Part shown: one piece after another, positions 1 through 33,154 of the stretch
Numbering within the stretch: the first letter of the stretch is position 1
How the letters are laid out: each line of letters begins with the position of its first letter
Assembly: GCA_025454475.1 (NCBI GenBank)
Contig: JALOOJ010000078.1
Span: 1 to 33,154, forward strand
DNA from: Anaerolineae bacterium
GTDB lineage: Bacteria > Chloroflexota > Anaerolineae > B4-G1 > SLSP01
Length of the DNA: 33,154 nt
Reading direction: 5' to 3'
Translations under genes and position numbers: made by a program
Notes under the pieces: model-generated
Seen by the model: the letters and a program-made list of their open reading frames with translations, nothing else
The model's database searches: none
What the model was told of the DNA's origin: nothing

Positions 1-2
1 GG

Positions 3-584
3 CTGCGCAAGGCACAGGGGTATGCACACGAGCTGTATTACAAGCGGGTGGGTCTCGTCTCCGCCGGGATGATTGGGCGCCGGATGATCGAGTTGCTACA
101 CCCCTTCCGCTGCGACGTGTTGGTCCATGATCCCTATCTCAGTGATGAGGAAGCATGTGCCCTTGGTGTCAGACGCGTTGGGTTATTGGAGCTCTTTGAG
201 GCAAGTGATATCGTGTCGGTGCATGCGCCGGTCACGCCCGAGACGAAGGCGATGATCAGTCAGACTCACTTTCGGGCAATGAAAGACTCCACGTTGTTCA
301 TCAACACTGCGCGGGCCTGGGTCGTGGACCAAGCCGCGATGAAGGCGGAGCTGGCGAGCGGTCGCATCCGCGCTGTGCTGGATGTTTATGACCAAGAGCC
401 GCTGCCGGCAGACGATGTACTCCGCGACCTGCCCAACGTCTTTCTAACGCCCCATGTGTCGGGGCACACGACTGAGTCCCGTATGCGGTTGGTGGAGGTG
501 GTCGCCGACGATATGGCGCGGTTTTTCGCGGGCGAAGCGCCGCGGCTTGCGGTATCCTGGGATCGCTTGCAGATCATGGCCTGA
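3..584 (+). CDS. D-2-hydroxyacid dehydrogenase, 5' end outside window
   Basis: C-terminal part of an NAD(P)-dependent D-isomer-specific 2-hydroxyacid dehydrogenase (phosphoglycerate dehydrogenase superfamily), which interconverts 2-hydroxy and 2-keto acids. The reading frame is open to the left edge, so the gene starts upstream; the GTG at 48 lies inside the Rossmann fold and is not a credible start. Visible: nucleotide-binding loop VGLVSAGMIG (the first glycine of GxGxxG is Ser), catalytic Arg in NTARAWVVD, Glu in DVYDQEP and His in TPHVSGHT. The C-terminal substrate/dimer segment is complete. The stop codon lies in the first unit of a 17-bp tandem repeat. Family assignment is firm; the substrate is unknown, although the sugar-oxidising neighbours suggest a sugar-derived hydroxyacid. 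Confidence 0.88.
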   Translation: MRKAQGYAHELYYKRVGLVSAGMIGRRMIELLHPFRCDVLVHDPYLSDEEACALGVRRVGLLELFEASDIVSVHAPVTPETKAMISQTHFRAMKDSTLFINTARAWVVDQAAMKAELASGRIRAVLDVYDQEPLPADDVLRDLPNVFLTPHVSGHTTESRMRLVEVVADDMARFFAGEAPRLAVSWDRLQIMA

Positions 585-632
585 GTACAGGCTGGGCCTG
601 AGTACAGGCTGGGCCTGAGTACAGGCTGGGCC
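578..632 (+). repeat. Three 17-bp tandem hairpin units with AGTA loop
   Basis: Three identical 17-bp units (578-594, 595-611, 612-628) followed by a GGCC remnant. Each unit holds the self-complementary GCCTG AGTA CAGGC: a 5-bp stem with a 4-nt loop. The first unit contains the TGA of the upstream dehydrogenase and the last ends about a dozen bases before the Shine-Dalgarno of the next gene, so all three would be transcribed in the intercistronic RNA. The architecture (short stem, tetraloop, tandem) resembles the CAGA-loop hairpins found beyond 12.9 kb, but the loop and stem sequences differ. Confidence 0.9.
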
Positions 633-651
633 AGACAACGGAGGTAACACG

Positions 652-1440
652 ATGACGAACGAGATCCACTATTCGGTATTCACGAAACCCTGGAAGACGA
701 TCGACCTGGCGCGCCTTGGGGCCTTCGTCAATGGTCTTGGATTTGACGGAATCGAGCTCCCGGTGCGGCCTGGTTATCAAGTTGAGCCGGAGGCCGTAGC
801 AAACCTGCCCGAGGCTGCTCGGACTCTGGGCGAGTTCGGCGTCAGCATCTATAGTATCGCGGGGCCGACCGATGAGGCGACGATCGCTGCGTGTGCAGAG
901 GCCGGCGTGCCGGTCATCCGGGTCATGGCCCCGGTCGACTATGGGGAGCCGTACTTGGCGGCTGAGGCACGCTATCGGCGGGCCTACGACGCGCTGATTC
1001 CGCTGCTAGACAAGTACGGCGTGCAGCTCGGCGTGCAGAATCACAATGGCCGTTTCGTAGCCAACGCAGTCGGGCTGAAGCGGCTCGTGGAGGGGTACGA
1101 TCCACGACATATCGGTATCGTCTGGGACGCAGCCCACGAGGCGCTCAACGGTATGGACGTCGACCTGGCACTGGATGCGGCGTGGTCGCATCTGTGCATG
1201 GTGAACCTGAAAAACGCGTACTGGCGGCGTACGAGCGGTCCTGAGGCTGAGTTGGCGACGTGGCAGGTCTACTGGACGACAGGCCCGCAGGGGAGGGCGT
1301 CGTGGCCAAGGGTGGCCGGTGAGTTGCAGGTTCGTGGATATGCTGGGGTCGTGTGTCTGACTGCGGAATACAGCGATGAGGGGGCCGTTGATAGGCTGAT
1401 CGCCCAGGACATCGCGTTCGCAAAGGGGCTGTTCGCGTGA
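652..1440 (+). CDS. Sugar phosphate isomerase/epimerase-like TIM-barrel protein
   Basis: A 262-residue xylose-isomerase-like TIM barrel (AP endonuclease 2 superfamily), usually a cytoplasmic metal-dependent isomerase, epimerase, dehydratase or lyase acting on sugars or inositols. Candidate metal or catalytic residues lie at strand ends: Glu35 (GIEL), His131 in VQNHNGRF, Asp159 and His162 in IVWDAAH, Lys187 in VNLKN, and Glu239 in LTAEY. The ATG at 652 has GGAGG seven bases upstream. The stop overlaps a GTG in the following Gfo/Idh/MocA gene, so the two are translationally close and probably act on the same compound. Such isomerase-like/dehydrogenase pairs occur in inositol and 3-keto-glycoside metabolism; the exact reaction cannot be read from sequence. 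Confidence 0.85.
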   Translation: MTNEIHYSVFTKPWKTIDLARLGAFVNGLGFDGIELPVRPGYQVEPEAVANLPEAARTLGEFGVSIYSIAGPTDEATIAACAEAGVPVIRVMAPVDYGEPYLAAEARYRRAYDALIPLLDKYGVQLGVQNHNGRFVANAVGLKRLVEGYDPRHIGIVWDAAHEALNGMDVDLALDAAWSHLCMVNLKNAYWRRTSGPEAELATWQVYWTTGPQGRASWPRVAGELQVRGYAGVVCLTAEYSDEGAVDRLIAQDIAFAKGLFA

Positions 1441-1463
1441 CGGGGCGAGGGATGGAGGATGAG

Positions 1464-2474
1464 ATGAAGGCTCGCATTACCCTTGCGAAGGTGCCGGCAC
1501 CTTCGCAAGGTCCGCTGGTTAGGGTTGCGATGATTGGCGCCGGGGTCATGTCCAACAGAGTGCACTACCCTTCGTTGGCATCGTTCGATGATGTCGAGAT
1601 TGCGGCCATTTGTGATATCGACACCCAGAGGCTGAACACGACGGCGGATCGTTATGGCGTCGAGCGGCGATACGTGGACTACCGGAAGATGATCGAGGAC
1701 GTCGCGCCGGACGCGGTCTACGCCATCGGGCAGCCGCATATCTTCTACGATATCTGGACCTGGTGCCTGCGGCAGGGGCAGAACCTGTATATCGAGAAAC
1801 CAATGGGCCTGTCGATTCATCAGGCACGCTCGCTGGCGTATCTGGCTGAGCAGAAGGGCTGTATTACCCAGGTGAGCTTTCAGCGCCGATCGAGCCCGAT
1901 GGTTGCCAAGTTGCGTGAGATGTGCCTGGCACGCGGCCCGATCGTGCACGCCGTCTGCCGCTTCTACAAGTGCGCCATCGATCCTTACCTTGAGGCGCGC
2001 GATCACATGATGGATGATGGTGTGCACGCCATCGACACGTTGCGCTGGATGTGCGGAGGAGAGGTGGCTGACATTCACAGCGTTACCAGGCGCGTGTTGG
2101 TCCCCGACGCGAACTTCTTCGCGGTGATGTTGGAGTTCGACAATGGTGCAACCGGGCTGATGGTCAATAGCTGGACCAGCGGCAGGCGGATTTTCGACGT
2201 GGAGATGCACGCCCCCGGCATCTGCGTTGAGGCGGAGCACGAGGGGAAGGCGAGGCTATTCGCGGATGGTGACACAGTGGGTGTTGAGTATGACAGCCGC
2301 GAGCTTGCTGGGGGCGACGAGTTCTATGTGTACGGGGGATTCCAGGCCAAGAACCGTGAGTTCATCGATTGCCTGAAGACGGACACGCTGCCGGGCTCGC
2401 ACTTCGGCGATGCCGTCAAGACGATGGAGGTTGCCGAGCGAATCCTGGCGCAGTCGACGCTGCGTGGCGTGTAG
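1464..2474 (+). CDS. Gfo/Idh/MocA family oxidoreductase
   Basis: NAD(P)-dependent sugar or inositol dehydrogenase of the Gfo/Idh/MocA family, 336 residues from the chosen ATG. Rossmann motif GAGVMS (25-30), signature EKP (111-113) with the catalytic Lys, and DDGVHAIDTLRW (184-195) containing the catalytic Asp/His pair typical of the family. GGAGG at 1454-1458 lies five bases before ATG 1464; the upstream in-frame GTG at 1437 overlaps the previous stop and would add nine residues. Residues 6-16 are encoded by a perfect 30-bp palindrome, giving an unusual N-terminal extension before the Rossmann beta-strand. It is the last + strand gene before a convergent boundary. Family is firm, substrate unknown. 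Confidence 0.9.
   Translation: MKARITLAKVPAPSQGPLVRVAMIGAGVMSNRVHYPSLASFDDVEIAAICDIDTQRLNTTADRYGVERRYVDYRKMIEDVAPDAVYAIGQPHIFYDIWTWCLRQGQNLYIEKPMGLSIHQARSLAYLAEQKGCITQVSFQRRSSPMVAKLREMCLARGPIVHAVCRFYKCAIDPYLEARDHMMDDGVHAIDTLRWMCGGEVADIHSVTRRVLVPDANFFAVMLEFDNGATGLMVNSWTSGRRIFDVEMHAPGICVEAEHEGKARLFADGDTVGVEYDSRELAGGDEFYVYGGFQAKNREFIDCLKTDTLPGSHFGDAVKTMEVAERILAQSTLRGV
1481..1510. repeat. Perfect 30-bp palindrome inside a coding region
   Basis: The left arm CCTTGCGAAGGTGCC (1481-1495) is followed at once by its exact reverse complement (1496-1510), with no spacer. It encodes residues 6-16 of the Gfo/Idh/MocA protein. The outer part also contains the smaller self-complementary CCTTGCGAAGG, so several foldings are possible. 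It may be an inserted palindromic element, a protein-binding site or a leader structure covering the start of the gene. Confidence 0.92.
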
Positions 2475-2516
2475 CCGGCGACGAGACTGACCACGGGCAC
2501 CCCTCTTACGACGACA

Positions 2517-2616
2517 GAGCGCAGCCCAGTTCCTCCAGGCTGCGCTCCGCGCTATCTGCGTTGGTTCCAGTCACCCCTGGGTCGCTCAGCGCGACACCGG
2601 GCACTCAAGACGCCCG
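2517..2616. terminator. Hairpin cluster between convergent genes
   Basis: Three successive hairpins fill the gap between the + strand oxidoreductase (ends 2474) and the - strand LysM gene (ends 2657). First: GAGCGCAGCC (2517-2526) pairs perfectly with GGCTGCGCTC (2538-2547) around an 11-nt loop. Second: GTCGC/GCGAC (2581-2595). Third: CGGGC (2598-2602) with GCCCG (2612-2616). Position and strength fit a bidirectional transcription barrier, but neither strand has a U-tract, so classic intrinsic termination is uncertain. Confidence 0.5.
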
Positions 2617-2656
2617 TTCCCGCCGGGTCTGGGTGCCGTGTGGGGTAGAGGCAGGA

Positions 2657-2863
2657 TCATTCGAAGCCGACTGGTTTCACCTTGGGCAGTTCTGTCGGCT
2701 TTGTGGGGATGTCCAGCTCCATTCCTGGTTGAATCACGTTCGGATTCTTGATCTTGTCCTTGTTGGCCTCCAAGATCTCCTTCCATCGATCCGCGTCGCC
2801 CAGAGTCTCCTTGGCGATCTTGCTGAGCGTGTCACCACTCTTGACAGTGTACTTTCTGGCCAT
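2657..2863 (-). CDS. Small stand-alone LysM domain protein
   Basis: A 68-residue protein consisting almost entirely of one LysM fold: YTVKSGDTLSKIAKETLGD at the start and NPNVIQPGMELDIP at the end match the two conserved halves of the domain. LysM domains bind peptidoglycan or chitin-like N-acetylglucosamine polymers. There is no signal peptide or membrane segment, so it resembles cytoplasmic LysM proteins of the YgaU type rather than a wall enzyme. A GGGAGG ribosome site precedes the ATG. It is the last gene of the - strand series, 80 bases beyond a Gfo/Idh/MocA gene; its role with sugar enzymes is unclear. Confidence 0.85.
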   Translation of the reverse strand: MARKYTVKSGDTLSKIAKETLGDADRWKEILEANKDKIKNPNVIQPGMELDIPTKPTELPKVKPVGFE

Positions 2864-2943
2864 CTTTACCCTCCCGAAGCTAGAGTGAACACCAGCCCCA
2901 ATATAGGATGGATCTCAGCCACTGCAAGTACTCGAAGTCAGGC

Positions 2944-4086
2944 CTAGAGCAGTATCGTTTTCCCTGTCCGTTGCGACTCGAGTGCTGCCGTAAACAACCT
3001 GTGGCTTGTGTGTGTCTCTTCCGGCGTCGCGCAGGTGAACGGCTGCTGCATCTGGGGGCCGTGGATGAGCTCATCGCAGAAGGCAGCCCACATTTGGAGG
3101 ATGGCGTCTGAGAACCCGAACTCGAAGATTGAGCCGGTAATCGTCGGATAGGCTGAGGTATGGGGCATGTCGAGCATGCGCCATGCCTGCGAGTCGGGTG
3201 TGTAAGGCAGGAAGGCCAACTGCTTGGGATTCTGGGTCGCAAAGAACGCCGATAGCTTCGTCCCCAAGACGCGGATGAACCACGTGTTTCCGTGCCCGGG
3301 AGCGATGCGTTTGGTCGAGAGCATCAGCGGGAATGCCTGGTTCTGTGTCTCCACATCGCAGGCCAGGATGGCGTTGTCCCAGACCTCAGTAGACGTCAGC
3401 AAACCATTGGCGTCTGGGCGTTCGTCCACGATTCTGGTGAGCAGCGCTCGAACACTTTTCGGAACCCAGCCAAACCGCAGCGGAATGTGGAGGATATGGA
3501 GTCCCAGATCGCCCATGCAACCGTACTCGCCGTTGGTCTCAACCCGTCGTTTCCAGTTGATAGGCTTCCCGGGATCCAGGTCACTGGAATGCCAGAATCC
3601 CGCCTCTACCTCGATGATCTTGCCGAAGGCATCTTCGCGCGCCCATTGCCCGATGCGATAGGGCCCAGGGAAGAAGGGGAACTGCGATGAGCAACGCACC
3701 AGTATGTCCGGGCGCTCACGAGCGCCGGCAAGGATGGCTTCATTGGCTCTCAGGTCAATCCCGAAGGGTTTCTCGCCGAAGAGATGTTTGCCCGCACGAA
3801 TCGCGTCAGTGTAGAACTGCTCATGAAGGTTGTGCGGTACCGCGATGTAGACGGCATCGACCTGGGGATCATCCAGTACTTGGCGATAGTCGGTGGTCGC
3901 AAGGCGCACAGTGGGGATGTTCTCCCTAAACCAGACAGTCGACGCCTCGTGGAGCGCGCAGATGGCCACGATGCACGGCTCGAAGTCGAGGCCCTGCAAG
4001 TGGAGCCATCGGGCCGCGGCACTGGCGAATTCCCGTCCCATGAGGCCACCACCGATGATACCGAAGTTGATGATGCGTTTGGCCAT
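2944..4086 (-). CDS. Gfo/Idh/MocA family oxidoreductase
   Basis: A 380-residue NAD(P)-dependent oxidoreductase, probably acting on a sugar or sugar derivative in the cytoplasm. Rossmann loop IIGGGLMG (10-17), signature GEKPFG (104-109) and GDLGLHILH (192-200), where the usual terminal Asp of the DxGxHxxD helix is replaced by His. The C-terminal alpha/beta domain is complete. It lies 54 bases downstream of the class III aminotransferase in the same - strand series, so an oxidise-then-transaminate sequence is possible. The start at 4086 has only a distant AAGGG upstream, but the Rossmann fold begins right after it, so the N-terminus is probably right. Confidence 0.88.
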   Translation of the reverse strand: MAKRIINFGIIGGGLMGREFASAAARWLHLQGLDFEPCIVAICALHEASTVWFRENIPTVRLATTDYRQVLDDPQVDAVYIAVPHNLHEQFYTDAIRAGKHLFGEKPFGIDLRANEAILAGARERPDILVRCSSQFPFFPGPYRIGQWAREDAFGKIIEVEAGFWHSSDLDPGKPINWKRRVETNGEYGCMGDLGLHILHIPLRFGWVPKSVRALLTRIVDERPDANGLLTSTEVWDNAILACDVETQNQAFPLMLSTKRIAPGHGNTWFIRVLGTKLSAFFATQNPKQLAFLPYTPDSQAWRMLDMPHTSAYPTITGSIFEFGFSDAILQMWAAFCDELIHGPQMQQPFTCATPEETHTSHRLFTAALESQRTGKTILL

Positions 4087-4140
4087 AGGTGCCGATCCCT
4101 TCCGGAACTGGACTCCAGTGACTCTCGAGTAACGCGATGT

Positions 4141-5685
4141 TCAGACGTTCAGACCCTGGAGCACCCTGTCCATCTTGCTGATCAGGAACTCCACCATCTT
4201 GTAGGTCGAGACGAGCGGGATCTTGGTCAGTGCGGCGGGCGGGCACTCGGCTTTGTAGGTGTGTGCGCTGATATCAATGCCCGCGGCTGTTAGCTCTCTT
4301 GTGAATCGAACCGTTGTGTCAACGGAGTGGAAGAAGATCGACGCGAGATGTCTTCGACCCTCGATCTTGTCGATGATCGTTGGGTACTTCTGCGCCAACG
4401 ACCGCAGCTCGTGTTCGTAGGTCTCGCCCAAGTCGCTCGTGTAGTCACGATTCGCTTCGGCGAAGGCGATCGTCACGAGATAGGCGATCGATGCCAGCTC
4501 CTCTTGCCCATTGGTGACGAGGGCGCCGAACTGGTTCAAGTTGTCGAGCGCCGATGTCGTGAGGATCTTGGAGGCAGGATACTCCCCACCCGGGAATCCT
4601 TTGCCCACGGACACAAAGTCAGGTTGCAGGCCATACTCACGGAACATAAACAGCTCGGGTGACCAGATGCAGGACTGGATTTCATCGACCAGTATAGGCA
4701 CATCGTGGTCATTGCACAAGGCGTAGACGCGCTGAAGGTATGGTTCCGTGAGACGAATCCCGCCGTAGTTCATCAGGACGATCTCGTGGAGGAAACCGGC
4801 GACCTTGGTTGCACCGCGGTCATAGGCCAGAAGTACGCGCTCGAAGTCGGCGACGTCATTGATCGCCACAGGCTTGACGACGAAGAGTTCTCTCTCTGCC
4901 ATGGCCTGTCCCAGCCTCGGCCAGAGGTCGCGCATTACCTGGGTGAGGATGGTTGTCCCGTGGTAGTTGGCCTTGCTGCTACCCGCGCGGTCCCCAATCA
5001 CCAGGAATACAGGCGTGCGCCCATCGTAGAGAGGGGTGGGGAATGCATCCTCGAGCCGGTAGAACCGCGCGAGCATCATCTTCAGCGCGGCTTCCACGGC
5101 CAGGCTTCCGGTCTCCAGGTTGATGACACGGCTAAGTACGTGCGCATCGTTGGAGGCAAGCACCCGTTCGAGGGACTCAGTGTCTGTGGCTGGAATGCCG
5201 TTTGCGGTGCGGACGAGTGTCTCTTCGCACAGACGTGTGATGTGGCCACGGGTGTTGTTGTGCGTCGCGTTGGGGATGCCCAGTTCCCTGGCGTTGTCGA
5301 TGAGCGCGTACCCGGGAAAGCTATGTCCGAGCGACGCGTGGTAGTGCTCGCTCTTGGCCGCAAGGTAGAGCCGCCCATCTTCGCCAACCCGGGCAAACCC
5401 AAATCCGGTCAGGGGAGCGGACGCAGGCTGTGTTGCCCGGTTGAAGGATGCGGTGCCGGCGCCGGCGGCGGAGCGGCCCAAACTGGGGCACACGGTCTCA
5501 CCGATGGCATCGACAAGCTCGTCCAGCCGGCTCTGATACCCGCCTGGGGCGAAGTCGACCTTCCGCTCAGCGACGGCCCGGAGTCGGTCCAGGCCGTCTC
5601 CAGTGACATACGCGCGGGCCTCGCACACCGCGTCCGTGTAGGATTGCCCCAGTAGATCGCGGAGCGAGAGCTGGGGGCTGCTCAT
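4141..5685 (-). CDS. Class III (PLP-dependent) aminotransferase family protein
   Basis: A 514-residue fold-type I PLP enzyme of the class III (omega) aminotransferase group, which transfers amino groups between an amine and a keto or aldehyde compound. The cofactor-ring Asp is in ILVDEIQS (Asp334), the Schiff-base Lys is Lys362 in SVGKGFPGG, and the phosphate-binding region is ETGS (191-194). It is longer than usual (about 430 residues) because of an N-terminal region of roughly 100 residues before the PLP domain. Start chosen at ATG 5685, after GGGTGG, because longer versions run into the preceding isomerase gene, which ends at 5693. With that isomerase and the kinase it may make or consume an amino sugar; the substrate is not evident. 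Confidence 0.82.
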   Translation of the reverse strand: MSSPQLSLRDLLGQSYTDAVCEARAYVTGDGLDRLRAVAERKVDFAPGGYQSRLDELVDAIGETVCPSLGRSAAGAGTASFNRATQPASAPLTGFGFARVGEDGRLYLAAKSEHYHASLGHSFPGYALIDNARELGIPNATHNNTRGHITRLCEETLVRTANGIPATDTESLERVLASNDAHVLSRVINLETGSLAVEAALKMMLARFYRLEDAFPTPLYDGRTPVFLVIGDRAGSSKANYHGTTILTQVMRDLWPRLGQAMAERELFVVKPVAINDVADFERVLLAYDRGATKVAGFLHEIVLMNYGGIRLTEPYLQRVYALCNDHDVPILVDEIQSCIWSPELFMFREYGLQPDFVSVGKGFPGGEYPASKILTTSALDNLNQFGALVTNGQEELASIAYLVTIAFAEANRDYTSDLGETYEHELRSLAQKYPTIIDKIEGRRHLASIFFHSVDTTVRFTRELTAAGIDISAHTYKAECPPAALTKIPLVSTYKMVEFLISKMDRVLQGLNV

Positions 5686-5692
5686 CGCCACC

Positions 5693-7090
5693 CTAGACGC
5701 GCACATAGTCCACCCCCAGGAGCGCGGCCAGCTTCTCCAGTGTGCTACCCCAGTGCCCATAGGCAAGGGCTTGGTGATGCGATCCCCCGGCAAGGCTGAA
5801 GCGGGTGAGGAACCCGGGAAGCCCATCGGGGCTTCCCGGGCGGAACATGAAGTGAGGGCGGCCCAGATCGGAAACGTAGGGGAAATCCATGACCTCGCCC
5901 TCGGCTACTACGAAGCGTAGTTTTCCCTCAGAGCCTGTCGTCAGGCTCAGCAATGTAACCTCGCCGGGTTCCAGGCTGAAGGCCAGCAGGAGCGGCGCGA
6001 CTTTCAGATCGATGAGACCTAGTGTGCTGCGCAGCATATGGACGGGCGCATCTTTGCGGGCCATCTTCCAGTTGCCCTCGCCCATGTGCATCATAAGGAC
6101 TGCGTCGTGGGCCGGGTCCATTGTGAACATCTCGGTGAAGTTCGCCGCGCCCGCGAGACCCGCCATCAGTGCTGTGGCGGAGGCGCTCGTCACATCACCC
6201 TCACCGCCAAACCCATAGCCCTCGCCTAGCAGCTTCGCCGCTGCCAGAAAGGGCAACGTCTCCATCCACCCCTCCTCACCGACCGCCACAAAGTGCGCCG
6301 CAAAGCCATGAAGGCCTTTCTCCTGGATCGCCATCCGGAGCGCCCACTCCAGCCGTGAGCTCGCTTCATGCTCACGCTCGGTGATACTGCTGTCGACCGC
6401 GAAGCCTAACCTGTCATCTGCCATCTGCTTTGTGATGGCCTCCGCTGGCGCAGTCCTGGCAAGCGCAGCGATCTCCTTCATAGCCAGATGATGGACTTCA
6501 GCGCCCATCTGTGCAAGGAGTGCTGTCTGGTCGATGCCAAAGTCGCCCATTCCTTCCATCGGATATCCAAGGAGCCCGATGCGCATGCGCCGGGCAGCGC
6601 GCACGGCCTGTGCTGCCCGGCACCAACTTGCAGTCTCGGCAAGCGCACGCTCGTCCTGGTAATGGCCCGTGACCAGGTGGATAGGGCGTCCAGCACGTAA
6701 CAACACATTGCACAGGTCCTGTACGCCGTGCATGCCGTGGTTCCGTAGTGTCTCCTCACTGGTCACATTTGGGGTGATGGATTGCAGCTGTTGGGTGTTG
6801 AAGATGACGACGGGTAGCCGCGTGCGCAGCAGGGCGGGGAGGGCGATATGGCTGGGCGCGTAGGTTAGGAGGACCACGATGATCAGGTCTTTGTCGTCAG
6901 CCTCAAACGCTGCTACTGCCTGGTCCACCTGATCTCGAGTGCTGCACACACCAGGGAAGTCCACCTTTGCGACGGGGGATAGTGATTGTACAAGCTCCTC
7001 AGCAAACGCCGCCATTCGCGGCTTGAGATCGGGCAGAGCATCGTAGAGCTCCAGCATCAGGCCGAGAAGCCCAACTTTCGCTTGCTGCAT
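5693..7090 (-). CDS. L-arabinose/L-fucose isomerase-like protein
   Basis: A 465-residue protein with the fold and ligands of the L-arabinose isomerase (AraA)/fucose isomerase superfamily, which converts aldoses to ketoses with Mn2+. The expected metal ligands are visible: Glu297 in GGEGDVTSA, Glu320 in NFTEMF, His335 in MMHMGEGNWK and His438/439 in GSHHQ. Length is slightly below E. coli AraA (500) and overall similarity looks remote, so the substrate need not be arabinose. GGAGGA lies nine bases before the ATG. It sits 20 bases after the FGGY kinase gene and 7 bases before the aminotransferase gene, so isomerisation followed by phosphorylation of a sugar is the natural reading. Confidence 0.85.
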   Translation of the reverse strand: MQQAKVGLLGLMLELYDALPDLKPRMAAFAEELVQSLSPVAKVDFPGVCSTRDQVDQAVAAFEADDKDLIIVVLLTYAPSHIALPALLRTRLPVVIFNTQQLQSITPNVTSEETLRNHGMHGVQDLCNVLLRAGRPIHLVTGHYQDERALAETASWCRAAQAVRAARRMRIGLLGYPMEGMGDFGIDQTALLAQMGAEVHHLAMKEIAALARTAPAEAITKQMADDRLGFAVDSSITEREHEASSRLEWALRMAIQEKGLHGFAAHFVAVGEEGWMETLPFLAAAKLLGEGYGFGGEGDVTSASATALMAGLAGAANFTEMFTMDPAHDAVLMMHMGEGNWKMARKDAPVHMLRSTLGLIDLKVAPLLLAFSLEPGEVTLLSLTTGSEGKLRFVVAEGEVMDFPYVSDLGRPHFMFRPGSPDGLPGFLTRFSLAGGSHHQALAYGHWGSTLEKLAALLGVDYVRV

Positions 7091-7110
7091 CGTTCAGTTC
7101 CTCCGGATAT

Positions 7111-8610
7111 TCAGTGATGTATACTGCGGACCGCGTCATATCGCGATCTGTAGCGCTCGAACTGCTCATCATAGTCCGCGGCAAGCTCGCGGCGAGGCTT
7201 CAGTTGTGTCTCGTCACCACGGAAAGCGGCGAAACCGGCCGCAGCATCGGTGAAGACGCCCGCCCCGGTGCCAGCTAAGACTGCGGCGCCGCGGGCCGCT
7301 GCCTGTCGCTCTGCAGGTAAGGTCACCGCCAGATGGGTGATATCCGCGACGATCTGTGGCCAGACGGGGCTCTCGGACGCTCCCCCGACCATTGTAAGCT
7401 CATCGACCGTAACGCCGTGACTACGGATCTCCTCAATGGCCCAACGCAGTTCGCAGGCGATCCCCTCCATTGCTGCGCGGGCCATATCGCCACGTGTGTG
7501 TGAGAGGGTTAGGCCAACGAATCCGCCACTCGCGGACGACTTGGGGGCATGTCCCCCGGCGAGGGGGTAGAAAAGGACCCCGTTGGACCCTGCCGCAGCC
7601 TGTGCCGCGCCCGCGTCAAGCGCTGCGTAGGCGGGCACTCGGTCTGACTGGATACCTGCGTGGTAGACCTGAGCAGTGAGCCACTCCAGCGACGCGCCGA
7701 CACCACCCAGAGAGCGGATCGCGCCGAATCTGCCGGGGATGGCATGGCAACTCACCGCCATGCCGCTGTCGAGTCCGCTGCCTAGATCGTTGGGAACCGC
7801 AAGCAACACCCACGCTGTGCCCCCAGAGAGCAGCATCTTACCGGGCTCCAGCACGCCGGTACCTACTGCGGCACAGTATTGATCGTGTGCGCCGTTGACT
7901 ACGATCAGATTCCGGGCCAAGCCCAGGACTTCACTGGCCTCGGAGCATAGTGGAGCGATCGGCGTACCTGAGACCCGTATCGGCGAAAGGCTGCTGCGTC
8001 CAATCCCCACCACCTCCAGGAGCCTCTCGTCCCAGTCTGAGGCAGCGATCCCGAAGAGCTGAGTCATCGTGGCGTTCGACGGATCCATGGCGTGCTCGTG
8101 GGTCAGCCGGGCGGTGATGAAGTCATTGACGAAGGAGAAGCGGCGCGCCTCGGCGAACTTGGCGGGTCGATTCAGCCTGAGCCACGCGATGTGCTGCAGG
8201 GGCAGTGTCGGGCCGAGAGGCCAGCCGGTAGTCGTGCGCACGTAGTCCAATCCGAGGGTGCTGCCATGTTTCTCGGCCTCGCTCGTACCGCGCTCATCCA
8301 TCCAACTGATGGCGCCGTACACGGGAAGCCCATCAGCATCGACTGGGATAGTCGTGCCACCCTGGGACGCCTGGCTTAGCGCAACGATCTCGTCGGTGGG
8401 CCGGGTCTGGCCGGCGACCACGCGGATCGTGGCGACAACGGCGTTCCACAGATCCTCGGGATCCTGCTCGACCCATCCCGGCTGGGGCGTGATCAGTGGG
8501 TAGGTCTGGGATGCAGACGCAATGGCCCTGCCGCGCAGGTCGAACAGCACTGCCTTCGTGGCGGTGGTCCCGACATCAAGCCCCAGCAAGAGCTGTCGAC
8601 CGACTGACAT
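7111..8610 (-). CDS. FGGY-family carbohydrate kinase (xylulokinase-like)
   Basis: A 499-residue sugar kinase of the FGGY family, transferring phosphate from ATP to a ketose or polyol. The N-terminal phosphate loop LGLDVGTTATK (9-19), the WMDER region (103-107), the catalytic-base Asp in GAHDQYCAAVGTG, the LSGGTAW nucleotide loop and the C-terminal GGASESPVWPQIVAD signature are all present. Length matches xylulokinase and gluconokinase. Start at ATG 8610 (GAGG nine bases upstream) places the phosphate loop at the usual distance from the N-terminus; a longer frame would overlap the GNAT gene. The upstream AraA-like isomerase partner suggests a ketose substrate. Confidence 0.9.
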   Translation of the reverse strand: MSVGRQLLLGLDVGTTATKAVLFDLRGRAIASASQTYPLITPQPGWVEQDPEDLWNAVVATIRVVAGQTRPTDEIVALSQASQGGTTIPVDADGLPVYGAISWMDERGTSEAEKHGSTLGLDYVRTTTGWPLGPTLPLQHIAWLRLNRPAKFAEARRFSFVNDFITARLTHEHAMDPSNATMTQLFGIAASDWDERLLEVVGIGRSSLSPIRVSGTPIAPLCSEASEVLGLARNLIVVNGAHDQYCAAVGTGVLEPGKMLLSGGTAWVLLAVPNDLGSGLDSGMAVSCHAIPGRFGAIRSLGGVGASLEWLTAQVYHAGIQSDRVPAYAALDAGAAQAAAGSNGVLFYPLAGGHAPKSSASGGFVGLTLSHTRGDMARAAMEGIACELRWAIEEIRSHGVTVDELTMVGGASESPVWPQIVADITHLAVTLPAERQAAARGAAVLAGTGAGVFTDAAAGFAAFRGDETQLKPRRELAADYDEQFERYRSRYDAVRSIHH

Positions 8611-8621
8611 TCTGAGGTCCT

Positions 8622-9197
8622 CTAGTTCCCCTGAACTCCGGGCCACGATTCCGGTGTGTAGGGCCAGTGCAGGCTTTCACAGATCGTCTGCCAGCGCGGT
8701 GCGATCCCTGCTTCGAAGAGATACGGGACGAATCCCAGCTTGAGGTAGACCTTCAGCGCCGGCAGTCGCCAGTCATCGGTGAGCAGGTAGATCCGCCGAT
8801 AGCCCGCCGATAGGAACCGTCGCACCACCGCGGCGCACACTGCTGTGCCCAGCCCATTCCCGGCATGCGCCGAGCGCCCAGCCACCCAACCCAACTCGCC
8901 TCCATAGGCGTGAAGGCGTGTTGGATTGTGGGTTGCCATCGCGGTGGCCACAAGCTCGTCAGTGGGCATATGGACCGCCACGAAGAAACCGTCCGGCAGG
9001 ACGCGTTGGAGGCAGCCGGTGACGCGTTGCTCATCGAAGTCGGTGAAGCCGGCTTCGTGGACGAGCGACAAGTAGTCCGCGAGATCCTGATCGGGGTCGA
9101 AGATGCGCAGGACGTACTCGGGCGCGAGGCTCGGCTCAGGCACTCCACTGAGCAGCGCCTCGGGCCAGAGCATTTGAAGCTGTGGGCGGTTCTCCAT
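8622..9197 (-). CDS. GNAT family N-acetyltransferase
   Basis: A 191-residue acyl-CoA-dependent N-acetyltransferase. The acetyl-CoA pyrophosphate loop is the GNGLGTAV segment (113-120) and the second conserved block is ALKVYLKLGFVP (147-158), both typical of the family's C-terminal half. ATG 9197 is preceded by GGAGG; longer frames would overlap the upstream amidohydrolase. It lies between the kinase (11-base gap) and the amidohydrolase (22-base gap), so it is part of the same transcription unit and could acylate an amino sugar made by the aminotransferase encoded further down. GNAT substrates cannot be predicted from the motif. Confidence 0.82.
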   Translation of the reverse strand: MENRPQLQMLWPEALLSGVPEPSLAPEYVLRIFDPDQDLADYLSLVHEAGFTDFDEQRVTGCLQRVLPDGFFVAVHMPTDELVATAMATHNPTRLHAYGGELGWVAGRSAHAGNGLGTAVCAAVVRRFLSAGYRRIYLLTDDWRLPALKVYLKLGFVPYLFEAGIAPRWQTICESLHWPYTPESWPGVQGN

Positions 9198-9219
9198 AGC
9201 GTCCTCCGGTGCACCCGTG

Positions 9220-10278
9220 TCACTCGTGGCCGAACAGGCGGGTCGCGTTGTTGTGGAAGACATCGCCCAGGTCCGCTTGCGTCAGTCCAGTGGCTTCTGC
9301 GGACTCGCGAAAAGCGCGCAGTTCCTCATACATGAAGAAGGTGAGGCGTTCGCCTTCGTCGGGGGATACCTCGCGCATATGGGGATCGGCGCTGATGTCG
9401 CCGTAGAGACCGGGCGGGACGAGGTTCACGTAACGACCATTCTCGCAGATGCGACGCATCCGCATGCGCAGGATCGGGAGATCGCTGCCGAATAGGACGC
9501 GCTTTGGTCCTACGGCGCGGATGAGCTGCTTCATGACCCAGGCGTTGGTGTTGGCGCTGAAATCGAAGCTCATGCTGGAGCCCTTCCCCAATACCTCGAG
9601 GGCATCGCCGACGTCCTCGGAGCAGTAAGCCCGCCCGATGTGGGCCACGATGAGCCGGACGTTGCGATAGCTGCGGTCGATCTCCAGGAGCTGCGCCACG
9701 TTCACCGGATCACGGAGTCGCGCCGGGCGTGGGATATGGAGCATCACCACCCATCCGTGGGCATCCGCGACCTCCAGGTGCGAGTGCGGAAGGTAGTCGT
9801 ATATCGCGATCTCACCTGGAGGTATCTCGGGTGGAGCGAAACTCAGGTAGGGCTTAAGTCCGACGAAGCGGCCATCCAGCACCCGCTGTTCCAGATCCTG
9901 GGCCGACCAAGCAGGCGTGCTGACAAGGAGGCTGGGTAGCGCGCGGGAGCGGGCAGATTCACTGACGTAGGCGTTCGTCGCCGCGAGGTCGATGTCCTGG
10001 CGTGGCGAGCCGAAAACGACTGGGGTCACGCGCTTGCCTGGTAACAGCAGACGATAGGTTTCCAGGAGGTCATCGATTGCGTTGTCCTCAGCGACAAGAT
10101 TGGGCCAGGACACAGTGCGCTCTGGCTCAAGACCGTTTCGCTCGTTTCCATTTGAGCGGCTGAGGACTGCCGAGCGCAGCCAGATATGCGTGTGTGCGTC
10201 GACGATATCGGCTGGTAGGAAGTCGCACAAGATCTCCCGGTAGATGCGCTCGTCTGTAGGTGTCAGATCTATATCCAT
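9220..10278 (-). CDS. Amidohydrolase family protein
   Basis: A 352-residue metal-dependent hydrolase or decarboxylase of the amidohydrolase-2 type (TIM barrel). Metal ligands: HTH (29-31) in IVDAHTHIW, a His in MLHIPRP, another in VAHIGRAY, and Asp in LFGSDLP. Members include lactone hydrolases such as 4-sulfomuconolactonase-type enzymes and ACMSD-type decarboxylases, so cleavage of a sugar lactone made by the neighbouring dehydrogenase is plausible but unproven. AAGGA immediately precedes the ATG. It follows the Gfo/Idh/MocA gene by 21 bases. Confidence 0.85.
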   Translation of the reverse strand: MDIDLTPTDERIYREILCDFLPADIVDAHTHIWLRSAVLSRSNGNERNGLEPERTVSWPNLVAEDNAIDDLLETYRLLLPGKRVTPVVFGSPRQDIDLAATNAYVSESARSRALPSLLVSTPAWSAQDLEQRVLDGRFVGLKPYLSFAPPEIPPGEIAIYDYLPHSHLEVADAHGWVVMLHIPRPARLRDPVNVAQLLEIDRSYRNVRLIVAHIGRAYCSEDVGDALEVLGKGSSMSFDFSANTNAWVMKQLIRAVGPKRVLFGSDLPILRMRMRRICENGRYVNLVPPGLYGDISADPHMREVSPDEGERLTFFMYEELRAFRESAEATGLTQADLGDVFHNNATRLFGHE

Positions 10279-10299
10279 GATCCTTGCCCTCTGTGGCGC

Positions 10300-11412
10300 T
10301 CACCAAGTCCGGGAATCGGGCACATCCAGCCAGGCGCCACCGGCGCGGATGGAGTTCTGGCTTATGAGACCGGGAAGGGTCATGTCCATCGCCTCGTGGA
10401 TACCGATGGGGCATGGGATGCCCTCGACAATGCTGTTGACGAAATCGAGTACCTCGAAGTAGTCGCCGCCGCCGTGCCCGGCCCTGAGTGCTGCCTCGGG
10501 CGGGTTGCGCCACATCTCGGGAAGGTAAGCCTCTTCTAGCGAATCGAGCATCATCCATGTGTTCATATCCGGGGCGAGATCCTCGAGCCAGATCTTGTTG
10601 GGCTCCAGGGCACTGCGCGCCGATTCGTAGCAGCCCTTGGTGCCCTGGAGCGTGTAGTTGGTCATCGCGTGGGGGCGGTTGGAGAGCATGTCGACCCGGA
10701 TTTTGGCCAGGCTGCCTCTTGCTGTCTTGGCCAGCATCACGACGCTGTCCTGGTTTTCGTAAGCGTCGCCCCGCGGGTCGCGGTAGTGGTGACCGCTGCC
10801 CTCACAGGCGACGCGAACCACGCGATCCTCCATCCACTGCAGCACCGGGCCGAGGCTGTGCGTCGGATAGGTGATTCCATCGATGCCCGTCTGCCAGTGG
10901 CGCCGCCACTTGGTGATCTCATTGAGCCCTTTCAGCTCATGGAGGTACTCGCCCTCGGCGTAGTAGACTTCACCGAACAGCCCGCGGCGCACAAGTTCCT
11001 TGACGAGCACGTTGGATTTGATGTAGGCATAGTTCTCTGCCATCATGTAGACGGCACCTGAGGCATTGGCGGCGACAACGAGCGCACGGCACTCGTCGAC
11101 CGTCACACCAGCAGTCACCTCGCAAAGCACGTGGATGTTGCGTTCCAGCGCCATGATCGCCTGGGTCGCGTGGAACTGCATTGGGGTGCCGATGACCACG
11201 GCATCGATGCCGGATCTGTCAAGCATCGCCTCGTAGTCCGTGTAGGTCTCACGTGCACCGAGGGTTCGGGCAGCTTGCGCGAGGGCATGTTCCTGAACGT
11301 CGCACACCGCGTGGATCTCTGTGGCTGGATGCGCATCAAAAGGGGCCCGGAAGCTCGCCCCACGTCCGGCTGCGCCAACGATGCCGATCTTCAGACTCTG
11401 CTTACCGGCCAT
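10300..11412 (-). CDS. Gfo/Idh/MocA family protein with atypical EVT motif
   Basis: A 370-residue member of the Gfo/Idh/MocA family and the first gene of the - strand operon. The nucleotide loop is IVGAAGRG (11-18). The conserved EKP signature is CEVTAG here (97-102), so the catalytic Lys is replaced by Val; the C-terminal domain otherwise looks complete. Loss of that Lys suggests altered chemistry, for example a different proton path or a non-redox or lyase role, but this is inference. ATG 11412 is chosen because it starts just before the Rossmann strand; a GGAGATAGGGA purine run lies upstream. It is transcribed divergently from another Gfo/Idh/MocA gene at 11585. Confidence 0.85.
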   Translation of the reverse strand: MAGKQSLKIGIVGAAGRGASFRAPFDAHPATEIHAVCDVQEHALAQAARTLGARETYTDYEAMLDRSGIDAVVIGTPMQFHATQAIMALERNIHVLCEVTAGVTVDECRALVVAANASGAVYMMAENYAYIKSNVLVKELVRRGLFGEVYYAEGEYLHELKGLNEITKWRRHWQTGIDGITYPTHSLGPVLQWMEDRVVRVACEGSGHHYRDPRGDAYENQDSVVMLAKTARGSLAKIRVDMLSNRPHAMTNYTLQGTKGCYESARSALEPNKIWLEDLAPDMNTWMMLDSLEEAYLPEMWRNPPEAALRAGHGGGDYFEVLDFVNSIVEGIPCPIGIHEAMDMTLPGLISQNSIRAGGAWLDVPDSRTW

Positions 11413-11491
11413 AGCGTTTTCCCTATCTCCGGCTGTCCGGGTACCTCGAGCCAAGGTTGCCTGCATACACGGGTTCATTCTAGTGCGCTCC

Positions 11492-11522
11492 TTGGAAAAA
11501 CGCGAACCATTGCGCCTATAAT
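11492..11522 (+). promoter_or_regulatory. Candidate sigma-70 promoter in divergent region
   Basis: A perfect -10 hexamer TATAAT (11517-11522) with a TTGGAA -35-like element (11492-11497) at 19-bp spacing, 62 bases upstream of the ATG at 11585. The shared 172-bp gap must also carry the promoter of the leftward operon; the best - strand -10 candidate is TAGAAT (11482 to 11477), with no good -35. Confidence 0.5.
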
Positions 11523-11584
11523 GGACTCATAGTCGCCGCAGCATTACGAAGTGCGGACAACTCACTCACTGGGGGCACCGAAGG

Positions 11585-12880
11585 ATGACCGAACCAATCA
11601 GGGCAGTTATCGTGGGAGCAGGACACCGAGCGATGGTCTATGCCTCGTACGCGCAGTTCCATCCGGACGAGCTTCAGATCGTCGGGGTGGCCGACCCGAT
11701 GGCCTATCGTCGCGAGGCCGTGGCGCGCCTGTACGACCTGCCGCCTGAGCGCTGTTTTGCGACCGCTGAGGAGGCCACCGATAGGCCCAAGTTCGCCGAT
11801 GTGGCGATCAACGGCACGATGGACCACCAGCACGTGACGACCTCACTCCCGTTGCTGCGCGCGGGCTATGATATCCTGCTCGAGAAGCCCTTTGCCATCT
11901 CGGAGACGGAGATGTGGGAGTTGGTACGCACGGCCCGCGACCTCGATCGGCGAGTGATGATCTGCCACGTGCTGCGATACGCGCCGTTCTATGTGGCCAT
12001 CCGCCGTCGGGTCATGGACGGCGTGATTGGGGACCTGCTGACTGTGGAGACTGCCGAGTATGTCTCGTACCACCACATGGCTGTGGGATTTGTCCGCGGC
12101 AAGTGGGCACGGAGACAGCACGGCTATGCCTCGATGTTGATGGCCAAGTGCTGTCACGATCTTGACCTGATCACATGGATGAAGAGCGGGACGAGCCCGC
12201 GGTCGGTGGCCAGTTTTGGCAGCAACTATCAATTTCGACCGGAGAGGGCGCCACGGGGTGCCGGCACGCGGTGTCTTGTGGATTGCGAGATCGAGGCCAC
12301 CTGTCTCTATTCCGCCAGGAAACAGTACCTTGACCATCCGGATCGCTGGGCGTTCTACGTTTGGGACAGCCTCGAGCACCTGGACTCTCCCACGATGGAG
12401 GACAAAAAGGCGTCTTTGATGGGCGATAGCCCCTATGGGCGCTGTGTGTGGAAGTGTGAGATGGATGTGGTGGACCACCAGTCCGTGATGATCGACTTCG
12501 AAGACGGCACGACGGCTTCGCACACGATGGTAGGCGGTGCGTCGCGGCCGGGTCGGTCGATTCACCTGGTCGGAACTGAGGGCGAGATCGAGGGGTTCAT
12601 GGAGGAGGGGCGGTTTGTTGTCCGGCATCCCGACCCGCGGCCGGGGCACGAGGTCGCCGAAACGTGTGTTGACCTAGACCTTCTCGAAGGATCCCAGGGC
12701 GCAACGGGCGGACACGGCGGGGGTGATCTTCGCCTCGTCAGCGACTTCCTGCACGTGGTTCGAGGTGAGGCGCCCTCCATCTCAACCACGAGCCTGGACG
12801 ACTCGGTCGCGGGTCACCTGATCGGGTTCAGCGCTGATCGGGCGATGCAGGAGCGCCGGGTGATCGACCTGTCCCTGTGA
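11585..12880 (+). CDS. Gfo/Idh/MocA family oxidoreductase with Cys-rich C-terminal domain
   Basis: A 431-residue NAD(P)-dependent oxidoreductase. The Rossmann loop is GAGHRA (11-16) and EKP is at 100-102. HDLDLITWM (191-199) occupies the position of the substrate-domain helix. The C-terminal domain is longer than usual and contains SPYGRCVWKCEMDVVDHQ with Cys287 and Cys291 plus Cys230, Cys234 and Cys240, suggesting a metal site or disulfides in a subfamily seen in polysaccharide-utilising bacteria. The gene leads the rightward series and is divergent from the - strand operon. A GGGGG tract lies about nine bases before the ATG. Substrate unknown. Confidence 0.88.
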   Translation: MTEPIRAVIVGAGHRAMVYASYAQFHPDELQIVGVADPMAYRREAVARLYDLPPERCFATAEEATDRPKFADVAINGTMDHQHVTTSLPLLRAGYDILLEKPFAISETEMWELVRTARDLDRRVMICHVLRYAPFYVAIRRRVMDGVIGDLLTVETAEYVSYHHMAVGFVRGKWARRQHGYASMLMAKCCHDLDLITWMKSGTSPRSVASFGSNYQFRPERAPRGAGTRCLVDCEIEATCLYSARKQYLDHPDRWAFYVWDSLEHLDSPTMEDKKASLMGDSPYGRCVWKCEMDVVDHQSVMIDFEDGTTASHTMVGGASRPGRSIHLVGTEGEIEGFMEEGRFVVRHPDPRPGHEVAETCVDLDLLEGSQGATGGHGGGDLRLVSDFLHVVRGEAPSISTTSLDDSVAGHLIGFSADRAMQERRVIDLSL

Positions 12881-12898
12881 GTTGTCTCGTTGCCAAGT

Positions 12899-12927
12899 TT
12901 GGTGTGCACCTTGGACCGTGCTATGAT
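12899..12927 (+). promoter_or_regulatory. Candidate promoter for the GH94 gene
   Basis: TTGGTG (12899-12904), a 17-bp spacer and TATGAT (12922-12927) make a plausible sigma-70 promoter in the 201-bp gap after the Gfo/Idh/MocA gene. A transcript from here would carry the five-unit hairpin array in its 5' leader before the GH94 start. Confidence 0.4.
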
Positions 12928-12942
12928 GACCATCAGTCGGCG

Positions 12943-13010
12943 GCCGTCAGAACGGCTCGTCAGAATGGGCCGTCAGAACGGGCCGTCAGAATGGGCCGTC
13001 AGAACCGGGG
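12943..13010 (+). repeat. Five-unit CAGA-loop hairpin array, 13-bp period
   Basis: Five tandem units of consensus CGTCAGAAYGGGC, with the TCAG core recurring at exactly 13-bp steps (T at 12947, 12960, 12973, 12986, 12999). The first unit is a perfect 5-bp hairpin, GCCGT CAGA ACGGC; units three and four form CCGT/ACGG and CCGT/ATGG stems. The array lies 70 bp upstream of the GH94 start, in the likely transcribed leader. Units are too short and spacer-free to be CRISPR. Confidence 0.92.
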
Positions 13011-13081
13011 TGGGGGCGCACGCCCCGATCCTTATCCCGGGCGTCAACACGACGCCCCAGATGTAAGTGCAAGGAGGCACC

Positions 13082-15529
13082 ATGCGTTACGGCTACTTCG
13101 ATGATGAGCACCGTGAGTACGTCATCACGCGACCCGACACGCCTCTGCCGTGGATCAACTACCTCGGATCTCAGGCCTATTTTGGGCTGATCTCAAACAC
13201 AGCCGGAGGGTATTCCTTCTATCGCGATGCGCGACTGCGGCGCATCACCCGCTACCGCTATAACAATGTGCCGTATGATTACGGTGGGCGGTATCTCTAT
13301 GTTCGGGAAGACCAGACCGGGACATTCTGGTCGCCTTCGTGGATGCCGACGCGGTCCAACCTGGACGAGTATTCCTGCCGCCATGGGATGGGGTACACGG
13401 TCATCGCGTCATCGAAGGATGGCGTCACGGTCAACGCTCGCTACTTCGTTCCACTTGATGAAGCCCTGGAGATATGGCAGGTCAGCGTCACCAACCACCG
13501 CGAAACGCCGGTCAATCTATCACTTTTCTCGGCGGTCGAGTTCTGCCTCTGGGATGCCCTCGATGACGGAAGCAACTTCCAGCGCAACTTCAACATCGGC
13601 CAGGTAGAGATCGAGGACGAGGTGATCTACCATAAGACCGAGTATCGCGAGCGGCGCGATCACTTCGCCTACTTCGCGTGTTCGGCGCCACTGGCGGGGT
13701 TCGACACGCAGCGAGAGGACTTTCTTGGACCTTACCATGGGTGGGACGATCCGGTGGTCGTGGCGCAGGGCGCGTCGGCGCAGTCAGTGGCGCTGGGTTG
13801 GGCGCCGATCGGCTCGCATCACGTGAAGCTCTCCCTGGGGCCGGGGACGTCGGAAGAGGTCATCTTCGTGTTGGGGTACCACGAGAACCCCAGAGACGCG
13901 AAGTTCGATCCGCCCGGCTCGCAACGGGTGAACAAGACCACGGTGAAGCCGATCATCGAGCGTTTCCTGAAGGCCGAGGCCGCCAATGCTGCGTTTGCCG
14001 ACCTGAGGGCCTATTGGGATGGGATCCTTGGGACGTATCAGGTGCAGACACCGGACGAGCACACCAACCGGATGGTCAACATCTGGAACGCCTACCAGTG
14101 TATGGTCACCTTCAACATGTCGCGGTCCGCATCGTTCTACGAGTCGGGCATTGGTCGTGGGCTGGGATTCCGCGACTCGAACCAAGACCTGCTCGGATTC
14201 GTGCATCAGGTGCCGGAGCGGGCGCGGGAGCGCATCCTCGATCTGGCAGCGACGCAGTTGCCCGACGGGGGTGCCTATCACCAGTACCAACCGCTGACCA
14301 AGAAGGGCAATGACGCGGTGGGAGACGGCTTCAACGACGATCCACAGTGGCTGATCACGGGCGTGGCGGCGTACATTAAGGAGACGGGCGACTGGAGCAT
14401 CCTGGATGAACCGGTCACGTATGACAGCACGCCTGGCACCGAACAGCCGCTCTATGAGCATCTTCAGCGCAGCTACCGCTATACGCTCGATCACCTGGGA
14501 CCTCACGGGCTACCTCTCATCGGCAGGGCTGACTGGAATGACTGTCTGAACCTCAATGTGTTTTCCGACGAGCCGGGCCAATCGTTCCAGGTCGCGCCCC
14601 TTAAGATGGACGGCACCGTAGCCGAGTCGGTGTTCATCGGCGGGCTGTTCTGCCTCGCGGCAAAGGAGCTTGCGGACATCGCCGAGGCGCGGGGAGGGAG
14701 TGCAGAAGCCGAGATCTATCGTGCGTCGGCAGCGGCGATGGAGGCCACAGTCTGGGAGCACGGCTGGGATGGCGCGTGGTTCAGGCGTGCCTATGATGCC
14801 TTCGGTCAGCCCGTTGGGTCGGCATCCTGTGATGAAGGCCAGATCTTCATCGAGCCCCAAGGCATCTGCATCATGGCAGGCCTTGGAATTGAGGACGGAA
14901 GGGCTGCCCGCGCACTGGATTCCGTCGACGATCGGTTGGCGACGGAACATGGCATCCTGCTGCAGCAGCCTGCCTTCTCCGGCTACCAGGTCAGGCTGGG
15001 TGAGATCAGCTCCTACCCTCCGGGGTTCAAGGAGAACGCAAGCAACTTCTGCCATACCAACCCCTGGATCATGATCGCGGAGACGATGGTGGGGCGCGGT
15101 GACCAGGCTTTTGACTACTACACGCGGATCAATCCCTCAGCGCGCGAGAGTATCAGCGAGCTGCACCGGTGCGAGCCCTACGTCTATGCGCAGACGATCG
15201 CCGGGCGCGATACCCCCAAGTTCGGCGAGGCCAAGAACTCGTGGCTGACGGGTACGGCAGCATGGAACTATGTCGCGATCACGCAGTGGATTCTCGGGAT
15301 CCGCCCGACCTATGCGGGGCTGGAGATAGCGCCCGTGATTCCGTCGGGTTGGCCCGGCTTCACGGCGACGCGTGTGTTCAGGGGGGTTACGTACACAATC
15401 TCGGTGGAGCGGCTGGGGCCAGGGCAGGGAATCTCGATCCTGGCGGATGGGTGTCCGGTTGAGGGGACGGTGGTGCCGCTGCCGCCGGAGGGGGTCAGAG
15501 AGGTCGCGGTCCGGGTGACGTTGAGCTAG
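13082..15529 (+). CDS. GH94 glycoside phosphorylase (cellobiose phosphorylase type)
   Basis: An 815-residue GH94 enzyme that cleaves a beta-linked disaccharide with inorganic phosphate, giving a sugar 1-phosphate and a free sugar in the cytoplasm. The N-terminus MRYGYFDDEHREYVITRPDT and the LPWINYLG segment are characteristic of cellobiose phosphorylases. The catalytic acid is Asp487 in ADWNDCLN, and GEISSYPPGFKENA matches the family's conserved substrate and phosphate region. Domain order: N-terminal beta-sandwich, linker, (alpha/alpha)6 barrel, C-terminal jelly roll. ATG 13082 is preceded by AAGGAGG. No signal peptide. Cellobiose is the best guess for the substrate, but other beta-linked disaccharides are possible. 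Confidence 0.92.
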   Translation: MRYGYFDDEHREYVITRPDTPLPWINYLGSQAYFGLISNTAGGYSFYRDARLRRITRYRYNNVPYDYGGRYLYVREDQTGTFWSPSWMPTRSNLDEYSCRHGMGYTVIASSKDGVTVNARYFVPLDEALEIWQVSVTNHRETPVNLSLFSAVEFCLWDALDDGSNFQRNFNIGQVEIEDEVIYHKTEYRERRDHFAYFACSAPLAGFDTQREDFLGPYHGWDDPVVVAQGASAQSVALGWAPIGSHHVKLSLGPGTSEEVIFVLGYHENPRDAKFDPPGSQRVNKTTVKPIIERFLKAEAANAAFADLRAYWDGILGTYQVQTPDEHTNRMVNIWNAYQCMVTFNMSRSASFYESGIGRGLGFRDSNQDLLGFVHQVPERARERILDLAATQLPDGGAYHQYQPLTKKGNDAVGDGFNDDPQWLITGVAAYIKETGDWSILDEPVTYDSTPGTEQPLYEHLQRSYRYTLDHLGPHGLPLIGRADWNDCLNLNVFSDEPGQSFQVAPLKMDGTVAESVFIGGLFCLAAKELADIAEARGGSAEAEIYRASAAAMEATVWEHGWDGAWFRRAYDAFGQPVGSASCDEGQIFIEPQGICIMAGLGIEDGRAARALDSVDDRLATEHGILLQQPAFSGYQVRLGEISSYPPGFKENASNFCHTNPWIMIAETMVGRGDQAFDYYTRINPSARESISELHRCEPYVYAQTIAGRDTPKFGEAKNSWLTGTAAWNYVAITQWILGIRPTYAGLEIAPVIPSGWPGFTATRVFRGVTYTISVERLGPGQGISILADGCPVEGTVVPLPPEGVREVAVRVTLS

Positions 15530-15563
15530 GGTAGGGAACGGTCAGCAGAAGCGGAGGGGCGCT

Positions 15564-15917
15564 GTGCATCTAGAGAAGGCGTCGAGCGATGTGGCCAAGG
15601 GCTGGTGTGTTGGTCCGTGGAACGCCAGCCTGGCGATCTCTATCGGGTTTGCCAATGAAGGGATCGATGACCCGCACTACCATCAGCGGATGACCGAGAT
15701 CTATATGGTCGCCCGAGGGGACGTCGATATCAGGATCGAGGACGAGACAATCCGGCTGAGCCAGAACGATGTGCTGGTGATCGAGCCCGGCGAAGCCCAC
15801 ACGTTCCTTACCGCCACGCCGGATTACTTCCACTTCGTCGTGCACACACCAGCGCTGCAGGGTGATGATGCGAAAGAGGACAAGGTGCGGGTGAAACGCA
15901 CTCGATTGGGGTTGTGA
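15564..15917 (+). CDS. Cupin domain protein
   Basis: A 117-residue single-domain cupin. Motif 1 supplies His38, His40 and Glu45 (DPHYHQRMTEIYMV) and motif 2 supplies His79 (EPGEAHT), the full 3-His-1-Glu metal site. Small cupins of this kind are sugar isomerases, epimerases, lyases or sugar sensors. The GTG start at 15564 has GGAGGGG six bases upstream. It follows GH94 by 34 bases and precedes an amidohydrolase by about 30, so the three are probably co-transcribed. Confidence 0.88.
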   Translation: MHLEKASSDVAKGWCVGPWNASLAISIGFANEGIDDPHYHQRMTEIYMVARGDVDIRIEDETIRLSQNDVLVIEPGEAHTFLTATPDYFHFVVHTPALQGDDAKEDKVRVKRTRLGL

Positions 15918-15945
15918 TGGGCATACACAGGAGGTCGTGCCAAAG

Positions 15946-16701
15946 ATGATGATTGTTGATGCGGATACTCATATCGCTCCGACCGGCGGTGCATTCTCGC
16001 TGGAGGAGCATCTCAAGCGAATGGAACGGTCCGGAGTGGACAAGACCCTGACCTGGCTCAAGCCGGACTATCTCGGCGAGGGTATAGAGGCTCACAATCG
16101 GTATGTCTACGATGCGATGCGGCGGTATCCGGACAAGATCCTGGGGTTCGGGTGGGCCGACCCCACCGTGAGCGTTGAGCACGCGAAACGCATGGTCAAG
16201 GTGTGTACCCAGGAGTATGGATTCTATGGTGTGAAGCTCAATGGGGCGCAGAACAGCTATACGATCGATGACCCGATGCTTGCGCTGCCTGTCATTGAGG
16301 AAATCGCCAAGACGGGAAAGATCCTCGCCTTTCACATCGGGCCTGATGCTTACGAGCGCACGCATCCGCTGCGCGCGCGCAAGGTCGCCCAGTTGTACCC
16401 TGAGATGACGATCCTGATGGTCCATATGGGCATGACTGACTGGGATATGAACTGCGCCGTGGTGGAGGTGGCGCAGGAGTGCCCGAATATGGTCCTGATC
16501 GGCAGTGCAACGGACGACAAAGCGATTCTCCACGCGATCACGACACTGGGTGCAGAACGTGTTTGCTTTGGTTCGGACGCTCCATTTCGCCGGCCCCACG
16601 TCGTGAAGGCGATGTACGACGCGTTGCTTCAGGATGAAGTGACGGCGACTGAGGCAGCGCAGATTATGGGCGGCAACATCGCGCGTCTGTTCAAGCTCTA
16701 G
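15946..16701 (+). CDS. Amidohydrolase family protein
   Basis: A 251-residue amidohydrolase-2 type TIM barrel with DADTHIAP at the N-terminus (His9; the first usual ligand is Asp7), FHIGPDAY, MVHMGMTD and VCFGSDAPF, which together provide a metal centre. Likely a lactonase, hydrolase or decarboxylase for a sugar-derived acid. Of the possible starts, GTG 15937 is only two bases from AGGAGG, so ATG 15946 (11-base spacing) is preferred. It is shorter than the - strand amidohydrolase (352 residues) and clearly a different subfamily. Confidence 0.83.
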   Translation: MMIVDADTHIAPTGGAFSLEEHLKRMERSGVDKTLTWLKPDYLGEGIEAHNRYVYDAMRRYPDKILGFGWADPTVSVEHAKRMVKVCTQEYGFYGVKLNGAQNSYTIDDPMLALPVIEEIAKTGKILAFHIGPDAYERTHPLRARKVAQLYPEMTILMVHMGMTDWDMNCAVVEVAQECPNMVLIGSATDDKAILHAITTLGAERVCFGSDAPFRRPHVVKAMYDALLQDEVTATEAAQIMGGNIARLFKL

Positions 16702-16733
16702 CGGAGCGACCTGCGCCTTCAGGAGGTTCCTCT

Positions 16734-18755
16734 GTGACGACATCGCGGTTTCCTATGGTGCTTTCGCCTATGTCTCGGATCGGCGACCTTCGAGAGGTGC
16801 CGGGGGAGGCACCTATCTCTGGAGCAACCTGGTATGAGGCGGATTCGAGAGGCGCGGGGTTTGAGTACAAGTTCCCTGCGGGCACGCTTGCCGGCGCAGC
16901 CTATCTGACTGCCGACTGGCTAATCGATGGCAATCTCATGGCGGATTTCGCATTGCTGCTTCAGGAGGGGGAGGGCGGGGCGATCTTCCGCATGAACTTC
17001 GGTTTCCTTCCTCAGTGCCAAGCTCGTATGCGCGTGCCGATGGAAGCGGTTGAGCAGAACCGGTGGAAGTACCCCCGCGAGGGCGCCTGGCTGGACCCGC
17101 TGTGTTGGATGGATCGTGTGGATCTGAACGAGGTGGATCGCATGCGAATCGTCCTCGAACGCAAGGGCCCTGGCGTAGTGCGATTCTGTCTGACTCCAGT
17201 GAAGGCTGCGATCGAGGCTCCGCCGTTGCTGGAGGCACCGGTCCTGCCCAACGGGCCCCTGTTGGACGAGATGGGCCAGAGCACGCTCCATGATTGGCCC
17301 GAGAAGACTCAGTCCGTTTACGATCTAGTCTCTCGTATGGATGAGCAGCGTGGCAAGGCCCCCAGGGCTGTGTGGCCAATCGGTTTCTCGCGTTGGGGTG
17401 GCTCGCTTGAGTATTCAGCAGACGCCGCCCGGAACCGGGCGACAGGCTTCTTCCACACGTACCACGATGGCGACAGGTGGTGGCTGGTCGATCCTGACGG
17501 TTTTCTGTTCTGGTCTTCCGGGCTAGATTGCGTCGAATACGGAATCACGAGCGCCTATGGGGGCATTGAATCGGCACTCAGCTGGCTGCCTGACGGCGAT
17601 GGTGAGTTCGCCGAGGCCCATGTTGGTCGAGAGGGCCATGCATTCGACTATCTGCGTGCCAACTTCATCCGGGCGTTTGGCTCCGCAGGTGCGCACGCTG
17701 CCTGGTCTGAGATCGCCCTCTCGCAGCTCCGTGAGTTCGGGTTCAACACGGTCGCGAACTGGTCTGACTGGCGAATTGCTGTGGGCGGAGTTCCCTATGT
17801 GCGCCCGATGAACGGGGATGCGCTCCGAGCGGTGCCGACGATCTATCGTGACTTTCCCGATGTCTACCACCCCGACTTCCCAGTCGCTGCCGATGCCTTT
17901 GCGGCGCAGCTTGCAGAGACCGCGGGCGATCCCGCCTTTATCGGCTATTTTCTGATGAACGAACCCAATTGGGGATTCGCGACTGAGTCACCTGCCGCTG
18001 GGATGCTCTATACGACCCCCGTATGCCATACGCGCCAGGCATTGGCTGGGTACCTGCGCGATCGGTATGCATCCGATGAGGCCCTCTCCACTGCGTGGGG
18101 CCTCGATGTGACACTCGACAGTGTGGCTCAGGGATCTTGGTCGCAGTCGCTGTCAGAAGCCGCACGGCAGGACCTTGCCACGTTCAGTGACGAGATGGTT
18201 GCCAGGTACTTCGACGTACTCGGCAGTGCCTGCCGTCGGGTCGACCCGGATCATCTGAACTTGGGCATTCGCTACTATACGATACCTCCGGCATGGGCGG
18301 TTAGAGGCATGCGGAGTTTTGATGTCTTTAGCATGAACTGCTATCAGCCGCGCGTTCTCGCGGACAAGATGGCGCAGATCGCTGAACTGCTCGATATGCC
18401 CATCATGGTCGGCGAGTGGCACTTCGGGGCCCTTGATGTAGGCTTGCCGGCGAGCGGTCTCAGGCACGTTAAGGACCAGATTGAGCGCGGCAAGGCCTTC
18501 CGTGTCTACCTTGAGGATGCGGCTGCCAAGCCTTGGTGTGTGGGGGTTCACTATTTCACGCTCTACGACCAGTCCGCCATCGGTCGGGGCGACGGTGAGG
18601 CTTACAACATCGGGTTTGTCGACGTATGTAGCCGACCCTACACACCGCTGGCGGAAGCAGCAAGAGTGAGTCACGAACGGCTCTACCAGCTCGCGAACGG
18701 TGAGATCGAGCCTTATTACGTCGAACTGGAGTACCTGCCACCGCTCATGCTGTGA
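16734..18755 (+). CDS. GH50-like (beta-agarase-like) glycoside hydrolase
   Basis: A 673-residue clan-A TIM-barrel glycosidase resembling GH50 agarases and beta-galactosidases. Family-like signatures: RWWLVDPDGFLFWSSG, LREFGFNTVANWSD, the acid/base Glu410 in FLMNEPNW, the nucleophile Glu561 in MVGEWHFGALD, and a C-terminal stretch ending YNIGFVDVCSRPY. About 200 N-terminal residues form a beta-rich carbohydrate-binding-like region. The GTG start at 16734 has AGGAGG seven bases upstream. There is no signal peptide, so it probably acts inside the cell on imported oligosaccharides, beside GH94. Agarose itself is not implied; a beta-galactosidic or other substrate is equally possible. Confidence 0.75.
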   Translation: MTTSRFPMVLSPMSRIGDLREVPGEAPISGATWYEADSRGAGFEYKFPAGTLAGAAYLTADWLIDGNLMADFALLLQEGEGGAIFRMNFGFLPQCQARMRVPMEAVEQNRWKYPREGAWLDPLCWMDRVDLNEVDRMRIVLERKGPGVVRFCLTPVKAAIEAPPLLEAPVLPNGPLLDEMGQSTLHDWPEKTQSVYDLVSRMDEQRGKAPRAVWPIGFSRWGGSLEYSADAARNRATGFFHTYHDGDRWWLVDPDGFLFWSSGLDCVEYGITSAYGGIESALSWLPDGDGEFAEAHVGREGHAFDYLRANFIRAFGSAGAHAAWSEIALSQLREFGFNTVANWSDWRIAVGGVPYVRPMNGDALRAVPTIYRDFPDVYHPDFPVAADAFAAQLAETAGDPAFIGYFLMNEPNWGFATESPAAGMLYTTPVCHTRQALAGYLRDRYASDEALSTAWGLDVTLDSVAQGSWSQSLSEAARQDLATFSDEMVARYFDVLGSACRRVDPDHLNLGIRYYTIPPAWAVRGMRSFDVFSMNCYQPRVLADKMAQIAELLDMPIMVGEWHFGALDVGLPASGLRHVKDQIERGKAFRVYLEDAAAKPWCVGVHYFTLYDQSAIGRGDGEAYNIGFVDVCSRPYTPLAEAARVSHERLYQLANGEIEPYYVELEYLPPLML

Positions 18756-18771
18756 TCGTAGGCATTTGCCC

Positions 18772-18796
18772 GACGCCAGGTTGCACGTTTGGCGTC
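18772..18796 (+). terminator. Hairpin after the GH50-like gene
   Basis: GACGCCA (18772-18778) pairs exactly with TGGCGTC (18790-18796) around an 11-nt loop, starting 16 bases after the stop. Only TT follows, so it is a weak intrinsic terminator or an RNA-stabilising hairpin. An alternative stem CAGGT(T)GCA/TGCACCTG overlaps it. Confidence 0.45.
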
Positions 18797-18825
18797 TTGC
18801 ACCTGACGTAATTCGACCGTATCGG
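18797..18825 (+). promoter_or_regulatory. Weak candidate promoter for the URO-D family gene
   Basis: TTGCAC (18797-18802), 17-bp spacer, TATCGG (18820-18825), 37 bases before the ATG at 18863. The -10 is poor; it is listed because it follows directly after a terminator-like hairpin. Confidence 0.25.
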
Positions 18826-18862
18826 GGCCTAATCTGCTCATCGAAGCATAGGAGGCACTAGA

Positions 18863-19924
18863 ATGGATGGCCGGGATCGCGTCTTGACTGCACTGGATGG
18901 TGGGATGCCGGACCGGGTTCCATGTGCGCTGAACTTCTACTATGTGAGCCTCAATGGAGAAGCGCCGCCAGGCTATGACTGGGAGGCCTTGATCGATGTG
19001 CAGTTCGTGCGTCTGCCGCCCTCGCCCGAGGAGGAGACGTTCAGCCGGGACGCGCGCCCGTACCCATACGACACTCGGCTTGGTACGTTCGAGCAGATGG
19101 CGACCTATGCTCGCTGGTCGTATCATCCCGAGACACCCATCATGCGCAATCCCCTTGCACGGGCTGAATCGCTTGCGGATCTGCAGGCGTTTCCGTTCCC
19201 CGATGTGAGTACACCCTACCACGTGGATGGACTGCGCGAGCAGGTCCAGGCGTTGCACGCACGCGGTCTTGCCGTTGGAGGAAACCTGCCGCATCTTGGC
19301 GGCGAGCTGTTTGAGGCGGCATGGCGGCTTCGGGGGCTCGAGGCTTTTCTGTTGGATCTGGTGGAGCGATCTGAGTGGGCCGATTTTCTGCTAGACAAGC
19401 TTGCCGAGTTGGCCTGCCGCAATGCTCAGGTGTTGGCTCGGGCCGGGGTCGATGTTCTTTCGTTGGATGACGACGTGGGCGCTCCGGTCTCGATGATGAT
19501 TGGCCCGCAGGTGTGGCAGCGATTCTTCAAGCCGCGTATGGCCGCGATCATCGAATGTGCACGGGCGATCAAGCCTGATCTGCGGGTCATCTTCCACAGC
19601 GACGGAGCCTACACGCCGATCATACGAGACCTTGTGGAGATTGGCGTGAACGGTATCAACCCCCTCCAACCCGATCACATGGACGCCGTAAGGATCCGGG
19701 CCGAGTACGGTCCCCGGCTCGCCTTTTGGGGCACTGTAGGCCGCCAAACTACGTTCAGCTTCGCGAGCCCGGAACGTATCCGGCAAGAGGTGCGGGAGCG
19801 GATCGAGACGTTGGGGCGTGCTGGCCTGATTCTATCGCCCGCCTACGACCTGGGCGAGCCAGACATCCCCTGGGCTAACGTCGCGGCATTCCTGGAGGCG
19901 GTCCGCGAGTATGGGGGGATGTGA
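18863..19924 (+). CDS. Uroporphyrinogen decarboxylase (URO-D) family protein
   Basis: A 353-residue TIM barrel of the URO-D/methyltransferase (MtaA, CmuA) superfamily. The N-terminus DRVLTALDGGMPDRVP, the central LSLDDDVG segment, FHSDGAYTPIIRDLVEIGVNGINPLQP (from about 244) and the C-terminal YDLGEPDIPWANV region are typical. The His245 position corresponds to the zinc or cobalamin-methyl region of methyltransferase relatives, but Cys ligands are absent, so haem synthesis or methyl transfer should not be assumed. Homologues are frequent in sugar-degrading clusters of uncultured bacteria, where their function is unknown. AGGAGG lies seven bases before the ATG. Confidence 0.85.
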   Translation: MDGRDRVLTALDGGMPDRVPCALNFYYVSLNGEAPPGYDWEALIDVQFVRLPPSPEEETFSRDARPYPYDTRLGTFEQMATYARWSYHPETPIMRNPLARAESLADLQAFPFPDVSTPYHVDGLREQVQALHARGLAVGGNLPHLGGELFEAAWRLRGLEAFLLDLVERSEWADFLLDKLAELACRNAQVLARAGVDVLSLDDDVGAPVSMMIGPQVWQRFFKPRMAAIIECARAIKPDLRVIFHSDGAYTPIIRDLVEIGVNGINPLQPDHMDAVRIRAEYGPRLAFWGTVGRQTTFSFASPERIRQEVRERIETLGRAGLILSPAYDLGEPDIPWANVAAFLEAVREYGGM

Positions 19925-19997
19925 CCGGAGATAGAGGCCTACTGCCAAGCCTGTGAGCATCCATCGGCGTGACTGTGACCCTGATGTTGTGAACAGC

Positions 19998-20026
19998 TTG
20001 ACACGCGCAGGCACCCCGGCTATCAT
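19998..20026 (+). promoter_or_regulatory. Strong sigma-70 promoter of the LacI gene
   Basis: A consensus TTGACA (19998-20003), an exact 17-bp spacer and TATCAT (20021-20026). This is the best promoter in the window. The transcription start should fall inside the palindromic operator that begins two bases downstream, a standard arrangement for autorepression. Confidence 0.85.
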
Positions 20027-20027
20027 A

Positions 20028-20055
20028 GTGTTAGCGCTAACGGTAACGCTAACAC
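20028..20055. promoter_or_regulatory. LacI-type palindromic operator, double overlapping site
   Basis: GTTAGCGCTAAC (20030-20041) is a perfect 12-bp palindrome with the central CG typical of LacI-family operators. A second half-site, CGCTAACAC (20047-20055), is the exact inverse of GTGTTAGCG (20028-20036), so two overlapping symmetric arrangements exist. It overlaps the +1 region of the promoter and precedes a LacI-type gene by about 37 bases, so that regulator is its probable ligand. Confidence 0.85.
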
Positions 20056-20070
20056 GACCTCTGATAGAGT

Positions 20071-20082
20071 CCATCAGAATGG
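20071..20082 (+). repeat. Single CAGA-loop hairpin at the LacI ribosome site
   Basis: CCAT CAGA ATGG, a 4-bp stem with the family loop. Its 3' arm runs into the GGGGG (20081-20085) that is the only Shine-Dalgarno candidate for the GTG at 20092, so the hairpin could affect translation. Confidence 0.7.
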
Positions 20083-20091
20083 GGGCACCCG

Positions 20092-20978
20092 GTGTCGGAT
20101 TCCGCGAGACCACCCGATCGTGTGACGATCGCCGACGTCGCTCGTGAAGTCGGCGTGTCGATGATGACGATCTCCCGCGTGATCAATGGGAAGGATGATG
20201 TTAGCGCTGCGACACGACAGCGCGTCCTTGACGCCATCGAGCGTATGGGGTACCGGCCGAGCAGCATTGCACGCGGTCTGGCGACGCGTCACACGGGCAC
20301 GTTGGGTCTTGTGGTCCCCGATATCGCCAACCCATTCTTTTCTGAGGTGGCCCGCGGCGTCGAACAGGTGGCCTATGCCCAAGGGTACAACGTCTTCCTG
20401 TGCAACACGGATGAGGACCCTGCGAGAGAGCTGGACGTCCTAGGCTCGCTGGAGGAGAAGCGAGTTGACGGGATTCTGCTCTGCAGCTCGCGGTTGAGTG
20501 ACGAAGACCTGCAGATGGTCGTGGATTCGTGCCCTGCCGTGGTGTTGGTCAACCGGCGCATGCGGTCAGAACCGGCGTCAGAACCGGCGTCAGAACCGGC
20601 GGCCTGCCGCGCGCAGATGGGTGGACTGAGCCATGTGCGCCGACCGCGGAGCAGGGCAGGATCGCGGCGGCCCAGGCGCTCCATCGACATCCGGAACTGA
20701 CGGCGCTGATCTGCCACAATGACCTGGTAGCCGTGGGGGCACTGCACGCCTGTCGGGAAATGGGGCGTCGCGTCCCCGATGATTTGGCGATCGTGGGCTT
20801 TGATGACATCCCCATCGCCTCACTGGTCACGCCGGCGTTGACGACCTGTCGGATTCCACGACACGCGCTGGGCGCGACGGCAATGGAGTTGCTCTTGGAC
20901 CGGATCCGTGGCGATGAGGCGGTTGTGCGGGAGACCGTCCTGGAACCGGAGCTTGTGGTGCGGGCGAGTGCGCCATAG
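20092..20978 (+). pseudogene. LacI-family transcriptional regulator, internally deleted and frameshifted
   Basis: The N-terminal part is a normal LacI repressor: helix-turn-helix VTIADVAREVGVSMMTISRV (11-30), hinge helix YRPSSIARGLATR (54-66), then the sugar-binding domain beginning GTLGLVVPDIANPFF. Homology stops after VVLVNRRM (about residue 157). Next come three 12-bp hairpin units read as SEPASEPASEPA, and this frame ends at 20700 in unrelated residues. In the +2-shifted frame, LacI homology resumes directly after the array (GLPRADGW, TAEQGRIAAA, LTALICHNDLVAVGAL, LAIVGFDDIP) and runs to 20978. Compared with typical LacI proteins about 55-60 residues around the SVxxD...GHRRIA region are missing. 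It is therefore probably inactive as an effector-responsive repressor, unless the junction is an assembly error. The uronate genes downstream are its likely targets. Confidence 0.85.
20563..20600 (+). repeat. Three-unit CAGA-loop hairpin array inside LacI gene
   Basis: Three units with TCAG cores at exact 12-bp steps (T at 20566, 20578, 20590), each giving GTCAGAACCGGC. The first is a perfect CGGT CAGA ACCG stem-loop. The array lies exactly at the point where LacI homology is interrupted and the frame changes. Confidence 0.92.
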
Positions 20979-21002
20979 CGCGATATATCTGAGGAGGTGG
21001 GT

Positions 21003-22472
21003 ATGGGGGAGCGATGGAGCCTGGATCCGGATCGGTATTTCGATCCTGATGCGACGCAGCGGCGTGTGGCCCGTGAGTTGTATGAGGGTGTGGCGGGCCT
21101 TCCGATCGTCAGCCCGCATGGGCACGTGGCGCCTCAGTTGTTTGCAGACCCCAATGCAAGTTTCGGGTCCCCGGCGGAGCTGTTCATCATCCCGGATCAC
21201 TACGTGTTCCGGATGCTGTACTCCCAGGGCATTTCACTGGACGACCTGGGGGTGCCGCGGGCAGGTTCGAGCCATCCCGACGGTTCAGGCCGGTCAGGCG
21301 GCTCGGGCCGGTCAGAACCGGACGGACGACGCATCTGGCAGACGTTTGCCGACAACTTCTACCTGTTCCGCGGCACGCCGAGTGGGGCTTGGCTGCAGCA
21401 CGAGCTCATTGAGGTCTTCTGCATCGAGGACAAGCTCAGCGGCGATTCGGCGCAGGTGATCTACGACCAGATCGAGGCGCGACTGGCTCAGCCAGCCTTC
21501 AGGCCACGGCAGCTCTTCAAAGCCTTCAACATAGAGGTGCTCTGCACGACCGATGCTGCAAGTGATGCGCTAGATCATCACCAAGCGATCCGTGACTCAG
21601 GATGGACGGGGCGGGTGTTGCCCACCTTTCGTCCGGATGCGGTGGTGAATCTGGACACGGTAGGCTGGCGTGGTCATCTTGATGCCTTGGCTAAGGCAGC
21701 GGGCTACGAGATCACCAGCTACGCACGGCTGATCCAGGCACTGGAGGAGCGCCGCGTCTACTTCAAGCGGATGGGCGCACACGCCACCGATCATGCAGCG
21801 CAGACTGCCTACACGAGTGAGCTGTCGTCGCCAGAGGCCGAGGCGATCTTCTCCCGGGCGCTTCGGGCTGAGGCTACGGCAGATGACGCGCGCCTGTTCA
21901 CCGGGCACATGCTGATGGAGATGGCCCGGATGAGCATCGAGGATGGCCTCGTGATGCAGCTCCATGTGGGTTCCTTCCGCAACCACAACACAGAGCTCTT
22001 TGCCGTCTACGGCGCCGACAAAGGGGCCGATATCCCCGTTGCAGCTGAGTTCACACGGAACCTGCATCCGCTCCTGAACAAGTACGGCAACGATTCGCGA
22101 TTGAGCCTGATCCTGTTCAACCTGGACGAGGATACCTATGCCCGGGAGCTCGCGCCGTTGGCGGGCCATTATCCTGCGATCAAGATTGGGCCGCCATGGT
22201 GGTTCCATGACAGTATGAATGGGATGCGACGTTATTTTGACCGCATCATGGAGACAGCCGGCATCTATAACACTGCGGGTTTCAACGATGATACCCGGGC
22301 TTTCGCCTCGATTCCAGCCCGCCATGATGTCTGGCGCCGGGCCTCCGCAAACTGGGTGGCCGGCCTGGTGGTCAGAGGAGTGGTAGATCGGCAAGATGGC
22401 CGCGAGATGGTTAACGCGTTGGCCTACGGGCTGGCGAAGCGGGCTTACAAACTGAACGAGATAGCGTCGTAG
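21003..22472 (+). CDS. uxaC: Uronate isomerase
   Basis: A 489-residue uronate isomerase of the amidohydrolase superfamily, converting D-galacturonate to D-tagaturonate and D-glucuronate to D-fructuronate, the first step of uronate breakdown. Visible signatures: metal-binding SPHGHV (His39, His41), DNFYLFRGTPSGAWL, LCTTDAASD, the QLHVGSFRNHN segment, KIGPPWWFHDS and ARHDVWRR. Start taken at ATG 21003, five bases after GAGGAGG, rather than GTG 20997, which overlaps that site. A low-complexity Gly/Ser/Arg stretch at about residues 87-109, absent from typical UxaC, corresponds to hairpin repeat DNA. The stop lies inside another dispersed repeat (AGCGTCGTAGCGG). It directly follows the LacI gene. 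Confidence 0.93.
   Translation: MGERWSLDPDRYFDPDATQRRVARELYEGVAGLPIVSPHGHVAPQLFADPNASFGSPAELFIIPDHYVFRMLYSQGISLDDLGVPRAGSSHPDGSGRSGGSGRSEPDGRRIWQTFADNFYLFRGTPSGAWLQHELIEVFCIEDKLSGDSAQVIYDQIEARLAQPAFRPRQLFKAFNIEVLCTTDAASDALDHHQAIRDSGWTGRVLPTFRPDAVVNLDTVGWRGHLDALAKAAGYEITSYARLIQALEERRVYFKRMGAHATDHAAQTAYTSELSSPEAEAIFSRALRAEATADDARLFTGHMLMEMARMSIEDGLVMQLHVGSFRNHNTELFAVYGADKGADIPVAAEFTRNLHPLLNKYGNDSRLSLILFNLDEDTYARELAPLAGHYPAIKIGPPWWFHDSMNGMRRYFDRIMETAGIYNTAGFNDDTRAFASIPARHDVWRRASANWVAGLVVRGVVDRQDGREMVNALAYGLAKRAYKLNEIAS
21281..21325 (+). repeat. CAGA-loop hairpin and degenerate copies inside uxaC
   Basis: A perfect hairpin CCGGT CAGA ACCGG (21308-21321) preceded by two decayed copies of a GGTTCAGGCCGGTCAGG type. 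It is translated in frame as a Gly/Ser/Arg-rich loop between LDDLGVPR and the WQTFADNFYLFRG core of the isomerase. Confidence 0.85.
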
Positions 22473-22529
22473 CGGCTCAGCGCCGCAGCGGCCTAGCGAA
22501 GGCGCAAAGATGCTGTCCGCTACGACGCT
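22463..22529. repeat. Perfect 13-bp inverted repeat at the uxaC stop
   Basis: AGCGTCGTAGCGG (22463-22475) is exactly inverted as CCGCTACGACGCT (22517-22529). The left arm holds the uxaC stop codon; the right arm lies just after the ATG at 22510 of the transporter. The same 12-base left arm occurs at the 3' end of the HAD gene near 27 kb. It could act as a terminator-like or RNA-stabilising structure between uxaC and the transporter gene. Confidence 0.85.
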
Positions 22530-23511
22530 CTACGCCAAGACGCTAGGACCCAAAGATGCCGGGACACTAATCGCTATGACACCGCTTTCGGACACCGTGG
22601 TCACGCAGCGCATCGTCGTCAACTTGCTCCTGATCGCCCTGGGCTATGGCATCAAGCGTGTTGGGCTGGTCAGCCGTGATGAGGGGCGAGTCATCAGCAG
22701 AATTGTGTTGTATGTGACGCTGCCCGCAATGAACCTTAAGGCCATTAGCCAGACCGCGCTCTCGTGGGACGTGCTGATACTGCCGGCGCTGTTCCTGGCT
22801 ATGGGTATCCTGGCGAGCCTGGTGGGACGCTGGCAAGGGCAGCGGCTCGATCTCTCGCGGCAGGATATGGGAACCTTTGTGGTCTCCTTCTGTGGGGTGA
22901 TGGGCTCTCTGGCGTACCCGTTCGCGGAGGCCGCCTTTGGTATTGAGGGGATCCGAACTGTCGCTATCAGCGACCTCGGTAATGCCATCGCCATCTTCGC
23001 CTTTGCATATTACCTGTCATTTCACTACGGAGGTGCTCAGGGATTCAGCTATCGGCAGGTGCTCACTAAGGTAGCGACCTTCTTCCCGCTGCATGCCTTT
23101 CTCCTGGCGGTTGCGATGAACCTCGGCGGCATACTACTGGGCGGCGTGCCGGGGAGCTTGGTCGATGCATTGGCGACGCTCAATTCGCCGCTTATGCTTC
23201 TGGGCCTTGGGATCTATCTGGATCTCGACGTGTCGCGCGACGAGGGCCGAGTCCTCGTGCGCCAACTGGTGTCGAAGTACGCGGTAGGCGGGCTAGTGGC
23301 TGCGTTTGCGCTGTTCGTGTTGCCCTTCGATGGCTCAACGCGGGCGATGGCGTTCCTGCTCCCGCTGATGCCCACGTCGTTGTCCACGCTACTGTATTCG
23401 GTGGAGCAGAACCTGAACCCAAGGATGGCGGCGATGCTCGTCTCGTTGACGATGATTGTGAGTCTGGCAATCACGATGGTGACGGTTCTGGGGTTTCGTC
23501 ACGCGTTCTGA
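22510..23511 (+). CDS. AEC family transporter (auxin efflux carrier-like)
   Basis: A 333-residue integral membrane carrier of the AEC family with about ten hydrophobic segments (first at about residues 34-48). SRIVLYVTLPAMNLKAI, VSFCGVMGSLAYPFAEAAFG, LLGLGIYLDL and LLPLMPTSLSTLLYSVEQN are the conserved blocks of the two five-helix halves. Bacterial members move organic acids such as malate or malonate, so uptake or export of a uronate-derived acid is a reasonable guess. Two starts are possible: ATG 22510 (AAGG seven bases upstream), whose first 22 residues are read through repeat DNA, or ATG 22576, which begins just before the first membrane segment and gives a more typical length but has a poor ribosome site. 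Confidence 0.85.
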   Translation: MLSATTLYAKTLGPKDAGTLIAMTPLSDTVVTQRIVVNLLLIALGYGIKRVGLVSRDEGRVISRIVLYVTLPAMNLKAISQTALSWDVLILPALFLAMGILASLVGRWQGQRLDLSRQDMGTFVVSFCGVMGSLAYPFAEAAFGIEGIRTVAISDLGNAIAIFAFAYYLSFHYGGAQGFSYRQVLTKVATFFPLHAFLLAVAMNLGGILLGGVPGSLVDALATLNSPLMLLGLGIYLDLDVSRDEGRVLVRQLVSKYAVGGLVAAFALFVLPFDGSTRAMAFLLPLMPTSLSTLLYSVEQNLNPRMAAMLVSLTMIVSLAITMVTVLGFRHAF

Positions 23512-23517
23512 TGTCCT

Positions 23518-23542
23518 CCTTCTGATGGGCGTCATCAGAAGG
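23518..23542 (+). repeat. Perfect 10-bp hairpin after the AEC gene
   Basis: CCTTCTGATG (23518-23527) pairs fully with CATCAGAAGG (23533-23542) around a GGCGT loop, seven bases after the stop codon. The right arm carries the CATCAGAA core of the CAGA family and the left arm its complement, so this may be two fused copies. There is no U-tract, but it could act as a terminator. Confidence 0.82.
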
Positions 23543-23579
23543 GAATATCAGGACGCCGGACACACTTGAGGAGGAGCCA

Positions 23580-25190
23580 ATGGCTGAACGACGTCAAACG
23601 GAGGTAGGCCCGATACGGGTCTACCCGCGGTCGGTGACTGAGATGCCGGTAACGCCCAAATCCGATGGGGCCCATCAGAATGGGGCGACCTATTTCCTGG
23701 CTCGGTTCGGTGCAGGGAAGAAGGTGCTGTGCATACGGGGCGACGCAGATGGTTTCGTCGGCGAGCGGGCCATGCTGGATAGAGCTCATCCGATTGGGGA
23801 CGCCCATCCGAATGAGAATGAGGTGTTGGTCTGCCCGCTGACGGCGGAGAACGCGCGAAGCCTGGCCGCAAGGCTCCCGTGGCTGCGCCCTGTGCCCCTC
23901 GGTCTGCAGACATCGGCAGGGTGTGGAGATCGTCTGGGGCTTGCCACGCCGGGGCACATCCGGGCTGTGCGTAAGGTGTGCCGCAGCGGCGCCACTGCCG
24001 CTACGGCGGGAGGAGTGGCACCGATTCTCGCTCAGCAGTCGATGCGCGAGAACGCGCGGACCGGACGCACGCCCCAGGAAGTGATGGACGATGCGATGTG
24101 GGGCGTGTTTGAGGAGGGGTGGCGCGAGCCGTGGGGTGCCGATGCTGACCATCTCAAGACCACGGCCGATATCGACCTGTGTGTTGCCGCCGGTTACACG
24201 TTCTTCACGATCGATCCGGGCGATCACGTCGACAACGCCGCCCATACTGATGATCTCGAAGTGCTCCAGCACAAGTTCAACGCACTGCCGTGGCCCCGAT
24301 TGCACGAGTACGCTGATGCGATGCGTGCACGTTATCTCACAAGTCCCCGTGGTTCTGACCGCGGCCAGAACCAAGACGAGGCTCTGTCGGCGCTCGGACT
24401 GGCGTTCGACGAGGTCTCGCTGCTCCGCGCGGCATGCAAGTACGGCGTGGCACTGGCGCACACGGCTGAGATGTACGAGCATCTGGTGACAGCTAAGGCT
24501 GGGAGCCCGTTTGAGTTGGAGGTATCGGTGGATGAGACGGAAACGCCGACATCGCCGCTGGAACACGTCTTCATCGCCACTGAGTTGTCGCGGCTCGGCG
24601 TTGAATGGGTTAGCCTGGCGCCGAGATACGTTGGCCGATTTGAGAAGGGGGTTGACTACATTGGCGACCTGCGGACCTTCGATGCCGAATTCGCAGGGCA
24701 CGCAGCCATCGCACGAGCGATGGGGCCCTATAAGCTGAGCATTCACTCGGGCTCGGACAAGTTCAGCATCTACCCCTCAATGGCAAGACACACCCGTGGT
24801 GTTGCCCATCTGAAGACCGCGGGCACCAGTTATCTCGAGGCGCTCCGGGCGGTGGCTAAGGCCGATCCGGTGCTCTTTCGTGAGATCCTGACCCTGGCCC
24901 GCGAGCGCTATGGTGAGGATCGGGCAAGCTATCATGTCTCAGCGGATGTGGCTAAGGTGCCCGATCAGGGCGACCTCACCGACGCTGCGCTTCCGGGCGT
25001 GCTTGATCTGTTTGACGGGCGGGAGGTGTTGCACGTAACGTTTGGATCGATCCTGGCGGTGTTCGGCGAGCGGCTGAAGGCAGTGCTCGACGCGAACGAA
25101 GAGGTGCACTATGACGCTTTGGAGGTGCACTTTGTGCGGCATCTGACGCCGTTTGCGGGCGTCGGAGCCCGTCAGAACGGGACGCCATAA
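23580..25190 (+). CDS. uxaE: Tagaturonate epimerase UxaE
   Basis: A 536-residue protein of the tagaturonate/fructuronate epimerase (UxaE) family, first known from hyperthermophilic Thermotoga, which interconverts D-tagaturonate and D-fructuronate so galacturonate can enter the mannonate route without tagaturonate reductase. Family blocks: GCGDRLGLATPGH (114-126), FFTIDPGDHVDN, HVFIATELSRLGVEWVSLAPRYVGRFEKGVDYIGDL split over two strands, and PYKLSIHSGSDKFSIYP. GAGGAGGAG precedes the ATG. Three segments come from hairpin repeats: GAHQNG (30-35), the SDRGQNQ region near 260, and the C-terminus GARQNGTP. A further AHPIGDAHPNEN stretch (69-80) looks like decayed copies. UxaC upstream and the SDR downstream fit the pathway exactly. 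Confidence 0.88.
   Translation: MAERRQTEVGPIRVYPRSVTEMPVTPKSDGAHQNGATYFLARFGAGKKVLCIRGDADGFVGERAMLDRAHPIGDAHPNENEVLVCPLTAENARSLAARLPWLRPVPLGLQTSAGCGDRLGLATPGHIRAVRKVCRSGATAATAGGVAPILAQQSMRENARTGRTPQEVMDDAMWGVFEEGWREPWGADADHLKTTADIDLCVAAGYTFFTIDPGDHVDNAAHTDDLEVLQHKFNALPWPRLHEYADAMRARYLTSPRGSDRGQNQDEALSALGLAFDEVSLLRAACKYGVALAHTAEMYEHLVTAKAGSPFELEVSVDETETPTSPLEHVFIATELSRLGVEWVSLAPRYVGRFEKGVDYIGDLRTFDAEFAGHAAIARAMGPYKLSIHSGSDKFSIYPSMARHTRGVAHLKTAGTSYLEALRAVAKADPVLFREILTLARERYGEDRASYHVSADVAKVPDQGDLTDAALPGVLDLFDGREVLHVTFGSILAVFGERLKAVLDANEEVHYDALEVHFVRHLTPFAGVGARQNGTP
23671..23684 (+). repeat. CAGA-loop hairpin in uxaE, N-terminal copy
   Basis: CCCAT CAGA ATGGG, a perfect 5-bp stem, read in frame as AHQNG. 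About 115 bases downstream (23786-23815) two degenerate copies with CCGA loops encode a similar AHPIGDAHPNEN stretch. Confidence 0.85.
24351..24372. repeat. Near-palindromic double CAGA element in uxaE
   Basis: GGTTCTG (24351-24357) pairs with CAGAACC (24366-24372) around an 8-nt centre containing CCGCGG. The left half is the reverse complement of the GGTCAGAACC core used elsewhere, so the element carries one copy in each orientation. It is read in frame as GSDRGQNQ. Confidence 0.8.
25158..25186 (+). repeat. Nested CAGA-loop hairpin at the uxaE C-terminus
   Basis: CCCGT CAGA ACGGG (25168-25181) lies within an outer GGCGTC/GACGCC pairing (25158-25163 with 25181-25186), ending two bases before the TAA. 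It supplies the last residues (GARQNGTP) of UxaE. A further GACGCC at 25145-25150 could pair alternatively with GGCGTC. Confidence 0.85.
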
Positions 25191-25202
25191 CGAGGAGGGA
25201 GA

Positions 25203-26051
25203 ATGGACAAGGGATATCTGGAACAGCTATTTGGGTTGGAGGGCAAGGTCGCCGTCCTTACCGGGGGAGGCGGCGTCCTGGTCAGTGCGATGGGCCGCGC
25301 GCTTGGAAAGGTAGGTGTGAAGGTCGTCATACTGGACATTGTACTGCCCGCCGCCGAACGCGTTGCGGACGACATCCGTTCGGCTGGTGGCGAGGCTCTC
25401 GCCGTTGGCTGCAACGTCCTGGACAAGTCGAGTATCCAGAGCGCGGCTGCGTCTGTGATCTCCTCGTACGGGCAGGTCGATATCCTCATCAATGGCGCTG
25501 GCGGCAACAAGAAAGAAGCGACCACGGCCGTCGGAACGGCTGGGCCAGACCTGTCCTTCTTCGACTTGCCTGCCGATGCCGTGAACTGGGTCTTCAACCT
25601 CAACTTCATCGGGACGCTGTTGCCATGCCAGGTGTTTGGGAAGCTAATGGCCGAGCAGGGGCGCGGTGTGATTCTCAACGTCTCGTCGATGAATGCGTTT
25701 CGTCCGCTGACTCGGATCCCGGCGTACTCCGCTGCGAAGGCCGCGGTCAGCAACTTCACGCAGTGGCTTGCAGTTCACATCAACCAGGAGTATTCTCCCC
25801 ATATCCGGGTCAACGCTTTGGCGCCCGGGTTCTACCTGACCGAGCAGAACCGCTTCCTGCTGACGGACGCGGCGACAGGCGACCTCACCCCGAGGGGGCA
25901 GTTGATCATCCAGCACACACCGATGGGTCGCTTCGGGGACCCTGACGATCTGATCAGCACCACGCTCTGGCTGCTATCGGACGGTGCGAGTTTCGTCACG
26001 GGTATCGTCGTTCCGGTGGATGGTGGGTTCAGTGCATTCAGTGGCGTGTAG
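25203..26051 (+). CDS. SDR family oxidoreductase, probable D-mannonate oxidoreductase
   Basis: A 282-residue short-chain dehydrogenase: cofactor loop TGGGGVLVSAMG (20-31), NGAGG (97-101), catalytic Ser161 or Ser162, Tyr175 and Lys179 in YSAAKA, and PVDGGFSAFSGV at the end. The TGGGGVL start and the N-terminal LFGLEGKVAV resemble the SDR-type mannonate oxidoreductases (fructuronate reductases) of Bacillus UxuB type rather than the unrelated E. coli UxuB. Reducing D-fructuronate to D-mannonate is the step needed after UxaC and UxaE. GAGGAGGGAGA precedes the ATG, 12 bases after uxaE, indicating co-transcription. The alternative is a gluconate 5-dehydrogenase-like activity. Confidence 0.82.
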   Translation: MDKGYLEQLFGLEGKVAVLTGGGGVLVSAMGRALGKVGVKVVILDIVLPAAERVADDIRSAGGEALAVGCNVLDKSSIQSAAASVISSYGQVDILINGAGGNKKEATTAVGTAGPDLSFFDLPADAVNWVFNLNFIGTLLPCQVFGKLMAEQGRGVILNVSSMNAFRPLTRIPAYSAAKAAVSNFTQWLAVHINQEYSPHIRVNALAPGFYLTEQNRFLLTDAATGDLTPRGQLIIQHTPMGRFGDPDDLISTTLWLLSDGASFVTGIVVPVDGGFSAFSGV

Positions 26052-26084
26052 CGAAGACGTTTGAGCTCATGAAGGGGGTTACCA

Positions 26085-27002
26085 GTGGCAGGCTATCCTG
26101 AACCGGCAAGGCCGTTGGCAGCGATGGAACCGGAACGCGGATTCTTCATTGGCATCGACTCAGATGGGTGCGCCTTCGATACGATGGAGATCAAGCACAA
26201 AGAGTGTTTTGCACCCAACATCATCAAGTGGTGGGACCTCCAGGCTGTGTCCAAGTACGCTCGGGAGGCCGCGGAGTTTGTCAACCTCTACTCCAAGTGG
26301 CGCGGTATCAACCGTTGGCCTGCGCTCGTGATGGTGTTCGATCTGCTGCGGGAGCGTGCGGAGGTCCAAGCGCGGCACGTCGTCCCACCCTTGGCCGAGG
26401 CTATTCGCGCGTTCATTGCTGATGATGGCTTCGCCAAGAGCGACAGCGGACTGGCAGGCTATATGGCATTACACCCATCGACCGAACTTGACACGGCATG
26501 GGCATGGACTCGGGGCGTCAACGCTACGATCGCCGATATGGTACACGGCGTGCCGCCCTTCCCCTACGTCCGCGAGAGCCTTGAAGCTCTGGCCGACAAG
26601 GCCGATATGATTGTGGTGTCTGCCACGCCTGTTGAGGCTCTGGTCCGGGAATGGGAGGAGCATGACATTGCGCGCTTTGTGCGCGCGATTGCTGGGCAGG
26701 AGATGGGGTCCAAGCAGCTTCATCTGGAGCTCGCTGCCAAGGGTAAGTATGATCGCACCCACATCCTGATGATCGGCGATGCCCCGGGCGACATGAAGGC
26801 CGCGAAGGCGAATGGGGCACTGTTCTTCCCCATCAACCCGGGCGACGAAGAGACGTCGTGGCGCCGCTTCTACGAAGAGGGTATGCACAAGTTCCTCTCC
26901 GAGACGTATGCCGGCGCCTATGAAGCTCGCTTGATTGCGGCGTTTGAGGCAGTGTTGCCGGCGACGCCGCCATGGAAGCGCCTTGGCGGCGCAGCGTCGT
27001 AG
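26085..27002 (+). CDS. HAD superfamily hydrolase
   Basis: A 305-residue haloacid-dehalogenase-type phosphatase. Motif I is GIDSDGCAFD (nucleophile Asp25, acid Asp27), motif II VVSAT (Ser179), motif III Lys210, motif IV GDAPGD (231-236). A large helical cap lies between motifs I and II (about residues 35-165). It would dephosphorylate a sugar phosphate or phosphonate in the cytoplasm; its position after the uronate genes suggests removal of a dead-end phosphorylated intermediate. GTG start with AAGGGGG six bases upstream. The last codons (GGAAS-stop) are encoded by the AGCGTCGTAGCG repeat. Confidence 0.85.
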   Translation: MAGYPEPARPLAAMEPERGFFIGIDSDGCAFDTMEIKHKECFAPNIIKWWDLQAVSKYAREAAEFVNLYSKWRGINRWPALVMVFDLLRERAEVQARHVVPPLAEAIRAFIADDGFAKSDSGLAGYMALHPSTELDTAWAWTRGVNATIADMVHGVPPFPYVRESLEALADKADMIVVSATPVEALVREWEEHDIARFVRAIAGQEMGSKQLHLELAAKGKYDRTHILMIGDAPGDMKAAKANGALFFPINPGDEETSWRRFYEEGMHKFLSETYAGAYEARLIAAFEAVLPATPPWKRLGGAAS

Positions 27003-27028
27003 CGGCCTGGAAGAGGCGCTAGGACGCT
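26993..27028. repeat. AGCGTCGTAGCG inverted repeat at the HAD gene stop
   Basis: AGCGTCGTAGCG (26993-27004) and CGCTAGGACGCT (27017-27028) are complementary at 11 of 12 positions around a 12-nt loop. The left arm contains the TAG stop and is identical to the one ending uxaC at 22463. It falls between the HAD gene and proB, a likely transcript boundary. Confidence 0.82.
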
Positions 27029-27050
27029 GATCCCTTTCACGGACCACACC

Positions 27051-28229
27051 ATGCGCGACGATCCAACAACACCGCCCAAGCGCATTGTCGTCAAGGTCGG
27101 CACGAGTGTGCTTACGGAGGGTACACGGCGCCTGAGCCCGCCGCGCATGGTCGATCTCGCGCGGCAGTGCGCGAACCTGCAGCACGCGGGGCATGAGGTG
27201 ATCCTGTGTACGTCGGGAGCGATCGCAGCCGGACGTGAGCGTCTGGGATATCCCGAGCTTGCCCCGACGGTCGCCAAAAAGCAGATGCTGGCTGCGGTGG
27301 GACAGAGCCGGCTGATGCTGATGTGGGAGCGGTTCTTCGAGATCTACGGCCTGAACGTGGGCCAGCTTCTTCTCACGCACGGCGACGTCGCGAGCCGCGG
27401 TCGCTTCCTCAACGCCCAAGACGCCTTGGACACGCTGATCGAGCACAAGATCATCCCCATCATCAATGAGAACGATGCTGTGGCCACCGACGAGATCAAG
27501 ATTGGTGACAATGATAACTTGTCGGCGCTGGTGGCGGTGCTCGCGGATGCCGATCTGCTGGTCCTCCTGACGGACCAACCGGGTCTCTTCACCGCCGATC
27601 CGCGGCGCGACCCGGATGCGCAGCTGATCACTGAGGTGCGCGTTATCGATGGCGCTCTGCGCGCCTTGGCTGGCGGAAGTCAGTCCGGCTTGGGTGTAGG
27701 GGGTATGGTGACCAAGCTGGAGGCTGCAACGACCGCACGGCGCGTCGGCACGGAGGTGCTCATAGCCGACGGTGCGGAGCCCAATGTACTCTTGCGGATT
27801 GTTGATGGTGAACCGCTCGGGACGCGCTTCCCGGCTCTGGACACGCCGCCGGAGAACCGGAAACGGTGGATCCTCGCCGGCGCCGTGAGCTCGGGCCATA
27901 TCGTGGTCGATCCAGGGGCGGCCAAGGCCCTGCGGTTCCAGGGACGGAGCCTGCTCCCGGCAGGTGTTGTTGCGGTGGAGGGCGTGTTCGAGCGGGGCGA
28001 CACCGTCCCAGTCCTGGTGAAGGAGCCGATCGGTGGGCCTCCGGGCAGCGGACTGCCTTCGGGCAGCGGACTACCCTCGCTGAACGGCGAAATCGCGCGC
28101 GGTGTCACGCGATATCCGAGCGACGAGCTTCAGCGGATCAGGGGATGCCACTCCGACAAGATCGCGGAGATCCTCGGGTATACCTATGGCAACGTGGTTG
28201 TGCATAGGAACGACATGGTTGTGCTGTAG
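27051..28229 (+). CDS. proB: Glutamate 5-kinase with PUA domain
   Basis: A 392-residue gamma-glutamyl kinase, the first step of proline synthesis (glutamate + ATP to glutamyl 5-phosphate). The amino-acid kinase domain starts at [11 protein letters not shown] (11-21), with the [29 protein letters not shown] and [10 protein letters not shown] blocks, followed by a C-terminal PUA domain from about residue 280 ([19 protein letters not shown]). Between ERGDTV and GEIARGV the PUA domain has an extra loop, with [12 protein letters not shown] encoded by hairpin repeats. The ribosome site is weak. proA follows, the standard proBA order. Odd only in sitting among catabolic genes. Confidence 0.95.
28043..28076 (+). 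repeat. Two 18-bp hairpin units with CGGA loop inside proB
   Basis: Two tandem 18-bp units (28043-28060, 28061-28078). The first is a perfect GGCAG CGGA CTGCC stem-loop; the second has one mismatch in the stem. In frame they encode the duplicated GSGLPS inserted in the PUA domain. Confidence 0.88.
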
Positions 28230-28258
28230 GGCAAGGGACTGGCGATTGGGGACAAGGT

Positions 28259-28286
28259 GCGTCAGAACGCGTGCGTCAGAACGCAT
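28259..28286 (+). repeat. Two CAGA-loop hairpins between proB and proA
   Basis: GCGT CAGA ACGC (28259-28270) and TGCGT CAGA ACGCA (28272-28285), 14 bp apart, lie in the 125-bp proB-proA gap, 70 bases before the proA start. Both stems are perfect. Confidence 0.9.
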
Positions 28287-28354
28287 GGGGCGCCGTCGCG
28301 CAGAGGCGAACAAGACAGTTCGCCATACGACCCAGACGCGGAAAGGGCCAGACG

Positions 28355-29707
28355 ATGAGTGTGAGTGATGCAGGTAGTGGTGAAACCACAAGGGGTTCAG
28401 CGGTTGTTGACCTGCTGGCGATGGGGAAGCGGGCGCAGGCTGCAGGACGGCGGCTGGCGGCGCTGACCACGGAAGCGAAGAACACGGCCCTTCTCGCGAT
28501 GGCTGACGAGATCGAGGCGCGGAGCGAGACGTTGCTTGCGCAGAATGCGCTTGATGTGGAGGACGGTCGCGCCAAGGGGCTTAGTGACGCGATCCTGGAT
28601 CGTCTACGGCTGGACGAGGCCCGCGTGAGGGCATTGGCGGATGGAACGCGGGCGATCGCCGTGCTTCCCGATCCGGTGGGCGAGACCATCGAAGGCCGTG
28701 TGCTGCCGAATGGGTTGCAGGTGAGCCGCCGGCGAACGCCGATCGGCGTCCTAGCCGTGATCTATGAGGCACGTCCAAACGTGACGATCGACATCGCTTC
28801 GCTTACGCTCAAGACTGGGAACGCGGTGATCCTGCGTGGTGGGAGCGAAACGCTGCGCTCCAACCTAGCGTTAGTCGAGGTGATCCGGGCCGCCCTGTCC
28901 AGAACCGGGATCCCACTGGATGCAGTTCAGATCATTGCGGACCCCGACCGTGCGCTGGTCACACAGTTGCTTCGCCTCGATGCTTACGTAGATATGATCA
29001 TACCACGCGGGGGCGCCGCTCTTCACCGGCTGTGCCGCGAGCAGAGCACGATCCCAGTCATCACCGGGGGTTTGGGGATCTGCCATCTCTATGTGGAGCC
29101 GTCGGCAGATCTGGATGGCGCGTTGGACGTGATTCAGAACTCCAAAGTGCAGCGACCTAGCGTGTGCAACGCGCTGGACACGCTGCTGGTGCACCGGGAC
29201 GTCGCAGCGGTGTTTCTGCCGCGCGTTGCTGCGCGGTTGGCGCAGGATAAGGTCGAGCTGCGGGCAGACGCGCGGGCTTGGGAGATCCTGGCGCCGGGTG
29301 GGCAGGACCTCTCAAAGCTTGCAGAAAACTCTTGGGCGGGTAGATGGCGTGGTGTGGTGAGGGCCGCGCCCGAAGACTATGATCAAGAATGGCTAAGCCT
29401 GATCCTGGGTGTCAAGGTCGTGGACGATATCGACGAAGCGATTGCGCACATTCAGGCGCACGGAACCTTTCACTCCGATGGCATTCTTTCGAATGACTGG
29501 TCTCACGTCACCCGTTTCGTCAACGAGGTGGACTCGGCGGCCGTGTTTGTGAACGCCAGCACCCGCTTCAACGACGGTGGGGAACTCGGGCTGGGCGCTG
29601 AGGTCGCCGTCAGCACCCAGAAGCTGCATGCGCGAGGACCGATGGGGCTAGCTGAACTGACCACGTACAAGTGGGTGGTGGTTGGTAAGATGCATGTACG
29701 GAAGTGA
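28355..29707 (+). CDS. proA: Glutamate-5-semialdehyde dehydrogenase
   Basis: A 450-residue gamma-glutamyl phosphate reductase, the second step of proline synthesis (NADPH-dependent reduction of glutamyl 5-phosphate). Signatures: [17 protein letters not shown], the RGG loop ([11 protein letters not shown]), [10 protein letters not shown], catalytic Cys271 in [15 protein letters not shown], and the family ending [28 protein letters not shown]. The start was set at ATG 28355 (AAGGG upstream), as longer versions would translate the hairpin repeats. Length is somewhat above E. coli ProA (417), mostly because of insertions after the active-site region. One step would remain, catalysed by ProC, not in this window. 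Confidence 0.95.
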
Positions 29708-29746
29708 TCAGGGATGAGGCAGAAGCGATAGGGGCGAGGGTCCGGA

Positions 29747-29768
29747 CGCTACGCCTTGTTGCGTAGCG
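29747..29768. repeat. 8-bp hairpin between proA and the larA-like gene
   Basis: CGCTACGC (29747-29754) pairs with GCGTAGCG (29761-29768) around CTTGTT. It shares the CGTAGCG/CGCTACG core with the elements at 22463 and 26993 and may end the proBA transcript. The following TAGCGCTA also resembles half of the LacI operator, but weakly. Confidence 0.7.
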
Positions 29769-29808
29769 CTAATCCTAGTGTGAATGCACGAGCACAGAGA
29801 GGTGACCC

Positions 29809-31083
29809 ATGAAGATCGGGAAGGGTTTTGAGGATCGCTATCTTACCGACGACGAGGTCAGGGATATACTGAATGCCGGGCTAGCGCAGGCCGATAGCGT
29901 CAGAACGCTCGACGGCAAGCAGGTGCTGGTGATCGTACCGGACAGCACGCGGACCGCGCCCATCCCGCTTATGTTCCGCCTGTTCACCGAGGTGCTGCAG
30001 CACCGGGTGGCGAAGCTGGACTTCCTCGTCGCGCTGGGGACGCACCTCCATATGAGCGAAGGCGCGCTCAATAGACACTTGGGGGTTACGGCTGAGGAAC
30101 GCTGGAACACCTACAGGTCCGTGGGGGTCTTCAACCATCAATGGGATGACCCGACGACGTTTGCGACCATCGGCGTCATCCCGCGGGCCGAGATCGAGGC
30201 GATCACCGATGGGATGCTGTCGATGGAGGTCCCGGTCACGATCAACAAGCGTGTGCTCGAGGCTGACCTGGTGATCGTGTGCGGCCCGGTATTCCCGCAC
30301 GAGGTGGTGGGTTTCTCCGGTGGGACGAAGTACTTCTTTCCTGGTGTCTCCGGACCCGAGGTGATCAACTTCACCCATTGGCTGGGGGCGTTGATCACCA
30401 GCATGGAGGTGATTGGGCGCGCCGACACAAAGGTGCGTGACGTCATAGACCGGGCGGTAGCGTTTGTCGCGACGCCGAAGCTCTTCTGCAACATGGTGGT
30501 GACCCACCACGGTATGGCAGGGCTCTTCGTTGGCGACTACAAGGATGCGTGGCTGGATGCGGTCGACCTGTCCTCCAAACTGCACGTCCGGTATGTGGAT
30601 CGTACGTACAAGCGGGTGCTTTCGGTGATGCCCGAGCTGTACGATGATATTTGGACGGCTGCGAAAGGAATGTACAAGGTCGAACCGGTGATCGAGGATG
30701 ACGGTGAGGTCATCATCTATGCGCCGCACATCGACGAGATTTCCTACACGCACGGGTCGGTCCTGGATCGGATCGGCTACCACGTGCGTGACTACTTCGT
30801 CAAGCAGTGGGATCAATTCTCGAGCGAGCCCTGGGGTGTACTGGCGCACTCGACGCACCTGCGCGGCGTCGGTACCTATGATGCTCATTCAGGTCAGGAG
30901 CGCCCGCGCATCAAGGTCACCTTGGCCACGGGTATCTCCAGAGAGCGATGCGAGCAAGTAGCGCTGGGGTATCTTGACCCAGCCTCGATCGACTTCGACG
31001 CATGGCGTGATCGGGAAGATGAGGGGATACTCCTCATCCCGCGAGCTGGAGAGCAGTTGTACAGAGTAAGGGGTGATAAGTGA
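29809..31083 (+). CDS. LarA-like protein (nickel-pincer lactate racemase family)
   Basis: A 424-residue member of the lactate racemase/2-hydroxyacid racemase family, whose characterised members use a nickel pincer nucleotide to racemise or epimerise hydroxyacids. Conserved features: VPDSTRTAP (43-51), GTHLH (77-81), the catalytic HEVVGFSGGTKYFFPG block (164-179) with His164 and Lys174, and His190. Family diversity is large and includes sugar-acid epimerases, so a uronate-derived 2-hydroxyacid is a fair guess. The LarB/LarC/LarE cofactor maturation genes are not in the window. GAGAGG precedes the ATG. A CAGA hairpin is embedded near the N-terminus (residues 29-33). Confidence 0.85.
   Translation: MKIGKGFEDRYLTDDEVRDILNAGLAQADSVRTLDGKQVLVIVPDSTRTAPIPLMFRLFTEVLQHRVAKLDFLVALGTHLHMSEGALNRHLGVTAEERWNTYRSVGVFNHQWDDPTTFATIGVIPRAEIEAITDGMLSMEVPVTINKRVLEADLVIVCGPVFPHEVVGFSGGTKYFFPGVSGPEVINFTHWLGALITSMEVIGRADTKVRDVIDRAVAFVATPKLFCNMVVTHHGMAGLFVGDYKDAWLDAVDLSSKLHVRYVDRTYKRVLSVMPELYDDIWTAAKGMYKVEPVIEDDGEVIIYAPHIDEISYTHGSVLDRIGYHVRDYFVKQWDQFSSEPWGVLAHSTHLRGVGTYDAHSGQERPRIKVTLATGISRERCEQVALGYLDPASIDFDAWRDREDEGILLIPRAGEQLYRVRGDK
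29896..29909 (+). repeat. CAGA-loop hairpin inside the larA-like gene
   Basis: AGCGT CAGA ACGCT, a perfect 5-bp stem, encoding SVRT in the N-terminal region, in a third reading phase compared with copies in uxaC and uxaE. Confidence 0.8.
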
Positions 31084-31087
31084 GCGG

Positions 31088-31111
31088 CGGTCAGAACCGG
31101 CGGTCAGAACC
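31088..31111 (+). repeat. Two CAGA-loop hairpins between larA-like and Gfo genes
   Basis: CGGT CAGA ACCG (31088-31099) and GGT CAGA ACC (31102-31111), 13 bp apart, starting four bases after the TGA of the larA-like gene and ending before the Shine-Dalgarno of the next gene. Confidence 0.88.
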
Positions 31112-31131
31112 ATGGTCATACGGAGGGAAGC

Positions 31132-32298
31132 ATGGATAGGGTGAGACTTGCGGTGATCGGTATTGGCAACATCGGCAATCTGCATCTGGGAAACATCGAG
31201 CAGCAGCCGAAAGTCGAGCTGACGGCAGTATGCGATATCGTCCCGGAGAAGGCCAAGGCCGCCGCGGAGAGATATGGGGTCAAAGCCTATTTCGACTCGG
31301 ATGCGTTACTGGCGGACAAGGTCTGCGATGCGGTAATCATCGGGACACCGCACTATTTCCACACGACGATTGGCATTGCAGCAATGGCCTCGGGCCACCA
31401 CGTGCTGGTCGAGAAGCCGATCTCGGTCCACAAGGCCGACTGTGAGAGGTTGGTTGCCGCTCACGCGGATAGCGGAATCGTCTTTGCGGCGATGTTCAAT
31501 CAGCGTACCGATCCTGCCTATCAGAAGATCCGCGACCTCGTGAAGTCGGGGGAGCTGGGTAAGCTGCTGCGCGTCAACTGGATCATCACGAACTGGTTCC
31601 GCACGCAGGCCTACTACGATTCGGGTGGGTGGCGCGCGACGTGGCGGGGTGAGGGCGGCGGCGTACTGCTCAACCAGTGTCCCCACAACCTGGACCTGCT
31701 CCAGTGGATCGTTGGGATGCCGCTGCAGGTCCGTGGGTTCTGCGATATCGGCAAGCGGCACACCATCGAGGTGGAGGACGAAGTGACGGCCTATATGGTC
31801 TACCCCGACGGGTGTACGGGGCTCTTCGTGACCTCCACAGGCGAGGCGCCGGGGACGAACCGGCTCGAGATTGCCGGCGACCAGGGCAAGGTGGTGTTGG
31901 AGAACGACCAGATCACGTACACCCGCAACGAGGTCCGTGCCACGGAGTTCCTACGTACCTCGCAGGCGTCGTTCGCCAGGCCGGCGACTGAAACGATCGA
32001 TGTCCCTTACGATGGGCACGGAGGCCAGCACGCGGCGGTGCTGGAGAACTTCGCGGATGCGATCTTGCAGGGGACGCCCCTGATCGCGCCGGCGGAGGAA
32101 GGCATTCATTCGGTGGAGTTGGCAAACGCGATGCTCTACTCATCACTGATGGGGAGACCGATCGATTTGCCGCTGGACGGCGCGGCATATGAGGTTGAGC
32201 TCAAGCGGCTCATCGCCAACTCGACGTTCGCGAAGGAGACGACGGACTCGGGAGCGCCCGCCGAGGCAGATATGGCGGCCTCGTTCAGTAAGAGCTAG
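31132..32298 (+). CDS. Gfo/Idh/MocA family oxidoreductase
   Basis: A 388-residue NAD(P)-dependent sugar dehydrogenase-like protein. GIGNIG (10-15) binds the nucleotide, EKP is at 94-96, and GGGVLLNQCPHNLDLLQW carries the His and Asp of the substrate helix. FNQRTDPAYQKIRDLVKSGELGKL is characteristic of a subfamily common in polysaccharide degraders. A strong GGAGGG site precedes the ATG at 31132. It follows the larA-like gene by 48 bases that are largely hairpin repeat. Substrate unknown. Confidence 0.92.
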   Translation: MDRVRLAVIGIGNIGNLHLGNIEQQPKVELTAVCDIVPEKAKAAAERYGVKAYFDSDALLADKVCDAVIIGTPHYFHTTIGIAAMASGHHVLVEKPISVHKADCERLVAAHADSGIVFAAMFNQRTDPAYQKIRDLVKSGELGKLLRVNWIITNWFRTQAYYDSGGWRATWRGEGGGVLLNQCPHNLDLLQWIVGMPLQVRGFCDIGKRHTIEVEDEVTAYMVYPDGCTGLFVTSTGEAPGTNRLEIAGDQGKVVLENDQITYTRNEVRATEFLRTSQASFARPATETIDVPYDGHGGQHAAVLENFADAILQGTPLIAPAEEGIHSVELANAMLYSSLMGRPIDLPLDGAAYEVELKRLIANSTFAKETTDSGAPAEADMAASFSKS

Positions 32299-32369
32299 GG
32301 GCACTGGGGGCAGGAGATCGGGGATTGGGAAGGCACCGGATGGAGCGGAGCTTGGTAAGGAGGGGTCCT

Positions 32370-33131
32370 ATGGACAAGGCGGATATCGGGATTATCGGAT
32401 TGGGCGTGATGGGCCAGATGCTGGCGCTGAACATGCAGCGGAACGGGTTTCGCGTTGCCGGGTATGACCTGGACGCTGCCAAGGTCACCGCGCTCAGCAA
32501 GCAGGGGCCTGTCGGCTGCAACGATCTCAAGACGTTCGTAGCGGTGTTGGAGAGGCCGCGACGCATCCTGATGATGGTTCCGGCGGGCAAGCCGGTGGAT
32601 GCGGTGATCAGGGATGTTAAGGGTCTGCTCGATCCCGATGACCTGCTCATCGATGGGGGCAACTCTCACTTCACCGAGACGGAGCGCCGCACGGGTGAGT
32701 TGGAGGCATCGGGTATTCGTTACATCGGCACCGGGGTGAGCGGGGGTGAGTATGGCGCCCTTTGGGGGCCGGCGATCATGCCCGGCGGGCAACGTGAGGC
32801 CTGGGAGCGGATGAAGCCGGTGTTTGAGGCAATCGCAGCGAAAGTGGACGGCGAGCCCTGTGTGGCGTACATGGGTCCTCGTGGGGCGGGACACTACGTG
32901 AAGATGGTGCACAACGGCATCGAGTATGGCGATATGCAGCTTATTGCCGAGATCTACGACGTGCTGCATCGTGGTCTTGGTCTACCGGCAGCCAAGCTAC
33001 ACGAGGTGTTCGCGAAGTGGAACGTGGGCAAGCTGGCCTCCTATCTCATCGAGATCACCGCCGACGCGAGTGCAGCCACCGAGATGCCATTCCTGACCCC
33101 AAACGCAACAACTTCCCGCAACGCGCCCTGA
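32370..33131 (+). CDS. 6-phosphogluconate dehydrogenase, C-terminally truncated
   Basis: The N-terminal half of a decarboxylating 6-phosphogluconate dehydrogenase of the long (Gnd/GntZ) type, which oxidises 6-phosphogluconate to ribulose 5-phosphate. Visible: GLGVMG (10-15), LLIDGGNSHFTET (92-103), GTGVSGGEYGA (120-130) and the catalytic signature GHYVKMVHNGIEYGDMQ with Lys178 and Asn182. After SYLIEITAD (about residue 232) the sequence ceases to resemble the family and a stop occurs at residue 254, while intact proteins have about 470-480 residues. The helical C-terminal domain is therefore missing, through rearrangement or an assembly break near the window edge. AAGGAGG precedes the ATG. 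Confidence 0.85.
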   Translation: MDKADIGIIGLGVMGQMLALNMQRNGFRVAGYDLDAAKVTALSKQGPVGCNDLKTFVAVLERPRRILMMVPAGKPVDAVIRDVKGLLDPDDLLIDGGNSHFTETERRTGELEASGIRYIGTGVSGGEYGALWGPAIMPGGQREAWERMKPVFEAIAAKVDGEPCVAYMGPRGAGHYVKMVHNGIEYGDMQLIAEIYDVLHRGLGLPAAKLHEVFAKWNVGKLASYLIEITADASAATEMPFLTPNATTSRNAP

Positions 33132-33154
33132 CGTGCTACGACCGAAGCCCCGAA

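Follow-up and report, generated by a model that had tools for sequence, protein, structure and literature searches.

A perfect palindrome in the first codons of a Chloroflexota oxidoreductase gene is probably a copy of a small dispersed hairpin-repeat family

A gene for a Gfo/Idh/MocA-family oxidoreductase carries a perfect 30-bp palindrome among its first codons in the window (the whole 33,154-nucleotide stretch of DNA analyzed here). With a probability of roughly 0.7, we read this palindrome as a copy of a low-copy, dispersed hairpin family of about 30 bp that normally lies between genes and that has here been inserted into the N-terminal linker of the enzyme. The family is small and has not been listed before, and its hairpin repeats are scattered over the genome of this uncultured member of the Chloroflexota. 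The palindrome shares its arms with copies whose flanks are unrelated, the other copies are intergenic by habit, and the linker is shorter in congeners. It would plainly exemplify a very short hairpin repeat turned coding, in a lineage for which descriptions of such repeats are scarce.

The palindrome reads CCTTGCGAAGGTGCC followed directly by GGCACCTTCGCAAGG (window positions 1481-1510), with 15-bp arms that are 100% complementary and a spacer of 0 nt. The bases that border it, C1480 and T1511, are unpaired. With ATG1464 as the start, the palindrome begins 14 nt past the start codon and spans codons 6 to 16. An earlier, sequence-only reading of this DNA had described a perfect 30-bp spacerless palindrome in residues 6 to 16, about 15 nt past the start, and both parts of that description hold with this start codon. 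Further in-frame starts of the gene are present upstream (ATG1452 and GTG1437). A start below the palindrome, which would leave the palindrome untranslated, was considered and rejected: the sole later in-frame ATG lies within VRVAMIGAG, the first beta strand, and CTG1515 would be an uncommon start codon. Since a start moved past the palindrome would cut the first Rossmann strand, ATG1464 was kept. Coordinates are collected in Table 1.

Table 1. Positions of the hairpin element, its parts, and the neighboring gene features in the window
Feature	Positions	Strand	Remark
Dispersed hairpin element, window copy	1481..1510	.	Perfect 30-bp palindrome
Family left arm, CCTTGCGAAGG	1481..1491	+	Conserved; alignment of 9 copies
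Family loop, window copy TGCCGGCA	1492..1499	+	Self-complementary; different in each copy
Family right arm, CCTTCGCAAGG	1500..1510	+	Conserved; alignment of 9 copies
Host gene, Gfo/Idh/MocA-family oxidoreductase	1464..2474	+	Most likely start ATG1464
Shine-Dalgarno-like GGAGG	1454..1458	+	5 nt ahead of ATG1464
Upstream gene, xylose-isomerase-like TIM barrel	652..1440	+	23 nt before ATG1464

The window is one contig of the palindrome's own genome (G000; 4.8 Mb in 369 contigs), which was compared with those of four congeners (G001 to G004). A DNA similarity search with 321 nt around the palindrome as the query matched about nine places in the own genome, with 79 to 89% identity over approximately 28 to 42 nt; the best other copy had an E value of 1e-4. 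The matching contigs were C300, C331, C274, C208, C197, C312, C205, and C79, and the closest congener, G004, also matched on contig C156. The family consensus consists of CCTTGCGAAGG, about 8 variable bases, and CCTTCGCAAGG. When nine copies were aligned, the arms were nearly invariant and the flanks were unrelated beyond one or two bases. Most copies measure exactly 11 + 8 + 11 = 30 bp, and the spacer ranges from 8 to 11 nt. A pattern of exact arms found 3 copies in the own genome and 2 in G004, thereby adding the second G004 copy; the same pattern had 0 copies in the three other congeners, and its reversed control had 0 matches. The exact sequence CCTTGCGAAGG occurred 15 times in 1.54 Mb, versus a mean of 1.3 and a maximum of 8 for 300 scrambles.

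Searches of the own genome and the genus for an exact match, or for one with up to 3 mismatches, found the palindrome at this site only. Divergence of the loop between copies made these strict searches wrongly suggest a unique sequence. A palindrome that seems unique under strict search can be a diverged repeat copy, and a verdict of absence elsewhere would be wrong here, since diverged copies exist. Exact searches of viral contigs gave no match to the element, and a plasmid search gave weak, partial matches only. The window copy is spacerless because its 8-nt loop, TGCCGGCA, is itself self-complementary; with about 10 copies and freely varying loops, one perfect 30-bp copy would be unsurprising. 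It is hardly credible that an inverted fold-back in the metagenome assembly created the palindrome. Such an artifact might be looked for in an assembly this fragmented, but the arms match independent loci as well as another species' assembly, and the reading frame is kept.

Gene context was available for five other copies in the own genome, and 5/5 were intergenic, between unidirectional or convergent genes (one of them between convergent genes), with 0 between divergent genes. The copies on C274 and C79 fall outside that comparison, and the context of the G004 and C331 copies was judged solely from open frames. The window copy alone was seen to lie in a gene. This distribution bears on the idea that the family is a set of operator sites, each made of two conserved half-sites and bound by a transcription factor, which we regard as very improbable. 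Conserved half-sites around a variable center and a handful of intergenic copies would fit operators, but the variation of the spacer from 8 to 11 nt would break helical phasing, and one copy lies between convergent genes and none between divergent genes. The window copy, moreover, lies within a coding sequence that appears to belong to an operon, and nothing promoter-like matched in its vicinity.

The palindrome is not a product of chance, though this genome is rich in long perfect hairpins. Spacerless palindromes with arms of at least 15 nt were seen 5 times in 1.24 Mb of the own genome, versus 0.0023 expected from base composition. Perfect inverted repeats within genes, with arms of at least 12 nt, numbered 14, versus 0.8 in synonymous-codon shuffles. 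Perfect hairpins with arms of at least 12 nt and a spacer of at most 8 nt numbered 104 in 1.54 Mb, with 86 intergenic and 16 in called genes, as judged by a simple, purpose-written codon-usage gene caller. The sequence-only reading had argued that such palindromes are unstable in many bacteria and that retention of this one suggests recent insertion or selection. The step from instability to selection is not supported: the own genome has other palindromes of at least 30 bp. Palindrome lethality and SbcCD-dependent instability concern much longer palindromes, and we know of no evidence that palindromes of about 30 bp are unstable enough to require selection for their retention. The well-studied chromosomal palindrome of E. 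coli measures 460 bp (PMC4245961).

Other inverted repeats are present in the window. At 20028-20055, GTGTTAGCGCTA and TAACGCTAACAC form a repeat that is 92% complementary and resembles a LacI-type operator; downstream of it, at 20122-20700, lies a short LacI-family regulator of 192 aa, probably truncated. A perfect hairpin with 12-bp arms and a 4-nt loop (CCCGGGAAGCCC/GGGCTTCCCGGG; 5813-5840) is found toward the 3' end of a minus-strand gene (5693-7090) that is arabinose/fucose-isomerase-like, a short distance from where the next gene begins.

Among hairpins of the own genome, the loop TTTCCGC is common to several dispersed intergenic families with different stems (11/162 intergenic hairpins). 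Examples are L197 10267-10298, L129 2198-2229 and 2334-2365, L237 11079-11112, L187 4033-4064, and L178 7067-7098, and the C300 copy of the palindrome's own family likewise has a TTTCCGC loop. These families possibly form a superfamily with interchangeable stems. A broader proposal, that the genus has untagged, transposase-orphan hairpins with varied stems and, in several families, the shared TTTCCGC loop, which spread as loop-recognized single-strand hairpins and occasionally land in frame and lengthen protein N termini, is tentative and on balance rather unlikely.

The host protein differs from its relatives at the site of the palindrome. Most of its closest named relatives belong to metagenome assemblies of Chloroflexota (Anaerolineae, Thermoflexales), and most relatives align from VRVAMIGAG onward only. 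The linker ahead of that motif is 18 aa in the window protein, 7 in G003, 7 in G002, and 5 in G001; over 81 relatives, a set with partly redundant rows, its median length is 6 residues. The linkers of these three congeners are thus 11 to 13 residues shorter, and with ten residues removed the window protein would be about as long as those of the congeners. None of the 81 relatives (0/81) has a hairpin with arms of at least 8 in the linker. An ortholog of the upstream TIM barrel gene is present in 4/4 congeners and lies immediately upstream of the oxidoreductase gene in G002 and G003. In G004, the orthologous linker (end of contig C84; L270, 1-77) consists of an 18-bp tandem array of 4.3 perfect copies, encoding ARNVRV repeats. 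The array runs off the contig end, and the remainder of the oxidoreductase gene begins on another contig. The linker site tolerates length change through unrelated routes, a hairpin element here and a tandem array in G004, which makes it a natural testing ground within one genus.

These data suggest that a copy of the hairpin family entered the N-terminal linker codons of the oxidoreductase gene after the species split from the sequenced congeners. A recent insertion had been proposed from the sequence, and the dispersed family and the linker 11 to 13 residues shorter in congeners support the insertion. The element would have moved as a unit, carried either by an HUH/Y1 transposase acting in trans or by template switching. 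Since the 30-nt element has no stop codon in any forward frame, its insertion would have kept the reading frame and harmlessly added ten residues to a dispensable leader, with a small effect on the enzyme and its translation. Against this reading, no target-site duplication was found and there is no clean empty site, the linker being too variable to align and, in G004, a tandem array; the low copy number for a REP family and the lack of a REP tag also weigh against it. Two Y1-transposase-like genes (PF01797 matches) are present in G000, at C332:2400-2741 and C61:24403-24633. Separately, G001 has 26 PF01797 matches, many of them broken by stops, versus 1 or 2 per genome elsewhere in the genus, possibly reflecting a recent IS200/IS605-like expansion.

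Alternatively, the palindrome could have arisen in place by replication template switching, whether one arm was copied in inverted orientation or a quasi-palindrome was corrected, and without a mobile element. We consider this origin unlikely. The excess of perfect inverted repeats within genes noted above is in its favor, and perfect stems are known to result from a single template-switching event (PMC8794818). In an aldolase-type gene (L155, 6494-6521), two congeners share a Glu codon that is Lys in this genome, and this change completes a perfect hairpin with 12-bp arms, consistent with the expected footprint of quasi-palindrome correction. Template switching could also explain the perfect loop of the window copy. 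It leaves unexplained, however, why the 11-bp arms are found again elsewhere in the genome between flanks that are unrelated and why the net gain in the linker is about 30 rather than 15 nt. A comparison with relatives for an imperfect ancestral version of the palindrome is limited by the linker itself, which is not alignable across relatives and is a tandem array in G004.

As RNA, the element spans coding positions +18 to +47 and is predicted to form a hairpin of 13 bp around a CCGG loop, at -22.7 kcal/mol when folded alone. The earlier suggestion that this hairpin could block initiation is not borne out by predicted folding, in which the hairpin folds on itself downstream, forms no base pairs with the ribosome-binding site, and leaves that site no less open. 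Opening of positions -15 to +15 is predicted to cost 9.4 kcal/mol, versus 10.7 +- 2.6 for shuffled versions of the 30-mer and 11.9 with the element absent. Little effect on initiation would be expected from this model, and the window copy probably does little in its host gene. That the palindrome acts in cis as an RNA hairpin, tuning how the oxidoreductase mRNA is translated or how stable it is, is a doubtful reading, less probable than an origin in place. The strength of the predicted hairpin would suit it, as would the bias of perfect inverted repeats within genes toward the first 150 nt (12/41 with arms of at least 10 in the 1.54-Mb sample; p = 0.005), to which start misannotation may add. 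The palindrome is located where the footprint of the initiating 30S subunit ends, or past that point, however, and the predicted opening cost is not raised. In addition, the relatives have no hairpin at this site, sister copies are not generally at gene starts, and an Rfam search gave no match at the palindrome (an implausible, sub-threshold snoRNA match lay just downstream).

Among known systems, the family most resembles REP elements, which are hairpins of 20 to 40 bp with a stem of about 11 bp and a variable loop; the element here is 30 bp with, mostly, an 8-nt loop. Like REPs, it is dispersed with unrelated flanks, and its other copies lie between unidirectional or convergent genes. REPs are found mainly in such positions and occasionally in ORFs, often N-terminally; GTAG REPs have been reported in Chloroflexi, and REP families of 20 to 100 units or fewer are allowed (PMC3733652). 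The same source warns that some REPs at ORF N termini may be untranslated, with the start misplaced (PMC3733652). Unlike GTAG/CGTC REPs, the family has no GTAG or CGTC tag, and no tag is common to the flanks of the 9 copies. REPs also run to tens to thousands of copies, whereas this family numbers about 10 (approximately 9 places in the 4.8-Mb genome). Association with a RAYT (Y1) transposase flanked by the repeat is a further trait of REPs, and the two PF01797 matches in G000 may or may not be linked to the element. Because the tag and the high copy number are absent and the RAYT link is undecided, the element is best filed as a REP-like interspersed palindrome and not as a REP.

Other comparisons are less close. 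Intrinsic transcription terminators are likewise G+C-rich hairpins, and other copies often lie downstream of genes; a terminator was rejected here on the grounds that no T run follows the stem (TCCGCTGG), that the element is at a gene start, and that there is no terminator-like match. Template-switch hairpins and quasi-palindrome correction products are also perfect inverted repeats that form hairpins (PMC8794818), but they are single-locus products, whereas this element has sister copies with unrelated flanks. Rickettsia palindromic elements (RPEs) are, like the window copy, palindromic repeats that are translated in frame within protein-coding genes. Classical RPEs measure about 150 bp (PMC10969869) and have many intragenic copies, whereas the present element is 30 bp with a single intragenic copy seen. 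RPEs are the closest precedent for an in-frame hairpin repeat, though several times longer.
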